From assembly GCF_001431415.1 (NCBI RefSeq), contig NZ_LDJI01000027.1, forward strand, positions 62,001-126,000: a stretch of DNA of 64,000 nt, in the 5' to 3' direction. Numbering within the stretch: position 1 is the stretch's first letter; every line of letters starts with the position of its first letter. Under the pieces are notes generated by a model. That model had not been told where the DNA came from and did no database searches. It saw nothing but the letters and a program-made list of their open reading frames with translations. Position numbers and translations under genes: made by a program. Origin of the DNA: Stenotrophomonas humi. GTDB lineage: Bacteria; Pseudomonadota; Gammaproteobacteria; Xanthomonadales; Xanthomonadaceae. This document shows positions 1 to 64,000 of this stretch, one piece after another.

Positions 1-353
1 ATCAGTGCCGAACCAACGCCGTGCTGCTGATGCGCCGGCGCTACCGAGATCGGCCCCAGCCCGTGCCAACCCGTATCTCCGGAAGAGAGTGTTACCGGTG
101 ATGCCGCGACATGGCCGATCACCTCATCGCCCTTCAGTGCGACCAACGAAAGCGTCAGCTGGCCAGCCTCGCGCAGCGCGGCGACGATGAACTGTTCGGT
201 ATGGCTGGAGTAGGGCTGATCGGCGAACGCAGCACGGGTGATGCGGTCGATTGCTTCGACGTCGTCGGGTAGCTCGTCGCGGATCAGCAGCTCGGCATCG
301 GTGGCGGGGGGCGCGCCGTCCTTGCTGGATGATGGGATGGATGACTTGGACAT
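1..353 (-). CDS. GNAT family N-acetyltransferase (C-terminus off the window)
   Basis: Reading from the ATG at 353 toward base 1 gives an open frame of 117 codons with no stop; the C-terminal part lies outside the window. The visible protein starts MSKSSIPSSSKDG, then has a GNAT-like fold start (DAELLIRDELPDDVEAIDRI) and ends in GLGPISVAPAHQQHGVGSAL, which is the acetyl-CoA pyrophosphate-binding motif A (Q/R-x-x-G-x-G/A) of this superfamily. GLGPISVAP is typical of the YhbS-like branch. A GGGAG ribosome-binding site lies about 8 nt upstream of the ATG. The acceptor substrate cannot be told from the sequence. Confidence 0.85.
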   Translation of the reverse strand, partial: MSKSSIPSSSKDGAPPATDAELLIRDELPDDVEAIDRITRAAFADQPYSSHTEQFIVAALREAGQLTLSLVALKGDEVIGHVAASPVTLSSGDTGWHGLGPISVAPAHQQHGVGSAL

Positions 354-705
354 GAGTTTCACTCCCGGGAGAATCTTCGCAGTCATGATGCGGGGAAGCG
401 GCGGATGATGCGAGAGTGCGGGCCGGGCTTCAGGCTTCGCCATGCGAGCCCCTGTCTCGCTGCGGGAGATGGATTGGGGCAGGGGGGAAGGCCAGTCGAT
501 CTGGAAGCATGGAGAATGCCCGTCAATCCGCTCAGCATCTAGTCGACAGCCAGCATTTACAGGTACCGTTGTTCGCACGATGTGTTCCCCCCTCCGTCAG
601 CGACAGGTAGAGCAGCGCGATGCGAAGGAGCAACATTCGTACGACGTACTGCTCCGCAGTGGCGTTCAATGCAATCAGGTCACTCAGGTGGTTCAGGAGT
701 AGGGC
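354..705. other. Intergenic region between divergent genes, no gene seen
   Basis: About 350 nt between the divergent GNAT and lipoprotein genes; it must hold both promoters, but I could not pick convincing -35/-10 pairs. An inverted repeat GGAGCA (627-632) / TGCTCC (650-655) is visible. Short open frames here have no protein-like composition. Confidence 0.4.
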
Positions 706-1839
706 GTGAGTTACATGTGCAGTGGCAAAGGGCTTGGCCGGACCAGGCGTGTCGCACCGCAGTTGTGCGGTTTGCCATTCGCGTTGATCTTGTTGGTGAC
801 GACCGGCTGTAACACGGTGCCACAGGTGCCTGCCGGACCCGCGCGGGATGTGCATGCCGAAATCGAGCAGCGCATACCGGCCAAGACGCCGGACCGCGAC
901 GGTTGGGCGGCGGACATCCAGACCGCATTGGCGGCGCAACGGATCGAGCCCAATACCGAGAACATCTGCGCGGTGCTGGCGGTGATCGAGCAGGAATCGG
1001 GCTATCGTGCCGACCCGCCGGTCGACAATCTGCCGCAGATCGCGCGACAGGAAATCCGTCGGCGCGCATCGGCAGTGCGCATCCCGGGCCTGATGGTGGA
1101 CGCCGGCTTGAAGATCAGGGCGTTGGACGGCATCAGCTACGGCGACAAGCTTGCCCGTGTGCGCACCGAGCGCGATCTGAGTCGTTTGTACGAGGAGATC
1201 ATCGATCGCGTGCCGATGGGGCGGCGCTTGTTTGCCGGCAAGAATCCGGTGCAGACCGGTGGTGCGATGCAGGTTGGAATTCCCTTCGCACAAGCGCATG
1301 CGCAAGGCTACCCGTATCCGGTGCAGAGCAGCATCCGTGATGAAGTATTCAGTCGTCGTGGTGGTATCTATTTCGGCACGATGCATCTGTTGGGCTACCA
1401 GACGCCGTATACGCGCAAGGTGCATCGTTTCGCCGACTACAACGCCGGCTGGTATGCCAGCCGCAATGCGGCGTTCCAGAGTGCGGTGGCAATGGCGACC
1501 GGTATCACGCTGGAGTTGGATGGCGATGTGCTGGTGCCAGACGCTGCACTGGACAAGCCGGGCCAGACCGAGCGTGCCGTGCGTTCGCTTGGGCCGCAAC
1601 TGGGCATGGATGAGCGGCTGATTCGGCGTGCGCTGGAACAGGCCGATACGTTGGCCTTCAGCGACAGTGAGCTGCATCACCGGGTGTTCGATCTTGCCGA
1701 GGCCCGGGCCGGGCATGCACTGCCGCGTGCGATGATTCCGGGGATTCGCCTGGACAGCCCCAAGATCACCCGTGAATTGACCACCGAGTGGTTTGCCAAT
1801 CGGGTGGATGAACGTTATCGGCAGTGTCTGGCGCGGTGA
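706..1839 (+). CDS. DUF1615 family lipoprotein
   Basis: 377 residues. The N-terminus carries a hydrophobic stretch (LPFALILLVTTGC) ending in a lipobox-like LVTTGC, so it is probably a lipoprotein anchored on the periplasmic side. The body (AVLAVIEQESGYRADPPVDN, GGAMQVGIPFAQAHAQGY, YFGTMHLLGY, FADYNAGWYASRNAAFQ) matches the DUF1615 family. The ES...GAMQV...YNAGWYASRNAAFQ pattern resembles lytic transglycosylase-type folds, so a murein-related role is possible but not shown. Start: GTG at 706 with AGGAG about 8 nt upstream; an ATG three codons later is an alternative. No operon partner. Confidence 0.8.
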   Translation: MSYMCSGKGLGRTRRVAPQLCGLPFALILLVTTGCNTVPQVPAGPARDVHAEIEQRIPAKTPDRDGWAADIQTALAAQRIEPNTENICAVLAVIEQESGYRADPPVDNLPQIARQEIRRRASAVRIPGLMVDAGLKIRALDGISYGDKLARVRTERDLSRLYEEIIDRVPMGRRLFAGKNPVQTGGAMQVGIPFAQAHAQGYPYPVQSSIRDEVFSRRGGIYFGTMHLLGYQTPYTRKVHRFADYNAGWYASRNAAFQSAVAMATGITLELDGDVLVPDAALDKPGQTERAVRSLGPQLGMDERLIRRALEQADTLAFSDSELHHRVFDLAEARAGHALPRAMIPGIRLDSPKITRELTTEWFANRVDERYRQCLAR

Positions 1840-1935
1840 ATCGTGACTGCGATGACCACCTCGGTGCATCGGCCCGCGCATTTCAATTTTTGTATCCGGG
1901 CGTTGCATCCGCGCACGCCTGGAGGTCTTGCGTCT

Positions 1936-1957
1936 GTCATTCCCGCGAAGGCAGGGA
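1936..1957. repeat. Short palindromic repeat-like element
   Basis: GTCATTCCCGCGAAGGCAGGGA has TCCC and GGGA arms. Sequences of the form CATTCCCGCGAA...GCGGGAAT are common dispersed intergenic repeats in many Proteobacteria; this copy is imperfect. It lies between a + strand gene and the convergent fabR-like gene. Confidence 0.35.
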
Positions 1958-2003
1958 TTGCTCTGCTTTCATGGGGGAGTGGCAGGTGGCGCTGCGCCAA
2001 CCG

Positions 2004-2669
2004 TTACTCCGTGCGCTGCGGATGCCGTGCCAGTGCGCGTGAACCAGTGATGATCATGCGGATCATCTGCGACATCTGTTCAATCAGCTCCGGATCCTTC
2101 TCTTCCGGCAGATCCATCGCCATGCCGCCCATCGCGAAGATCAGGCGGGTGATGGCCTTGGCTGCCAGCGCCGGCTCGTAAAGGGTGGCGCCGTCGAGCG
2201 CGGCCAGCCGCACCAGATCCACCTTGAGCTCGTCCTCGAAGTACACCAGCTCGCGGTCCACTGCCTCCTTGAAGGCGTCGGAACCGGCGGTGCCTTCACG
2301 TAGCAGCACATGCATCAACCGGTCGTCGGCGCGCAGCTGCTCCATGAAGGTTTCAACGGACAAGCGGATCACGCCGCGATTGCTGTCGGCCGCGCGCAGC
2401 CGTGCCTGGCCGATGATGGTGCGCAACGAGCGCCCGGACAGATCAATCAGGGCCACCGTCAGTTCATCCATGTCGCGGAACTGGCGATAGAACGAATTGG
2501 GAGCGATGCCGGCTTCGCGCGCGACTTCGCGCAGGCTCAGCGTGGAAACGCTGCGATGCGGGCCGATGAGGGCGAGCGCGGCGGCCAGCAGGTCGTCACG
2601 CGAGATCGAGGCCTTGCGCGCGGGGTGCAGGTCGTCTGGTGCGGCAGTGGGCTGGTCGCGGGTGCTCAT
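2004..2669 (-). CDS. fabR: TetR-family repressor of unsaturated fatty-acid genes (FabR/DesT type)
   Basis: 221 residues from the ATG at 2669 (a GTG immediately before it is equally possible). The N-terminal DNA-binding helix-turn-helix is clear (about residues 45-72: LREVAREAGIAPNSFYRQF), followed by a helical effector domain and the ...IFAMGGMAMDLPEE segment seen in FabR. FabR and DesT are acyl-CoA/ACP-sensing TetR repressors that set the unsaturated-to-saturated fatty-acid ratio. Context agrees: it is divergent from a ferredoxin reductase-desaturase pair, the same arrangement as desT-desCB of Pseudomonas. A palindromic operator candidate sits in the 94-bp divergent gap, so autoregulation and control of the desaturase operon are likely. 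Gene name by family and context. Confidence 0.88.
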   Translation of the reverse strand: MSTRDQPTAAPDDLHPARKASISRDDLLAAALALIGPHRSVSTLSLREVAREAGIAPNSFYRQFRDMDELTVALIDLSGRSLRTIIGQARLRAADSNRGVIRLSVETFMEQLRADDRLMHVLLREGTAGSDAFKEAVDRELVYFEDELKVDLVRLAALDGATLYEPALAAKAITRLIFAMGGMAMDLPEEKDPELIEQMSQMIRMIITGSRALARHPQRTE

Positions 2670-2715
2670 CACGGCTCGGGTGGTCAGGTCGATGAATCAT
2701 AGCCTGTGTTGCGTA

Positions 2716-2729
2716 TATACAGCTGTATA
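2716..2729. promoter_or_regulatory. FabR/DesT-type operator candidate
   Basis: Perfect 14-bp palindrome TATACAGCTGTATA, extended by further pairs (G2713-C2732, T2714-A2731). It lies in the divergent region between the repressor and the desaturase operon, 34 nt before the operon start codon. A TACA-N2-TGTA core is of the kind bound by FabR/DesT regulators. A TATAGT hexamer (2750-2755) further downstream could be the -10 of the operon. Confidence 0.6.
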
Positions 2730-2763
2730 CACAGTCGTATGCTCGCCCGTATAGTTCGTCCCC

Positions 2764-3825
2764 ATGAGTGCCGTCTACCGCAATGCCACCCCGCCAACGA
2801 TTCCCTGGTTGAGCGAGGGCTTCTTCGATTTCTGGTCTTCCCGGGTGCATCCGTTGTGGACGCTGCGGCGCCCCTTGGCGCGGCTGGTCTCGCGCAGCGC
2901 CGCCAGCGCCGATGCAGTCACCCTGGAACTTCAGCCCAATCGGCATTTCCGGGGGCTGGCGGCTGGCCAGCACATCAACCTGGGAGTCGAAGTGGATGGC
3001 CGCCTGGCGACCCGCAGCTTCAGCCCCACGTTGCTTGCAAACGGCCGCCTGGCGATCACCGTCAAGGCGATTGCCGGCGGCAAGGTCAGCACCCATCTGG
3101 CGCGAGCTGCCGTCCCCGGCGAGGTGTTTGCGCTGGGTCAGGCATTTGGCGACATGACTGTGCCGAAGGACGTGCCGCAGCATCTGTTGCTGCTGGCGGC
3201 CGGTAGCGGAATCACGCCGATGCGGGCGCTGCTGCGGCAGCTGGATGCGCAGGCGATGCCGGCACCGGTGACGCTGCTGTACTGGGCGCGTCGTCGCGAA
3301 GAGCTGTGCTTCGTCGATGAGTTGAATGCATTGGCCCGCCGGCATTCCAATTTCCGCTTGCAGCTGCTGCTGACCCGCGATCCGCAGGCGCCGGATGCGC
3401 GGATCGACGCACACGACTTTACCGGCCTTGCCGCGTTGGACACCGCACGCGTGCTCGCCTGTGGTCCCGGTGGCTTCGTGGAAGCGGCACGTCAGCGCCT
3501 GCAGGGGCAGGTGGCCAGCTTCCAAAGCGAGGCGTTCAGCCTGCCGCAGCTGCCTGCGCAGGAGGAAGGCAATGTGCAGGTCCAACTGCTGCGCAGCGGT
3601 CGTACGCTGATCGTGCCGCGTGGCACTGCTTTGTTGCAGGCGCTGGAAGCCGAAGGTGTTCAACCTGCCAGCGGTTGCCGCATGGGCATCTGCAATACCT
3701 GCGTGTGCGGCAAGGTCTCGGGCATCACCCGGCATACGCTTACCGGTGATTACGCAGACGAACCCTCCACACCGCTGAAGCTGTGCGTCAACAGCGCCAG
3801 TACCGATCTCGCCCTGGAGCTGTAA
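2764..3825 (+). CDS. Ferredoxin reductase-type electron donor for fatty-acid desaturase (DesC-like)
   Basis: 353 residues. Domain order: FAD-binding barrel (RSFSPT motif), NAD(P)H-binding domain (LAAGSGITPMRALL, later CGPGGFV) and a C-terminal plant-type [2Fe-2S] domain with Cys305, Cys310, Cys313 (SGCRMGICNTC) and Cys341 (KLCVNSA). This is a complete NAD(P)H-to-iron-sulfur electron chain in one protein. The gene is 3 nt upstream of a membrane desaturase, so it most likely supplies its electrons. The start ATG at 2764 has no Shine-Dalgarno sequence and lies about 9 nt after a TATAGT hexamer, so the mRNA may be leaderless. Function by family and context; not distinguishable from other oxidoreductases of the family by sequence alone. 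Confidence 0.88.
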   Translation: MSAVYRNATPPTIPWLSEGFFDFWSSRVHPLWTLRRPLARLVSRSAASADAVTLELQPNRHFRGLAAGQHINLGVEVDGRLATRSFSPTLLANGRLAITVKAIAGGKVSTHLARAAVPGEVFALGQAFGDMTVPKDVPQHLLLLAAGSGITPMRALLRQLDAQAMPAPVTLLYWARRREELCFVDELNALARRHSNFRLQLLLTRDPQAPDARIDAHDFTGLAALDTARVLACGPGGFVEAARQRLQGQVASFQSEAFSLPQLPAQEEGNVQVQLLRSGRTLIVPRGTALLQALEAEGVQPASGCRMGICNTCVCGKVSGITRHTLTGDYADEPSTPLKLCVNSASTDLALEL

Positions 3826-3828
3826 TCG

Positions 3829-4980
3829 ATGTCTTCCGTACACAACCGGGCGCTGTCGCCCGCACAACTGCAGACCTTTGGCGACGAACTGGACGCCGTG
3901 CGTGCACGTCACCAGGCCACGCTGGGTGCCAGCGACGCACGTTACATCCGCAAGGTGGTCGCCGCCGTGCGCTGGTGCGGCGTTGCCGGTCGCGCGTTGT
4001 TGTTCCTCGGCGCATTCGTGCACAGCGTGCTGGTGCCGGCATGGATTGCCGGTGTGCTGCTGCTGGCGCTCTCCAAGATCCTGGAGAACATGGAGCTGGC
4101 GCACAACGTCATCCATGGCCAGTACGACTGGATGGGTGACCCGAGCCTGCAGGGAAAGAACTACGAATGGGATATTGCCGGTACTTCCGAGAACTGGCGC
4201 AAGACCCACAATTTCCGCCACCACACCTACACCAACGTGCGCGGGTTGGACGATGACATCGGCTATGGCCTGTTGCGCATCTTCCCCGAGCAGCGCTGGC
4301 AGCCGTTCTATCTGCTGCAGCCGTTCGTGGCGGTGATCTTCGCGCTGCTGTTCGAGTGGGGTATCGCCATACAGGATCTGCGCGTAGGCCGCCTGCTCGG
4401 TGGCAAGGTCACGTTGCGGCAGTTGTGGAAGCAGGCCAAGCCTGTGCGCCGCAAGGCACTCAAGCAGGTGTTGAAGGACTACGTGCTGTTCCCCGTGCTG
4501 GCCGGCCCGTTCTTCCTGCCGGTGCTGCTGGGCAATGTGGCCGCCAACGTCATCCGCAATGTCTGGACGTACGTGGTGATCTTCTGCGGGCATTTCACCG
4601 CCGATGCGGAAACCTTTCCCAAGGATTGCATTCGTAACGAGAGCCGCGGGCATTGGTACCTGCGTCAGCTGCGTGGCTCGTCGAATATCGCCGGTGGCAA
4701 GCTGATGAATGTGATGACCGGCAACCTGAGTCATCAGATCGAACATCACTTCTATCCCGATATTCCCGCCAACCGCTACGCCGCCATGGCCGTGGAAGTG
4801 CGCCAGATCTGCGAGCGTTACGGCCAGCACTACAACACCGGCTCGTTGCCGCGCCAGTTTGGCCAGGTGATGTGGCGCATCGTGCGGCATGCGTTCCCCA
4901 GCAAGCCGGCTCCGGCACGCCCGCTGGTGACGGAAGGCAATGAACGCGCCGAGTCACTGGGTGGGCAGGTGGCAAGCTGA
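3829..4980 (+). CDS. Membrane fatty-acid desaturase (DesB-like)
   Basis: 383 residues. The three histidine boxes of membrane di-iron desaturases are present: HNVIH at 92-96, HNFRHH at 127-132 and HQIEHH at 302-307. Hydrophobic segments lie around residues 55-82 and 155-240. Such enzymes insert a double bond into acyl-CoA or lipid acyl chains using O2 and electrons from a partner reductase, which is the gene 3 nt upstream. Expression is probably repressed by the divergent FabR/DesT-type regulator. Position of the double bond (delta-9 is usual) cannot be read from the sequence. No clear terminator follows. Confidence 0.9.
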   Translation: MSSVHNRALSPAQLQTFGDELDAVRARHQATLGASDARYIRKVVAAVRWCGVAGRALLFLGAFVHSVLVPAWIAGVLLLALSKILENMELAHNVIHGQYDWMGDPSLQGKNYEWDIAGTSENWRKTHNFRHHTYTNVRGLDDDIGYGLLRIFPEQRWQPFYLLQPFVAVIFALLFEWGIAIQDLRVGRLLGGKVTLRQLWKQAKPVRRKALKQVLKDYVLFPVLAGPFFLPVLLGNVAANVIRNVWTYVVIFCGHFTADAETFPKDCIRNESRGHWYLRQLRGSSNIAGGKLMNVMTGNLSHQIEHHFYPDIPANRYAAMAVEVRQICERYGQHYNTGSLPRQFGQVMWRIVRHAFPSKPAPARPLVTEGNERAESLGGQVAS

Positions 4981-5062
4981 CCAGCCCCCCGGTCTGGAAG
5001 CGGCCTTGGCCGCGAAGCGTGCAATGCATGGACTTCGCGACAGAGGCTGTTTCTGGGCGGGC

Positions 5063-5542
5063 TTAGCCGCGTACCGCGGCTTCTATCGCGGCGACATCGA
5101 TTTTGGTCATGCCCATCATCGCTTCGAAGGCGCGCTTGGCTACCGCCGGATCAGGGTCGGTGAACGCTGCGGTCAGCACGCGCGGGGTGATCTGCCATGA
5201 CAGCCCCCATTTGTCCTTGCACCAGCCGCAGGCACTTTCCTGCCCGCCATTGCCGACGATGGCGTTCCATAGACGATCGGTTTCGGCCTGGTCGTCGGTG
5301 GCTACCTGGAACGAAAACGCCTCGGAGTGCTTGAACGCGGGCCCGCCATTCAAGCCCAGGCAGGGGATGCCCATTACGGTGAATTCCACCGTCAGCGGAT
5401 CCCCTTGTTTGCCTGAGGGGAAGTCACTTGGCGCGCGGTGTTCGGCCAACACTTTGCTGTCCGGAAACGTGGCGGCATAGAAGGTGGCAGCTTCCAGTGC
5501 AGTGCCGTCGAACCAGAGACATATCGTGTTCTTGTTGAGCAT
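5063..5542 (-). CDS. VOC/PhnB-like glyoxalase-fold protein
   Basis: 159 residues from the ATG at 5542, which has GGGAGAA 6-7 nt upstream; the frame is open further up but those starts lack a ribosome-binding site. The sequence NTICLWFDGTALEAATFYA...FPDSKV, FTVMGIPCLGLNGGPAFKHSEAFSF and CGWCKDKWGLSWQITP is characteristic of the PhnB-like (3-demethylubiquinone methyltransferase-like) branch of the vicinal-oxygen-chelate superfamily. These are usually stand-alone dimeric proteins with no known reaction. It is transcribed in the same direction as the permease upstream of it, but 160 nt apart. Confidence 0.85.
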   Translation of the reverse strand: MLNKNTICLWFDGTALEAATFYAATFPDSKVLAEHRAPSDFPSGKQGDPLTVEFTVMGIPCLGLNGGPAFKHSEAFSFQVATDDQAETDRLWNAIVGNGGQESACGWCKDKWGLSWQITPRVLTAAFTDPDPAVAKRAFEAMMGMTKIDVAAIEAAVRG

Positions 5543-5651
5543 GACGTTTCTCCCGAATAGACGGCCTGCATAGCACGCCGGACATTCAGTCATCGTGGTC
5601 AACCTGCGGGATTGTCGGGCGCTCGCGTTCACGCCAATACGCTGAATACGT

Positions 5652-5671
5652 GGATTCAGTTGGCTGAATCC
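5652..5671. other. Perfect intergenic hairpin
   Basis: GGATTCAG, loop TTGG, CTGAATCC: an 8-bp perfect inverted repeat between the permease stop and the PhnB-like gene. No T-run follows on the minus strand, so it is either a Rho-assisted 3' end or a protein-binding site. Nothing else is seen in the 5543-5703 gap. Confidence 0.35.
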
Positions 5672-5703
5672 AATGCGCTGCGTCGCGAGGGAACGTCAGC
5701 CTT

Positions 5704-6972
5704 TCAGGCGCGCCGCAACCAGAAGTAGATCGGCAGGCCGGCAATGATCAGGCCAACACCCCAGAGCAATGCTTCGGTACCAATGCCGCCGATGGCGTAC
5801 AGGCTGAAAGCCAATGCGCCGGCTGCTGCAACACGCGAAGGCATGCCGCTGCCACGCCAAAGCCATGCCGCCGCCCCGGCCAGATACGGCAGCAGAGTGG
5901 CGGCGGTGGAAAGCAGCACCGAGAACTTGAACAGATCCACCAGCGAGCGGTTGTAGTTGCAGATCACCAGTACGGTGGCCAGCAGGCAGCTGATGATGAC
6001 GCCGAACGCAGGTGCACCGCGCTTGTTGGTGCGGGCAAAGGCGCGCGGCAATACGCCATCGCGTGCGGCGGCCATCGGCAGCTGTGCCGACAGCAGGGTC
6101 CAACCGTTGAGTGCGCCGACGCAGGAAATGGCCATCACCATCGCCAACAATTTGCCTGCGGTCGGACCCCAAAGCGATGCGGCAGCGTCGGCCATGGGTG
6201 CGCCGGAGTTGGCCAGCACATCGGCCGGCAGCAGGCCCAGCACGGTGGTGCAGGCCAGTACGGTTGCGATGCCGGCGATCGCGGTGCCGGTGACGGTGGC
6301 GCGGGCGATGGTGCGCGGTGCGTCGTCCACCGATTCAGCCGGCACGGTGGCCGCTTCCAGCCCGATCATGGCCCACAGGGTCAGCGCCACGGTGGCAGCG
6401 GCCACGCTGCCCAGGGACTCGCCGCTGGGGTTGAACGGCACATAGTGGCTGGTATCGATGAACCACAGCGCCACCAGCCCGAACAGCAGCAGTGGTACCA
6501 CCTTGAGCACGGTGGTCAGCAACTGCAGTCGCCCGGCCTCGCGTACACCAATGAGGTTGACACCGGCACACAGCCACAACGCCACCAGTCCACAGGCGGC
6601 CGCGCTTGCCGGCGTGGCGGTCAATGCGGGAAAGATGGCGCCGATGCTGCCGGCGAAGGCCACGGCGATGGCGGCGATGGCGCACCACATCGATATCCAG
6701 TAACTCCAGGCCACGATGAAGCCGGGAAGTTCGCCAAAGGCATTGCGGGCGAACACATAAGGGCCACCGGTCTGCGGCCAGCGCTTGGCCAGCTGGGCGA
6801 AGGTGATGGCCAGCAGCAGGGCGCCGCACAGGGTGATACCCCAGCCGATGAGGGTGGCGGCGCCGTAGGGGGCAAGGGTGGCCGGCAACAGGAAGGTGCC
6901 TGAGCCGATCATGCTGCCCACCACCAGGGCGGTGGCGGACCAGAAGCCCAGTGGGCGGCGTGAATTAGTCAT
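5704..6972 (-). CDS. APC-superfamily amino-acid permease (AdiC/arginine-agmatine antiporter-like)
   Basis: 422 residues from the ATG at 6972 (an in-frame TTG at 6990 is an alternative). About 12 hydrophobic segments; the first carries the APC signature GSMIGSGTFLLP, and TM3 has TGGPYVFARNAFG. The overall size and the IGLEAATVPAESVDDAPRTI segment are like the AdiC/CadB basic amino-acid antiporters. Substrate is not certain: there is no neighbouring decarboxylase, which normally accompanies true acid-resistance antiporters. Divergent from the DUF885 lipoprotein gene. Confidence 0.8.
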   Translation of the reverse strand: MTNSRRPLGFWSATALVVGSMIGSGTFLLPATLAPYGAATLIGWGITLCGALLLAITFAQLAKRWPQTGGPYVFARNAFGELPGFIVAWSYWISMWCAIAAIAVAFAGSIGAIFPALTATPASAAACGLVALWLCAGVNLIGVREAGRLQLLTTVLKVVPLLLFGLVALWFIDTSHYVPFNPSGESLGSVAAATVALTLWAMIGLEAATVPAESVDDAPRTIARATVTGTAIAGIATVLACTTVLGLLPADVLANSGAPMADAAASLWGPTAGKLLAMVMAISCVGALNGWTLLSAQLPMAAARDGVLPRAFARTNKRGAPAFGVIISCLLATVLVICNYNRSLVDLFKFSVLLSTAATLLPYLAGAAAWLWRGSGMPSRVAAAGALAFSLYAIGGIGTEALLWGVGLIIAGLPIYFWLRRA

Positions 6973-7194
6973 GGAGTACAGCAACGGCAAGGGTCATGCG
7001 ACGGCGCAGGGAGCGTCGGGCGGGACGGGAGTGGGGGCTGCAGCTTTCCTGAACGGATGACTGCGGAATGGGGCAATTATGACGGTTTGCCGGCCTGACG
7101 GCGAACCCGGATGCGGGTAATGACCTTTGGCCCTTTCCGTGAATCCGTTGCGCGGTAACGCTGGCGGCCTTGTTCTCCCCTATGGAAAGCCGCC

Positions 7195-9012
7195 ATGACG
7201 CTTCGCCCGCTGGCATTTGCCGTTTCGCTGTCCCTGGCCACCGTGCTGGGCGCTTGTACGCAGTCCCCGCAGCCGGCAGGTGCCGATGCCGCGAGCCAGG
7301 CCCCGCAGGCCGACAAGGCCGCGCAACTGACCCAGATGTATGCCGACTATTGGGAAGGCGTGCTCAAGCTGAATCCGCTGCAGGCCACGTTCCAGGGCGA
7401 CAACCGCTACAACGATCAGCTGCCGGATTTCGGCTCGGCGGATTTCCGCAAGCAGAGCCATGACTTCACCACCGAATGGCTGGGCAAGGTGGAGAAGCTG
7501 GGCGATGCCGGACTGACCGGGCAGGACCTGCTCAGCTACCGCATCTTCGTGGAAGAGCAGAAGCAGTCACTGGAAGGTGAGAAGTTCCCGACCTGGATGA
7601 TGCCGGTCAACCAGATGGGCTCGACCGTGAGCTACGCGGTGATGCTGGGCTCCGGCCAGGTCGCACAGCCGTTCAAGACGGTGAAGGACTACGACAACTG
7701 GCTGGCACGTGCCGGCCGTATTCCGGTGCTGCTGGATACTGAAATCAGCAACATGCGCGAAGGCATGAAGGCCGGTGTGGTGCAGCCGCGTGTGCTGATG
7801 GAAAAGGTGGTGCCGCAGTTCGATGAGATCCTCGCCGCCAAGGCCGAGGACAGCCAGTTCTGGGGTCCGATCAAGTCGATGCCTGCAGACTTCGCACAGG
7901 CCGACAAGGACCGTCTGACCGCCGCTTACCGCAGCTTGATTGCCGAGCAGCTGCTGCCTGCAATCAAGAAGCAGCGCGATTTCATCGCCAACGAATATCT
8001 GCCGGCGACCCGTGACACGGTGGGTCTGGATTCGCTGCCCGACGGCAAGGCGTGGTACGCCTTCAACGCCAAGGAAAGCACCACCACCGCGCAGACGCCG
8101 GAGCAGATCCACGAAATCGGCCTGAAGGAAGTGGAGCGCATCCACGGCGAAATCCGCACGGTGATGGAACAGGTGGGCTTCAAGGGCTCGTTGCAGGACT
8201 TCTTCAAGTTCATGCAGACCGACAAGCAGTTCGAGTTCAAGTCCGAACCGGAGCTGCTGGAGCATTACCGTGGGCTGGAAGCCAAGATCAACGCCAGCGT
8301 GCCGAAGCTGTTCTCGTTGACCCCGAAGGCCGGGTTCGAGATTCGCCCGATCGAGGCATTCCGGGCCAAGTCGGCCGCCGGTGGCGAGTACATGCAGCCG
8401 AGCGAAGACGGTACCCGCCCGGGCATCTTCTACGTCAACACCTACGACCTGCCGACCCGCAAGACCTGGGATGCGGAAGACCTGTTCCTGCATGAGGCCA
8501 TTCCGGGCCATCACTTCCAGCTGGCATTGCAGCAGGAACTGAAGGGTGTGCCGGCGTTCCGTCGCTTTGGCGGCGAGACCGCTTTCATTGAAGGCTGGGG
8601 GCTGTATGCCGAAAGCCTGGGCAAGGACCTGGGTGTCTACACCGATCCGTACAGCTACTTCGGCCGCCTGCAGGGCGAGCTGTGGCGTGCCGTGCGTCTG
8701 GTGGTGGACACCGGCCTGCATTCCAAGAACTGGACCCGCCAGCAGGTGCTGGACTACATGTTCGCCAACTCGTCCGTGAGCGAGCCCGATGCCATTGCCG
8801 AAGCCGAGCGCTACATCGCCTGGCCGGGCCAGGCGTTGGCCTACAAGACCGGCGAACTGAAGATCCAGGAGCTGCGCAAGCGTGCGCAGGAAAAGCTGGG
8901 TGACAAGTTCGACATCCGCGAGTTCCATGCCGAAGTGCTGAAGGATGGTTCGGTGCCGCTGGACGTGCTGGAAGAGAAGGTGGACGGCTGGATTGCTGCC
9001 AAGGGCAAGTAA
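7195..9012 (+). CDS. DUF885 family lipoprotein, putative zinc peptidase
   Basis: 605 residues. A signal sequence (LAFAVSLSLATVLGAC) ends in a lipobox with the acylated Cys near residue 21, followed by an Ala/Gln-rich linker, so the protein is probably a periplasm-facing lipoprotein. The DUF885 body contains the gluzincin-like motif HEAIPGHH (His433, Glu434, His439/440) and downstream ETAFIEGWGLYAESLG, which supplies the third metal ligand in this family. Members act as or resemble metallopeptidases; the substrate is unknown. It stands alone and ends in a strong terminator. Confidence 0.86.
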   Translation: MTLRPLAFAVSLSLATVLGACTQSPQPAGADAASQAPQADKAAQLTQMYADYWEGVLKLNPLQATFQGDNRYNDQLPDFGSADFRKQSHDFTTEWLGKVEKLGDAGLTGQDLLSYRIFVEEQKQSLEGEKFPTWMMPVNQMGSTVSYAVMLGSGQVAQPFKTVKDYDNWLARAGRIPVLLDTEISNMREGMKAGVVQPRVLMEKVVPQFDEILAAKAEDSQFWGPIKSMPADFAQADKDRLTAAYRSLIAEQLLPAIKKQRDFIANEYLPATRDTVGLDSLPDGKAWYAFNAKESTTTAQTPEQIHEIGLKEVERIHGEIRTVMEQVGFKGSLQDFFKFMQTDKQFEFKSEPELLEHYRGLEAKINASVPKLFSLTPKAGFEIRPIEAFRAKSAAGGEYMQPSEDGTRPGIFYVNTYDLPTRKTWDAEDLFLHEAIPGHHFQLALQQELKGVPAFRRFGGETAFIEGWGLYAESLGKDLGVYTDPYSYFGRLQGELWRAVRLVVDTGLHSKNWTRQQVLDYMFANSSVSEPDAIAEAERYIAWPGQALAYKTGELKIQELRKRAQEKLGDKFDIREFHAEVLKDGSVPLDVLEEKVDGWIAAKGK

Positions 9013-9032
9013 TCTGCGGTAAGTGGATTTGG

Positions 9033-9067
9033 AGAGGCACCGCGAAAGCGGTGCCTCTTTGGTTTTT
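9033..9067 (+). terminator. Rho-independent terminator after the DUF885 gene
   Basis: Eleven-bp perfect stem AGAGGCACCGC / GCGGTGCCTCT closed by a GAAA tetraloop and followed by TTTGGTTTTT, starting 20 nt after the stop codon. Confidence 0.9.
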
Positions 9068-9103
9068 GGGGTCTGTGGTTCATGGAGTGAAAGCGAAGAG
9101 CTT

Positions 9104-9228
9104 GCCCTCACCCCAACCCCTCTCCCGCGGCGGGAGAGGGGCTTCAAAGCTGCAGTTGCTCGAACCGCGTCCGCCTGTATTGCGGCGAGCCCCTCTCCCG
9201 CCTGCGGGAGAGGGGTTGGGGTGAGGGC
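9104..9228. repeat. Inverted pair of the CCCTCACCCCAACCCC hairpin repeat
   Basis: Two copies of a dispersed element face each other: GCCCTCACCCCAACCCCTCT at 9104 and its reverse complement ending at 9228. Each copy also contains its own inner hairpin (CCCCTCTCCCGC / GCGGGAGAGGGG). The whole 125-bp block could fold as a large cruciform or RNA structure. Further copies lie at 12196-12235 and, shortened, at 54801-54827. The rest of the gap to the next gene (9229-9433) shows nothing recognisable. Confidence 0.85.
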
Positions 9229-9433
9229 AGAGCCGCAGCCCGCGAACTACGAAATCTCCAAGTGCTGCCGAAGTAAGCGGCAAATCCATCCCCCAAAAAA
9301 AGGAACGCATTGATTCACCCGCCAGCATCTGTCCGGCCACACGCCTATGTCAAAGTACGCGACATCCCCTGAGACCCTCCCAGCGGCCTGAAGGCAGTCA
9401 GCACCTGCACTCCAGCCATCGCTGTTACCGACA

Positions 9434-10600
9434 ATGACCCTACTCGTATCGCTGATCCTGCCGCTGCTCGCCTTGTGGCTCTGGTGGCCTGTTACCTCCC
9501 TGAGCAAGCGTCAGCGTCGGTGGCATATCGGCGTCACGCTTGCCCTCGCACTGATCGGCCTGAGCTTCGCCACGCTGTGGCGGATGGATGTATTCGAGTA
9601 CGCGGTCGAGGCCTGGATCCAGCTGGTGTTTGGCTGGGTGCTGGCGATGTTCATCATCCTGCTGGCATTCCTGGTGCTGCGTACGCTGGGTTGGCTGGTG
9701 TCACGCTTCGCACCTCGCACGTCGCTGTGGGCGACGCTGTGGCACGGCAAGCGCATGAACCAATCGGCATCGGTGTTGATCGTCGTGCTGGCCACGCTGG
9801 GGATCTGGAACGGCCTGAAGCCGCCGCAGGTGCGCGAACGTGAACTGGTCGTGCCGCAGCTGCCTGTGGAACTGGACGGTGTGCGTGTGGCAGTACTTGC
9901 CGACCTGCATGTCAGTCCGGTCAAGCGCACCTGGCGCACGCAGCGCATCGTCGATGCGGTGATGGCGGCCAAGCCGGACATCATCGTGCTGCCGGGTGAC
10001 ATGGTGGACGGCGAAGTCACCGATACGGCCGCGTTCGTCGAACCGCTTGCGAAGCTGGCCGCACCGCATGGCGTATGGGTCGCACCAGGCAATCACGAGT
10101 ACTACCACGGCTACAAACAGTGGATGGCCCATTTCCGTGGCATGGGCCTGGGCGTACTTGAAAACCAGACCGCGCGGTTGTCGATCAACGGACGCACCCT
10201 GGCGGTGTCCGGTGTGGGCGATCTGGCTGCGCTGCGCCCCAGCTCGTACATGCGGGGTGGGTTGGCGCCGGACCTGCCGGCAGTCATCGCTGCGGCCAAG
10301 GGCAGTGATGCGCATATCCTGCTGGCCCACCAGCCCAAGCAGGCACGTGATGCGGCGGCGACCGGTGCCTTCAATCTGCAGATCTCCGGTCACACGCATG
10401 GTGGCCACATGCTGGGTTTCGACCGTTGGGTGGTGGCTCCGGCAAACCATGGCTACGTGCGTGGCGAATACAGGGTCAAGGACATGAAGCTCTTCGTCAG
10501 CAGTGGTGCCGGACAGTGGGATGGCTTCACCGCGCGGTTGGGTGTGCCTTCCAGTATTGACGTGCTGGTATTGAAGCGTGGCGCCGCCGGCAGTCGTTGA
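9434..10600 (+). CDS. Membrane-anchored metallophosphoesterase (YaeI-like)
   Basis: 388 residues. About four N-terminal hydrophobic segments (residues 1-130) precede a calcineurin-like metallophosphoesterase domain. The metal-binding motifs are all present: ADLH (Asp157, His159), GDMVDG (Asp189), GNHE (Asn220, His221) and GHTHGGH (His320, His322). Enzymes of this type hydrolyse phosphodiesters or pyrophosphates such as UDP-diacylglucosamine with a di-metal centre; the substrate here is unknown. Convergent with the MgtC-like gene; no terminator seen between them. Confidence 0.88.
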   Translation: MTLLVSLILPLLALWLWWPVTSLSKRQRRWHIGVTLALALIGLSFATLWRMDVFEYAVEAWIQLVFGWVLAMFIILLAFLVLRTLGWLVSRFAPRTSLWATLWHGKRMNQSASVLIVVLATLGIWNGLKPPQVRERELVVPQLPVELDGVRVAVLADLHVSPVKRTWRTQRIVDAVMAAKPDIIVLPGDMVDGEVTDTAAFVEPLAKLAAPHGVWVAPGNHEYYHGYKQWMAHFRGMGLGVLENQTARLSINGRTLAVSGVGDLAALRPSSYMRGGLAPDLPAVIAAAKGSDAHILLAHQPKQARDAAATGAFNLQISGHTHGGHMLGFDRWVVAPANHGYVRGEYRVKDMKLFVSSGAGQWDGFTARLGVPSSIDVLVLKRGAAGSR

Positions 10601-10637
10601 GACGTTGCGATGAAGCGCTGACGCCGGGTGTTTGAAC

Positions 10638-11141
10638 TCAGCTGTCGATGGTTTCCTCGGTGGCTGTGTTCTTCCGGTCGGGCATCAATCGCGGCAGTGC
10701 GCCCACGACCGCCAGTGCCGCAACCGTCGTCGCCAATGCCACCATCTGCATGCCCATGCCGGCCGCCATGCCGATGGCGGCGGTCATCCAGATACCCGCC
10801 GCGGTGGTCAGGCCCTGCACCCGCTCCTTTTTGTCCTGCTTGAGGATGGCGCCTGCACCCAGAAAGCCGATGCCGGAGACAATGCCCTGCATCACGCGGG
10901 TGACATCGGCGCCACTGATGCCCATCTGCAAGGGCGCCAATACAAACAACGCCGAACCCACGGACACCAGGATGTGGGTCTTCAGTCCGGCCGCGCGGCC
11001 TTTGCTTTCGCGCTCCAGCCCCAGCAGCCCGCCGAGTACGATGGCGGTGAGAAGGCGGGATGCAACGACGGTCAGCGTCTCCACATCGGGTATCGAAAAT
11101 TCGGCCGCCAGCGCATGACCGATCTGGGAGGGGATGCTCAT
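10638..11141 (-). CDS. MgtC/SapB family membrane protein
   Basis: 167 residues from the ATG at 11141 (GGAG 8-9 nt upstream). Several transmembrane segments with the family hallmark TAIVLGGLLGLERE and GIGFLGAGAIL. MgtC proteins of pathogens inhibit F-type ATP synthase and help growth at low Mg2+; the short form without the C-terminal ACT-like domain, as here, is widespread in environmental bacteria and its role is unclear. No Mg2+ transporter gene is adjacent. Confidence 0.85.
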   Translation of the reverse strand: MSIPSQIGHALAAEFSIPDVETLTVVASRLLTAIVLGGLLGLERESKGRAAGLKTHILVSVGSALFVLAPLQMGISGADVTRVMQGIVSGIGFLGAGAILKQDKKERVQGLTTAAGIWMTAAIGMAAGMGMQMVALATTVAALAVVGALPRLMPDRKNTATEETIDS

Positions 11142-11371
11142 TGCGGGTCTCCGCTGAAGCGGGCAAGGATGGGTTACGGGTTGATTGCTTCGATCAAGCG
11201 GCAGTTCCGCCGCAACCTTCCGGCGCTGCATCACGGTCCGCGTTGGAACGCTAGCACTGTGCAGGTGCGGCAGCGGTGATGGCTGGGGCAGAAGTGCCTA
11301 TCGGCCGCGGGAGCGGGAGGACAACTGCCAATGCGGATGCCCTTCGTCGCGGCAGGTGATCCTGCTGCTGA

Positions 11372-11401
11372 AACAACAACGGCCCTTTTCAGGACCGTTG
11401 T
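11372..11401 (-). terminator. Probable terminator of the mtn gene group
   Basis: ACAACGG / CCGTTGT stem with partly paired inner bases, 22 nt after the mtnC stop; on the minus strand it is followed by TGTTTC, so the U-tract is weak. The remaining 11142-11371 gap shows no gene. Confidence 0.55.
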
Positions 11402-11422
11402 GGGTAGCGTCTGAAGTGCGGA

Positions 11423-12121
11423 TCAGAACGCGATCTGCTCGAAATTCTCCACGCGGGCATGGCCATGCGTGGCATCGCCGGTACGCGGCTGCGGGTAGTC
11501 GCTGATGCGATCCAGCAGCACCGTCTGCAGGCCGGCGTCGCGGGCGGCATCCAGTTCTTCGACGATGTCGGACAGGAACAGGATGTCCTGCGGCGCGGTG
11601 TCGATGGCCTGCGCGATGTGCGCGTAGCTGGCGGCATCGCGTTTCCCGCCCACTTCGGTGTCGAAGTTGCCGGAGAACAGGCCATTGAGATCGCCAGCCT
11701 CGCTGAAGCCAAAGAACAGCTTCTGCGCCGGCACCGAGCCCGATGAGTACACATACAGCGGCAGCCCGGCGGCATGCCAGCCGCGCAGTACGCCGGCGAC
11801 TTCCGGATACATGTGCGCGGCGTAGTCACCGTTGCGATAACCCGCATCCCAGATCATGCCCTGCAGCGCCTTGAGCGCGGTGTGCTTGCGGTCCTGGTCG
11901 ATCCAGCCCTGCAGGGTTTCGACGATGACTTCGTCCTGGCAGGCGCCAGCGGCGATCTCGGTGGCGACCGCATCCAGCCACTGGCGGACCTGCGGATCGT
12001 TGCCGTGGTCGCGGACGAATGCGGGCAGGGCGGCGCGGGCATACGGGAACAGCACTTCCTTGACGAAGGAGATGCTGGAGGTGGTGCCCTCGATGTCGGT
12101 GAGGATGGCTTTGATGGTCAT
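11423..12121 (-). CDS. mtnC: Enolase-phosphatase E1 (methionine salvage)
   Basis: 232 residues from the ATG at 12121. HAD-superfamily phosphatase: the nucleophile motif is [20 protein letters not shown] with Asp9 and Glu11, followed by [14 protein letters not shown] (motif II/III region) and [14 protein letters not shown] (motif IV). MtnC enolises 2,3-diketo-5-methylthiopentyl-1-phosphate and removes the phosphate, giving the acireductone used by MtnD. It is last in the mtnB-mtnD-mtnC group; a dispersed repeat occupies the 120-nt gap before it, so separate transcription cannot be excluded. Confidence 0.95.
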
Positions 12122-12195
12122 GCGGGGATTCCTGCGCGATGCTTTCAACGTGCTCGCGGGTAGATACAGAGGGTAGGGTGCAACGGCTTGGAGCT

Positions 12196-12235
12196 GCCCT
12201 CACCCCAACCCCTCTCCCGCAGGCGGGAGAGGGGC
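12196..12235. repeat. Dispersed hairpin repeat, single copy
   Basis: GCCCTCACCCCAACCCCTCT followed by CCCGC / GCGGG and the reverse arm GAGAGGGGC: same element as at 9104-9228. It lies between mtnD and mtnC. Confidence 0.8.
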
Positions 12236-12242
12236 TTGTGGG

Positions 12243-12797
12243 TCAAGCGGCGCTGGGTTCGTAGCGCGGGAAGCGCAGCGCGATGTCGGTGCCGGTGAAA
12301 TGGCCGACCCAGCCGTCCGGCTCGGTGAAGAAACGGATCGCGGCAAAGTTGGGCGCCTCGCCCATGTCGAACCAATGGGTGACGCCATCCGGTACCGAGA
12401 TCAGGTCGTCCTTCACGCATTCCACTTCGTAGACCTTGTCGTCCACGTGCAGGGTGAACAGGCCCGAGCCGGCGACGAAGAAACGTACCTCGTCTTCCTT
12501 GTGGTAATGCTCGTCGAGGAACTTCTTGCGGATCTCCGCGCGGTTCGGGTTGTCCGGGGCAATGGAAGCCACATCCACGCTCTTGAAGCCATGCGCGGCC
12601 ACCAGGCGGTCGATGTCTTCGCGATAGGCGGAAAAGACTTCTTCCTGGCTGGCGCCCGGGGTGATCGGGTGCTGGGCCTGCCAGCGTTCGAAGGTGACGC
12701 CGATCTTTTTCAGTTCGGCAGCGATGACGTCGCCGTCGCGGCTGTCGAGCAGCGGGGCGTCCGGAGCGGTGTCATTGAAGATGCGCAGACGGCTCAT
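12243..12797 (-). CDS. mtnD: Acireductone dioxygenase (methionine salvage)
   Basis: 184 residues from the ATG at 12797 with GGAG upstream. Cupin-fold metalloenzyme: the metal ligands are in [12 protein letters not shown] (His97, His99, Glu103) and GVTHWFD (His141). With Fe2+ the family makes the methionine precursor 2-keto-4-methylthiobutyrate; with Ni2+ it makes methylthiopropionate, CO and formate, and the sequence does not decide which. Lies 74 nt downstream of mtnB. Confidence 0.96.
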
Positions 12798-12871
12798 GGC
12801 GATGGACTCCATGGGTGAGGGGGAAGGAGCGTAGCAGGCACGGGCCGAACAGGACCCGCGCCGATTCGGAA

Positions 12872-13519
12872 TCAGGATATGGCGCGCAGTTTGAGCAGTT
12901 CCAGCTCGCAATGGAGAAGAAACTCGAACGCTTCAAGGTGGCGCCGCGCCTCTGCCATGTCGCGACCCCATGCGTACAGGCCATGGCCGTCGATCAGGTA
13001 GCCCCACATCGGCCCCTTGTCGAGCTCGGCTTCCACCTGCGCGGCCAGTACATCCATGTCCTGGGTGTTGGGGAACACCTTCAGGTTGACGGCGGTTTCG
13101 TGGGTGGAATTGCCGTGCAGTGCCTTGAGCAGTTCATAGCCTTCCAGACGGATATGGCCCTGCTGGCCATACAGGCGTGAGGCGATGGTCTGCACCGGTG
13201 AATGGGTGTGCAGCACGCAGCCCACGTCCGGGAAGCGGGCGTACAGCTGGGTGTGCAGCAGGGTTTCGGCGGACGGGCGCAGTGGGCGGCCGACGGCCTT
13301 GCCGGCGAAGTCGACCACCATGATGTCGCTTTCGATCAGCCGGCCCTTGTCCTTGCCGGACACGGTGATGGCCGCATGCTGGTCGTCCAGCCGATGCGAG
13401 AAATTGCTGCTGGTGGCAGGTGTCCAGCCCGATTGGGCCAGATCGCGGATGTTGTCGATCAGCAGCTGGGCCAGCTGGCTCAGCCGCTCGCTGTCGTAGG
13501 GGACGGAAGGCGCGTTCAT
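12872..13519 (-). CDS. mtnB: Methylthioribulose-1-phosphate dehydratase (methionine salvage)
   Basis: 215 residues from the ATG at 13519 (a GTG two codons up is possible; neither has a strong ribosome-binding site). Class II aldolase/adducin fold with zinc-ligand pair HTH (His104, His106) in [10 protein letters not shown] and a C-terminal [11 protein letters not shown]. The conserved [10 protein letters not shown] and [10 protein letters not shown] segments match MtnB. It dehydrates methylthioribulose-1-phosphate, feeding MtnC. mtnA and mtnN are not in the window. Confidence 0.95.
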
Positions 13520-13665
13520 GTCCACATTCTACTAAGAACGCATGCCGGTTCCTGCCCGGCGGCACGCGGGGATGAAATCCCGGCCTGGTGGGGGCCAGTG
13601 GTCGCCGTGGTGCTGGGATTCGGCTCGGTTCCATCCCGCTCTACCGCCAGCCGGCGTCCCGCCGC

Positions 13666-13700
13666 AAAAAAAAGAACCCGGGTGCCAGACACCCGGGTTC
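13666..13700 (-). terminator. Rho-independent terminator of the first tandem permease
   Basis: On the minus strand: GAACCCGGGTG, loop TCTGG, CACCCGGGTTC, then eight T. An 11-bp perfect stem located 25 nt after the permease stop. Confidence 0.93.
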
Positions 13701-13725
13701 TGCTTGTCCATCCACGACGCGGTGC

Positions 13726-15171
13726 TCAGCCCTTGTTGGCCTTGTTGGCTGCGTTGAGCTTGCTGTGGCGGATGCTGTAGGTGAAATAGATGATGAAGCC
13801 GGTGGCCGTCCATACACCCATCAGCATCCAGTTGTGCAGGGTCATGGCGGTGAGCAGCGCGATGCAGCTGAGTACGCCCAGGCTGCAGATCAGCCACGCC
13901 ATCGGGATGCGGAACGGACGCGGCAGGTCCGGCTGGGTGCGGCGCAGGACCAGCACGCCGGCGCAGACCGCGGCAAAGGCGATCAACGTGCCCATCGAGG
14001 TCAGCTCACCCAGGATGTCCAGCGGAAACAGCGCCGCCAGCAGGGCGATACCGATACCGGTGATCACGGTATTGATGTGCGGGGTGCGGTACTTCGGGTG
14101 GATGCGGGTGAACACCGGCGGCAGCAGGCCGTCGCGGCCCATGATCATGAAAATGCGTGGCTGGCCGATCACCATCACCAGCACCACCGACGCCAGGCCG
14201 ATCAGCGCGCCCACTTCGACGATGACGCGCAGCCAATCCAGCTGCGGATGCGCGGCCACGGCGGTCACCACCGGTTCGGCCGTGCCCAGCAGTTGGTAAG
14301 GCACCAGGCCGGTCATCACCGCCGCCATGGCGATGTACAGCACGGTGCAGATCACCAGCGACAGCAGCATGCCGATCGGCAGGTCGCGCTGCGGACGGTG
14401 CGATTCTTGCGCCGCCACGGACACCGCTTCAAAGCCGATGTAGGCAAAGAACACCATCGCCGCGCCGCGCAGCACGCCGTCGAAGCCATACTTGCCCGGG
14501 CCTTCGTTGGCGGGGATGAAGGGGGTCCAGTTGCTCGGGTCCACGTACTTCCAGCCGGCGATGATGACCAGCAGGATCAGGCCGGTCTTGAGGATCACCA
14601 TGGCCATGTTCATTGCCGAGGACTTGCTGATGCCGACATAGCAGAGCCAGGTCAGCAGCAGCACGAGGATCGCCGCCGGGATGTTGGCGATGGCGCCGGT
14701 GGGCTTGAGCTGGGCATCCAGTGGGGCACTGACCAGAGCGGCCGGCAGGTGGATATCGAAATGGTTGAGGAAGCTGAGGAAGTAACCGGTCCAGCTCACC
14801 GCCACGGCCGAGGCGGAGACGCCGTATTCCAGCACCAGCATCCAGCCGATGAACCACGCCGACAGTTCGCCGAAGGTGGCGTAGGTGTAGGTATAGGCGC
14901 TGCCGGCGACCGGCACCATCGAGGCGAATTCGGCGTAGGCCATGGCGCAGAAGGCGCAGCAGATGGCCGCCAGCACGAAGGACAGCATGATGGCCGGGCC
15001 GGCATGGTTGGCGGCGGCCTGTCCGGTGATGACGAAGATGCCGCCGCCGATCACCGCGCCGATACCGAGCGCGGTCAGGCCCCACGGGCCGAGGGTGCGG
15101 CGCAGGCTCAGGCCATTGGCTTCTTCATGTGCGGCATGCGGATGTTTGGTGGCCCACAGTTGCTTGAACAT
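13726..15171 (-). CDS. APC-superfamily amino-acid permease (cationic amino-acid transporter family)
   Basis: 481 residues. Twelve or more hydrophobic segments, with the signature GIGAVIGGGIFVITGQAA in TM1, PVAGSAYTYTYATFGE in TM3 and a conserved C-terminal VLRRTQPDLPRPFRIP loop. This is the YfnA/CAT branch of the APC superfamily. It is a paralogue of the gene immediately upstream (15252-16727), sharing signature motifs throughout. Each gene has its own terminator, so they are probably separate units. Substrate not known. Confidence 0.88.
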   Translation of the reverse strand: MFKQLWATKHPHAAHEEANGLSLRRTLGPWGLTALGIGAVIGGGIFVITGQAAANHAGPAIMLSFVLAAICCAFCAMAYAEFASMVPVAGSAYTYTYATFGELSAWFIGWMLVLEYGVSASAVAVSWTGYFLSFLNHFDIHLPAALVSAPLDAQLKPTGAIANIPAAILVLLLTWLCYVGISKSSAMNMAMVILKTGLILLVIIAGWKYVDPSNWTPFIPANEGPGKYGFDGVLRGAAMVFFAYIGFEAVSVAAQESHRPQRDLPIGMLLSLVICTVLYIAMAAVMTGLVPYQLLGTAEPVVTAVAAHPQLDWLRVIVEVGALIGLASVVLVMVIGQPRIFMIMGRDGLLPPVFTRIHPKYRTPHINTVITGIGIALLAALFPLDILGELTSMGTLIAFAAVCAGVLVLRRTQPDLPRPFRIPMAWLICSLGVLSCIALLTAMTLHNWMLMGVWTATGFIIYFTYSIRHSKLNAANKANKG

Positions 15172-15213
15172 GGTTCGAATATTCGCTCGTCAGTGCGTGG
15201 TGGGGACACGCAG

Positions 15214-15238
15214 AAAAAACCGGCGCGGGAAGCGCCGG
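15214..15238 (-). terminator. Rho-independent terminator of the second tandem permease
   Basis: On the minus strand: GCGCCGG-type 7-bp stem pairing with CCGGCGC around a TTCCC loop, followed by six T, 13 nt after the stop. Confidence 0.9.
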
Positions 15239-15251
15239 CAATGAAGTGGAA

Positions 15252-16727
15252 TCAGGCGCTCTTGTTGAGCTTGCTGTGGCGGATGCCATAGCCGAAGTAG
15301 ATGCACAGGCCCAGCACGGTCCAGGCGACGAACAGGTGCCAATGCACCACGAACGCCTGCATGAACAGCGCCAGACAGGCCACCGCACCCAGCGGGCAGA
15401 TCAGCCACACAACCGGCACCTTGAACGGGCGCGGCAGGTCGGGCTTGGTGTAACGCAGCACGAGCACGCCGATGCAGACCGTGGCGAACGCCAGCAGGGT
15501 ACCCATCGAAACCAGCTCACCCAGGACGTTCAGCGGCACCAGCCCGGCCAGCGCGGCAGCCAGTACGCCGACCACGACGGTGCTGACGTAGGGCGTACGG
15601 AAGCGCGGATGTACCTTGCCGAAGGCCTTGGGCAGCAGGCCATCGCGGGAGATGGTGTAGGCGATGCGCGACTGCCCCATCATCATCACCAGCACCACCG
15701 AGGACAGGCCGGCGATGGCGCCGATCTCAACCGCGGTTTTCAGCCAGGCCAGGTTGGCGTAAGGCTCCAGTGCGGTGGCCACCGGCTTGTCGGTGCCGAG
15801 CAGGTTGTACGGCAGCATGCCGGTCAGCACCGCGCAGACCACGATGTACACCAGCGTACACACGGCCAGCGAGCCGAGCAGGCCGATCGGCATGTTCTTC
15901 TGCGGGTCCTTGGTTTCGCCGGCAGCGGTGGAGACCGCGTCGAAGCCGATATACGCGAAGAAGACGATGGTGGCCGCGCGGAACACACCGCTCCAGCCGA
16001 ACTGGCCGAAGGTGCCGGTGTTTTCGGGAATGAAGGGGTGCCAGTTGGCCGGGTCGATGTAATGAATGCCGAAACCCACGAACAGGCAGATGACGGTGAT
16101 CTTGATCGCCACGATCACCGCATTGACGAAGGTGGACTGGGTGACACCGACATACAGCAGGCCGGTGATGGCGGCGACGATCAACACGGCTGGCAGGTTG
16201 AACAGCTTGCCGGAGTTGACGAAGGCGTCACCGGTCCAGGCGATCGGGGCGGCGGAGAGTGCATCCGGGAACGGGACGTGCAGCGTGGTGGTGATGAAAC
16301 TGATCAGGTAGGCCGACCAGCCCACCGCCACCGATGCCGAGGCGAACAGGTACTCCAGCACCAGGCACCAGCCGATGAACCACGCCATGCCTTCGCCCAG
16401 GGTGGCGTAGGAATAGGAATAGGCGCTGCCGGAGACCGGCATCATCGCCGCGAACTCGGCATAGCACAGGCCCGCCAGGGCACAGGCAAAGCCGGCGATC
16501 ACGAAAGAGAGCATCACGGCCGGGCCGGCGTGGTTGGCCGCGGCCTGTCCGGTAAGGACGAAGATGCCCGCGCCGATCACCGCGCCAATGCCCAGCATGA
16601 TCAGATGCTTGGCTGTGAGGGTGCGCTTGAGCGTGGCTTCGCCTTGCAGGCTGCCTTCAATCGGCTCTCCGGCATCGACATGCGCGGTCGGTTCGATTGG
16701 TTTGACCCTCAACAGTGTTTTGAGCAT
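15252..16727 (-). CDS. APC-superfamily amino-acid permease (cationic amino-acid transporter family), paralogue
   Basis: 491 residues. Signature GIGAVIGAGIFVLTGQAA, PVSGSAYSYSYATLGEGMA, GFDAVSTAAGETKDPQKNMP and VLRYTKPDLPRPFKVP, all matching the neighbouring permease. It carries about 20 extra N-terminal residues compared with the neighbour. Together they look like an old tandem duplication that has since diverged, perhaps to different substrates. The start ATG at 16727 is the first in a long open frame. Confidence 0.88.
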   Translation of the reverse strand: MLKTLLRVKPIEPTAHVDAGEPIEGSLQGEATLKRTLTAKHLIMLGIGAVIGAGIFVLTGQAAANHAGPAVMLSFVIAGFACALAGLCYAEFAAMMPVSGSAYSYSYATLGEGMAWFIGWCLVLEYLFASASVAVGWSAYLISFITTTLHVPFPDALSAAPIAWTGDAFVNSGKLFNLPAVLIVAAITGLLYVGVTQSTFVNAVIVAIKITVICLFVGFGIHYIDPANWHPFIPENTGTFGQFGWSGVFRAATIVFFAYIGFDAVSTAAGETKDPQKNMPIGLLGSLAVCTLVYIVVCAVLTGMLPYNLLGTDKPVATALEPYANLAWLKTAVEIGAIAGLSSVVLVMMMGQSRIAYTISRDGLLPKAFGKVHPRFRTPYVSTVVVGVLAAALAGLVPLNVLGELVSMGTLLAFATVCIGVLVLRYTKPDLPRPFKVPVVWLICPLGAVACLALFMQAFVVHWHLFVAWTVLGLCIYFGYGIRHSKLNKSA

Positions 16728-16917
16728 TCCGCTAATTCCCGAATCTTGTGTAATGCACCCGGGCGCATGGAGGCGACGGGGAGGATGGAGGGTGTCACAA
16801 ACTGAACGGTCGGCAACAGCTCTACCTTGCCAAAGGTGGTCAAACTCGACAAGCGCATGTGCAGCATCGACAGCGATAATGGCCGCTGCCTCGAATCAAT
16901 GGGATGTGCTGACGGTC

Positions 16918-17472
16918 ATGCTTGAACAGGATCAGAGTCTGCGCCAGGCGCTGCTGGAGTATGCACGGGCTGTTCCCGCGCATGGCGATGTGGCGCAGGA
17001 ATTTCTGGCGTTGCTGGAGGCTGCGGGGCCGGACCCGTTCACCCGCGAGCGGCTGGAGGGCCATTTCACCGGGAGTGCCTGGCTGGTCAGTGCCGATGGC
17101 CAGCGGGCGCTGCTGACCCATCACCGCAAGCTTGGGCGCTGGCTGCAGCCGGGCGGGCATGCCGATGGCGACCATGACCTGCCGGCGGTGGCGTTGCGCG
17201 AGGCTGACGAGGAGTCGGGCCTGCCGGGGCTGGCCTTGGCCTCGCGGGCCATATTCGATCTGGACCGGCATTGGATTCCGGAGCGCCGCGAGGTGCCGGG
17301 CCATTGGCATTACGACGTGCGCTACGTGGTGGTTGCCGGGCCGGACGAGCGCTTTGCGGTCAGCGAGGAGTCGCTGGATCTGGCCTGGTGCCTGGTGACG
17401 GATATCGCCGGGCAGGAAGATGAATCCATGCAGCGAATGGCGATGCGATGGCTGGCGCGGGGCCAGGGTTAG
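16918..17472 (+). CDS. NUDIX hydrolase
   Basis: 184 residues from the ATG at 16918; an in-frame ATG at 16879 would add 13 residues and neither has a strong ribosome-binding site. The Nudix helix is visible as GGHADGDHDLPAVALREADEESG: the READEESG part is canonical (RExxEExG), while the first Glu of the GX5E part is replaced. This GGHxDGD variant is seen in a known NUDIX subgroup. It would hydrolyse a nucleoside-diphosphate-type compound, substrate unknown. Convergent with acnA. Confidence 0.82.
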   Translation: MLEQDQSLRQALLEYARAVPAHGDVAQEFLALLEAAGPDPFTRERLEGHFTGSAWLVSADGQRALLTHHRKLGRWLQPGGHADGDHDLPAVALREADEESGLPGLALASRAIFDLDRHWIPERREVPGHWHYDVRYVVVAGPDERFAVSEESLDLAWCLVTDIAGQEDESMQRMAMRWLARGQG

Positions 17473-17485
17473 GAGTTTTACCCGT

Positions 17486-17527
17486 TCCCAACCCTCCCTT
17501 TGCCTGCGGCGAAGGAGAGGAGGGGGA
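17486..17527. repeat. Degenerate copy of the dispersed hairpin repeat
   Basis: CCCAACCCTCCCTTTGCCTG followed by GCGGCGAAGGAGAGGAGGGG looks like a decayed version of the CCCCAACCCCTCTCCC element at 9104 and 12196. Confidence 0.4.
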
Positions 17528-17529
17528 GT

Positions 17530-17557
17530 AAAAAAGAACGCCCCGATTGGGGCGTTC
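17530..17557 (-). terminator. Rho-independent terminator of acnA
   Basis: On the minus strand: GAACGCCCC, loop AATC, GGGGCGTTC, then six T. 30 nt after the acnA stop. On the + strand the same stem is followed by TTCGCTTC, so it may also help stop the convergent NUDIX transcript. Confidence 0.92.
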
Positions 17558-17587
17558 TTCGCTTCACTTCAAACTAGACGCGGCAAC

Positions 17588-20350
<2,763 letters not shown>

Positions 20351-20562
20351 ACGGCTTTGCTCCTTTACATACAGATGGCTTGCCGCGGCTGGGGTGCCGC
20401 GCGGGCTTTCCGGGGCCAGTGCCCCTTGCATGAATGCCTGTCGAGTATGGACGAAGCCTTCGTGGCCGGGGCACGGCTGCAGCGGACATTTTAGGCAACG
20501 GCTTGTTGCGCCCATGTAACGGCGTGCGGGCCGGGAAGGCCCGCACGGTGGTCAGCGGCGGG

Positions 20563-20602
20563 TTGGGGTATGCCGGTGAAGGTATGTATAATTCGTACAT
20601 AC
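20563..20602 (+). promoter_or_regulatory. Promoter with palindromic operator of the toxin-antitoxin operon
   Basis: TTGGGG (20563-20568), 18-nt spacer, perfect -10 TATAAT (20587-20592). A perfect inverted repeat GTATGTA-N7-TACATAC spans 20582-20602 and covers the -10, as expected for an antitoxin (AbrB-type) that represses its own promoter. The antitoxin start codon is 16 nt further on. Confidence 0.75.
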
Positions 20603-20618
20603 TTTGCTGGAGGTCGTC

Positions 20619-20852
20619 ATGGAAGCCACCGTAGCTGAACGCGGGCAGATCACCCTGCCCAAGGCTGTACGCGACGCGCTGGGCCTGACCAAGGGCACGT
20701 TGTTGAAGGTCGAGCTGGACGGCAGCCGGATCATCCTGCGCAAGAGCGTGGATGACGCCATTTCCCGTGCGCGCGGCAAATTCGCGCTGGACGGCTTCGA
20801 CTCGGCCGAGCAGGCCGTGCGTACCGTCCGCGACGAGGTTGACGAAGCATGA
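20619..20852 (+). CDS. AbrB/MazE/SpoVT-family antitoxin (VapB-like)
   Basis: 77 residues from the ATG at 20619, preceded by GGAGG at a good distance. The N-terminal half is a swapped-hairpin AbrB domain: ATVAERGQITLPKAVRDALG followed by KGTLLKVELDGSRIILRK. The C-terminal half (ISRARGKFALDGFDSAEQAV) is the likely toxin-binding tail. Overlaps the toxin gene by 4 nt (ATGA), so translation is coupled. It should neutralise the PIN toxin and bind the palindrome upstream. Confidence 0.9.
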   Translation: MEATVAERGQITLPKAVRDALGLTKGTLLKVELDGSRIILRKSVDDAISRARGKFALDGFDSAEQAVRTVRDEVDEA

Positions 20853-21247
20853 TTGCCGTCGACTCCCCGGTCCTGATCGAGCTGCTCAGCGACGGCCCGC
20901 GTGCCGACGCGGTGGAAGCCTGCCTGCGGCAGGCGCTGGTCAGCGGACGGGTGGTCGTGTGCGGCACCACCCTGGCCGAGGTCTGCGCCTCGCTGCGTGG
21001 CGGCGCCGAAGTACAGGAAGCACTGGAAGAAATGGGCGTCCATTTCAATCCACTGGAGGCCAAATCCGCACTGCGTGCAGGCGAAATGCATCGCCGCCAT
21101 CGGCAGCGCAGCGGTGAAACCCGCCGCATCGACGATTTCATGGTCGGCGCCCACGCACTGCTGCAGTGCGACGGCCTGATCACCTGGAACGACACGTTTT
21201 ATCGCGACTACTTCAAGGGCCTGAAGCTGATCGTGCCGCAAGCCTGA
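20849..21247 (+). CDS. PIN-domain ribonuclease toxin (VapC-like)
   Basis: 132 residues. PIN-fold: first acidic residue in MIAVDSPVLIELL (Asp5), a middle Glu in TTLAEVCASL, then RIDDFMVGAHALL and ITWNDTFYRDYF with the last acidic cluster. VapC toxins are Mg2+-dependent RNases that cleave tRNA or rRNA. The start codon overlaps the antitoxin stop. The pair is inserted between the two aconitase genes, which is not a usual location. It ends 38 nt before acnB without a visible terminator, so read-through into acnB is possible. Confidence 0.9.
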   Translation: MIAVDSPVLIELLSDGPRADAVEACLRQALVSGRVVVCGTTLAEVCASLRGGAEVQEALEEMGVHFNPLEAKSALRAGEMHRRHRQRSGETRRIDDFMVGAHALLQCDGLITWNDTFYRDYFKGLKLIVPQA

Positions 21248-21285
21248 GCCCATCCATTCTCAAACCGTAATACCCGGGAGTTGTC

Positions 21286-23877
21286 ATGTTGGAAGCCTAC
21301 CGCCACCACGTAGCTGAGCGCGCCGCGCTTGGCATCCCGCCGTTGCCGCTGACCGCACAGCAGACGGCCGACGTCATCGAGCTGCTGAAGAATCCGCCCG
21401 CCGGTGAGGCCGAGTTCCTGCTCGACCTGATCACCCACCGCGTGCCGGCTGGCGTCGATGACGCTGCCAAGGTCAAGGCTTCGTACCTGGCCGCCATCGC
21501 CTTCGGCAGCGAGAAGAGCGCGCTGATCAGCCGTGAGCGCGCCACTGAACTGCTGGGCACCATGCTCGGCGGTTACAACGTCGCCCCGCTGATCCAGTTG
21601 CTGGACGACGCAGACGTCGGCGCCATCGCCGCCAATGGCCTGAAGCACACCCTGCTGGTGTTCGACGCCTTCCACGACGTGCAGGAAAAGGCCAAGGCCG
21701 GCAACGCCAACGCACAGGGCGTGCTGCAGAGCTGGGCCGATGCCGAGTGGTTCACCAGCAAGCCGGAAGTGCCGCAGAGCCTGACCATCACCGTGTTCAA
21801 GGTGCCGGGCGAAACCAATACCGACGACCTGTCGCCGGCACCGGATGCCACCACCCGCCCGGACATTCCGCTGCACGCGCTGGCGATGCTGAAGAACAAG
21901 CGTCCTGACGCGCCGTTCGTGCCGGAAGAAGATGGCAAGCGCGGCCCGATCCAGGAAATCCTGTCGCTGAAGGACAAGGGCCACCTGGTCGCCTACGTCG
22001 GCGACGTGGTCGGTACCGGCTCCAGCCGCAAGTCCGCCACCAACTCGGTGCTGTGGTTCACCGGTGAAGACATCCCCTTCATCCCGAACAAGCGCTTCGG
22101 CGGCGTGTGCCTGGGTTCCAAGATCGCCCCGATCTTCTACAACACCATGGAAGACGCCGGCGCGCTCCCGATCGAACTGGACGTGTCGAAGATGGAGCAC
22201 GGCGATGTCGTCGAGCTGCGTCCGTACGACGGCAAGGCGCTGAAGAACGGTGAAGTGATCGCCGAGTTCCAGGTCAAGAGCGACGTGCTGTTCGACGAAG
22301 TGCGTGCCGGTGGCCGTATTCCGCTGATCATCGGCCGTGGCCTGACCGCCAAGGCGCGTGAAGCGCTGGGCCTGCCGGTGACCGACCTGTTCCGTCTGCC
22401 GGTGCAGCCGGCCGATACCGGCAAGGGCTACTCGCTGGCCCAGAAGATGGTCGGCCGCGCCTGTGGCTTGCCGGAAGGCAAGGGCATGCGCCCGGGCACC
22501 TACTGCGAACCGAAGATGACCTCGGTGGGTTCGCAGGACACCACCGGCCCGATGACCCGTGACGAGCTGAAGGACCTGGCCTGCCTGGGCTTCTCGGCCG
22601 ACCTGGTGATGCAGTCGTTCTGCCACACCGCTGCCTACCCGAAGCCGGTGGACGTGAAGACCCACCACACCCTGCCGGAGTTCATCTCCACCCGTGGCGG
22701 CGTGTCGCTGCGTCCGGGCGATGGCGTGATCCACAGCTGGCTCAACCGCATGCTGCTGCCGGACACCGTCGGCACCGGTGGTGACTCGCACACCCGTTTC
22801 CCGGTGGGCATTTCGTTCCCGGCCGGTTCGGGCCTGGTCGCCTTCGCCGCTGCCACCGGCGTCATGCCGCTGGACATGCCGGAGTCGGTGCTGGTGCGCT
22901 TCAAGGGCAAGATGCAGCCGGGCGTGACCCTGCGTGATCTGGTCAACGCGATTCCGCTGTACGCGATCAAGTCCGGTCTGCTGACCGTGGCCAAGGCGGG
23001 CAAGAAGAACATCTTCTCCGGCCGCATCCTCGAAATCGAAGGTCTGCCGGACCTGAAGGTCGAGCAGGCGTTCGAACTGTCCGATGCCTCGGCCGAGCGT
23101 TCGGCCGCCGGTTGCTCGGTGCACCTGAACAAGGAGCCGATCATCGAGTACCTCACCAGCAACATCACGCTGCTGAAGTGGATGATCGCAGAGGGCTACC
23201 AGGACGCCCGTTCGCTGGCCCGCCGCATCGAGAAGATGGAAGCATGGCTGGCCAACCCGGAACTGCTGCAGGGCGATGCCGACGCCGAATACGCCGCCGT
23301 CATCGAGATCGACCTGGCCGACATTCATGAGCCGATCGTGGCCTGCCCGAACGACCCGGACGACGTGAAGACGCTGTCTGAAGTTGCCGGCGCCAAGATC
23401 GACGAAGTGTTCATCGGTTCGTGCATGACCAACATCGGTCACTTCCGTGCCGCTGCGAAGCTGCTGGAAGGCAAGCGCGACATCCCGACCCGTCTGTGGG
23501 TGGCCCCGCCGACCAAGATGGATGCCTCCGAGCTGACCAAGGAAGGCGTGTACGGCACCTTCGGCGCTGCTGGCGCACGCATGGAAATGCCGGGCTGCTC
23601 GCTGTGCATGGGCAACCAGGCGCAGATCCGCGAAGGCTCCACCGCGATGTCGACCTCGACCCGTAACTTCCCCAACCGTCTGGGCCGCAACACCAACGTG
23701 TACCTGGGTTCGGCCGAACTGGCCGCGATCTGTTCGCGTCTGGGTCGCATCCCGACCAAGGAAGAGTACATGGCCGACGTTGGCGTGCTCGATGCCGCTG
23801 GCAGCGAGATCTACCGCTACATGAACTTCGACCAGATTGCCGACTACAAGGACGTGGCCGATTCGGTCAATGCCTGA
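21286..23877 (+). CDS. acnB: Aconitate hydratase B
   Basis: 863 residues from the ATG at 21286 with GGGAG upstream. AcnB layout: N-terminal HEAT-like domain ([20 protein letters not shown]), swivelling domain, then the iron-sulfur catalytic domains. Cluster ligands are Cys713 ([13 protein letters not shown]), Cys771 and Cys774 ([11 protein letters not shown]). [19 protein letters not shown] is also typical. AcnB is the main TCA-cycle aconitase in exponential growth; in other bacteria the iron-free form binds mRNA. Length is normal. Confidence 0.97.
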
Positions 23878-23907
23878 GTCTGATCTGAGCGATAAGTTCT
23901 GAAGGAA

Positions 23908-23937
23908 GAACCCCGGTCAAAGCCGGGGTTCTTTTTT
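23908..23937 (+). terminator. Rho-independent terminator of acnB
   Basis: GAACCCCGG, loop TCAAAG, CCGGGGTTC, then six T; 30 nt after the stop codon. Confidence 0.94.
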
Positions 23938-23981
23938 GTTCCGCGAACGGCAACCGGTGTGCCGTGGGGGGGCAGAACCAA

Positions 23982-25223
23982 TCAACGCTCCCGAAACGCT
24001 TCGCGGGCCTTGAATATCGGCTTGAGCAGGTACTCCAGTACGGTCTTCTCACCGGTGCGGATTTCCACCGAGGCAACCATGCCTGGAATGATCGGCAGCT
24101 CCTTGCCTCCCGCCTGCAGTGCACTCCTCTCAGTCAACACAAGCACGCGATAGTAGGTGTCATCCGGGCGGCCGGATGCGGCTTTCTGGTCGTCCTTCAG
24201 CGTGTCCGGACTGATGTGTTCGACCTTGCCGGTCAACCCACCATAGATGGCGTAGTCATAGGCGGTGACCTTGACCGTTGCCGGTAGGCCGGGACGCAGA
24301 AAGGCGACGTCCTTCGGACGGATCTTTCCTTCCACCAGCAGTTGGTCTTCCAGTGGCACGATTTCCAGAATGTGCTCACCGGGCTGGATGACCCCGCCGA
24401 TGGTATTGACCCGTACGTTCTTCACCGTACCGCGGACGGGCGCGTTGATCGTCGTGCGCTCGACCACGTCGGCACGACCGACCAGGTTTTCATTGGTCTG
24501 GGAAAGTTCCATCTCCAGCTTGGCCAGCTCTGAGTTCGCATCGGCCCTGTAGCGGTTCTGCCGTTCGACCACCTGCGACTTGATGTCGTTGGCCTGGCGC
24601 CGCATGCGCAGCAGTTCAACATCGGAAAGCAGGCCCTTGGCGGCGAGCGGCTCGGCCAGGTTGATCTCGCGCATGGACAAGGCATAACTGCGTTCCAGCG
24701 CAGCAACGCTTTCCATCAGGGCGCGCCGCCGGGCATTGTAGGCCCGGGTCTCGCTCTCTACTTCTTCTGGAGCGCTGCTTACCTGCTCGTCAAATTGCAG
24801 TGGCTCACCATAGGCTTCAGCGCGCAGGCGGGAGATGGCGGCCTTGAGGGAAATGACCTTGCTGAGCGCTTCGCGATAGCTGGCATTGGCGCGGGTTGGG
24901 TCGATCTTCAGCAACACCTGGCCTGCGTCGACCACATCGCCTTCCCGAACATTCATTTCGGCGAGAATTCCCCCCTCCAGGCTCTGGATGACCTGCTCGC
25001 GGCTCTTGGAGATGATCTTGGCTTCGCCCTGCGTGATCTCCTCGACGCGCGCGATCGATGCCCAGATCAACCCGGCGCAGAGCACTGCCGCGATCATGTA
25101 CAACACCAGGCGCGAACCGGGAGTGGTTTGTGCGAGCAGGGATTCCTGTACATCGTTCATGAACGCAGCATCGCTCGCGTTGATGGCGCTGGCATCGTGG
25201 TTTCGCCTGAACCAACCGAACAT
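23982..25223 (-). CDS. Type I secretion membrane-fusion protein (HlyD/LapC-like)
   Basis: 413 residues. A cytoplasmic N-terminus of about 40 residues, one transmembrane helix (LVLYMIAAVLCAGLIWASIA), a lipoyl/barrel half (EGGILAEMNVREGDVVDAGQVLLKID), a long coiled-coil hairpin (about residues 115-250) and the returning barrel (INAPVRGTVKNVRVNTIGG, PEDQLLVEGKI-like). This is the periplasmic adaptor joining the inner-membrane ABC exporter to a TolC-type channel. The start overlaps the exporter stop (TAATG), so the two are one translationally coupled operon. Confidence 0.93.
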   Translation of the reverse strand: MFGWFRRNHDASAINASDAAFMNDVQESLLAQTTPGSRLVLYMIAAVLCAGLIWASIARVEEITQGEAKIISKSREQVIQSLEGGILAEMNVREGDVVDAGQVLLKIDPTRANASYREALSKVISLKAAISRLRAEAYGEPLQFDEQVSSAPEEVESETRAYNARRRALMESVAALERSYALSMREINLAEPLAAKGLLSDVELLRMRRQANDIKSQVVERQNRYRADANSELAKLEMELSQTNENLVGRADVVERTTINAPVRGTVKNVRVNTIGGVIQPGEHILEIVPLEDQLLVEGKIRPKDVAFLRPGLPATVKVTAYDYAIYGGLTGKVEHISPDTLKDDQKAASGRPDDTYYRVLVLTERSALQAGGKELPIIPGMVASVEIRTGEKTVLEYLLKPIFKAREAFRER

Positions 25224-27514
25224 TACCGTGCCTCCTTGGCGGTCACGCTCGTGCGTTGCAGGCGCATGCCCGGGGGCCGAGCGGGCCTTCTGCTTTCTTC
25301 GTTCGCGCTTTCTTGCGCGCCATTGCCGCCCGCAAGCGCCGCGAGAACGGACTCCTTGGGGCCATCGGCAACGATCTTTCCGCCATCAACCACGATGATT
25401 CGATCCACCAGGCTGAGTACCGAAGGGCGATGGGTGACCACGACCAGTGTCTGCCCATCCATTGCGCGCTTCAGGTGCCCAAGGAAGATGGCTTCGGTCT
25501 GGGAATCCATCGCGCTGGTGGGTTCGTCCATCAGCAGCAGCTTTGGACGGCTCAACAGCGTACGCGCCAGGGAAATCAGCTGGCGCTGTCCGCCGGAGAC
25601 ACCGTCGCCCATTTCACCTATCGGCAGATTGATGCCGCGGGGGTGCGCACCGGCAATATGATCCAGGCCGGTCAGTCGCAGTACCCGCAGGAACTCCTCG
25701 GCGGTTGCTTCCGGCTTGCCGAGCATCACGTTCTCGCGCAGCGTGCCGTAGAACAAGCGTGCATCCTGCGAGACGAAACCGACGGTTCTGCGCCAGTCCG
25801 CAGGGTCAACCTGGTTGACATCCAGGCCGTCGCTGAACATCTGCCCGTCAACCGGCGCGTATAGGCGCGACATGACACGCAGCAGGGTGGATTTTCCACT
25901 GCCGATGCGGCCGAGAATCGCAACGCGTTCGCCGGGGTTGATGGTCAGGTTGATGCCCGTCAACACCGGTGGGTTGGGCTGCATGGGGGGGGCCGGATAG
26001 GCAAAGCCCACCCCCTTCAACGTCAGCTGGCCGGTAAGCGTCGGATTGGGGAGGTAGTCGCGCTCCACGTCACGATCCACCGGCAGTTCCATCAGTCGAT
26101 TCAAGGAGCTCAATGCGGCCTTGGCTTGCTGGAAGCGTACGGCCAGGCCGATGACCTGCCCCAGTGGTGCAGTGGCACGACCTGCCAGCATGACCGTGCC
26201 TATCAACGCGCCCATCGTCATGGTGCCGTCACTGATGAGATACACCCCGGTGATCACCAGTGCCACGGTCTGCAGCTGCTGGAGCAGGGTGACGGTGCCT
26301 GTGGCGGCACTGGACAGTCGCTTTGATTTCATCGAGGTGGCTGACTGCAGTGCACTGAAGTGTTCCCAGCGGCGTTGCATGTGTGCCTGGCCGCCGGTGG
26401 CTTTCAATGTCTCCAGGCCTTCGATGGACTCCACCAGGACGCCCTGCTTCAACGAAGACTCACGCAGGTTCTCCTGCATGACACGGGCCAAAGGCCATTG
26501 GATGGAAATGGAGATGATCAGGATCAATGGCAGGACCAGTAGCGGTACCCAGCCGAGCGGACCACCGATGAAGAAGATGACCGCGACGAACAGCAGCACG
26601 AACGGAAGATCGGCAAGCGCAGCCAACGTCGCGGAGGACGCAAAGTCGCGAACCGATTCAAACTCACGCAGCTGGTTGGCGAAGCTGCCGGATGAGGCGG
26701 GCTTGTGCTCCATCTGTACGGAAAGCGCCTGCCGGAACAGCATGGCGCCAAGCACCAGGTCAGCTTTCTTGCCGGCGACGTCCAGTAGATGGGCGCGTAC
26801 AAAGCGGATGATGGCCTCAAACACCATCGCCACGATCACGCCGATTCCCAGAGACCACAAGGTGACAAACGCCTGGTTGGGTACGACGCGGTCGTAGACG
26901 TTCATGGTGAAGAAGATGCTGGCAAGCGCAAGCACGTTGGCCACAACCGATGCGATGGCGGCGCTGCGGTAGTAACGACGGTAGCGCCAGAGCGTGCTGA
27001 GCAGCCAGTGACCGGTGGGTGCGGGGAGCATCTCGCCAGCACGATTGTCCGTCTGGGCACGTGGCTTCACCAGAATGGCGTAGCCGGCGTACTGTGCATC
27101 CATCTCGTCCTGTGAAAGATCAACGGCTTCCTTCGAGACCTCTGGAAGAATGACAGAGTAGCGCAACTGACGCTTGTTCTCACTGTCACGCACTTCGGTG
27201 CGGGCAACAAGAATGCAGCCACCACGACCATTCCGCAGCAGGATCATGGGCATTACTTGTGCAGGCAGGTTGCGGAGGCTGCGCTTCACCAGTCCGCCGG
27301 TCATCCCTGCATTCTGCAGTGCGGAGAGCGCGAGCGTTGGGGTAAGCAGCCCGGCATGTGGAAGTCCGGCGAGCAGCGCGTCGGTACTGCGATGCGTGTC
27401 GTAGTGATCGCATATCCAGGACACGCTTTGCAACAGCGTGTCGTCGATGCTGGTGCTGTCATCGGCGATCATCGCAGTTTCGTCTGCGCTGCTTTCGGTA
27501 GTGGCGGGGGTCAT
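25223..27514 (-). CDS. Type I secretion ABC transporter, LapB-like
   Basis: 763 residues. Order: an N-terminal C39-peptidase-like domain without the usual catalytic Cys motif (about 1-150), six-helix transmembrane domain (about 185-460) and ATPase domain with Walker A (LGRIGSGKST, about residue 535), signature VSGGQRQ (about 638), Walker B LLLMDEPTSAMD (about 658) and H-loop VVTHRPS. Loss of peptidase residues is usual in RTX-adhesin exporters of the LapB/HlyB type, which recognise a C-terminal uncleaved signal. No adhesin or RTX protein is encoded nearby in this window, so the cargo is unknown. Divergent from a broken TolC-like gene. Confidence 0.92.
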   Translation of the reverse strand: MTPATTESSADETAMIADDSTSIDDTLLQSVSWICDHYDTHRSTDALLAGLPHAGLLTPTLALSALQNAGMTGGLVKRSLRNLPAQVMPMILLRNGRGGCILVARTEVRDSENKRQLRYSVILPEVSKEAVDLSQDEMDAQYAGYAILVKPRAQTDNRAGEMLPAPTGHWLLSTLWRYRRYYRSAAIASVVANVLALASIFFTMNVYDRVVPNQAFVTLWSLGIGVIVAMVFEAIIRFVRAHLLDVAGKKADLVLGAMLFRQALSVQMEHKPASSGSFANQLREFESVRDFASSATLAALADLPFVLLFVAVIFFIGGPLGWVPLLVLPLILIISISIQWPLARVMQENLRESSLKQGVLVESIEGLETLKATGGQAHMQRRWEHFSALQSATSMKSKRLSSAATGTVTLLQQLQTVALVITGVYLISDGTMTMGALIGTVMLAGRATAPLGQVIGLAVRFQQAKAALSSLNRLMELPVDRDVERDYLPNPTLTGQLTLKGVGFAYPAPPMQPNPPVLTGINLTINPGERVAILGRIGSGKSTLLRVMSRLYAPVDGQMFSDGLDVNQVDPADWRRTVGFVSQDARLFYGTLRENVMLGKPEATAEEFLRVLRLTGLDHIAGAHPRGINLPIGEMGDGVSGGQRQLISLARTLLSRPKLLLMDEPTSAMDSQTEAIFLGHLKRAMDGQTLVVVTHRPSVLSLVDRIIVVDGGKIVADGPKESVLAALAGGNGAQESANEESRRPARPPGMRLQRTSVTAKEAR

Positions 27515-28082
27515 GACAGGTTCCTGCGAGGACCGCTTTCATAAAGTCGGATTTGGATGGCGATAGGCATGCGGAAGCCATCATGTTGAGAGACAGGAAT
27601 ATTGGGGCCGGCGTCCAGATCAGGGAATAAGACCTGTCTCAAAAACGCGTGGGCTGATTCGGAGTTGTCCGCGCGAAGTGTTGGAGTGGTCTTCGGATGG
27701 GCTGGGCTTCGATGGGAGGCTGCCTACGTGACGGTCTAGGACATGTCTCATGTACTTTTCGGAACAGCGATCCTAGTCTTCGCCTCTGCTTGAAGATGCG
27801 GGGAGATGACTCGTCACGCGTATTCCCCACGCCTGTTTTTTTTTGCGAATTTCCTTGGTCTGCCCTGGCTCAAGTCGGGGGAGGCCTGTGCGCGCGGATG
27901 TCCATGTTGTGGATGGAAGCACGCACATCGAGGCGGTGGGTCGACCTTTTCCTTGTCCCGGCGGTGCGCATCGGGAACGGTTGATTTCTGCAGCTTCAGA
28001 ACGACGAACCGTGCAGTGAATCGTGCGCCGCGAAATGAAATCCCCCTTCAGTTCCGTGTCGAGGGGCGTCCAGAGGTCGTAT
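27515..28082. other. Long divergent intergenic region of the secretion locus
   Basis: About 570 nt between the exporter operon and the tolC-like gene, with no protein-like frame. It holds an 8-bp palindrome GACATGTC (27740-27747) and an inverted repeat CTAGGA (27736-27741) / TCCTAG (27771-27776) around it, plus a nine-T run near 27834-27844. These could be regulator sites for a divergent promoter region, or leftovers of a deleted gene; the sequence alone does not decide. Confidence 0.4.
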
Positions 28083-29600
28083 ATGTCAGTTTCTATTTCA
28101 AATCAGATGCGCTGTTTCGGTGCTTCGTCGCGCAGATCGTTTCCATCTGCATCTGTGTTGGCCTTGGCATGCTTGGTGTCGCTTGGCGTTGACGCTCATG
28201 CCGAAGACGAGATCCTCAAATTCGAGCGGGTGAGTCCGCTCGCATCTGCCAATGTGGTTCCGAAAGCGGTTTCCCGTGATGACGCTGAGGTACTCGCCAA
28301 ACGGCTCATTCAGGCGCGAGAGTCCTCATCCGCGCAGATGATCCAGTCGGTGCGCGATAGCCTCGCTCCCTTGCCGTTGCCTCGGCCTGCTGTTCCGGTG
28401 CTTGAATTCGAGAAGCTGGGCGATGTGAAGGAGATTGTGTCGGATGTGCGTCCGCTGCCGATCACGCAGGGGGCGACAACCAATGCATCCGCTCCGCATA
28501 TCAGGCAGATGTCCGGTTTGTCAGGGGCGGCCATTGATCGCTCGCTTCCGGCGGAGATCATCGGACCCTCGGGGCAATCAATGCCCACCGATCGTCAGTT
28601 GCGTGACATCTTCCTGCGCGTCGTTGAAGCGGCTGCGGGGCGCAGCCCCTCCGTAGCACGGGCCTTGGCTGAGCGCTCGGCATCCGAAGCGGATGTGGCT
28701 GAAGCTCGAGGGCAGCGCTATCCGCAGGTTGATATAGGAGCGCGCAGTCAGATGGTGGAGTTCGGTTCGAACAGTCGCGGCAGCAGCGGTGAGCCATCGT
28801 TGAGTCTGGACGTCAGGACACCGATCTTCGACTGGGGTCGTATTCGGAAGACGATTGACGCACGCTCGCAGTTGGCCAGTGCGGCCGACTGGGGCTTCGA
28901 GGCGGAGTTGGAATCTTCGGCATTCGATGTCACATCGAATCTGGTTGAATTGGGTAAGCAGCGCATCATTGTCGATATCAGCCAACAGTATGTGGATCGC
29001 ATGAGCGATCTGGTGAAGATGCTCGAGGGTATCGTCGCTGTGGATACCGGCCGCATCAGTGAGTTGACCCAGGCGCGAGCGCGCCTGTTGCAGGCAGAGG
29101 CCTCGCGCAGCACCGCGGACACACGTGCGCGTGATATCGAGATCAATCTGCGACGCATGGTTGGCGACAGGCCGCTGCCAACCCTGCCGACCTCACGGTA
29201 CTGGGACATTCGCCTGCCTGAGTTGAAATGGTTGCTGGCCGAGGCGGTCAATCATCCCGTGATGCGCCAGGCTCAGGCGCAGGCTTCTTCGGCCGATCTG
29301 CAGGCCGATGTGATGAAGTCTTCATCATTGCCTCAGCTCAACTGGGTGGTGGGCAAGGTAACTGGCGAGGATTCGTTCGGGCGCGAGCCTGCATGGCAGA
29401 CTGGTTTGACTGTCTCGTGAAGTGCATTCCGCGGCGGTTCGGCGCGGGCATCACAGCAAGCTGCGCGTGAGCGTGCTTCCGCAGGCTGGAAGGCCGCTGA
29501 GCAGCAGGCGCTGGACCTGGAGTTCCGCATTCGTGCTGCCAATCACGATGCCAGTGCATTGATCGATCGCGCCGAGCTTTATCGTGGGCTGGCTGCCGCG
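28083..29600 (+). pseudogene. TolC-family outer-membrane channel (LapE-like), disrupted
   Basis: From the ATG at 28083 (AGAGG upstream) an intact frame of 445 codons encodes a signal peptide (SVLALACLVSLGVDAHA), an N-terminal extension and a TolC-like helical region (ELTQARARLLQAEASRSTADT, RDIEINLRRMVGDRPLPTLP). It stops at TGA 29418-29420 inside a conserved region: the next in-frame codons (SAFRGGSARASQQAARERAS, later ALDLEFRIRAANHDASALI) are clearly more TolC sequence, and TGA replaces what is normally a Trp codon (VSW-SAFRGGS). TolC similarity runs on to about 29600 and then ends abruptly in a sensor kinase in the same frame, so the last 60-70 residues are missing. The outer-membrane part of this secretion system is therefore probably non-functional here. 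Confidence 0.85.
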
Positions 29601-32600
29601 CCACCCAGCTTCTCGCCTGTGGAGATACTGAGCGGGGACTCCCACTACGAAGGCGTCACCGCCGACGTGTTGGGTGCGGTCAGCAGAATGTTGAACATGG
29701 ATGTGCGCATAGTGAGGTTCCCTTCCCGTGCCGCCGCATTGGATGCGCTCGAGGAAGGGCGCGTGGATGTCGTGGGAAGTTCCAATACCTATGAACTTGG
29801 TAGTCACAACGTCGAGCTGACCCGAAGCTATCTTCGCGATGAGCCAGCTCTGTACGTCCGCAAGACCGAGACCCGGATGATGCCGCAGCGATTGACCGGG
29901 TTGCGGGTGGCGATGACAGAAGATTATCTGCCGCAGGCGCCGCTGAACGCGCTTTTTCCCGGTGCGGTGATCGACACGTATGCATCGCGTGAGCAAGCCC
30001 TGTCGGCGTTGGCATTCGGCAGGGCGGACCTGTACCTGGGGGATGCCGTATCCAGCAACTACCTGATCAATCTCAACTATTTCAACTATGTGCGCATCTA
30101 CCAGGTGCTCGACGTTCCAACGGGTGGCTTTGCGTTTGCGGTACACGCCGATGCGGAAAGGTTGAAGTCCATCCTGAACTCGGCGCTGACCTCGGTGCGG
30201 GGCTATCATTCCGGCGAGATTCTGAAGCGCTGGTCGGGGGGCGGGAGCGTCGCTTCAAGCGACCGTGTCGTGCTCACTGATCAGGAGCAACGCTGGATTG
30301 ATCAGAATCCTGTGGTTCGCTTTGCGGTGAGTAACGATACTGCGCCGTTATCGTACTTCGATGCGGATGGACGGTTCAGCGGTATCAGTGCGGATGTGCT
30401 GAGGGCAGTTTCTGTACGTACTGGTCTGGAGTTCAAACCGACCAAAGCCGATCATGTCGGAGGACAGCTGGATGCATTGGATCAGCATGATGCGGATCTG
30501 ACGCTGCTGATCCCGACGACAATGCGTGAGGATCAGTTCGGCTTCTCGCGTCCGTTCGTGCATACGGCATTTGCCATCATTACCCGTGACAAGCCGGGTG
30601 AGCCCAAAGACGTGCTGTCCCTGCGTGGAAAGCGAATCGCGCTGCCCGCCAAGCACGCCTTGCGCGAACTATTGCAGCCTGCGTGGGCGTATCGCTTCAT
30701 CGAATCGGAGGGCATGGCAGAGTCCCTTGATATGGTGGCCCATGGCGAAGCTGACGCGACGATGGCACTCCTCCCTATCGCGCAGTACTACACCTCAACG
30801 CTTCATGAGGGTGTATTGAAAGTGGCCAATGTCGTGGAGGACACGCCAACGGGACTTGCGTTTGCTTCCCGCAAGGGTGATGTCGAGCTGGCGTCGATTC
30901 TGCAGAAGGCACTGCTGCAGATACCTCCTGACGAAATCGACATATTCCAGAACCGATGGCGGCCGAAATCAGATGTCGCCAAAAGTGCGTGGGTTGACTA
31001 TCGCAGTTTGATCTACAAAGTTGCCGGTATTGCCTTTCTACTCATCCTTGTGTCGCTCGCGTGGAACCTGCATATCCGTACGCAGTACAAACGCCGACAA
31101 CAGGCGGAGGAGGCGTTGGGCGAGCAGCTGAATTTCATGGAGTCGTTGATCAATGGCACGCCGCACCCCATCTATGTGAGGGACTGCGAGGCACGGATGG
31201 TTACCTGCAACAGTAACTACCTGGTGGCCTTCGGTGCCAGCCGCGAATCGGTGATCGGGAAGACCGCGCTGGAAGGTGTGAAGCTGGATCGCCAGGAGGC
31301 GTTGCAGTTTCACAACGATTACCTGTGGGTGATCAGGAACGGAAAGCCGTTGGAAGTCGACCGGACACTGCACCTTCCTGGGCGGATACTCAGCGTTTAC
31401 CACTGGATTCACCCCTACTACGACGCGCACAGGCAGATGAAGGGGGTGATCTGCGGCTGGATCGACGTGAGCGATCGCCGCCAGTTGATGGAGGATCTGC
31501 GAACGGCGGTGGATGCTGCGGATCAGAGCAGTCGAGCGAAGACAACCTTCCTTGCGACCATGAGTCATGAGATTCGTACGCCGATGAGCGCAGTGATCGG
31601 CATGCTTGAGCTGGCGATGATGCATGCTGCAAAGGGACGATTCGACAAGTCTTCCATAGAGGTCGCTTATGACTCGGCACGGGGCCTTCTCGAGCTGATC
31701 GGTGACATTCTGGATGTCGTGCGCATTGAGTCGGGCCATTCAAGCTTGAGTCCACGACGGGCAAATCTGCGTGACATCATCGAGTCAGTCGTACGTGTAT
31801 TCGATGGATTGGCGCGGCAGAAGTCGCTGACGCTGAGTCTGCAGATGGATGGGGTCGCTGACCATGATGTTCTGGTCGATCCAATGCGCTTGAAGCAGGT
31901 GTTGTCAAACCTCGTGGGGAACGCCATCAAGTTCACGGACGCTGGCGGGGTGAAGGTCCATGTTGAAGGCAGGCCGCTTTCCGATGGTCGGATGCGGATA
32001 CGCCTTGTTGTCGAGGACTCGGGCATCGGAATTCTTGAGGACGATCTGCAAGGATTGTTCGAGCCGTTTGCGCAAGCAGATCATGGTCGCATCTCACGTG
32101 GCGGAACAGGGCTTGGTTTGCCGATATGCAAGTCGCTGTGTGAGTTGATGGGCGGAAACATCGTGGTTAGCAGCGTGAAAGGAGAAGGTACCCGGGTCAC
32201 GCTGGAGATCCCCTTCAACGTTCTTCCTGACGTGGGGGAGCCGTCTTCGGTTCATCAGGAGGAAGTGGCGCAGGAGCATCCCGCCATGCGGATCCTGGTG
32301 GTGGACGATCAACAAGCAAACCGTGTGCTGCTCACCGAGCAGCTGAGGCTCTTTGGGCAGACCGTGTACAGCGCGGAGAATGGCGAAGAAGGACTGCAGC
32401 TGTGGAGGCAGAATGCGATTGATGTGATCATCACCGACTGCAACATGCCGGTGATGAGCGGCTACGAGATGGCCCGAGCCATTCGTCAGGCGGAGGATGA
32501 CAGTGCGATGATGCCGTGCGCGATCATCGGCTTCACCGCGAACGCACAGCCAGAAGAGAAGATGAAATGCAGGAACGCCGGCATGGACGACTGCCTGTTC

Positions 32601-33047
32601 AAACCTGTCGGTTTGAAGGCGCTGTCGCGATTGCTGATGTCGTTGGCAGGCATGTCCAGGGGATACGGCGCGGCACCGCTCGTCGAGGGTGATGGCAGCA
32701 TCGCATCTGTTCTACGCGAGCTTGATGGCGGCGATCTCAGCATACGCAGGATGCTGTTGGAGGAGGCGCGCCAAGACTACGTGGATGACCTTTCCCAGTT
32801 GGGCGTGCAACGGACCTGCGTCGATCCACCTGCATTGGCACGGCTTGTTCATCGCGTAAAGGGCGGCGCGCAGGTTCTACAGGCAAAAGGCGTTGTGGTC
32901 GCGTGCATGGAGGTGGAAAGACTATGCGATGCCGAGCATATGGATCATGCGCGGATCATCGCTGCAATCGAGCGGGTTGAACAGGAACTGGCATTGCTGA
33001 TCAGCCAGGTGGATGCATTTCGAGGAGCTGCTGGAAGCGTTGCATGA
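29601..33047 (+). pseudogene. BvgS/EvgS-like hybrid sensor histidine kinase, N-terminus lost
   Basis: The frame is open from codon 29421 through 33047. Domain order: SBP_bac_3 (Venus flytrap) 1 lacking its first strand and any signal peptide, SBP_bac_3 domain 2, one transmembrane helix (VAGIAFLLILVSLAW, near 31030), PAS, HisKA (ATMSHEIRTPM, His codon 31566), HATPase (NLVGNAIKFTD, EDSGIGI, GTGLGLPICK), receiver (ITDCNMPVMSGYEMA, Asp codon 32436) and HPt (LVHRVKGGAQ, His codon 32850). All phosphorelay residues are intact. Only late starts are available (TTG 29559, ATG 29691), none giving a signal peptide, so the sensor domains should not reach the periplasm. No cognate BvgA/EvgA-type response regulator gene is in the window. 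Looks like a recent deletion fusion with the tolC-like gene. Confidence 0.8.
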
Positions 33048-33339
33048 ATGGTCGTGGTCGGCGAAGTCGTGGTTGATCTGTCACAGGCCATCAAAGTCGA
33101 GGCTGACAAAGCTTCCGCATCAAGGTGATTGCGATGCGGAAACAGCAATAGGGCCAGCGGTACATTGGAAGCATCGCCAATGGATACGATCTTCGCGATG
33201 ACTTGCCTTGTTCGGACTCGTGCCAGGAAGCTGCGTGATCAACGAAGTGAGGAGCTGGCTGGCGAGATCGGAAACTTCGATGTTTTGGCGCAATCCATTG
33301 GGATCGAGCGTGCGCTGAGCATGGCCTGCGGGGTGGCAC
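33048..33339. other. Intergenic region at the accessory/chemotaxis boundary
   Basis: About 290 nt between the convergent kinase remnant and cheB. No terminator with a T-run and no convincing gene; short frames across it read into the cheB antisense. Confidence 0.4.
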
Positions 33340-34395
33340 TCAGGCCCGCGCCAGCGCAAGTAGGCGCTCTGCAATTCTTTCCAGAGGTAGTACTTCGTCG
33401 ACTGCGCCGAGGCGAACGGCACTGCCCGGCATGCCCCAGACGACGCTGCTGGCCTCGTCCTGGGCGAGCGTGGTCGCACCGGCCTGCTTCATGTCGAGCA
33501 GTCCACGTGCGCCGTCCTCGCCCATGCCGGTGAGGATGGCGCCGATGGCATTGGCGCCAGCGCTCTGGGCAACGGAACGGAACAGTACATCGACTGCCGG
33601 CTTATGCAGATTGACCGGTGCGGTGTCATCCACGCGGCAGCGCCAACGTGCGCCATCGCGGATGATGCGCAGATGACGGCCGCCGGATGGCAGGTAGGCG
33701 TGTCCGGGAAGTATGGCTTCGCCATCGGTGGCCTCGCGTACGGACATTGGCGAATGCTTGTCCAGGCGCTCGGCAAAGGCGGTGCTGAAGCTGGCCGGCA
33801 GGTGCTGGGTCAACACGATGGCCGGCGAATCGGCGGGCATCATTTCCAGCACCACCCGCAGGGCTTCGGTACCACCGGCGGAAGCGCCGATGGCGATCAG
33901 CCGATCAGTGGTCCGGAAGCCGATGCTTGCCGGGGTGTTCGATGACAGGGCGGGGCGCCGCAGCGGTGAGGCGGAGGCTCGCACGCGAGAACGTGCGGCC
34001 ATCTTGACCTTGGCCCGGAGCTCTTCGGCGTAGACCTCGAGTCCACGGGCGACATCGAGCTTGGGCTTGGCCACGAAATCCACCGCGCCCAATGCCAGAG
34101 CCTGCAGGGTGGTGTCGGCACCGCGCTCGGTGAGCGAAGAGACCATCACCACCGGCAACGGGTGCAGGCGCATCAGGTTCTCGAGGAATGCCAGGCCGTC
34201 CATGCGCGGCATTTCCACGTCCAACGTAAGCACGTCAGGATTGAGGCGTTTGATCTTCTCGCGTGCCAGGAACGGATCGGCCGCGGTACCGACGACTTCG
34301 ATGCCGGGATCGGCGGCGAGGATCTCTGAAAGCACCTGGCGCACCAACGCGGAATCGTCGACCACCAGGACACGGCAAGGGGGCTGCAGCATCAT
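33340..34395 (-). CDS. cheB: Chemotaxis protein-glutamate methylesterase CheB
   Basis: 351 residues from the ATG at 34395, which overlaps the cheD stop by 4 nt (ATGA); the frame is open further upstream but inside cheD. N-terminal receiver domain with Asp59 ([11 protein letters not shown]), linker, then methylesterase domain with the catalytic Ser ([11 protein letters not shown]), His ([10 protein letters not shown]) and Asp ([13 protein letters not shown]). It removes methyl groups from, and deamidates, receptor glutamyl/glutaminyl sites when phosphorylated by CheA. Last gene of a cheR-cheD-cheB run. Confidence 0.96.
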
Positions 34396-34991
34396 TCGAA
34401 CAGTTCCACGCCACCGCTGACCGGGGTACGCGACAGTTTGGCGCGGACCGCCGATTCGGCCGCCACCACTTCGGCATCGTGTGCGTGCGGCAGACGTTGC
34501 ACCACCACGCGGCCGGTGATCGGAAAGAACCAGACCTTGCGCGGATGGATGCCGCACAGGTCTTCTGCGATCACCGGAATGTGTTCGGCCTGCAGGTAGT
34601 GGCGGACGAACTCGGCATTGCGGGTGCCCACCGGATTGCTGGTAAATCCCTTGAGCACGTTGGCGCCGCCAAACACCTTGGCTTCCAGGCGCTTGCGGTG
34701 GGCGCCGCGCTTGAGCAGGTCATTGATCAGCAGCTCCATGGCGTAGCTGCCGTAGCGCGCGGGCGCGCCGTCACCGATGTTGCCTTCCGGCAGAAGGAAG
34801 TGATTCATGCCGCCAATGCCGAGGATCGGGTCGCGGATGCAGGCTGCCACGCAGGAGCCCAGGGTCGTGGTCAACGCGGTGTCGTCATCCACCACCAGGT
34901 ACTGCGTGGGCAGCAGCTTGGCGGCAGTCGTCTGGAAACGACTGTCGTGATAGCGCATCACATCATCGGGGTATTTGTGCGTGGGTTTCAT
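34392..34991 (-). CDS. cheD: Chemoreceptor glutamine deamidase CheD
   Basis: 199 residues. Catalytic Cys47 in TLGSCVAAC and His64 in GGMNHFLLP, as in the CheD papain-like deamidase family; also [19 protein letters not shown] and KVFGGANVL. CheD deamidates receptor glutamines and in some species assists CheC/CheX phosphatases; none of those is in this window. Both ends overlap neighbours by ATGA (cheR upstream, cheB downstream), giving tight coupling. Confidence 0.95.
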
Positions 34992-35833
34992 GCGCCGCTC
35001 CGGCGGGTGCGACGGTACAAGGTGCGGCCGCAGGGCTGGATCAGGTCAGCAGCGTGCAGGTAGTTTTCAGAGTGGCCCGTGTAAAGCAGGCCGTCATCGC
35101 CCATGTGCTCGACCAGCCGCGACAGGATGCCGCGCTGGGTGGGCTTGTCAAAATAGATCATCACGTTGCGGCAGAACAGGGCGTCGAACGGACCGCTGAC
35201 CTCGTAGCGGTTTGCCAGCAGATTGAGCGGGCGGAACTCGATGAGTGATCGCAACGCCGGTACCACGCGGCATTTGCCTTCGTTGGGGCCGGTGCCGCGC
35301 TGGAAATAGCGGCGCTTCAGCTCAAGGTCGAGACCGTTGATGCGCTCCGTGGAATAGACGCCCTGGCTGGCCGTGGCCAGCACCTGGGTATCCACGTCGG
35401 TGGCGAGAATGCGTACCGGCGGTGTCATCGTGCCGAACGTCTCGCAGGCGGTGATCGCCAGCGAGTAGGGCTCTTCCCCGGTGGAGGCGGCACAGGACCA
35501 CAACTTCAGCGGTGCCTTGTGCGCGCGCAGCAGCAGCTCCTCATGCAGCTTGTCGAAATGGTGCGGCTCGCGGAAGAACGAGGTGAGGTTGGTGGTCAGG
35601 GCGTTGGTGAACGCCTGCCATTCCTCGCCGCCGTGCTGCTCCAGCTGGTCGAGGTAATCCTTGAAGCTGCGCAGTCCCAAGGTGCGCAGCCGCCGTGACA
35701 GCCGGCCATACACCATGTCGCGCTTGGCAGGCACCAGGGCGATGCCGGCGCGAGCATGGATCAGTTCGCAGACGCGTTTGAAGTCGCGGTCATTGAACTC
35801 GAAGTCACGCTCGCCGTGGCTGATGCTGGACAT
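34988..35833 (-). CDS. cheR: Chemotaxis protein methyltransferase CheR
   Basis: 281 residues. N-terminal helical domain ([16 protein letters not shown]), SAM-binding domain ([30 protein letters not shown]) and the conserved [14 protein letters not shown]. CheR methylates receptor glutamates with S-adenosylmethionine. Three receptors in this window end in DWQEF, the type of C-terminal pentapeptide (xWxxF) to which CheR and CheB dock. It starts 17 nt after the stop of a receptor gene, so it is probably in that operon. Confidence 0.96.
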
Positions 35834-35850
35834 GGTGGTCTGTGCTCCGC

Positions 35851-38016
35851 TCAGCTGGCCAGCGCAAAGGGAGCGGGCATGCTGACGCCGCCCCCTGCAT
35901 GACCCTGCTCCAGACGGAACACGGCCACGGCCTGGTCAAGCTGATTGGCCTGTTCTTCCAGCGAGCGTGCGGCTGCGGTGGCTTCCTCCACCAGCGCGGC
36001 ATTCTGCTGGGTGGTTTCATCCATCTGCATGACGGTCTGGTTGACCTGCTCGATGCCCGCGCTTTGTTCCTGCGAGGCGGCGGAGATTTCGGCCATGATG
36101 TCGGTGACGCGCTGCACGGATGCCACGATCTCGCCCATGGTGGTGCCGGCCTGCTGCACCAGCTGCGAGCCCTCGGCGACCTTGCCGACCGAGTCTTCGA
36201 TCAGGCCCTTGATCTCCTTGGCGGCACCGGCCGAGCGCTGCGCCAGGGTGCGTACTTCCGAGGCAACCACGGCAAAACCGCGGCCCTGCTCACCCGCACG
36301 CGCGGCCTCGACGGCAGCGTTCAGCGCCAGGATGTTGGTCTGGAAGGCGATGCCATCGATCACCGAGATGATGTCGGCGATGCGGCGCGAGGATTGCTCG
36401 ATCTGGGTCATGGTGGTGACCACTTCATCCACCACCGTGCCGCCGCGTGATGCCACGCTGGCCGCGCCGATGGCGAGCTGGTTGGCCTGGCGCGCGGAGT
36501 CGGCGTTCTGGCGCACGGTGGAGGTCAGCTCTTCCATCGATGCGGCGGTTTCTTCCAGGTTGGCGGCCTGCATTTCCGTGCGACGCGACAGATCGCTGTT
36601 GCCGGTGGCGATCTCGCCGGCGGCAAGGGTGATGCTGTCTGCCGATTGCTGGATGCGCGAGACGATGCTCGACAGCTGGGTGATGGTGCTGTTGGCGGCG
36701 TCACGCATGGTTGCGAAAACACCCTGGAACTCGCCTCGCATGGTGACCGTCAGGTCGCCGTCGGCCAGGGCGCGCAACAAGCTGGAGATCTGCCCGAGGT
36801 TCTCATCACTGGTGCGCATCATCGTGTTCAGTGCGCGTACCATTTCCAGGAAATCATGCTCGAAGCGTGCTTCATCGCCGCGTTCGCTGAAGTCACCGGC
36901 AGCCGCCGCAGCGCCCAGTCGCTTGATTTCACCATTGATGGCCGCCAGGTTCTGTTTGATCGCAGCCATCGTGTCGGTGATGACGCGCTTCTCGCCAGGC
37001 AGTACCGGCATGTCCGGGGTCAGGTCGCCAATGGCGTAGCGCTTGGCGATCTCGATGACCTGCATTTTGACGTCGATGTGGTTGCGGACCAGTGTGTTGG
37101 TCTCGGCCACCATCACGCTGTAGTCACCTGGGAAGGCAGAGGCGTCGATCTGGTAACTGATGATGCCGGCGTCATGCTGGCGCGCCATTTCGTTCTGTGC
37201 GGCGATCACCGCGCGCAGCTGTTCCTGCATGCGCTGCATGCTGGCCAGCAGCTGGCCGGTTTCATCACGACTGGGGGTGTCGATGGTGTTGTTCATGCGC
37301 CCCTGGGCAATGGCGTTTGCCACCGCGGTGGCATTGCGCAGCGGCAGCACGATGCGATTGCCGATGATCCAGCTCAGGCCGAACACCAGCAGCACCAGAA
37401 CGCCGCCAGCGGCGGCCATGATGGCGGTGAACCTGAGGGCCTGCGCCTGCACGTCGTCCATGTAGACGCCACTGGAGATAACCCAGTTCCAAGGCTTGTA
37501 CATGCCCGCATAGGCCACTTTCCCGACCGGCGCATCGTGGCCGGGCTTGGCCCAGGTATAGGCCACGTAGCCGCCGCCCTTGCGGGCAGCTTCTACCTGG
37601 TCGTAGTACAGGCGCACACCATCGTCACCACGGAAATCCTTCATGTTCTTGCCGACCAGGTCGGTGCGGAACGGGTGCATCAACACCACATAGTTTGTGT
37701 TGTAGATGTTGAAGTAGTTGACATCGTTGGTTGATCGCATGCCCCGCAGGCTGTCGATTGCATGTTGCTGGGCGACCTCGAGGGAAATCTCGCCGGCATC
37801 CACGCGCCTGGCGTAGCGGTCCAGCACGCCGTAGCTCAGTTCCACCTGCTCCTGCAATGCGGCCTTGCGGGTTTCGTACAGATCCACGTACTGCATGCGT
37901 GCGGCGATCACCGACAGGGCGATCACGCCAATGGCGATCAGGGCGGTAAGCAGGTTGAGCTTGCGCCTGACGGAGATGTTGCTGATGTAGTTCGACCAGA
38001 GACGATAGAGGTTCAT
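35851..38016 (-). CDS. Methyl-accepting chemotaxis protein with sCache-type sensor and poly-HAMP linker
   Basis: 721 residues from the ATG at 38016. Layout: TM1 ([17 protein letters not shown]), periplasmic sCache_2-like sensor (about 45-190, with [16 protein letters not shown] and [14 protein letters not shown]), TM2 ([18 protein letters not shown]), a chain of HAMP-like units (about 210-470) and the signalling domain with the hairpin tip [20 protein letters not shown]. Unlike the other three receptors it ends PAPFALAS, with no DWQEF pentapeptide. sCache receptors often sense small organic acids; ligand unknown. A good sigma-28 promoter lies 44-70 nt upstream, and cheR-cheD-cheB follow. Confidence 0.92.
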
Positions 38017-38059
38017 GGGGGCTGCGCTGTCGAAGCGCTGGACGAGGAGGGTTACGGCT

Positions 38060-38086
38060 ATATCGGCCGTGCGGGAGCCAAGTTGA
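38060..38086 (-). promoter_or_regulatory. Sigma-28 (FliA) promoter of the sCache receptor-cheRDB operon
   Basis: On the minus strand TCAA, 15-nt spacer, GCCGATAT: a near-perfect match to the flagellar sigma factor consensus (TAAA-N15-GCCGATAA). Confidence 0.8.
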
Positions 38087-38094
38087 GGCCGTAG

Positions 38095-38126
38095 AAAGCA
38101 CAACCCCGGCCGGAGCCGGGGTTGTG
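38095..38126 (-). terminator. Terminator after the PAS-containing receptor gene
   Basis: A 12-bp perfect stem CACAACCCCGGC / GCCGGGGTTGTG with a 4-nt loop, directly after the stop codon of the receptor; on the minus strand followed by CTTTC, a short U-tract. Confidence 0.75.
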
Positions 38127-38132
38127 GGTGAA

Positions 38133-40514
38133 TCAGAACTCCTGCCAATCCGCGTCCGGCAGCTCGGCGACCGCAACCCTGCCAGGGTTGCGTCGGCGCG
38201 GCGCCGGTGCAGGTGGCTCCATCGCCTTGCGCGGCGCGGGTGTCCGCAACGCTGCGACGGATGACGCGACAGGTGCAGCCTCGAATGCCGTGTCATCGAG
38301 CTGGAACACCGAGACCGCATGCGCCAGTTGTCCGGCCTGTTCTTCCATGGCACGGGCCGCTGCGGTGGCTTCTTCCACCAATGCAGCGTTCTGCTGGGTG
38401 GTTTCATCCATCTGCACGACGGTCTGGTTGACCTGTTCGATGCCGGCGGACTGTTCCTGCGACGCGGCCGAGATCTCCGCCATGATGTCGGTGACGCGCT
38501 GCACGGAGGCGACGATCTCGCCCATGGTGCTGCCGGCCTTCTTCACCAGCGCCGAACCGTCCGCGACCTTGCTGACCGAATCGTCGATCAGGCCCTTGAT
38601 CTCCTTGGCGGCACCGGCCGAGCGCTGCGCCAGGGTACGTACCTCGGAGGCAACCACGGCAAAGCCGCGACCCTGTTCACCGGCTCGGGCTGCTTCCACT
38701 GCCGCGTTCAGTGCCAGGATGTTGGTCTGGAACGCGATGCCATCGATCACCGAAATGATCTCGGCGATCTTCTTGGACGAGTGCTCGATGCCGGTCATGG
38801 TGGACACGACCTGCTGCACGACGTCGCCGCCCTGCGAGGCTACCGAAGCGGCGCCGATGGCCAGCTGATTGGCCTGGCGTGCCGATTCGGCGTTCTGGCG
38901 CACGGTGGAGGTCAGCTCCTCCATCGAAGCGGCAGTCTCTTCCAGGTTGGCGGCCTGCTGCTCGGTACGACGGGACAGGTCATTGTTGCCGCTGGCGATC
39001 TCGGTGGCAGCGGAGTTGATCGCCGTCGAGGAGTGCTTGATGCGGCCGACGATGTCGGTCAGTTGATCCGCCGTGGCGTTGGCATCGTCACGCATGGTGG
39101 CGAAAACGCCCTGGTAGTCGCCATGCATGCGCACGGTGAGATCGCCGCGCGACAGTGCCGACAGCAGCGCCGAGATCTGTTCCAGGCTGCTGGCGTTGGC
39201 GTCGAGCAGGGTGTTGAGCTGTGCGGCCAGCTGCAGGAAGAAGCCGTCCTTGTCGTCGGTGCCGATGCGGCCGCTCAGGTCGCCGGCGGCTGCAGCGTCG
39301 ATGACGCGTGCCACTTCCTTCTCCACCTGTGCCTCGGTGGTGCGATCACGCCATTCCACGACATGACCCACGGCAACGCCCTGATCGTCGCGGATGACCG
39401 AGATGGTCTGCGCGAATTCTGCATCGCCGTAACGCATCTCACGCTTGGCGACACCGGTCTTGTCCAGCACTTCCAGGATTTTCACATCCACTTCGCCACC
39501 ATGTTCCAGCGCGGTGACGGGCTGCCCGACCAGCGGCTTGCTGCTGTCGTAGTGAGTGAGCCCGGCGGCGATGTCGTCCTGGTAGCTGGTGAGCGTATCG
39601 AGCAGGGCGCGGTTGGCGTAGACGATCTCAAGCTGCGAGTTGGTCAGGTAGACGCCGGTGGATGAATAGTCCAGCGCGGTACGGATGCGCAGGTTCTCGC
39701 TGGCCACGATCTGCTCGGTCTCGATGCGCTCGCGCAGGTCGCGCTGCATGCGTTGCATGGCGCGGAGCAGGTCGCCCACTTCATCGGCGCGGGTGACATC
39801 GATCTGGCCGTCGAGCTTGCCGCCGGCAACCTCGTTGGCCACGTTGACGGCGCCACGCATGGAGTTGACCAGCGAACGCGCAAACAGCCATACAAGCAGC
39901 AGCCCGGCGCTGACGCCTACCAGTACGGCGATCACGGTCAGTACCGCCGACGCCGAGTAGGTATCGGCCGCCTGCTTGGCCGAAGCCTGGGCACGGGCAT
40001 TGTCGTTGGCCGCCAGTGCCTGCAGTGCAGAGTAGGCCTTGCGATGCAGGTTGCGAGTTTCGCCGACGAAGGTGTCGATGGCGTCATCCGGCAGATCCAG
40101 CTCCAGCATCTCGGTGACCGCATCGTAGGAGGCCAGGGTTGCTTCCCAGTCACGGACAAAGGTCTCGAACAGTTTTTTCTGTTCGGGGTTGTCGATCAAC
40201 TTGGGGTAGCTGGCAATGGTCTCGGCGATATGTTGGCGCAGCTCTGCCGAGCGTGTCTTGGCATCGGCTTTGACGTCGTCACTGGCGCGTACCAGGCTCT
40301 GGTAGGACGTGTTGCGATACTCGCTGACCATGCCACTGAGCTCGCCGGTAGCACGCAGGCTGGGCATGCGATTGCTGGCAAGGTCGGTGGTGACATCGTT
40401 GAGTGAGTACAGCCCGCGATAGGCGACGACGCCCTGCAACAGCATCACAAACAGTACGACGCCGAAGGTAAGCATCAGCTTCGGCTTCAGTTTGAGCGAA
40501 TTGATCCACTGCAT
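38133..40514 (-). CDS. Methyl-accepting chemotaxis protein with 4HB sensor and PAS domain, DWQEF tail
   Basis: 793 residues from the ATG at 40514 (GGAG upstream). TM1 ([19 protein letters not shown]), four-helix-bundle periplasmic sensor (about 35-190), TM2 ([21 protein letters not shown]), HAMP, a cytoplasmic PAS domain (about 280-400, TSTGVYLTN-like start [20 protein letters not shown] and VEWRDRT), two more HAMP-like units, then the signalling domain. C-terminus DWQEF, a CheR/CheB docking pentapeptide. It follows a small secreted protein gene (88 nt) and should be transcribed from the same sigma-28 promoter at 41043-41069. Confidence 0.93.
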
Positions 40515-40602
40515 CTTGCTAGATCTCCGGTGGCGGCAACCCGGGGTGGCGGGCGCGGCGCAGCGCGTCACGCCGGCAGCGCCGGCGCGACGGCGGGCTG
40601 GA

Positions 40603-40989
40603 TTACTTGATGTTTGCCAGCTTCAGGCCGGCCGGCGAGCTGACTTCAATTTCGGCACGCGAGGAATCACGCTCGATCTTGCCGATGACGCAGACGGTCT
40701 TGCCTTCCAGTGACTCCAGCGGGAAGGCGAACTTGCTGCGGTTGGCGCCGGCGATGCGGGCCGAGAAGGTATGGCGCGGGAACATGCCACCCATGTGCAG
40801 GAAGGTCGGCTGCCCCTCGGAGCCTTCGGCGTAACGGGCTTTTTCGACCTTGCCGCAGACCATGCCGTCCTTGCCGGCGAAGCGCGCGGCATTCTCCGGC
40901 GGGATCATTTCCGCCGTATCGGCGCCAGCGTTGAAAGCAGCGGTAGCCAGGATGGCTGCCGAGAACAGCGGAAGCAGGTGCTTGTACAT
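40603..40989 (-). CDS. Small secreted protein of unknown function, in the sigma-28 regulon
   Basis: 128 residues from the ATG at 40989 with GGAG upstream. Clear Sec signal peptide ([23 protein letters not shown], cleavage near ADTA). The mature part (about 105 residues) is mostly beta-predicted: [57 protein letters not shown]; this arrangement (GKVEKA...TFLHMG...[12 protein letters not shown]) resembles secreted OB-fold domains, by eye only. Two Cys (in MVCG and TVCV) might form a disulfide. It has its own strong flagellar promoter and sits directly upstream of a receptor gene, so a role linked to motility or sensing is likely, but no function is known to me. Confidence 0.8.
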
Positions 40990-41042
40990 CTGTAGTCTCC
41001 GAGAGGGCATGTAGGGCCCGCGGGGAGGCGGGCATACCTTGG

Positions 41043-41069
41043 CTATCGGCAGTCCGTGCCAGTGATTTA
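41043..41069 (-). promoter_or_regulatory. Sigma-28 promoter of the small secreted protein-receptor operon
   Basis: On the minus strand TAAA (41066-41069), 15-nt spacer, GCCGATAG (41043-41050); essentially consensus for FliA promoters. Start codon at 40989 is about 50 nt downstream. Confidence 0.85.
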
Positions 41070-41102
41070 AGTCACAACTACAAAAATGTGATTGAAGTCA
41101 CC
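41062..41102. promoter_or_regulatory. Two tandem CRP/Clp-like binding sites
   Basis: GTGATTTAAGTCACA (41062-41076) and TGTGATTGAAGTCACC (41087-41102): both fit GTGA-N6-TCAC, the core of CRP/FNR-family sites (Clp in Xanthomonadaceae). They are near-identical direct repeats 26 nt apart. The first overlaps the sigma-28 -35 element; the second would be near -58. This suggests that a CRP-type regulator controls the operon. Confidence 0.6.
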
Positions 41103-41107
41103 TAATC

Positions 41108-41602
41108 TCAGGCGGCAACTTCTTCAACGGCAGCGGATTGCCCCAGATCTGCGATGTCGAGCAAGGTTTCGATGTCCAGCAGGATCAGCATGCGATCGTC
41201 CTGGGTGCCGATGCCGGAGATGAAACGGGTATCCACGGCGGCGCCGAATTCGGGCGTCGGGCGGATCTGGTCGGCGTTGAGCGGGATCACATCCGAGACG
41301 CTGTCCACGACGATGCCAACCACGCGGTCTTCGACGTTGAGCACGATCATCACGGTGAACGCGTCGTAGCGGGCTTCGTCCAGGCGCAGCTTCAGGCGCA
41401 GGTCGATCACCGGCACGATGGTGCCGCGCAGGTTGATCACGCCCTTGATGTAGTCCGGCGCGTCGGGGACGCGGGTAACCGCGTCGTAGCCGCGGATTTC
41501 CTGCACTTTGAGGATGTCCACGCCGTAGTGCTCGTTGCCGAGCGTAAAGCTGAGGTACTCGCCGCCGGTGCCTTCGGCGGAAGTGATGCGCGTGTCGTTC
41601 AT
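41108..41602 (-). CDS. cheW: Chemotaxis coupling protein CheW
   Basis: 164 residues. Single CheW/SH3-like domain: YLSFTLGNEHYGVDILKVQEIRG, IKGVINLRGTIVPVIDLRLKL, VVGIVVDSVSDVIPL and a C-terminal extension (LLDIETLLDIADLGQ...). CheW links CheA to receptors at the pole. Monocistronic from its own sigma-28 promoter 43 nt upstream. Confidence 0.95.
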   Translation of the reverse strand: MNDTRITSAEGTGGEYLSFTLGNEHYGVDILKVQEIRGYDAVTRVPDAPDYIKGVINLRGTIVPVIDLRLKLRLDEARYDAFTVMIVLNVEDRVVGIVVDSVSDVIPLNADQIRPTPEFGAAVDTRFISGIGTQDDRMLILLDIETLLDIADLGQSAAVEEVAA

Positions 41603-41644
41603 GGCGGTTCCTGATCCTGGCGTGGGCCGGTGGCTGATGCACCG

Positions 41645-41671
41645 GTATCGGCGGCAGGGGCAGGGACTTTA
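41645..41671 (-). promoter_or_regulatory. Sigma-28 promoter of cheW
   Basis: On the minus strand TAAA (41668-41671), 15-nt spacer, GCCGATAC (41645-41652). Confidence 0.85.
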
Positions 41672-41782
41672 GTGCCGGGGCAGGGGTGCAGGGTGGAAAG
41701 CGGATGATTGCCTGTGTCGCAGCTCAATTGGGGCTGCTGCCAACACGTATCAGCCGCATTCGTTCACTCACGTCTGCGTGTT

Positions 41783-42553
41783 TCAGTCGCCATTCGCACG
41801 TGCCTTGCGCAGGCGGTCGATGCGGAAGATGTAGCGCTGGATCAGCGTGTCGGCGCCACGCGGCAGCCCATCAAAACGCAACCCGACCCGGGTCATTTCA
41901 ACGCCGTTGGCTTGCTTCTGCTGGCGCAGGTTGCAGGCCACCATGGTAGTGATGATCGGCGGGGATTCGGGAATCTGAAGCTCGCAGCCGTGGTAACGGC
42001 TTTGCAGGCTGAGCAGGTTCTGCGGGGCGGGCAGCATCAGCGCGAGTCCGCCGGCGCTGATGTCCAGGACCCGCCAACGGCTGGGCTGGCCGCCATCGGG
42101 GTCGGGCAGCAGGCAGTAAGGCGAGTCGCCGACCGGCGTTTCCAGGCGATAGAACTCGCGGCGCTGCAGGTGGTAAACCTCCTCCGGCAGCGGCACCTGG
42201 AAGGCGATGTGGCCGTCGCGCTCCACGCGCCGTGGCTGTTGCAGCTGGAAGCGGACGGTGACCTTGTCCACCAGCCCGAAGCACAGCAGGGTGGCAGCGC
42301 TTTCAACGGTCCGGTTGAGCGACGGCAGCGGGCTGGCATCGAGCAGCAGGCCGTGCTCGTCCACTTCCAGCACGGCGCTGGGGAAGGACTGGTCGCGTCC
42401 GTCAGGATGCGCATTGATCATGGAGCGCTGGTCGATCATGGACTGCAGCAGATGCCGGATCTGATGTCGGTTCCGCACCATGAAGCGGTCGTCGGCATAT
42501 AGCTTGCCAGCGGCGTTGGAGGGACTCGGCTCGAATGGTTCGTTTACGGACAT
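41783..42553 (-). CDS. ycgR: YcgR-type flagellar brake protein (YcgR + PilZ domains)
   Basis: 256 residues from the ATG at 42553. N-terminal YcgR domain (about 20-125) and C-terminal PilZ domain with the c-di-GMP motifs RREFYR (131-136, RxxxR) and DISAGG (164-169, D/NxSxxG). c-di-GMP-bound YcgR slows swimming by acting on the flagellar stator/rotor. Position among chemotaxis genes fits this. No sigma-28 match or strong ribosome-binding site was seen upstream. Confidence 0.9.
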   Translation of the reverse strand: MSVNEPFEPSPSNAAGKLYADDRFMVRNRHQIRHLLQSMIDQRSMINAHPDGRDQSFPSAVLEVDEHGLLLDASPLPSLNRTVESAATLLCFGLVDKVTVRFQLQQPRRVERDGHIAFQVPLPEEVYHLQRREFYRLETPVGDSPYCLLPDPDGGQPSRWRVLDISAGGLALMLPAPQNLLSLQSRYHGCELQIPESPPIITTMVACNLRQQKQANGVEMTRVGLRFDGLPRGADTLIQRYIFRIDRLRKARANGD

Positions 42554-42875
42554 GGGCACGCTTGCGATGGGCCGAAAGACCAGTGGCTGAAAAGGAGTCC
42601 GCTGGAAACTGTGATAGCGGCCGCCCTTTTTACATCTTTAGCCACGCTATTACGACCCCGGCTCTGCGTCTGCGGCCGGCAAGGTTTGGTGGATGCCAGT
42701 GTCCGCGATCATCGAGGATCGGGGGCAGTAATGGCGGTGATTGCCTCTACCGATGGGAGACGTTGGCCATGCCCACGGCGCTGCCGCTCCGGTTCGCCCG
42801 GAGCGGGCATGTCCGAAGCAAGAAGCCGGCAGCAGGCAGGCCGGAGAGTTTCCCGCCTGCCGCCGGCAATGACCT
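42554..42875. other. Intergenic region with two hairpins
   Basis: 322 nt between ycgR and a receptor. Two inverted repeats: CCGCTCCGG / CCGGAGCGG (42784-42806) and the larger one at 42825-42867. No gene seen. Confidence 0.5.
42825..42867 (-). terminator. Probable terminator of the receptor gene at 42876
   Basis: Stem GCCGGCGGCAGGC pairing with GCCTGCTGCCGGC (13 bp, one G-U), 9 nt after the stop, followed on the minus strand by TTCTTGCTT. Confidence 0.6.
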
Positions 42876-45107
42876 CTAGAACTCCTGCCAGTCGCTGCTG
42901 GTTGCCACCGGTGCACGCGGCGGCGCGCTGGGAATGGCGCGCAGGGCCGGGCGCGGACGTTGCGCGGGCCTGGGGACACTGGCCGCCGCGCGGGCCAGCG
43001 AGGTGCTCAGTGAATCCGACAGGCGGAACTGCGCAACGGCATCCGTGAGCTGCTGCGCCTGGTCTTCCATGGAGCGCGCGGCGGCAGTGGCTTCTTCCAC
43101 CAGCGCGGCGTTCTGCTGGGTGCTTTCGTCCATCTGCATGACGGTCTGGTTGACCTGTTCGATGCCGGCGGTCTGTTCCTGCGAGGCGGCGGAAATGTCG
43201 GCCATGATCGTGGTCACGCGCTGCACCGAGGCGACGATGTCATCCATGGTGGTACCGGCACGGCGTACCTGCTGCGAGCCCTCGGTCACCTTTTCCACCG
43301 AGTCGTCGATCAGCGATTTGATCTCCTTGGCCGCAGATGCCGAGCGCTGCGCCAGCGTGCGCACTTCCGTGGCGACCACTGCAAAGCCCCGTCCCTGGTC
43401 GCCGGCGCGTGCCGCTTCCACGGCTGCGTTGAGGGCGAGGATATTGGTCTGGAACGCGATGCCGTCGATGACGCTGATGATGTCGGCGATGCGTTGCGAG
43501 GACTGCTCGATGGAGGTCATGGTGGTGACGACCTGGCTGACCACGTCGCCGCCCTTGGCGGCCACTTCGGCCGCCCCGCGCGCGAGCTGGTCGGCCTGGC
43601 GAGCGTGCTCGGCATTCTGGCGCACGGTGGAGGTGAGTTCCTCCATCGACGCGGCGGTCTCCTCGAGATTGGCGGCCTGTTGTTCGGTGCGACGGGAAAG
43701 GTCGCTGTTGCCGGTGGCGATCTCGCTGGCCGACAGGCTGATGCTGCCGCTGGAGGCCTGGATGCGTGAAACGATGGCGGCCAGCTGGTCCATGCTGGCG
43801 TTGCCATCATCCCGCATGCGGGCGAAAACGCCATGGAAGTCACCCTCCATGCGCTGGGTCAGGTCGCCCTGGGCGATGGCCTGCAGCAACCGCGACAGAT
43901 GGCCGAGATTGCTTTCGGTGGTTTCCATCAGCGAGTTGAGGCCACCGACCATGTCGCGGAAATCGTGCTCGAAGTTGCCGGCATCGCCGCGCTGGCTGAA
44001 GTCACCGACGGCAGCGGCACCGGACAGGCGCTTGATCTCGTTGTTGATCGCCGACAGGCTGGCCTTGGTGCTGTCCATGGCGTTGGTGATGGCGGCTTTT
44101 TCGCCGGGCAGGCGGTCCATGTCCACCGACAGATCACCGCGGGCGTAGTGGCGCATCACTTCCACCACGCGCATCTTCACGCCGATGTGCTGGGCTACGA
44201 CCGCATTGACCTCGCGTACCATGCGCCCGTATTCGCCGGGGAAACGGGCTTCATCAATCCGGAAGCTGATCTGCCCTTCATCGTGTTCGCGCGCCAGTTC
44301 CACCTGTGCGGCGATGACCGCCTTGAGCTGGTCCTGCATGCGCTGCATGGAGGCCAGCAGCTGGCCGACTTCATCCTTGCGGGTACTGTCGATGGCGCCG
44401 TCCAGGCGGCCGCTGGCCACGTCATCGGCGGCGCGCAGCGCACTACGCAGCGGGCCCACGATCGAACGGACGATGATCACGCCCATGACTGCCGACGACA
44501 CGCCCAGCAGCAGCATGAAAGCGAGGATCGCGTTGACGCTGTTCGCCTGCGTCGCGCTGGCTTCGGCGGTCTCGCGATCCAACGCGTTGACGACATAGCC
44601 GCTGAGTTCTTCCACGTTCTGGAACAAGTCGCGGCGCGCAATGCGCGACTGATCGTTGGAGATGGCCTGCGCCGCATCAAACTCGCCGCTGGCGATGGCC
44701 TTGGACATCAGCGTGTGGGCATCGAAGTAGGCTTGCGCTGTCTGCTGCATCTTCGCGTACAGGGCCTTCTGCGCGTCGCTGGCCGGAAGCGCTTCGTACT
44801 TCCGGCTGTGCTCGGCCAGCTTCTGGCGTTGTTCGGCGATGCGCTGGTTGTACTCGGCAACGAACTCGGGCTCCTGCAGGTGCGAGAGCTGCGAAAGCTC
44901 CGCGATGCGGATTTCAGCGAGGTCGGCGCGAATGAGATCCAGGTATTGCACGGCGGGCATGTAGCGCGTGCTGACCGCGTCCAGCTGCACGCTGGCCTGC
45001 TTGAGCCGCATGACGGCGAAGCCACCCATGGCCAGGGTGGCGACGGTGGTCAGGGTGAAAGCGATTGCGAGCTTTCGGGTGATCGTGAGGTTGCGAAAGA
45101 ACTCCAT
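42876..45107 (-). CDS. Methyl-accepting chemotaxis protein, 4HB sensor, poly-HAMP, DWQEF tail
   Basis: 743 residues. TM1 (LAIAFTLTTVATLAMGGFAV), four-helix-bundle sensor (about 35-190), TM2 (ILAFMLLLGVSSAVMGVIIV), then several consecutive HAMP-like units (RMQDQLKAVIAAQVELAREH; MRHYARGDLSVDMDRLPGEK; AAAVGDFSQRGD; IAQGDLTQRMEGDF) and the signalling domain ([19 protein letters not shown]). Ends DWQEF, the CheR/CheB docking motif. Closely related to the receptor at 45489-47738. A candidate sigma-28 promoter lies about 115 nt upstream. Confidence 0.93.
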   Translation of the reverse strand: MEFFRNLTITRKLAIAFTLTTVATLAMGGFAVMRLKQASVQLDAVSTRYMPAVQYLDLIRADLAEIRIAELSQLSHLQEPEFVAEYNQRIAEQRQKLAEHSRKYEALPASDAQKALYAKMQQTAQAYFDAHTLMSKAIASGEFDAAQAISNDQSRIARRDLFQNVEELSGYVVNALDRETAEASATQANSVNAILAFMLLLGVSSAVMGVIIVRSIVGPLRSALRAADDVASGRLDGAIDSTRKDEVGQLLASMQRMQDQLKAVIAAQVELAREHDEGQISFRIDEARFPGEYGRMVREVNAVVAQHIGVKMRVVEVMRHYARGDLSVDMDRLPGEKAAITNAMDSTKASLSAINNEIKRLSGAAAVGDFSQRGDAGNFEHDFRDMVGGLNSLMETTESNLGHLSRLLQAIAQGDLTQRMEGDFHGVFARMRDDGNASMDQLAAIVSRIQASSGSISLSASEIATGNSDLSRRTEQQAANLEETAASMEELTSTVRQNAEHARQADQLARGAAEVAAKGGDVVSQVVTTMTSIEQSSQRIADIISVIDGIAFQTNILALNAAVEAARAGDQGRGFAVVATEVRTLAQRSASAAKEIKSLIDDSVEKVTEGSQQVRRAGTTMDDIVASVQRVTTIMADISAASQEQTAGIEQVNQTVMQMDESTQQNAALVEEATAAARSMEDQAQQLTDAVAQFRLSDSLSTSLARAAASVPRPAQRPRPALRAIPSAPPRAPVATSSDWQEF

Positions 45108-45218
45108 CTCTTGCTCTCCGGATCGACTGAATTGTGAGTGGCGGGCGATCGTGTCCTTCTAGAAAGCGCCGCCGAGAGGCGTGCACATCACCGCGTTGAA
45201 GCGGTGTGGTCAGAGCCG

Positions 45219-45245
45219 GTATCGGCGCCCAGCTTTGCGGGCTGT
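45219..45245 (-). promoter_or_regulatory. Candidate sigma-28 promoter of the receptor at 42876-45107
   Basis: GCCGATAC (45219-45226) with a weak -35 (ACAG at 15 nt, TACA at 16 nt). The rest of the 380-nt gap up to the next gene holds only the terminator at 45431-45465. Confidence 0.45.
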
Positions 45246-45430
45246 AGGGCAATTACTGCGGACATTCTGAAGAATTCAGCACAAACAATCACATGAAGAT
45301 CATGTAGCTGACGCATTCAATCGGAGCAGGCGGACAACGTGATCGGCTGCCGTAAGAGCCTGTGTGTCGCATCACTTTTACTGACGCTGCTCCGCGGCAG
45401 GTGCTGGTCGCTGCCGTCCACCGACTGAAA

Positions 45431-45465
45431 TGAAAACGGCCTCGTCTTTGTCAGACGAGGCCGTT
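45431..45465 (-). terminator. Rho-independent terminator of the receptor gene at 45489
   Basis: 13-bp perfect stem AACGGCCTCGTCT / AGACGAGGCCGTT, loop of five, followed on the minus strand by TTCATTTC; 23 nt after the stop. Confidence 0.85.
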
Positions 45466-45488
45466 GAGCCGCTTAGCAAGCGTGCCGA

Positions 45489-47738
45489 TCAGAACTCCTG
45501 CCAATCCTCGCCATTGGCGACCATCGGTTCCATGCGACGTGGCGCGGCGGCCATGCGTGCCGGGCGATAGCCCGATGACGGCGCGGCGACAACCGCTGCA
45601 GGCCTGGCGTTGGCGGCCACGGCGGCAGGGCGTGAGGTCGTGGTCACGCGGAACGCGGCGACCGCTTCGTTGAGCAGCAGTGCCTGTTCTTCCATCGCGC
45701 GGGCAGCAGCGGTGGCTTCTTCCACCAGCGCAGCGTTCTGCTGGGTGGTTTCATCCATCTGCACCACGGTCTGATTGACCTGCTCGATACCAGCCGACTG
45801 CTCCTGCGAGGCGGCCGAGATCTCGGCCATGATGTCGGTGACGCGCTGCACCGAGGCGACGATCTCGCCCATGGTGGTGCCTGCCTGATGCACCAGTGCC
45901 GAGCCTTCGCCGACCTTGCCGACGGAGTCTTCAATCAGCCCCTTGATCTCCTTGGCGGCACCGGCCGAGCGCTGCGCCAGCGTGCGCACTTCCGAGGCAA
46001 CCACGGCGAAACCGCGACCCTGCTCACCGGCACGGGCTGCTTCCACCGCAGCATTCAGCGCCAGGATGTTGGTCTGGAAGGCGATGCCGTCAATGACCGA
46101 GATGATCTCGGCAATCTTCTTGGACGAGGCTTCGATGCCACTCATGGTGGTGACAACCTGCTGCACCACGTTGCCACCCTGGCTGGCGACGCCATGCGCG
46201 CCGATGGCGAGCTGGTTGGCCTGGCGGGCGTGTTCGGCATTCTGGCGCACGGTGGAGGTCAGCTCCTCCATCGAGGCGGCGGTCTCTTCCAGATTGGCGG
46301 CCTGCTGCTCGGTGCGGCGCGACAGGTCGTTGTTGCCGGTAGCGATCTCGGTGGCTGCCAGGTTGATGCTGGACGCCGCATTCTGGATGCGACCGACAAT
46401 GCTGGCCAGCTGATCAACGGTGGCATTGGCGTCATCGCGCATCTGTGCGAACACGCCGTTGAACTGGCCGTCCATGCGCACCGTGAGGTCACCCTGTGCA
46501 AGCGCCTGCAGCACCTGCGACACCTTGGCCAGGTTGCCGTCTGCGGTTTCCATCAGGTGATTCAAGCCGCTCACCATGTTGCGGAAATCGTACTGGTAGC
46601 GGTTCAGATCACCCCGCTGGGTGAAGTCACCCGCCGCAGCGGCGCCAGCCAGGCGCGTGATTTCGGTATTGATCGAGGACAGGCTGGCCTTGATGCCGTC
46701 CACGGCCTCGGTCATCACCGCGCTCTCGCCGGGCAGGCGGTCGATGTCCATGCTCATGTCGCCAATCGAGTAGCGCTTCAGGACGTCCAGCATGTGCAGG
46801 ATGGTGTTTACCTGCGATGCCACCAGATCATTGGTGGAGTGGATCATCTGCCCGTACTCGCCGGGGAATGCACTTTCGTCCATGCGGTAGCTGATGGTGC
46901 CTGCGTCGTGCTGGCGGGCCATTTCGCCCTGTGCGGCGATTACCGCCTGCAACTGCGTCTGCATGCGCTGCATCGACGACAGCAGCTTGCCTACTTCGTC
47001 GCGGCGCGAGGCATCGATGCGGCGATCCAGCTTGCCGACGGAAACATCATCGGCCACGCGGACGGCTTCTTCCAGCGGCACCATGATCGCGCGGATGATC
47101 ACCCATGCCAGCAGGGCTGCCAGCACCAGTGCCAGCGCCAGGACACCAAACACCGTAAGCAACGAGCGGGTATGGGCCTGTTTGGATTCAGCGGTCTGCT
47201 TGCTCAACTGCGTCTGGTTGTACTGCGAGAGCTGCTTGAGCTGGTTGAACAGATCGCGGCGCAACATGCGCGATTCATCACTGGAAATGGTGCGCGCGGT
47301 GTCGAAATCGTCCAGCGCGATGGCGGCGGAGATGCGCTCATGCGCACCGAAGTAGGCAGCGCGAAGCGTCTTTACCTTGTCGTACAGCTGCTGCTCTTCC
47401 TTGGTGCTTGCGGTTTCGATGCTGTCATACGCTTTTTCTTCGGCTTCGATCAGGGCGCGGGTTTCCGCCATGCGCTTGTCATAGTCGGCCAGCTGCGTCG
47501 CGTTGCCCTGGTAACTCAACTGGGCCTGTTCGAAAGTACGAAATTCACCCAGCTGGGCGCGCATTTCGCCCAGATGCTGCACTGAGGGCATCCAGTTGCT
47601 GCTGACCTCTTCGATCTGGCGCTCAGCCACACCCAGGCGCCACACCGAGAACAGGCCCAGCAGCAGGGTGAGCAGGCCGGTGGAACAGAAAGCCACCAAC
47701 AGCTTCCGCGTGATCGACAGGTTCTGGAACCATTTCAT
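45489..47738 (-). CDS. Methyl-accepting chemotaxis protein, 4HB sensor, poly-HAMP, DWQEF tail
   Basis: 749 residues from the ATG at 47738 with GGAGG upstream; the frame is open a few codons further. TM1 ([20 protein letters not shown]), four-helix-bundle sensor, TM2 ([21 protein letters not shown]), chain of HAMP-like units ([44 protein letters not shown]) and the signalling domain; ends DWQEF. A paralogue of the receptor at 42876-45107 and probably a product of local duplication. No convincing sigma-28 promoter: ACCGATAT upstream lacks a -35. Confidence 0.93.
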
Positions 47739-48321
47739 TGCAGGCGCCTCCATTGGCATTTCGCGCTACGCACAGGCCCGGTGCACCTGCGGAAATATCG
47801 GTTGATTGAGCAAGGCGGCGGGGGCGCCTTTGTGGTGCGGAAACCACGACGTGCTGAGGTATCGGCGACCAGTGAGGGTTCTTGAGCGACTGAGAGGAGC
47901 GCTGCTGAACGGCGTTCAGGCGGCGATTCGACGCGTGCGCGGTGGCACGGAATACCAACGCTTCCGCGGTCGGTTTCCCTTGCCTGCGGCGGGGCTGGAT
48001 CGGTGTTGCTCCAACTGCACGCCGCGTGCTCAGCCCAGAACGATCCACCGCATGTCGGGCACGTCCGCCCGCGAGCGGATGGCGGTGGGCTTTCCATGGA
48101 TCGGTTTCGCTCTCAGCACAGGGCCGTGGACGAGGTCATGTGGACGAGACCCTGTCGCTGCGCCGAGCCGACGCGTCGCTGCCGTATATCGCGCATGCTG
48201 TCCCGTCACCTGGGAGGAGGCGGCCCGCAAACCGCCTCCCTTCACCCGGCAGACCGGAGGAAGGGAGCGGTGGACTTCCGCTTCGCGGGAGATTTCCGTG
48301 AGGAGCTGGTGCTTGGCGGCC
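47739..48321. other. Unexplained 580-nt intergenic region
   Basis: Lies between cheA and a receptor gene, both on the minus strand. Frames are open on both strands but Arg/Pro/Cys/Ser-rich and without ribosome-binding sites, so I do not call a gene. An 8-bp hairpin GGAGGCGG / CCGCCTCC (48216-48239) sits about 80 nt after the cheA stop without a T-run. Confidence 0.5.
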
Positions 48322-50304
48322 TCAAGCCGCCTGGGGCATACGTAGCGAACGTACCAGACCGCCGATGTCGACGATCAACGCGACGCGGCCGTCGCCAAGG
48401 ATGGTGGCGCCGGAGACACCACCGATGCGGCGATAGTTGTTCTCGATGTTCTTGACTACCACCTGCTGCTGGCCGAGCAGTTCGTCCACTTCCAGCGCGA
48501 TCTTCTGGCCATCGCTCTCGACCACCACCACCAGCGGATCGGCGTGGCTGCTGTCTCGGTATCCGTAGTGCTGGCCCAGGGCAAGAATCGGCAGGTACTC
48601 GCCGCGCACGCGCAGCACGCGGCCTTCGCCGCCCATGGTGCGGATATCTTCGGCCTGTGGCTGCAGTGCTTCGAGCACGTACGCCAGCGGCAGGATCAAG
48701 GTCTCGCCAGCGACCGAAACGGTCATGCCGTCGAGGATGGCCAGCGTCAGGGGCAGGCGGATCAGCACGCGGGTGCCGGCGCCGGTGCGGCTTTCCAGCT
48801 GGACTTCGCCGCCGAGTGCCTGGATGTTGCGACGGACCACGTCCATGCCGACACCACGGCCGGACAGATCGGTGACCGCGTCGGCAGTGGAGAAGCCCGG
48901 TTGGAAAATCAGGTCCCACACCTGTGAATCAGTGGGATTGTCAGGAACGTTGAGGCCACGTTCGAGGGCTTTGGCCAGGATCTTGTCGCGGTTCAGGCCG
49001 CGGCCGTCGTCGCTGACCTCGATCACGATATGACCGCCCTGATGTGAGGCTGCCAGGGTGATGGTGCCGGTTTCTTCCTTGCCGGCCTCGCGCCGCACGT
49101 CCGGCATTTCCAGGCCGTGATCGATCGAGTTGCGGACCAGATGTACGAGTGGGTCGGCGATCTTTTCGATCAGGCCCTTGTCGAGCTCGGTGCCTTCACC
49201 GATGGTGCGCAGGCGCACCTGTTTGCCGAGGCGACTGGAAAGGTCGCGGACCAGACGCGGGAAACGGCGGAACACCGCATCCACCGGCAACATGCGCACG
49301 CCGATGACGGCTTCCTGCAGGTCGCGGGTATTGCGCTCCAGCAGATCGAGGCCGGCGAGCAGCTGCTCGGCATGTGCCGGATCCAGGCCACCGGAAACCT
49401 GCTTGAGCATGGCTTGGGTGATGACCAGCTCGCCCACCAGGTTGATCAGGGCATCGACCTTGTCAACGCTGACGCGGATGGAGGACTCGGCTTCGTGCGC
49501 AGGGGCGCCGCCTGCTGCGGGCTTGGAGGCGTCGCCGGCAGTGGCCGTCACTGATACCGGCTCGGGCTGCGCTGCTTCGATTGCCAGGCTCGGCGGTGCG
49601 GCAGGACGGATGTCCAGCTCGCAATCGTCCACCACCCAGGCAAAGGTGTCTTCGATGCGGCTGCGCGGCACCTTGCCGACCAGGCCAAGATCCCAGGCGA
49701 GATAGGCTTCCAGCGGATCGAGCTGCGCGAAGGCGGGCAGGCGTTGCATGCGAGGTTCGACATGCAGTGAACCCAGCGTTTCCAGTTCGCGGATGATGCG
49801 CAGCGGGTCATTGCCACTCATGAACAGTGACGGCGCGGGCGCGAAACCGATCTGCCATGCGTCCGGCGTGTCATCTTCCTTGACGGCGGCAGCAACCTTG
49901 GCAGGGGATGGTGCTTGCCCGGACAACACCGCCTGCAGGCGGTCGGTCACGGCCTTGACCGCCGCCGGATCCGCTGCCTGGCCGTGCTCGGCCTCACGCA
50001 GCAGCGCGCGCAGCACGTCCACCGAGGCGAGCATCGCATCGACGGCGTTGCCGGCCAGGGCGCGCTTGCCGGAACGCAGCTCGTCCAGCAGCGTTTCAAG
50101 CACATGGGTCAGGCCGGCGATCGCATCGAAGCCGAACGTGCCGGCGCCACCCTTGATCGAGTGCGCGGCGCGGAAGACGGAGTTGATGATCTCCGGATCC
50201 TGCGCGCCATCTTCCAGGGCGAGCAGGCCGGCTTCCATCGCATCCAGCCCTTCGCGGCTTTCTTCAAAGAAGGTGGCGTGGAAGCGTTGCAGGTCCATGC
50301 TCAT
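48322..50304 (-). CDS. cheA: Chemotaxis histidine kinase CheA (first copy)
   Basis: 660 residues. P1 HPt domain with His48 (VFRAAHSIKGGAGTFGF), an unusual middle region (about 130-270, including WQIGFAPAPSLFMSGNDPLR-type CheA second domain), dimerisation P3 (VDALINLVGELVITQAMLKQ), ATPase P4 (HLVRNSIDHGLE, DDGRGL, GRGVGMDVV) and a C-terminal CheW-like P5. A second, different CheA is encoded at 54882-56708. It lies 36 nt after a cheY gene, in the order STAS-cheY-cheA. Confidence 0.95.
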   Translation of the reverse strand: MSMDLQRFHATFFEESREGLDAMEAGLLALEDGAQDPEIINSVFRAAHSIKGGAGTFGFDAIAGLTHVLETLLDELRSGKRALAGNAVDAMLASVDVLRALLREAEHGQAADPAAVKAVTDRLQAVLSGQAPSPAKVAAAVKEDDTPDAWQIGFAPAPSLFMSGNDPLRIIRELETLGSLHVEPRMQRLPAFAQLDPLEAYLAWDLGLVGKVPRSRIEDTFAWVVDDCELDIRPAAPPSLAIEAAQPEPVSVTATAGDASKPAAGGAPAHEAESSIRVSVDKVDALINLVGELVITQAMLKQVSGGLDPAHAEQLLAGLDLLERNTRDLQEAVIGVRMLPVDAVFRRFPRLVRDLSSRLGKQVRLRTIGEGTELDKGLIEKIADPLVHLVRNSIDHGLEMPDVRREAGKEETGTITLAASHQGGHIVIEVSDDGRGLNRDKILAKALERGLNVPDNPTDSQVWDLIFQPGFSTADAVTDLSGRGVGMDVVRRNIQALGGEVQLESRTGAGTRVLIRLPLTLAILDGMTVSVAGETLILPLAYVLEALQPQAEDIRTMGGEGRVLRVRGEYLPILALGQHYGYRDSSHADPLVVVVESDGQKIALEVDELLGQQQVVVKNIENNYRRIGGVSGATILGDGRVALIVDIGGLVRSLRMPQAA

Positions 50305-50340
50305 TGGCGCGGTATCCGTTGGTAAGGCAGGCAGGGCTGA

Positions 50341-50706
50341 TCAGCCCAGGACTTTCTGGACGGTAGCGACCAGCTGTTCGGGATTGAACGGCTTGACCAG
50401 CCAGCCGGTGGCACCGGCAGCCTTGCCTTCGGACTTCTTGTCGGCGGCCGATTCGGTGGTGAGCATCAGCATCGGCGTGAACTTGTAGTCCGGCAGCTGG
50501 CGCAGCTCGCGAATCAGCGAAATGCCGTCCATGTTGGGCATGTTCACGTCGGTCACCACCGCATTGAAGCGCTGGCCCTTGGCACGGCCCAGGGCGACGG
50601 CGCCGTCTTCGGCTTCTTCAACCGAAAAGCCGGCCGAGGTGAGGGCGAAAGACACCATCTGGCGCATTGACGCCGAGTCGTCTACCACCAGGATTCGTGC
50701 GCTCAT
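50341..50706 (-). CDS. cheY: CheY-like response regulator (first copy)
   Basis: 121-residue single receiver domain. Acidic pocket Asp9, Asp10, phosphorylation site Asp53 (TDVNMPNMDG), Thr in MLTTES and Lys in LVKPF. Its neighbour genes (STAS protein and cheA) suggest it is phosphorylated by the adjacent CheA. It could be a phosphate sink or the regulator of a separate output rather than the switch-binding CheY. Overlaps the STAS gene by ATGA. Confidence 0.93.
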   Translation of the reverse strand: MSARILVVDDSASMRQMVSFALTSAGFSVEEAEDGAVALGRAKGQRFNAVVTDVNMPNMDGISLIRELRQLPDYKFTPMLMLTTESAADKKSEGKAAGATGWLVKPFNPEQLVATVQKVLG

Positions 50707-51011
50707 GCAGCGTTCTCCACAGATCTCGTTGTGTCAGGGGTTGCTTCCAGACCCAGGGTCCGGAGCACGCCGAGCAAGCGCGCGGCGTCAAGGAAGGTTG
50801 CGGTCGCGTTGTCGAAGACGGTGGTATGGCCGGCCTGTTGGCGGGCCAGCACGAAGGCGCAGAGCACCTGCATGGCCGCGGTGTGTATCCGCGAAACCTC
50901 GCTTGCGTCCACGCGCAGTTCACCGCCTTGGCCAAGGTGCGGGGCCAATTGCTGTTTCAACTCGCTGGTGGTCTCGATACCGAGATCCTGCAACAGCGCC
51001 ACAGTGCTCAT
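50703..51011 (-). CDS. STAS-domain protein
   Basis: 102 residues from the ATG at 51011 with GGAG upstream. STAS/anti-sigma-antagonist fold: LRVDASEVSRIHTAAMQVLCAFVLARQQ, with the central Asp-x-S-like turn replaced by ASEVSRIHTAA. Such proteins next to cheY-cheA are seen in other chemosensory clusters; a role as partner-switch scaffold is possible. First of the STAS-cheY-cheA group; about 300 nt upstream hold no gene. Confidence 0.85.
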   Translation of the reverse strand: MSTVALLQDLGIETTSELKQQLAPHLGQGGELRVDASEVSRIHTAAMQVLCAFVLARQQAGHTTVFDNATATFLDAARLLGVLRTLGLEATPDTTRSVENAA

Positions 51012-51307
51012 CGTCGCTCCGGACAAACGTTACTGGGAGGTTTAGCGGCGTTGCGCCGGGGATCTTTAGGGCACATAGGGAAATGCGGGACAGAGTGCCA
51101 ACGGACGCACGGTTTGGCGCTTGCCTGTCCCATCGCGAAGCAATGGGCTGAGGGCTGGGCCAGGACGCCTTGCCGGCGGTTGGAGGCAGAGTCCAAGCCG
51201 CTCCTCCTCGATCCTCCGCTGTGCCATGCGCAAGGCAGGGGGCCTGGAGCCCAAGCGAGGTGCCAGCGAGTGGTGCGCCTGCCTCGCTCTGCAATCCTCA
51301 CCCCAAC
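51012..51307. other. Intergenic region before the STAS-cheY-cheA group
   Basis: 296 nt with no gene and no sigma-28 match; it presumably holds the promoter for the downstream STAS-cheY-cheA genes. Confidence 0.4.
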
Positions 51308-52279
51308 TCACTGCAGCAGGCGCGTCGCATCCAGCAGGATCATCGGTTGGCTGCCGACGCGGGCGATGCCGCGGAACAGTTCGTTGGATATCTGGCAGAT
51401 GCGGGCGGTGTCGGGTGGCTCGATCTGGGAATCGGTGAGGCTGGCGACGTCCTCGACGGCCGATACCCGCAGGCCCAGCACTTCGCCGTTTTCTTCAAGC
51501 ACCACGATGCGGGTCTGCGGGTCTTCCGCTGTGGCTGCCATCTCCAGATGCAGGCACAGGTCCATTACCGGCACCACCTGGCCACGCAGGTTCATGATGC
51601 CGAGCATGGATGCATCGGTGCCGCGCAGCGCCAGCAGTGGTACCGGCAGCACCACTTCCTGCACCTTCAGCAATTCCAGCGCATAGGTCTGTTGGCCGCA
51701 GCGCAGGCGCAGCCAGCGCGAGGCGCGTTCGCTGGCTCGGCGCTGTTGCGGGCCGGCGGCAGCATGGGCCTGGGCCTGCAGTTCCTGCCAGCTGCTGGGT
51801 CGTGCAGGGGCGGGCTGCGCACGGGCGATGGGCGCGCGTGCGGTGGAGGGCATCGGGGCGGGTGCGGGTGGCGTCACGCCCGCCGCCACATCGAAGGCGC
51901 TCTGCAGCGCAGGGCTGTCGACGTGCGCCAGTTTGGCGCTCTCTGCCGGCCCGGTTTCGTAGATGACTTCGTCGGGCAAGTCATCCCAGGTGGGCTCGGG
52001 GGTGTGCTCTGTCGTGGTATCAACCGTTGTCTGCGGAACCTCGGGCGGGACGTTATCCCAGCTGGGTTCCACTGAGCTTCCGGCTTTGGCCTGCATTGCC
52101 GCCAGCGCCTCCTCGAAAGCAGCCTCCAGTTCAGCACTGTCGCCGGGTACGCCGACGAGCGCGGTGGGTACGGGCAGCGAGATTGACGGGCCGTCGCTGA
52201 CCGGGGCCTGCGCTGGTGCGGGAATGGCTTCGGCCAACAGTTCGTCGAGGTAGTCGTCCAAGGCGCCAGCGGTGCTCAT
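51308..52279 (-). CDS. parP: CheW-like polar array protein (ParP-like)
   Basis: 323 residues from the ATG at 52279 (GGAGG upstream), overlapping the parC-like stop by 4 nt. The N-terminal 180 residues are acidic and Pro/Ala-rich, with a repeated motif PSWDNVPPEV / PTWDDLPDEV; the C-terminal 140 residues are a CheW domain (LRLRCGQQTYALELLKVQEV, MLGIMNLRGQVVPVMDLCLH). The layout and the ParA-like neighbour match Vibrio ParP, which links ParC and CheA/receptor arrays to the cell pole. Name by analogy. Confidence 0.85.
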   Translation of the reverse strand: MSTAGALDDYLDELLAEAIPAPAQAPVSDGPSISLPVPTALVGVPGDSAELEAAFEEALAAMQAKAGSSVEPSWDNVPPEVPQTTVDTTTEHTPEPTWDDLPDEVIYETGPAESAKLAHVDSPALQSAFDVAAGVTPPAPAPMPSTARAPIARAQPAPARPSSWQELQAQAHAAAGPQQRRASERASRWLRLRCGQQTYALELLKVQEVVLPVPLLALRGTDASMLGIMNLRGQVVPVMDLCLHLEMAATAEDPQTRIVVLEENGEVLGLRVSAVEDVASLTDSQIEPPDTARICQISNELFRGIARVGSQPMILLDATRLLQ

Positions 52280-53061
52280 GCGGCCTCCTGCTCCAGCGCG
52301 CGGCCATCCTCGCCAAGGATCCACTCCAGTGCGCGGCGATAGGCGGCGTGACCGCGACCGGGATAGTCATCACCCTGCATTGGCTGGGTGAGTCCTGCGG
52401 CATGGCTGATGCGGGTGTCCACCGGAATGGCGTCCTCCCAGACGCGGGCACCGTGCCGGTCCTGCATCTGTTTGAGGGTTTCGTTGCCGGCACGGGTGCG
52501 GCGGTCGAACAGGGTGGGCAATACCGAGATCGGCAGGGCGCGCTTGCGCGAACGTTCCACCATTTCACCGGTGCGGACCATACCCTCGAGGCCATGCAAC
52601 GCCAGCGGTTCGGCCTGGGTGGGAATGATCAGGCGGTCGGCAGCGGCCAGCGCATTGATCATCAGCAAGCCGAGCGTGGGCGCGCAGTCCAGCAGGATGT
52701 AATCGTGGCGGTCGCCATGACGCGCAAACGCCTGCTGCAGGGCGAGGCCGAGGCCGGGCTGATTGGCGCTGCGTCGCTCCAGGGTGGCCAATGACGCCTG
52801 CGCGCACAGGTAATCCAGGCCCGGGATATCGCTGGCCCGCGACAGGCTGGCGATCTCATGCGGTGGCGTGGCGAACAGCTCCTGCACCCCCTGCGGCACC
52901 GGCTCAAGCGGTACACCGAAGGCGCGGGTGAGCGAGGAGTGCGGGTCCAGGTCGATCAGTAGCACCTTGTGGCCGCGCGCGGCCAGGCCGCGGCCGAGCG
53001 ACAGCGTGGTGGTGGTCTTGCCGACGCCACCTTTCTGGTTGGCAATGGCCCAGATACGCAT
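52276..53061 (-). CDS. parC: ParA/MinD-type ATPase for chemotaxis arrays (ParC-like)
   Basis: 261 residues from the ATG at 53061 (GGAG upstream); 1-nt overlap with the motD-like stop (TGATG). Deviant Walker A (KGGVGKTTTT), LLIDLDPHSS and ILLDCAPTLGLLMINAL are all present. In Vibrio and Pseudomonas the ParA-like ParC positions chemoreceptor arrays at the old pole together with ParP, which is encoded just downstream here. Located with motility genes rather than with parB and an origin, so not the chromosome-partition ParA. Confidence 0.9.
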   Translation of the reverse strand: MRIWAIANQKGGVGKTTTTLSLGRGLAARGHKVLLIDLDPHSSLTRAFGVPLEPVPQGVQELFATPPHEIASLSRASDIPGLDYLCAQASLATLERRSANQPGLGLALQQAFARHGDRHDYILLDCAPTLGLLMINALAAADRLIIPTQAEPLALHGLEGMVRTGEMVERSRKRALPISVLPTLFDRRTRAGNETLKQMQDRHGARVWEDAIPVDTRISHAAGLTQPMQGDDYPGRGHAAYRRALEWILGEDGRALEQEAA

Positions 53062-54005
53062 CAATGAACTCCTTCGATGACAGCAGGCACCGCGCCGGTG
53101 GCAACGGGTGCGCCGCCTGCCGGTGTCGCGGTGTCGGTGCGGGTGCTGGCAGTGGTGTTGCCAACGCCCGGCAGGTCGGCGGCGGACGCCGAATCGGCCA
53201 GGATGATGACCATCACCCGCCGGTTGCGATTGCGGCCGGCGGCTTGATCGTTGCTTTCGCGCGGGCGGAATTCGCCGTAACCGACCATCGCCAGTCGCGC
53301 CGGTTGCACGCCATGGTCGGCGAACAGGTGCACCACGCTCGCCGCACGGCCGGCGGACAATTCCCAGTTGGATGGGAACTGCGCCGTGGCGATGGGCAGG
53401 TTGTCGGTGTGGCCTTCCACGCGCACGCCGTTGGGGGCGTCGAGCAGCACATCGGCGAGCTTGCCGAGCGTGTCGCGCGCGCCGACATCGAGTGCGGCCG
53501 AGCCGGTGCTGAAAAGAATGTCGCTGTTGATTTCAACTTCCAGCCAGAGTTCGGTGCGGCGCACCGTGATCACGCCCTGTTTGACCAGTGGCGCCAACGC
53601 CGAACTCAAGCGGTCGGCAATCTGGTTCAACTGGCGCTCGGCGCGGCGCAGTTGTTCCTGGTTGTGCGCGGACACCGGCATGCGCATATGCGACGCCATC
53701 GACGGCAGCTGGGTGGGATCGGACATGGCGCCGCCGGTCATGCTGGGTGAGCGGATCACCGACGGGGTGTCATGACCACCGCCCTGGATCTGCATGTTGC
53801 CGACCTGGACCTGGGTGATGGTGCGCGGCGCACCGCCGAATGCCGTGGACAGGGAGTCGGCCATCACCCGGTACTTGCCCTCGTTGAGCGAGGAGATGGC
53901 GTACATCACCACGAAAAAGGCGAGCAGCAGGGTCATCAGGTCGGCATAGGGAATGGCCCATGCTTCGTGATTGCCGTGCTCTTCGTGGCGCTTGCGACGT
54001 GCCAT
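53061..54005 (-). CDS. motD: Flagellar stator protein MotD (MotB family)
   Basis: 314 residues. Short cytoplasmic N-terminus, one transmembrane helix with the proton-channel Asp22 (IPYADLMTLLLAFFVVMYA), a long linker and the OmpA-like peptidoglycan-binding domain (EGHTDNLPIA, SAGRAASVV, RNRNRRV). The MotC-MotD pair is the second stator seen in Pseudomonas and Xanthomonadaceae. Starts 3 nt after motC. Confidence 0.93.
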   Translation of the reverse strand: MARRKRHEEHGNHEAWAIPYADLMTLLLAFFVVMYAISSLNEGKYRVMADSLSTAFGGAPRTITQVQVGNMQIQGGGHDTPSVIRSPSMTGGAMSDPTQLPSMASHMRMPVSAHNQEQLRRAERQLNQIADRLSSALAPLVKQGVITVRRTELWLEVEINSDILFSTGSAALDVGARDTLGKLADVLLDAPNGVRVEGHTDNLPIATAQFPSNWELSAGRAASVVHLFADHGVQPARLAMVGYGEFRPRESNDQAAGRNRNRRVMVIILADSASAADLPGVGNTTASTRTDTATPAGGAPVATGAVPAVIEGVH

Positions 54006-54008
54006 GGC

Positions 54009-54749
54009 TCAGTTCACGAACCCGGCCAGGCTGTTCTCGATGTTGCGCGGGTTCTCACCCTGGGCAATGGCGATCAGGCCTTCGATGACCATTTCGCGTT
54101 CACGGGTCGTGTGTGCGATCACGCCCTTGAGCTTGGCCGATACCGGCAGGAACAGCAGGTTGGCCGAGGCGATGCCGTAGATGGTGGCGGTGAACGCGGC
54201 GGCGATGCCATGACCGAGCTTGCTTGGGTCAGCCAGGTTCTTCATCACCGCGATCAAGCCGAGCACGGCGCCAATGATGCCCAGCGTCGGCGCATAGATG
54301 CCCATGCCCTCGAATACCTTGGTGGCGGCCAGATCCTGCTGCTCCTGGCTGCCCAGCTCGATTTCCATCATGTGGCGGATAGTGTCCGGCTCGACGCCGT
54401 CGACCACCAGCTGCAGGCCCTTGCGGATGAACGCGTCGTCCTGCATTTCCACCTGCGGCTCCAGGCCGAGCAGGCCTTGGCGGCGGGCGATGTTGCTCCA
54501 GTCCACGATCTGCTGGATCAGCGCGCGCCGATCACTGACCGGCGGCTTGACCACCCAGCGCACGATCTTGAAGGCGTGCTTGAATACGGCCGGCGAGGTG
54601 TGCAGCAGGATCGCGGCGAGGGTGCCGACAATGACGATCACGAATGCGGCCGGCGACCACAGCGAGGACAGACCGGCACCCTTCAGGATGCTGCCGCCCA
54701 CCAGTGAGAGCAGGGCGAGGAAAAGTCCAATGATGCTGAGTCGGTCCAT
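54009..54749 (-). CDS. motC: Flagellar stator protein MotC (MotA family)
   Basis: 246 residues. Four transmembrane helices (IIGLFLALLSLVGG, AAFVIVIVGTLAAILL, YAPTLGIIGAVLGLIAVM, AAFTATIYGIASANLLFLP) and the MotA cytoplasmic loop with FEGMGIYAPTLG. First gene of a motC-motD-parC-parP operon under a sigma-28 promoter. Confidence 0.95.
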   Translation of the reverse strand: MDRLSIIGLFLALLSLVGGSILKGAGLSSLWSPAAFVIVIVGTLAAILLHTSPAVFKHAFKIVRWVVKPPVSDRRALIQQIVDWSNIARRQGLLGLEPQVEMQDDAFIRKGLQLVVDGVEPDTIRHMMEIELGSQEQQDLAATKVFEGMGIYAPTLGIIGAVLGLIAVMKNLADPSKLGHGIAAAFTATIYGIASANLLFLPVSAKLKGVIAHTTREREMVIEGLIAIAQGENPRNIENSLAGFVN

Positions 54750-54757
54750 GGTGTTGG

Positions 54758-54784
54758 ATATCGGCCTGGTGAATGCGGTCTTGA
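54758..54784 (-). promoter_or_regulatory. Sigma-28 promoter of motC-motD-parC-parP
   Basis: On the minus strand TCAA (54781-54784), 15-nt spacer, GCCGATAT (54758-54765), 9 nt before the motC start codon, so the transcript leader would be very short or the main start is used in another way. Confidence 0.7.
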
Positions 54785-54800
54785 GTTGGAGAAATTTCTA

Positions 54801-54827
54801 GCCCCTCTCCCGCACGTGGGAAAGGGG
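54801..54827. repeat. Short copy of the dispersed hairpin repeat
   Basis: CCCCTCTCCCGCACGTGGGA and following AAGGGG: same arms as in the 9104-9228 element, without the CCCTCACCCCAA part. Lies between motC and the second cheA. Confidence 0.6.
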
Positions 54828-54881
54828 AGGTGGCGCGCAGCCGGCAGCCCGCAGCCCGCGTCATGCATCGCTGACGTCTAC

Positions 54882-56708
54882 TTACCCCTGACCACCCCGC
54901 AGGCCATCGACGTCGAGAATCAATGCCATGCGCCCGTCGCCGATCAGGGTGGCGCCGGCGTAGCCGCGCAGCCCCCGCAGTGCGCGTGGCAGTGGCTTGA
55001 TGACCACTTCCTCGCGGCCGCGTACCTGGTCCACCACCAGCCCGAACCGGGTTTCACCCATCTGCAGCACCACGATGGTCAACAGCGTCGTCGGCATCGG
55101 TGTGACGCCGAGCCATTGACGCAAGTCCAGCAAGGCCAGCGTGTGGGTCTTGCGATCAAGCACGGCGCGGCCGTCAAACCAGCCCAGCGAGGTGGCCGGT
55201 GCGTGCAGCACTTCCATCACCCGCGCCAGCGGCAGGGCGTAGACGTCCTCACCGGCCTGCACCAGCAGGGTTGGAAGAATGGCCAGGGTCAGCGGCACGC
55301 GGATCAGGAAACGGCTGCCGCGGCCCAGTTCGGATTGAATCTGGATCTGCCCGCTGAGTTCGCGGATGCGTGACTGCACCACGTCCATGCCGACGCCACG
55401 TCCGGAGATATCGGTGACCTGCTGTTTGGTCGAGAAACCCGGCAGGAACACCAGGTGCAGACACTCCTCGCTGGTCAGGCGGGCGGCGGCTTCCGGGTCG
55501 ATCAAGCCTTTCTCACGCGCCTTGGCGCGTAGGCGTTCGGGGTCGATGCCGGCGCCATCGTCCTGCACTTCGATGCTGACGTAATCGCCTTCCTGTTGCG
55601 CGGAGAGCCGGACCCTTCCCATGCGTGACTTGCCCTGGGCTTCGCGCAGATCCGGCATTTCCACGCCATGATCAATGGCGTTGCGCACCAGGTGCACCAA
55701 GGGGTCGGCCAGCGCTTCGACCAGGTTGCGGTCCAGCTCGGTGTCGGCGCCGATCAGCTCCAGATCCACTTCTTTCTGCAGCGAGCGGGCAACATCGCGC
55801 GCCACCTTGGGGAAGCGTGAGAACACTTTGCCGACCGGCTGCATGCGGGTGCGCATCACTGCCGATTGCAGGCGCGCGGTGGCGATGTCCAGGGTGGATA
55901 CCGCACGATCGAGCTCTTCATCCTTCAGCCGTGTGCGCAGCGTCTTGAGACGGTTGCGCGACAGCACCAGTTCGCCGATCAGGTTGACGATGGCATCCAG
56001 GCGCTTTGTATCCACGCGCACCGTCTGCTCAGGCTCGGCGGTTTTGACCGCCGCTGCCTTGGGGGCAGTTGCCGGGCGTGCTGCTGCAGGCTTGGCGGGT
56101 GTGATCGCCGCAGCCACCGGCGCAGCGGTCACCGCCCCCGGGGCAGCACCGCCGTGCAGTTGATCGAGCAGGGCTTCGAATTCATCCTCGCTGATCAGGG
56201 TGTCATCCACCTTGGCCGCCACAGCGCCCGGCACGGTGCCGCCATGCAGCTGGTCGAGCAGGGCTTCAAACTCGTCCTCGCTGATCAGGTCACTGTCGGT
56301 GCTGACCGGTGCAGCCACCACAACGGGCGCGGCGCCGACATCGAACTGTGCGATCAGCGTTGCCGGGGCGTGTTCCGGGTCGGTGCCATTGGACACGGCA
56401 TCAAGCATCGACTGCAGCCAGTCCAGCGATTGCTGGGCCGCATCGAAGTGATGGGCGAGCAGCTCCGCCTTGCCGGCACGGGCCATGCCCAGGGTTTCCT
56501 CGGCGGCGTGGCACAGCTCGACCATGGGCGTGATCGCCAGAAAGCCCGCGCCACCCTTGAGCGTGTGGAAGCCACGGAACACGGCGTTGAGCTGGTCGTT
56601 GTCCTGCGGCGCCTGTTCCAGTGCCACCAGCTGTTCGCCCAGCCGATCGAGGATCTCCTGCGCTTCGAGGATGAAATCGGCGGCGATGTCGTCGGCAAAG
56701 GCGCTCAT
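54882..56708 (-). CDS. cheA: Chemotaxis histidine kinase CheA (second copy, flagellar cluster)
   Basis: 608 residues. P1 with His48 (GFHTLKGGAGF), a linker in which a 30-residue unit is repeated twice (residues 141-170 and 171-200 approx.), each with LISEDEFEALLDQLHGG, then an Ala/Pro-rich stretch, P3 (LDAIVNLIGELVLSRNRLK), P4 (HLVRNAIDHGVE, DDGAGID, GRGVGMDVV) and a CheW-like P5. There is no standard P2 domain. It is followed by motC after a repeat and preceded by cheZ (3 nt), in the core cheY-cheZ-cheA order, so it is probably the CheA that controls the flagellar motor. Confidence 0.95.
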   Translation of the reverse strand: MSAFADDIAADFILEAQEILDRLGEQLVALEQAPQDNDQLNAVFRGFHTLKGGAGFLAITPMVELCHAAEETLGMARAGKAELLAHHFDAAQQSLDWLQSMLDAVSNGTDPEHAPATLIAQFDVGAAPVVVAAPVSTDSDLISEDEFEALLDQLHGGTVPGAVAAKVDDTLISEDEFEALLDQLHGGAAPGAVTAAPVAAAITPAKPAAARPATAPKAAAVKTAEPEQTVRVDTKRLDAIVNLIGELVLSRNRLKTLRTRLKDEELDRAVSTLDIATARLQSAVMRTRMQPVGKVFSRFPKVARDVARSLQKEVDLELIGADTELDRNLVEALADPLVHLVRNAIDHGVEMPDLREAQGKSRMGRVRLSAQQEGDYVSIEVQDDGAGIDPERLRAKAREKGLIDPEAAARLTSEECLHLVFLPGFSTKQQVTDISGRGVGMDVVQSRIRELSGQIQIQSELGRGSRFLIRVPLTLAILPTLLVQAGEDVYALPLARVMEVLHAPATSLGWFDGRAVLDRKTHTLALLDLRQWLGVTPMPTTLLTIVVLQMGETRFGLVVDQVRGREEVVIKPLPRALRGLRGYAGATLIGDGRMALILDVDGLRGGQG

Positions 56709-56711
56709 GTC

Positions 56712-57332
56712 TTACAGCCCCAGATCCGACAACAGGTCGTCGGCGTCGTGCTGGGAAACCGCGTGGCGGTCCAGGCCCTTGAGGGCAGGGCCGGCCAGGC
56801 CCGGATTGCGGGCCTCTTCTTCCGTTGGTGGCAGACCCAGTGCACCGAAGCCTTCATGCACGCGGCGCACGATGCCGACCACGCGGCGGATGATCTGCCC
56901 GGTGAGGTCCTGGTAGCTCTGCGTGAGCGCCACCTCGGTAAGGTTGTGGCGAATGCGGTCGAGCAACTGGTCCTGATCCGGGTTGAGGCCTTCGGCGCGC
57001 AGGCGCTCGGTCAGCTCGCGGCATTCCTCGGCCAGATCCAGGGTGCGATGGGTCGCCTGTTCGGTCATCTGCACGACGTGATCCAGTCGTGCACAGGCAT
57101 CGTCCAGTTCGCCCGCTTCGGATGGCACGCTTGGCAGTTCGCCCAACGCCTGGCCCAGCTCGCGGGCCAGACGGCCAAGGCCGGCCATCATCGGTTGCGT
57201 ACGCAGCGCGGCCAGCGCGTCGATTTCCCGGCGCCAGCTGGCTTCGTCACCGTTTTCCAGCGCCGCCAACGCATCCTGCAGGCGCTGCACCAGGGCCGAC
57301 TTGTCGCTCAACGCTTCGGCGTGCAGGTCCAT
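56712..57332 (-). CDS. cheZ: CheY-P phosphatase CheZ
   Basis: 206 residues, largely helical. Active-site region ALTQSYQDLTGQIIRRVV contains the conserved DxxxQ pair (D-L-T-G-Q). The C-terminal tail SQHDADDLLSDLGL is the CheY-binding amphipathic peptide typical of CheZ. It dephosphorylates CheY-P to end the turning signal. Overlaps the cheY stop by 1 nt (TGATG). Confidence 0.95.
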   Translation of the reverse strand: MDLHAEALSDKSALVQRLQDALAALENGDEASWRREIDALAALRTQPMMAGLGRLARELGQALGELPSVPSEAGELDDACARLDHVVQMTEQATHRTLDLAEECRELTERLRAEGLNPDQDQLLDRIRHNLTEVALTQSYQDLTGQIIRRVVGIVRRVHEGFGALGLPPTEEEARNPGLAGPALKGLDRHAVSQHDADDLLSDLGL

Positions 57333-57724
57333 CAGGCGCTCGCTGCCAGGCGTTCAAAAATCTTGCCGAGTTTTTCTTCCAATGTCTGCGCGGTGAACGG
57401 CTTGATGATGTAGCCGTTCACGCCGCACTGGGCGGCTTCGATGATCTGCTCGCGCTTGGCTTCGGCGGTAACCATCAGCACCGGCAGGGTCTTGAGCTTG
57501 GCGTCGGCACGGATGGCCTTGAGCAGCTCGATGCCGGTCATCACCGGCATGTTCCAGTCGGTGACCACGAAATCAAACGGCTGGCTCTGCAGCAGGGCCA
57601 GCGCGGCATGCCCGTCCTCGGCTTCGGCGGTGTTGGTGAAGCCCAGATCGCCGAGCAGGTTCTTGACGATGCGACGCATGGTCGAGAAGTCGTCAACGAT
57701 CAGGATGCGCATGTTCTTGTTCAA
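57332..57724 (-). CDS. cheY: Chemotaxis response regulator CheY (motor-binding copy)
   Basis: 130 residues if started at the TTG at 57724 ([12 protein letters not shown]), which has GAGGA about 8 nt upstream; an ATG at 57712 (MRILIVDD) is the alternative. Receiver domain: Asp11, Asp12, phosphorylated Asp56 ([11 protein letters not shown]), Thr in MVTAEA, Lys in [24 protein letters not shown] is the hallmark of enteric-type CheY that binds FliM. Transcribed after fliA and before cheZ. Confidence 0.93.
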
Positions 57725-57737
57725 AGGATGTTCCTCT

Positions 57738-58484
57738 TCATGGTTCCCCAAGGCCGGCGTCAGCGGCCTCGAAACTCTTCAACCGGCCACGCAGACGCAG
57801 CGTGGCCTGGCCGTGGATCTGGCAGACGCGTGACTCGCTTACGCCGAGTACCGCGCCGATTTCTTTGAGGTTCAACTCCTGCTCGTAGTAGAGCGAGAGC
57901 ACCAGTTGTTCGCGTTCGGGCAGCAGGGCGATGGCCTTGCCCAGCTCGGCGCCGAACTGGCTGCGTTCGAGCATCTGCTGCGGGGTCGGGCCGCCGGTGG
58001 ACGGGGTGTCCAGCTCGCCGTGGTCTTCGATGCGCGATTCCAGGCTCAGTACCTGGCCGCGCGATGCGTCCTCGATCAGGCGCATGTATTCGGGCAACGG
58101 AATTTCCATCGCCTCGGCCACTTCGCTGGCGCTGGCGGTGCGGCCGCTGGCTTGTTCCAGGCGTCGAATGGTGGCGGCGGCGTCGCGCGCGCGACGATGC
58201 ACCGAGCGCGGAACCCAGTCGCCGCGCCGGATCTCATCGATCATCGAGCCACGGATGCGGATGGAAGCGTAGGTCTCGAACGAGGCGCCCTGTTCTGCGT
58301 CGTAGCTGCGCGAGGCTTCGATCAGGCCCATCATGCCGGCCTGGATCAGGTCATCGACCTCGACGCTTGCCGGCAGGCGTGCGGCGAGATGGTGGGCGAT
58401 GCGCCGTACCAGATCCGCGTGGCGGGCGATGCATTCATTGGCGGCGTTGCGCTGGACTTCCCGGTATTGGGCTGCGGCGTTCAT
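57738..58484 (-). CDS. fliA: Flagellar sigma factor sigma-28
   Basis: 248 residues from the ATG at 58484, overlapping the fleN stop by 4 nt (ATGA). Sigma region 2 ([35 protein letters not shown]), region 3 ([19 protein letters not shown]) and region 4 helix-turn-helix ([20 protein letters not shown]). Directs late flagellar and chemotaxis promoters; four good matches to its consensus are in this same window. The anti-sigma factor FlgM is not here. Confidence 0.96.
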
Positions 58485-59365
58485 GCGCTCACCTTCTGCT
58501 GGAGGATGCGTTCCAGGAAGAATTCGACGCCGCCGCGGGGTGCGGTGGGCGCCTGCCAACGGGCGGTGCGGCGGGCGATCTCCTGGATCGCCAGCGACGC
58601 CGGTGCCGACGGGTAAAGCTTCACCACCGGCTGCTGGCGCTGCACCGACAGACGCAGCCAGTCGTCCTGCGGGACGCAGCCCAGGTAGTTGAGCGAGACG
58701 TCGATCAGGAACTTCTCGCAGACACGCACCAGCTTTTCATAGAGGGCGCGGCCTTCGTTGGGATCGCGGGCCATGTTGGCCACCACCTGGACGCGGTCCA
58801 CGCCGCGTTCGCGCGAGAGCACCTTGATCAGGGCGTAGGCGTCGGTGATGGAGGCCGGTTCGTCGCAGACCACGACCACGGTGTCCTGCGCGGCCTGGCA
58901 GAACGTCAACACGCTGTCGGTGATGCCGGCGGCGGTGTCGATGATCATCACATCCAGGTCGCGTTCCAGTTCGGAGAACACATTGACCAGGCCGACGTGT
59001 TCGGCCGGCTGCAGTTCGGCCATGTGCCGGCGCCCCGATGCAGCCGGGACCACCAGCACGCCGTTGGGGCCTTCGACGATGACTTCTTCCAGCGTGCAGC
59101 GCCCGGCGACCAGGTCGGCCAGGGTGTGCTTCGGGTGCAGGCCGAGCACCACGTCGATGTTGGCCAGGCCCAGGTCGGCGTCGAGCAGCAGCGTGCGTTT
59201 GCCCATGCCCGCCAGTGCCACGGCCAGGTTGGCCGAGACATTCGTTTTGCCCACGCCACCTTTGCCGCCGGTGACGGCGATGGTGCGCACCGGGCCCGCG
59301 GGATCGCGCCGGGTGGCCGATAGCGGGAAGGTGTGGGTCAGCTTGGCGTACTCACGCGACTGCAT
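58481..59365 (-). CDS. fleN: Flagellar number regulator FleN/FlhG (MinD-like ATPase)
   Basis: 294 residues. Deviant Walker A GGKGGVGKT (33-41), LLLDADLGLANIDVVLGL and MIIDTAAGITDSV. FleN/FlhG limits the number of polar flagella by acting on the master regulator FleQ and on FlhF. The start overlaps the flhF stop by 14 nt, so translation is coupled. I did not see a DQAxxLR motif at the N-terminus. Confidence 0.95.
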   Translation of the reverse strand: MQSREYAKLTHTFPLSATRRDPAGPVRTIAVTGGKGGVGKTNVSANLAVALAGMGKRTLLLDADLGLANIDVVLGLHPKHTLADLVAGRCTLEEVIVEGPNGVLVVPAASGRRHMAELQPAEHVGLVNVFSELERDLDVMIIDTAAGITDSVLTFCQAAQDTVVVVCDEPASITDAYALIKVLSRERGVDRVQVVANMARDPNEGRALYEKLVRVCEKFLIDVSLNYLGCVPQDDWLRLSVQRQQPVVKLYPSAPASLAIQEIARRTARWQAPTAPRGGVEFFLERILQQKVSA

Positions 59366-61031
59366 TGTTCAACTCCGGATTGCAGGGCATATCGGCCGCG
59401 CGCCGCAAATCTTCAAGGCGAAGTACAAGATTGGCTGCCGAAGCCCGGTGCAGGTCTTCCGGAACGTCCTGGCCGTCGGTCACCCAGGTGATCGGCAGGC
59501 GGTGGTCCACCGCCACCGACAGGGCCGAACCGAAGCGGCCGGTCTCGTCCAGCTTGGTCAGCACCAGGCCCTGCGGGTTGGCGGCGCTGAAGCGGCGCAC
59601 GACCTCGTCCATGTCCTGGAAGGAGGTGTTGGCCGGCAGTACCAGCAGGGTGCGGATCTGGCCGGCGGCACGCAGCCACTGCAGCTGTGCGGTGAGCGCG
59701 CGGTCGCGCTGGCCCAGGCCGGCGGTATCGATCAGCACCAGCTTGTAGTCGGCCAGGCGTTCCAGCAGCTGATTGAGGTCGGTGCTGCTGTTGGCCTCGT
59801 GCACGGCGATGCCGAGCTGACGACCGAAGCCATACAGCTGCTCACGTGCGCCGATGCGTTGGGTGTCGGTGGTGACCAATGCCACGTCGCGGGCGGCATG
59901 GGCATTGGCAAAGCGCGATGCGAGCTTGGCGATGGTGGTGGTCTTGCCGGCACCGGTGGGGCCGACCAGCGCGATCACGCCACCGGCTTCGATCGGGTCG
60001 ATGGGCGCGATCGGCAGTTTGCGCGAGATCAGGCCCAGCATCAGGCCGCGGGCGCGGGCCGGTTCAATGTCGGCCGGGATCTGCATGACCACGTCACGCG
60101 ACAGGCCCGCATCGAAGCCGTATTCGTCCATCAGATCCAATGCGTTGCCGCGCACCGCACTGCCGCGCAGGCGTTCGTCGGTGAAGCGGTTCATTTCGCG
60201 CTCGATCATCTGGCGCATGCCGACCACTTCCTGACGCAGCTGATTGAGCTCGCGCTCGTTGCCAGGGTTGCTGATCAGCTGCGTGGTGAGGATCGGGGCG
60301 GCTTCGGCATTGGCCGGAGCTGCCGGAATCGCCGGAATCGCCGCGGCCGTGGGGGACTCTGCGAAGGCCGGCGCGGCCATTGAAGCTGTGGCAATCGCCG
60401 GCTGCGGCACCACCGCTGCCAGGGGCGCGTCGTCGTGCTGTGGCGGATCAATGAAGAAACGTGCGCGCTCGACCGGCCGTTCGCTGGCGACTTCCGGCAA
60501 CTGCGGCGCGGCGACGCGGGTCGGGGTGCTGCCTGCGGGACGGAAAACCGGCACCACCGGCGGTTCGTCGTCGCTGGCGGGCAGGGTGGCGAAGCGCTGC
60601 GCTTCGAGCTGCAGCAGCGGCTCCAGGTCATCCGAAGAAGGGCGCTTGAGCAGCGAGGCAAAACGGCTGCCCGGTGCCAGCTCGAGGCTGCTGTCGATGG
60701 AGCGGCCGGTAGCGCCGACGGCCGAGCGCGCCAGCGCTGCCACGGCCGAGGTGGTGGCGGTGACGGGCTCCGGCTCGGGCGTCCGACGCCGGGTGACGGC
60801 GGCCATGATGGCTTCGGCGGCGCTGCGCGGCTTGGCCGGTGCCGGCGCGGCCGGGCGGCTGGCTTCCAGTGCCTGCTGCACGGCGGTTTCGTCGTAATGG
60901 GCAGCTGCCACGATTTCGACGCCTTCCTCGATGCGGCGGTTGGAGAGGATGACGGCATCCGGCCCATGCTCCTTGCGCACCAGGTTCATGGCGGTGCGCA
61001 TGTCGGCGGCGACGAAACGTTTGATCTTCAT
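59352..61031 (-). CDS. flhF: Flagellar placement GTPase FlhF
   Basis: 559 residues from the ATG at 61031 (MKIKRFVAADMRTAMNLVRK, the family's usual N-terminus); the frame is open 126 nt further up. Basic N-domain, a 250-residue Ala/Pro-rich linker, then the SRP-type NG domain with GPTGAGKTTTIAKLA (G1, about residue 355), TTDTQRIGAREQL and IDTAGLGQRDR. FlhF fixes the site of the polar flagellum. Lies 160 nt after flhA. Confidence 0.94.
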   Translation of the reverse strand: MKIKRFVAADMRTAMNLVRKEHGPDAVILSNRRIEEGVEIVAAAHYDETAVQQALEASRPAAPAPAKPRSAAEAIMAAVTRRRTPEPEPVTATTSAVAALARSAVGATGRSIDSSLELAPGSRFASLLKRPSSDDLEPLLQLEAQRFATLPASDDEPPVVPVFRPAGSTPTRVAAPQLPEVASERPVERARFFIDPPQHDDAPLAAVVPQPAIATASMAAPAFAESPTAAAIPAIPAAPANAEAAPILTTQLISNPGNERELNQLRQEVVGMRQMIEREMNRFTDERLRGSAVRGNALDLMDEYGFDAGLSRDVVMQIPADIEPARARGLMLGLISRKLPIAPIDPIEAGGVIALVGPTGAGKTTTIAKLASRFANAHAARDVALVTTDTQRIGAREQLYGFGRQLGIAVHEANSSTDLNQLLERLADYKLVLIDTAGLGQRDRALTAQLQWLRAAGQIRTLLVLPANTSFQDMDEVVRRFSAANPQGLVLTKLDETGRFGSALSVAVDHRLPITWVTDGQDVPEDLHRASAANLVLRLEDLRRAADMPCNPELNNAVA

Positions 61032-61191
61032 GTTCTGGTACCGGGAGTGGGGCTGGCCCGAAGCAGCAGCGTTGGCGATGGCGGTGTCCTGCATGGCGTG
61101 GCGTGCTCCTTCGTGCGGGGGTGTCTGGTAATGGGTCAGGTGTCTGTTTTCCGTCACCGGCGCAGGTATCAGCGCCGGGTTCCGGGCTGCC

Positions 61192-63297
61192 TCAGCTGAT
61201 CGTGCCGACCAGCTTCAGCCGCTTGTCCTCCGGTACCTCGCTGTAGGCCAGGACCGACAGCGAGGGAACGCTGTGGCGGACCAGGCGCGCCAGCGCGGCG
61301 CGGACCGGCGCCGGTACCAGCACGACCGCGGGCTCGTTGCGGGCCTCCTGCTTGCCGACACAATCGGCAAGACTTTGATGGAGGCGTTCGGCGAGACCGG
61401 GTTCCAGTGCGGCACCATTGCCTTGCGTGGACTCCTGCAAGACCCGTTCCAGTTGCGGGTTGAGGGTGAACACCGGCAGCTCCGGCGACATTCCGGCGAT
61501 CTCCTGCACGATGAAACGGCCCAGCGCGTTGCGCACGGCGGCAGTGAGCGCGGCCGGGTCCTGGGTGACCGGTGCGGTTTCCAGTAGGGCTTCGGCGATC
61601 TTGCGCAGCTGGCGCACCGGGATGCGTTCGATCAGCAGGTTCTGCAGCACGCGCGCCACGGTGGACAGCGGCAACGCCTTGGGCGACAGCTCCTCGGCCA
61701 GCTTGGGGGCGCTCTTGGCCAGGGTCGCCAGCAACTGCTGCACTTCCTCATGGCCAAGCAGTTCCGGTGCGTGCTCACGGATCAGGTGCGACAGATGGGT
61801 GGCGACCACGGTGGCCGGATCAACCACGGTGTAACCCAGCGATTCGGCATGGGCGCGCTGGTGGGGCTGGATCCAGGTGGCATCCAGGCCAAAGGCCGGG
61901 TCCTTGCCGGCAATGCCTTCAAGCTTGCCCATGGCGCTGCCCGGGTCCAACGCGAGTTCGCGGTCGGGGTGGATGTCGGCCGTGGCGACCGGCACGCCAT
62001 GGATCAGCAGGCGGTAGGCGCTGGCGGGCAACTCCAGGTTGTCGCGGATATGGACTGGCGGAATCAGGAAGCCCAGGTCCTGGGTGAGCTTGCGACGCAC
62101 GCCCTTGATGCGTGCCATCAGTTCGCCGCCCTGGGTCTTGTCCACCAGTGGAATCAACCGGTAGCCGACTTCAAGGCCCAGCGGATCGACCGGGCGCAGT
62201 TCGTCCCAGCTCAGTTCGGCGGTCGGCGAGGCGGGTGGCGCCAGCCCCGGGATGCCGGTCTCGGCGCCCGCAGTGGCGGTCGCTTTCGGGTTGGCGGCAG
62301 CCGCGGTTTCGCGCTTCCAGAACTTCCAGGCCAGAAACGCCAGGATCGCGGCCAGCGTCAGGAAGGCCAGGTTCGGCATGCCCGGTACCAGGCCGACCAG
62401 TCCGATGATGCCGGCCGCGATGGCCAGCGCACGGTACTGGCCGAACACCTGACCCATCATGGCCTGGGCCATGTCCTGCGAGCGCGAGGCGCGGGTGACC
62501 AGCATGGCGACCGCGCTGGAGATCAACAGCGCCGGCAGCTGCGCCACCAGGCCGTCACCGATGGACAGCAGGGTGTAGGTGGCGGCGGCGTCGCCGAACG
62601 CCATGTCGTGCTGCAGCACGCCCACGGCCAGGCCGCCGAGCAGGTTGATGAACAGGATCAGGATGCCGGCAATGGCATCGCCACGGATGAACTTGCTGGC
62701 ACCGTCCATCGCGCCGTAGAAGTCGGCTTCCTCACGTACCTCTTCGCGACGGGCCTTGGCCTCCTCACGCGTCAGCAAACCGGCGTTGAGGTCGGCATCG
62801 ATGGCCATCTGCTTGCCGGGCATCGCGTCCAGGATGAAGCGCGCGGTCACTTCCGACACGCGCCCGGCACCCTTGGTGATGACCACGAAGTTGATGATGG
62901 TCAGGATCGCGAACACCACGATGCCGACTGCGTAGTTGCCCCCGATCACGAACTCACCGAACGCGGCGATCACCTTGCCGGCCGCTTCGTGACCGTTCTG
63001 GCCGTTGAGCAGGATCACGCGGGTGGAAGCCACGTTCAGCGCCAGCCGCAGCATCGTGGTGATCAGCAGCACGATCGGGAAGATGGTGAAATCCAGCGGC
63101 CGTTTCACATAGACCACGGCCAGCAGCACCATCAGCGAGATGGCGATGTTCAGGGTGAACAGCGCATCGAGCACCGGCGCGGCCAGTGGCACCACCACCA
63201 TCGCCAGCAGCGCCAGCACGATCAGTGGCGCGCCAAGTCCCTGACGCAGCATGTCCAGTACGCGGCGCGCGTTGACGCCCGAGGCCTGCGCACTCAT
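61192..63297 (-). CDS. flhA: Flagellar export gate protein FlhA
   Basis: 701 residues from the ATG at 63297, overlapping the flhB stop by 4 nt. About eight transmembrane helices in the first 330 residues with the FHIPEP-type loop (LRLALNVASTRVILLNG, GRVSEVTARFILDAMPGKQM), then a large cytoplasmic domain (from about 370) that docks export chaperones. Component of the type III flagellar export apparatus. Confidence 0.97.
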   Translation of the reverse strand: MSAQASGVNARRVLDMLRQGLGAPLIVLALLAMVVVPLAAPVLDALFTLNIAISLMVLLAVVYVKRPLDFTIFPIVLLITTMLRLALNVASTRVILLNGQNGHEAAGKVIAAFGEFVIGGNYAVGIVVFAILTIINFVVITKGAGRVSEVTARFILDAMPGKQMAIDADLNAGLLTREEAKARREEVREEADFYGAMDGASKFIRGDAIAGILILFINLLGGLAVGVLQHDMAFGDAAATYTLLSIGDGLVAQLPALLISSAVAMLVTRASRSQDMAQAMMGQVFGQYRALAIAAGIIGLVGLVPGMPNLAFLTLAAILAFLAWKFWKRETAAAANPKATATAGAETGIPGLAPPASPTAELSWDELRPVDPLGLEVGYRLIPLVDKTQGGELMARIKGVRRKLTQDLGFLIPPVHIRDNLELPASAYRLLIHGVPVATADIHPDRELALDPGSAMGKLEGIAGKDPAFGLDATWIQPHQRAHAESLGYTVVDPATVVATHLSHLIREHAPELLGHEEVQQLLATLAKSAPKLAEELSPKALPLSTVARVLQNLLIERIPVRQLRKIAEALLETAPVTQDPAALTAAVRNALGRFIVQEIAGMSPELPVFTLNPQLERVLQESTQGNGAALEPGLAERLHQSLADCVGKQEARNEPAVVLVPAPVRAALARLVRHSVPSLSVLAYSEVPEDKRLKLVGTIS

Positions 63298-64000
63298 GGC
63301 TTGGCTCCGGTGCCGAATTCGTCGATCTCGAAGGCCGGCTGCGACGGCATCGGGCCGGTGCGCCACTGGCGCAGTTGGTAGACGTAGGACAGGATCTGGG
63401 CGACGGCCGAATACAGTCTCACGGGGATTTCCTTGCCAAGTTGGCTTTCGCGATACAAGGCGCGTGCCAAAGGCGGTGCGGAGACGATGGCGACTTTGTT
63501 GCCGTCGGCCACCTGGCGGATGCGCAGGGCCACTTCGTCCACGCCCCGGGCAACCACGGTGGGGGCGTTCATGCGACCGCTTTCGTACTTCAGGGCGACC
63601 GCGTAGTGGGTGGGGTTGACCACCACCACGTCGGCGGTGGGCACCGCTTCCATCATCCGGCGCTGTGACATCTGCATCTGCATCTGGCGGATGCGGCCCT
63701 TGACCTCGGGGCTGCCCTCGCTTTCCTTCATCTCCCGCTTGAGCTCTTCGCGGGTCATCTTCAGCTTCCGCAGCCAGTTCCACTTCTGGTAAGGCGCGTC
63801 GATGGCGGCCAGCAACGCCAGGGCGCCGCCGGTGGCCAGCAGCAGCTTGAGCGTGAAGCCCAGGCCGTTGCTGACGGCACTTTCAAGCGGCTGGTGCAGC
63901 AGCCCGCGCAGGCTGTCCATGCTGTGCCAGATGCTCAGGCTGGCGGCGCCGCCGATGAAGGCCACGCGCAGCATCGACTTGATCAGCTCGGCCACCGCCT
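63294..64000 (-). CDS. flhB: Flagellar export protein FlhB (N-terminus off the window)
   Basis: The last 235 or so residues are visible; the frame is open to the right edge, so the start lies beyond base 64000. Transmembrane helices, the basic linker (MTREELKREMKESEGSPEVK) and the autocleavage motif NPTH (VVVNPTHYAVALKY) are present, followed by the C-terminal substrate-switch domain. FlhB cleaves itself between N and P in NPTH to change export from rod/hook to filament proteins. Confidence 0.97.
   Translation of the reverse strand, partial: AVAELIKSMLRVAFIGGAASLSIWHSMDSLRGLLHQPLESAVSNGLGFTLKLLLATGGALALLAAIDAPYQKWNWLRKLKMTREELKREMKESEGSPEVKGRIRQMQMQMSQRRMMEAVPTADVVVVNPTHYAVALKYESGRMNAPTVVARGVDEVALRIRQVADGNKVAIVSAPPLARALYRESQLGKEIPVRLYSAVAQILSYVYQLRQWRTGPMPSQPAFEIDEFGTGAKP

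Follow-up and report, generated by a model that had tools for sequence, protein, structure and literature searches.

A single reading frame joining a TolC-like gene to an EvgS-like kinase gene in Stenotrophomonas humi, very probably the scar of a large deletion in an adhesin secretion island

The locus lies within a window of 64,000 nucleotides of Stenotrophomonas humi DNA (contig NZ_LDJI01000027.1, positions 62,001 to 126,000), to which all coordinates below refer. It is bounded on the left by acnB (aconitase B; 21286-23877, plus strand) and on the right by a cheB-like gene (33340-34395, minus strand). These flanks are 97.8% and 91% identical, respectively, to their counterparts in a genome of the same genus, designated G025, with which they are collinear and in which they border a whole island. 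Two full-length genes on the minus strand follow acnB: one encodes an HlyD-type periplasmic adaptor of 413 aa (23982-25223), which scored 336 bits against TIGR01843 (cut-off 208.65) and is 90.6% identical to that of G025, and the other an LssB-type type I secretion permease/ATPase of 763 aa (25223-27514), which scored 869 bits against TIGR03375 (cut-off 693.1) and is 83% identical to that of G025. On the plus strand, the front part of a TolC-like channel gene (28083-29417, 445 codons; 71% identical to the G025 TolC) runs into an in-frame TGA (29418-29420). The tolC sequence continues past this stop with the frame unchanged (29421-29591), and gives way across a junction (29588-29604) to a BvgS/EvgS-like hybrid kinase (29604-33047, plus strand).

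The frame that opens at 28083 and the kinase frame that ends at 33047 are a single frame whose sole internal stop is this TGA, which is absent from the aligned tolC genes of G025, G113, G107 and G088. Homology of the tolC side to G025 reaches 29590-29591 by blastn, and residue 506 of the 576-residue G025 protein by tblastn. On the kinase side, local protein alignments start at 29589, corresponding to residue 69 of the G025 kinase, while DNA similarity and clear protein similarity start at 29604 (residue 74). Short sequence similarity between its two sides, together with divergence from G025, blurs the exact position of the junction. Amino acid identity to G025 is 70% over 504 columns on the tolC side and 72% over 1147 columns on the kinase side; judged from these alignments, similarity of this degree is beyond chance for both parts. 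What the first-pass annotation had read from the letters alone, namely one shared frame, a switch near 29600 and a kinase that begins inside its SBP_bac_3 domain without a signal peptide or first strand, is borne out by these results.

Pfam assigned OEP to the tolC side (3.7e-21), with one repeat within the 445 codons ahead of the TGA; the stump lacks the last ~70 residues, in which the second OEP repeat ends. Although the Pfam OEP cut-off was passed, the NCBIfam TolC model TIGR01844 scored 81 bits for the stump and 145 bits for the whole G025 protein, neither of which reached its cut-off of 225.15, and we therefore refer to the gene as TolC-like rather than as TolC in the strict sense. The kinase side resembles the unorthodox sensor kinases BvgS and EvgS in carrying SBP_bac_3 (in two stretches), PAS, HisKA, HATPase_c, Response_reg (REC) and Hpt, in the order typical of these proteins (periplasmic SBP_bac_3, PAS, kinase, receiver, Hpt) and with all catalytic domains retained. 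It differs from them in the loss of its signal peptide, linker and first sensor strand: homology begins only at residue 69-74 of the G025 kinase, no N-terminal export signal was found, and tolC sequence stands immediately upstream. It also scored far below the cut-off of the EvgS equivalog model (422 bits, compared to 456 for the G025 copy and a cut-off of 1995), indicating a relative of EvgS rather than EvgS proper.

In G025, tolC (576 aa) and the kinase gene (1220 aa) are both whole and lie within the acnB-cheB site. DNA from the junction region (29000-30200) matched two places in this genome, the tolC side at 754620-755210 and the kinase side at 781298-781836; with this region as the blastn query, matches were obtained in 4 of 61 genomes, these being S. 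humi itself, G025, and two with short, weak matches. The G025 positions that correspond to the breakpoints are 26,071 bases apart, and the interval between tolC and the kinase gene holds four giant Ig-repeat adhesin genes (1768, 1737, 1546 and 1540 aa), two OmpA-like genes and a gene for a LuxR-type response regulator. Three of the four adhesins were scanned against Pfam and NCBIfam. Each contained multiple bacterial Ig repeats, two contained VWA domains, and the Blp2 model scored 1044 bits for the first (cut-off 750) and 351 and 329 bits, under the cut-off, for the other two. Genes of these two families are normally separate, as the first-pass annotation had noted, and tolC and the kinase gene are likewise whole and distinct in G113 and G107. 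In these two genomes tolC comes after the adhesins and adjoins the OmpA genes; of the pair of OmpA-like genes only one was recovered in G107, and the adhesin-like sequence of G113, possibly broken, is spread over three frames (662, 334 and 1089 codons).

Based on these sequence comparisons, we consider it highly probable that acnB and cheB here flank a type I secretion/giant-adhesin island scarred by a large deletion. Probably one deletion was responsible, of about 26 kb on the assumption that the missing stretch resembled that of G025, with its breakpoints in the 3' part of tolC and the 5' part of the BvgS-like hybrid kinase gene. Illegitimate recombination is its probable origin, and the event would be recent relative to the split from G025; the join fell in frame, for which the chance is 1 in 3, and the upstream in-frame TGA would stop translation of the tolC stump. 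The size of the deletion depends on the ancestral gene order, taken here from G025, since from an order like that of G113 and G107 the junction alone needs the loss of only ~3 kb. With the order of G113 as the starting point, a deletion of 3 kb combined with a separate loss of the adhesins is less likely because the ABC-tolC intergenic region of S. humi aligns with that of G025 (alignment score 6.5, compared to -41.5 or less for each of 50 shuffles). Given this alignment and the fact that tblastn with island proteins revealed no adhesin remnant between positions 20001 and 40000 of the window, the locus is most simply explained by a single deletion from an island like that of G025. The first-pass annotation had proposed that a deletion took the end of tolC, the intergenic part and the start of the kinase gene. 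The loss of both gene ends stands, given the whole copies in relatives, but a merely short intergenic loss does not, as this interval is occupied by ~26 kb of genes in G025.

The same annotation had weighed a dead remnant against an assembly join, and an assembler might indeed have skipped the repetitive adhesin region and joined its unique flanks, given that repeats abound in the lost genes and that the S. humi genome is a 91-contig draft (listed as 100% complete). The unique parts of the lost stretch should nevertheless have been assembled somewhere, yet the lost tolC end (70 residues) had no match in the S. humi genome, while the same query matched G025, G113 and G107 at 100%, 87% and 85%, respectively. 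This query provides a better test than a search for the OEP family, which returned 14 matches in the S. humi genome with their identity to the island tolC not given. For the OmpA-like and regulator genes, too, no close copy was present: the two OmpA-like queries produced partial OmpA-domain matches of 29-38% identity, and the best match to the LuxR-type regulator was at 40%, compared to 38% for a comparable non-island counterpart in G025. One of the four G025 adhesins, used as query, gave a single match in S. humi (E 9.2e-4, over 129 query residues). The lost kinase start found no match in S. humi, nor did it in G113 and G107, which bear the kinase. The S. humi genome contains one kinase copy. 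Moreover, the junction falls inside two coding sequences that share only short similarity, near base 91,590 and thus deep within a contig of 171,493 bases, and G088 and G090, each of which is listed as one contig, also have an incomplete island at this position. Since neither the lost tolC end nor close copies of the adhesin, OmpA-like and regulator genes used as queries were found elsewhere in the genome, and the junction region has no second match in it, we judge an assembly error to be highly improbable and favor the remnant. Relatives of the tolC stump comprised one Collimonas MAG contig among named genomes and one Pantoea record among plasmids, neither of which helped, and none of the titles listed in a literature search was about the acnB-cheB locus.

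Islands in which LssB/LapB-type type I secretion accompanies giant Ig-repeat adhesins include those of Acinetobacter Bap/Blp2 and Salmonella SiiE/BapA; Blp2, SiiE and LssB are names of models in the NCBIfam scan, while LapB and the overall comparison come from general background. S. humi shares with these islands the ABC transporter of this family and the HlyD adaptor, and G025 shares bacterial-Ig-repeat adhesins. Unlike them, S. humi lacks the adhesins and has a broken channel gene, and the G025 island adds VWA-bearing adhesins (two of the three scanned), OmpA-like proteins and an EvgS-like phosphorelay. Pseudogenes formed by large deletions with chance in-frame fusion are also a known kind. 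The S. humi locus is like them in its breakpoints in two genes, in the whole copies held by relatives and in the several scars observed, and differs in nothing essential, the join merely being in frame. It is a clear instance of gene decay and no new kind of protein, so that the oddity of the fused frame is settled not as a chimeric novelty but as a case illustrating the way in which a large surface-adhesin system disappears.

With respect to type I secretion, the permease/ATPase and the HlyD-family adaptor both exceeded the cut-offs of their models, whereas the locus contains no complete outer-membrane channel, and no gene for a secreted adhesin of this kind was found in the genome with one G025 adhesin as query. 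The tolC stump is predicted to be unable to form a channel, the signal-less kinase would be neither inserted into the membrane nor able to sense, and the leftover ABC/HlyD pair would be an orphan with neither a local channel nor cargo, although another OEP protein of the S. humi genome might replace the channel. Because the channel end is lost, the kinase has no route to the membrane, the island response regulator is gone and there is no adhesin of the kind, the locus is most likely non-working; automatic annotation could misread it as a functional channel and sensor kinase. A working channel/kinase chimera, already doubted by the first-pass annotation, is very unlikely. The single frame from 28083 to 33047, interrupted by only one stop, and substitution counts that detect no relaxed constraint in the kinase part (see below) would suit expression of such a chimera by read-through of the TGA, but the tolC part is without the end of its second OEP repeat, the kinase signal peptide is missing, the TGA is absent from the aligned relatives, and the two genes are separate in G025, G113 and G107. 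We accordingly reject a functional fusion because of the stop, the loss of the end of the channel and the separation of the two genes in relatives, and see next to no chance that the fused frame is expressed in this way.

Zero stops were observed in the 1,208 codons downstream of the TGA, so either the loss happened recently or selection still acts on the kinase part. Under neutral drift this absence sets a ceiling of 0.075-0.091 substitutions per codon (95% bound); the codon model, whose branches were saturated and in which the outgroups formed a polytomy, estimated 3.5 substitutions per codon for the S. humi branch. Parsimony counts of nonsynonymous to synonymous changes, compared between S. 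humi and G025 by Fisher tests for five genes, were 32:78 vs 18:43 for the kinase (p = 1.0), 9:19 vs 1:25 for tolC (p = 0.012, one among the five genes tested), 8:36 vs 5:30 for HlyD (p = 0.76), 17:67 vs 11:56 for ABC (p = 0.67) and 4:25 vs 7:35 for CheB (p = 1.0); AcnB, outside the Fisher set, gave 0:21 vs 8:66. In the two-ratio fit of the codon model, the kinase displayed a higher omega in S. humi than elsewhere (0.104 vs 0.055, p = 0.011), and in the three-ratio fit S. humi and G025 were about equal (0.086 and 0.079). For tolC, the S. humi omega was lower (0.044 vs 0.100, p = 0.037), opposite to the counts; by part, p was 0.042 ahead of the stop and 0.59 for the 58 codons past it. Omega was also lower in S. 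humi for HlyD (0.026 vs 0.059, p = 0.010), and p was 0.16 for ABC and 0.15 for CheB. The kinase remnant displays no clear loss of constraint. A recent deletion would leave this pattern, but so would a fragment that is still selected. The latter could be the truncated kinase alone, translated from an internal start (e.g. TTG 29559) and kept in frame by selection for a sensor-less, constitutive role. The full set of catalytic domains, the absence of stops, an omega close to that of G025 and the retention of the kinase in G090 without other island genes at the site are all consistent with this possibility. However, two large periplasmic domains would lack an export signal, the island response regulator gene is lost and a recent deletion accounts for the open frame equally well, and we regard it as quite improbable.

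The locus was compared with same-genus genomes, as the first-pass annotation had proposed. Among 91 such genomes, S. humi included, the kinase (E <= 1e-150) was found in 5, the four besides S. humi having frames of 1224-1255 codons, and the exporter (E <= 1e-100) in 10, 6 of these at >= 66% identity and 4 at 39-40%. Cut-offs this strict miss short remnants: G004 escaped both, and its remnants were visible only in its cheB neighborhood. The cheB side was read in 16 genomes (S. humi, G025, G113, G107, G088, G090 and ten more). In this set tolC, kinase, exporter and adaptor are all whole in G025, G113 and G107, the sites of S. humi, G088 and G004 are scarred, and G090 has only the kinase. In G088 the exporter is internally shortened, an adhesin is fused to a tolC fragment and the end of tolC lies directly before cheB, while in G004 the final portions of the kinase and exporter genes are joined to each other and lie on opposite strands. 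In five genomes (G065, G016, G019, G024 and G086) the stretch read contains both acnB and cheB, and tblastn at E <= 1e-4 detected no island gene in the interval; in four others (G020, G087, G061 and G030) cheB is present, acnB is outside the stretch, and no island gene was found. Whole, half-lost and empty sites thus coexist among close relatives, and the differing remnants in three other clade members (G088, G004 and G090) make it appear that the island decayed repeatedly.

A CheB tree, built on this one gene from 30 genomes (the best 30 of 89 matches), placed S. humi with G025 and G004 (87/83, with the order among them open), paired G088 with G113 (100/97) and grouped G090 with G107 (100/100). 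Under vertical inheritance of the island, these groupings imply at least 3 separate losses; S. humi and G004 may share a first step, as the larger loss in G004 would have wiped its traces. Such recurrent loss suggests a cost of the adhesin island, or a benefit confined to some niches. A more far-reaching view would hold that different deletions removed the island repeatedly in this small clade while the EvgS-like kinase outlasted the secretion genes (whole in G090, its catalytic half in S. humi), so that the kinase has or gained an adhesin-independent role and the signal-less fragment may still be translated and selected; we consider this improbable. A more distant exporter was observed at another location in G011.

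In the same-genus genome G088, the type I secretion/adhesin island was likewise scarred, as in the window. Its exporter gene (14261-16315 of joined stretch L039/L040) has lost ~113 codons internally with the frame kept, and an adhesin is fused in frame to tolC (22116-24026 of the same joined stretch), which is missing from residue ~511-513 onward. This breakpoint lies within a few codons of that of the window (~506, numbered on the TolC-like protein of G025, a genome with a whole tolC). Such near-coincidence could possibly reflect a breakpoint hotspot, or it may be due to chance.

Remnants were also found in G004 (stretch L080), where the last part of the BvgS-like kinase and the last part of the exporter are joined at ~2822, broken ends together and on opposite strands, and an adhesin gene is left, adjoining acnB. 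At the acnB-cheB site of G090, the kinase gene is whole (16341-20081 of joined stretch L035/L036), its product appears to have an N-terminal signal, and the other island genes are absent there; this genome carries an adhesin relative at another site (C1 4,485,993-4,489,790).

Island gene order differs between G025 (L010, L011) on the one hand and G113 (L031, L032) and G107 (L033, L034) on the other: in G025, as in the window, tolC adjoins the exporter, whereas the other two genomes have it behind the adhesins. Adhesin-like sequence in G113 (16285-22556 of joined stretch L031/L032) is divided among three frames of 662, 334 and 1089 codons, and its adhesin is possibly broken in an otherwise whole island.

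Within the window, ~180 residues (28083-28620) precede the OEP domain of the tolC-like protein, and a stretch of comparable length precedes that domain in the G025 TolC-like protein.
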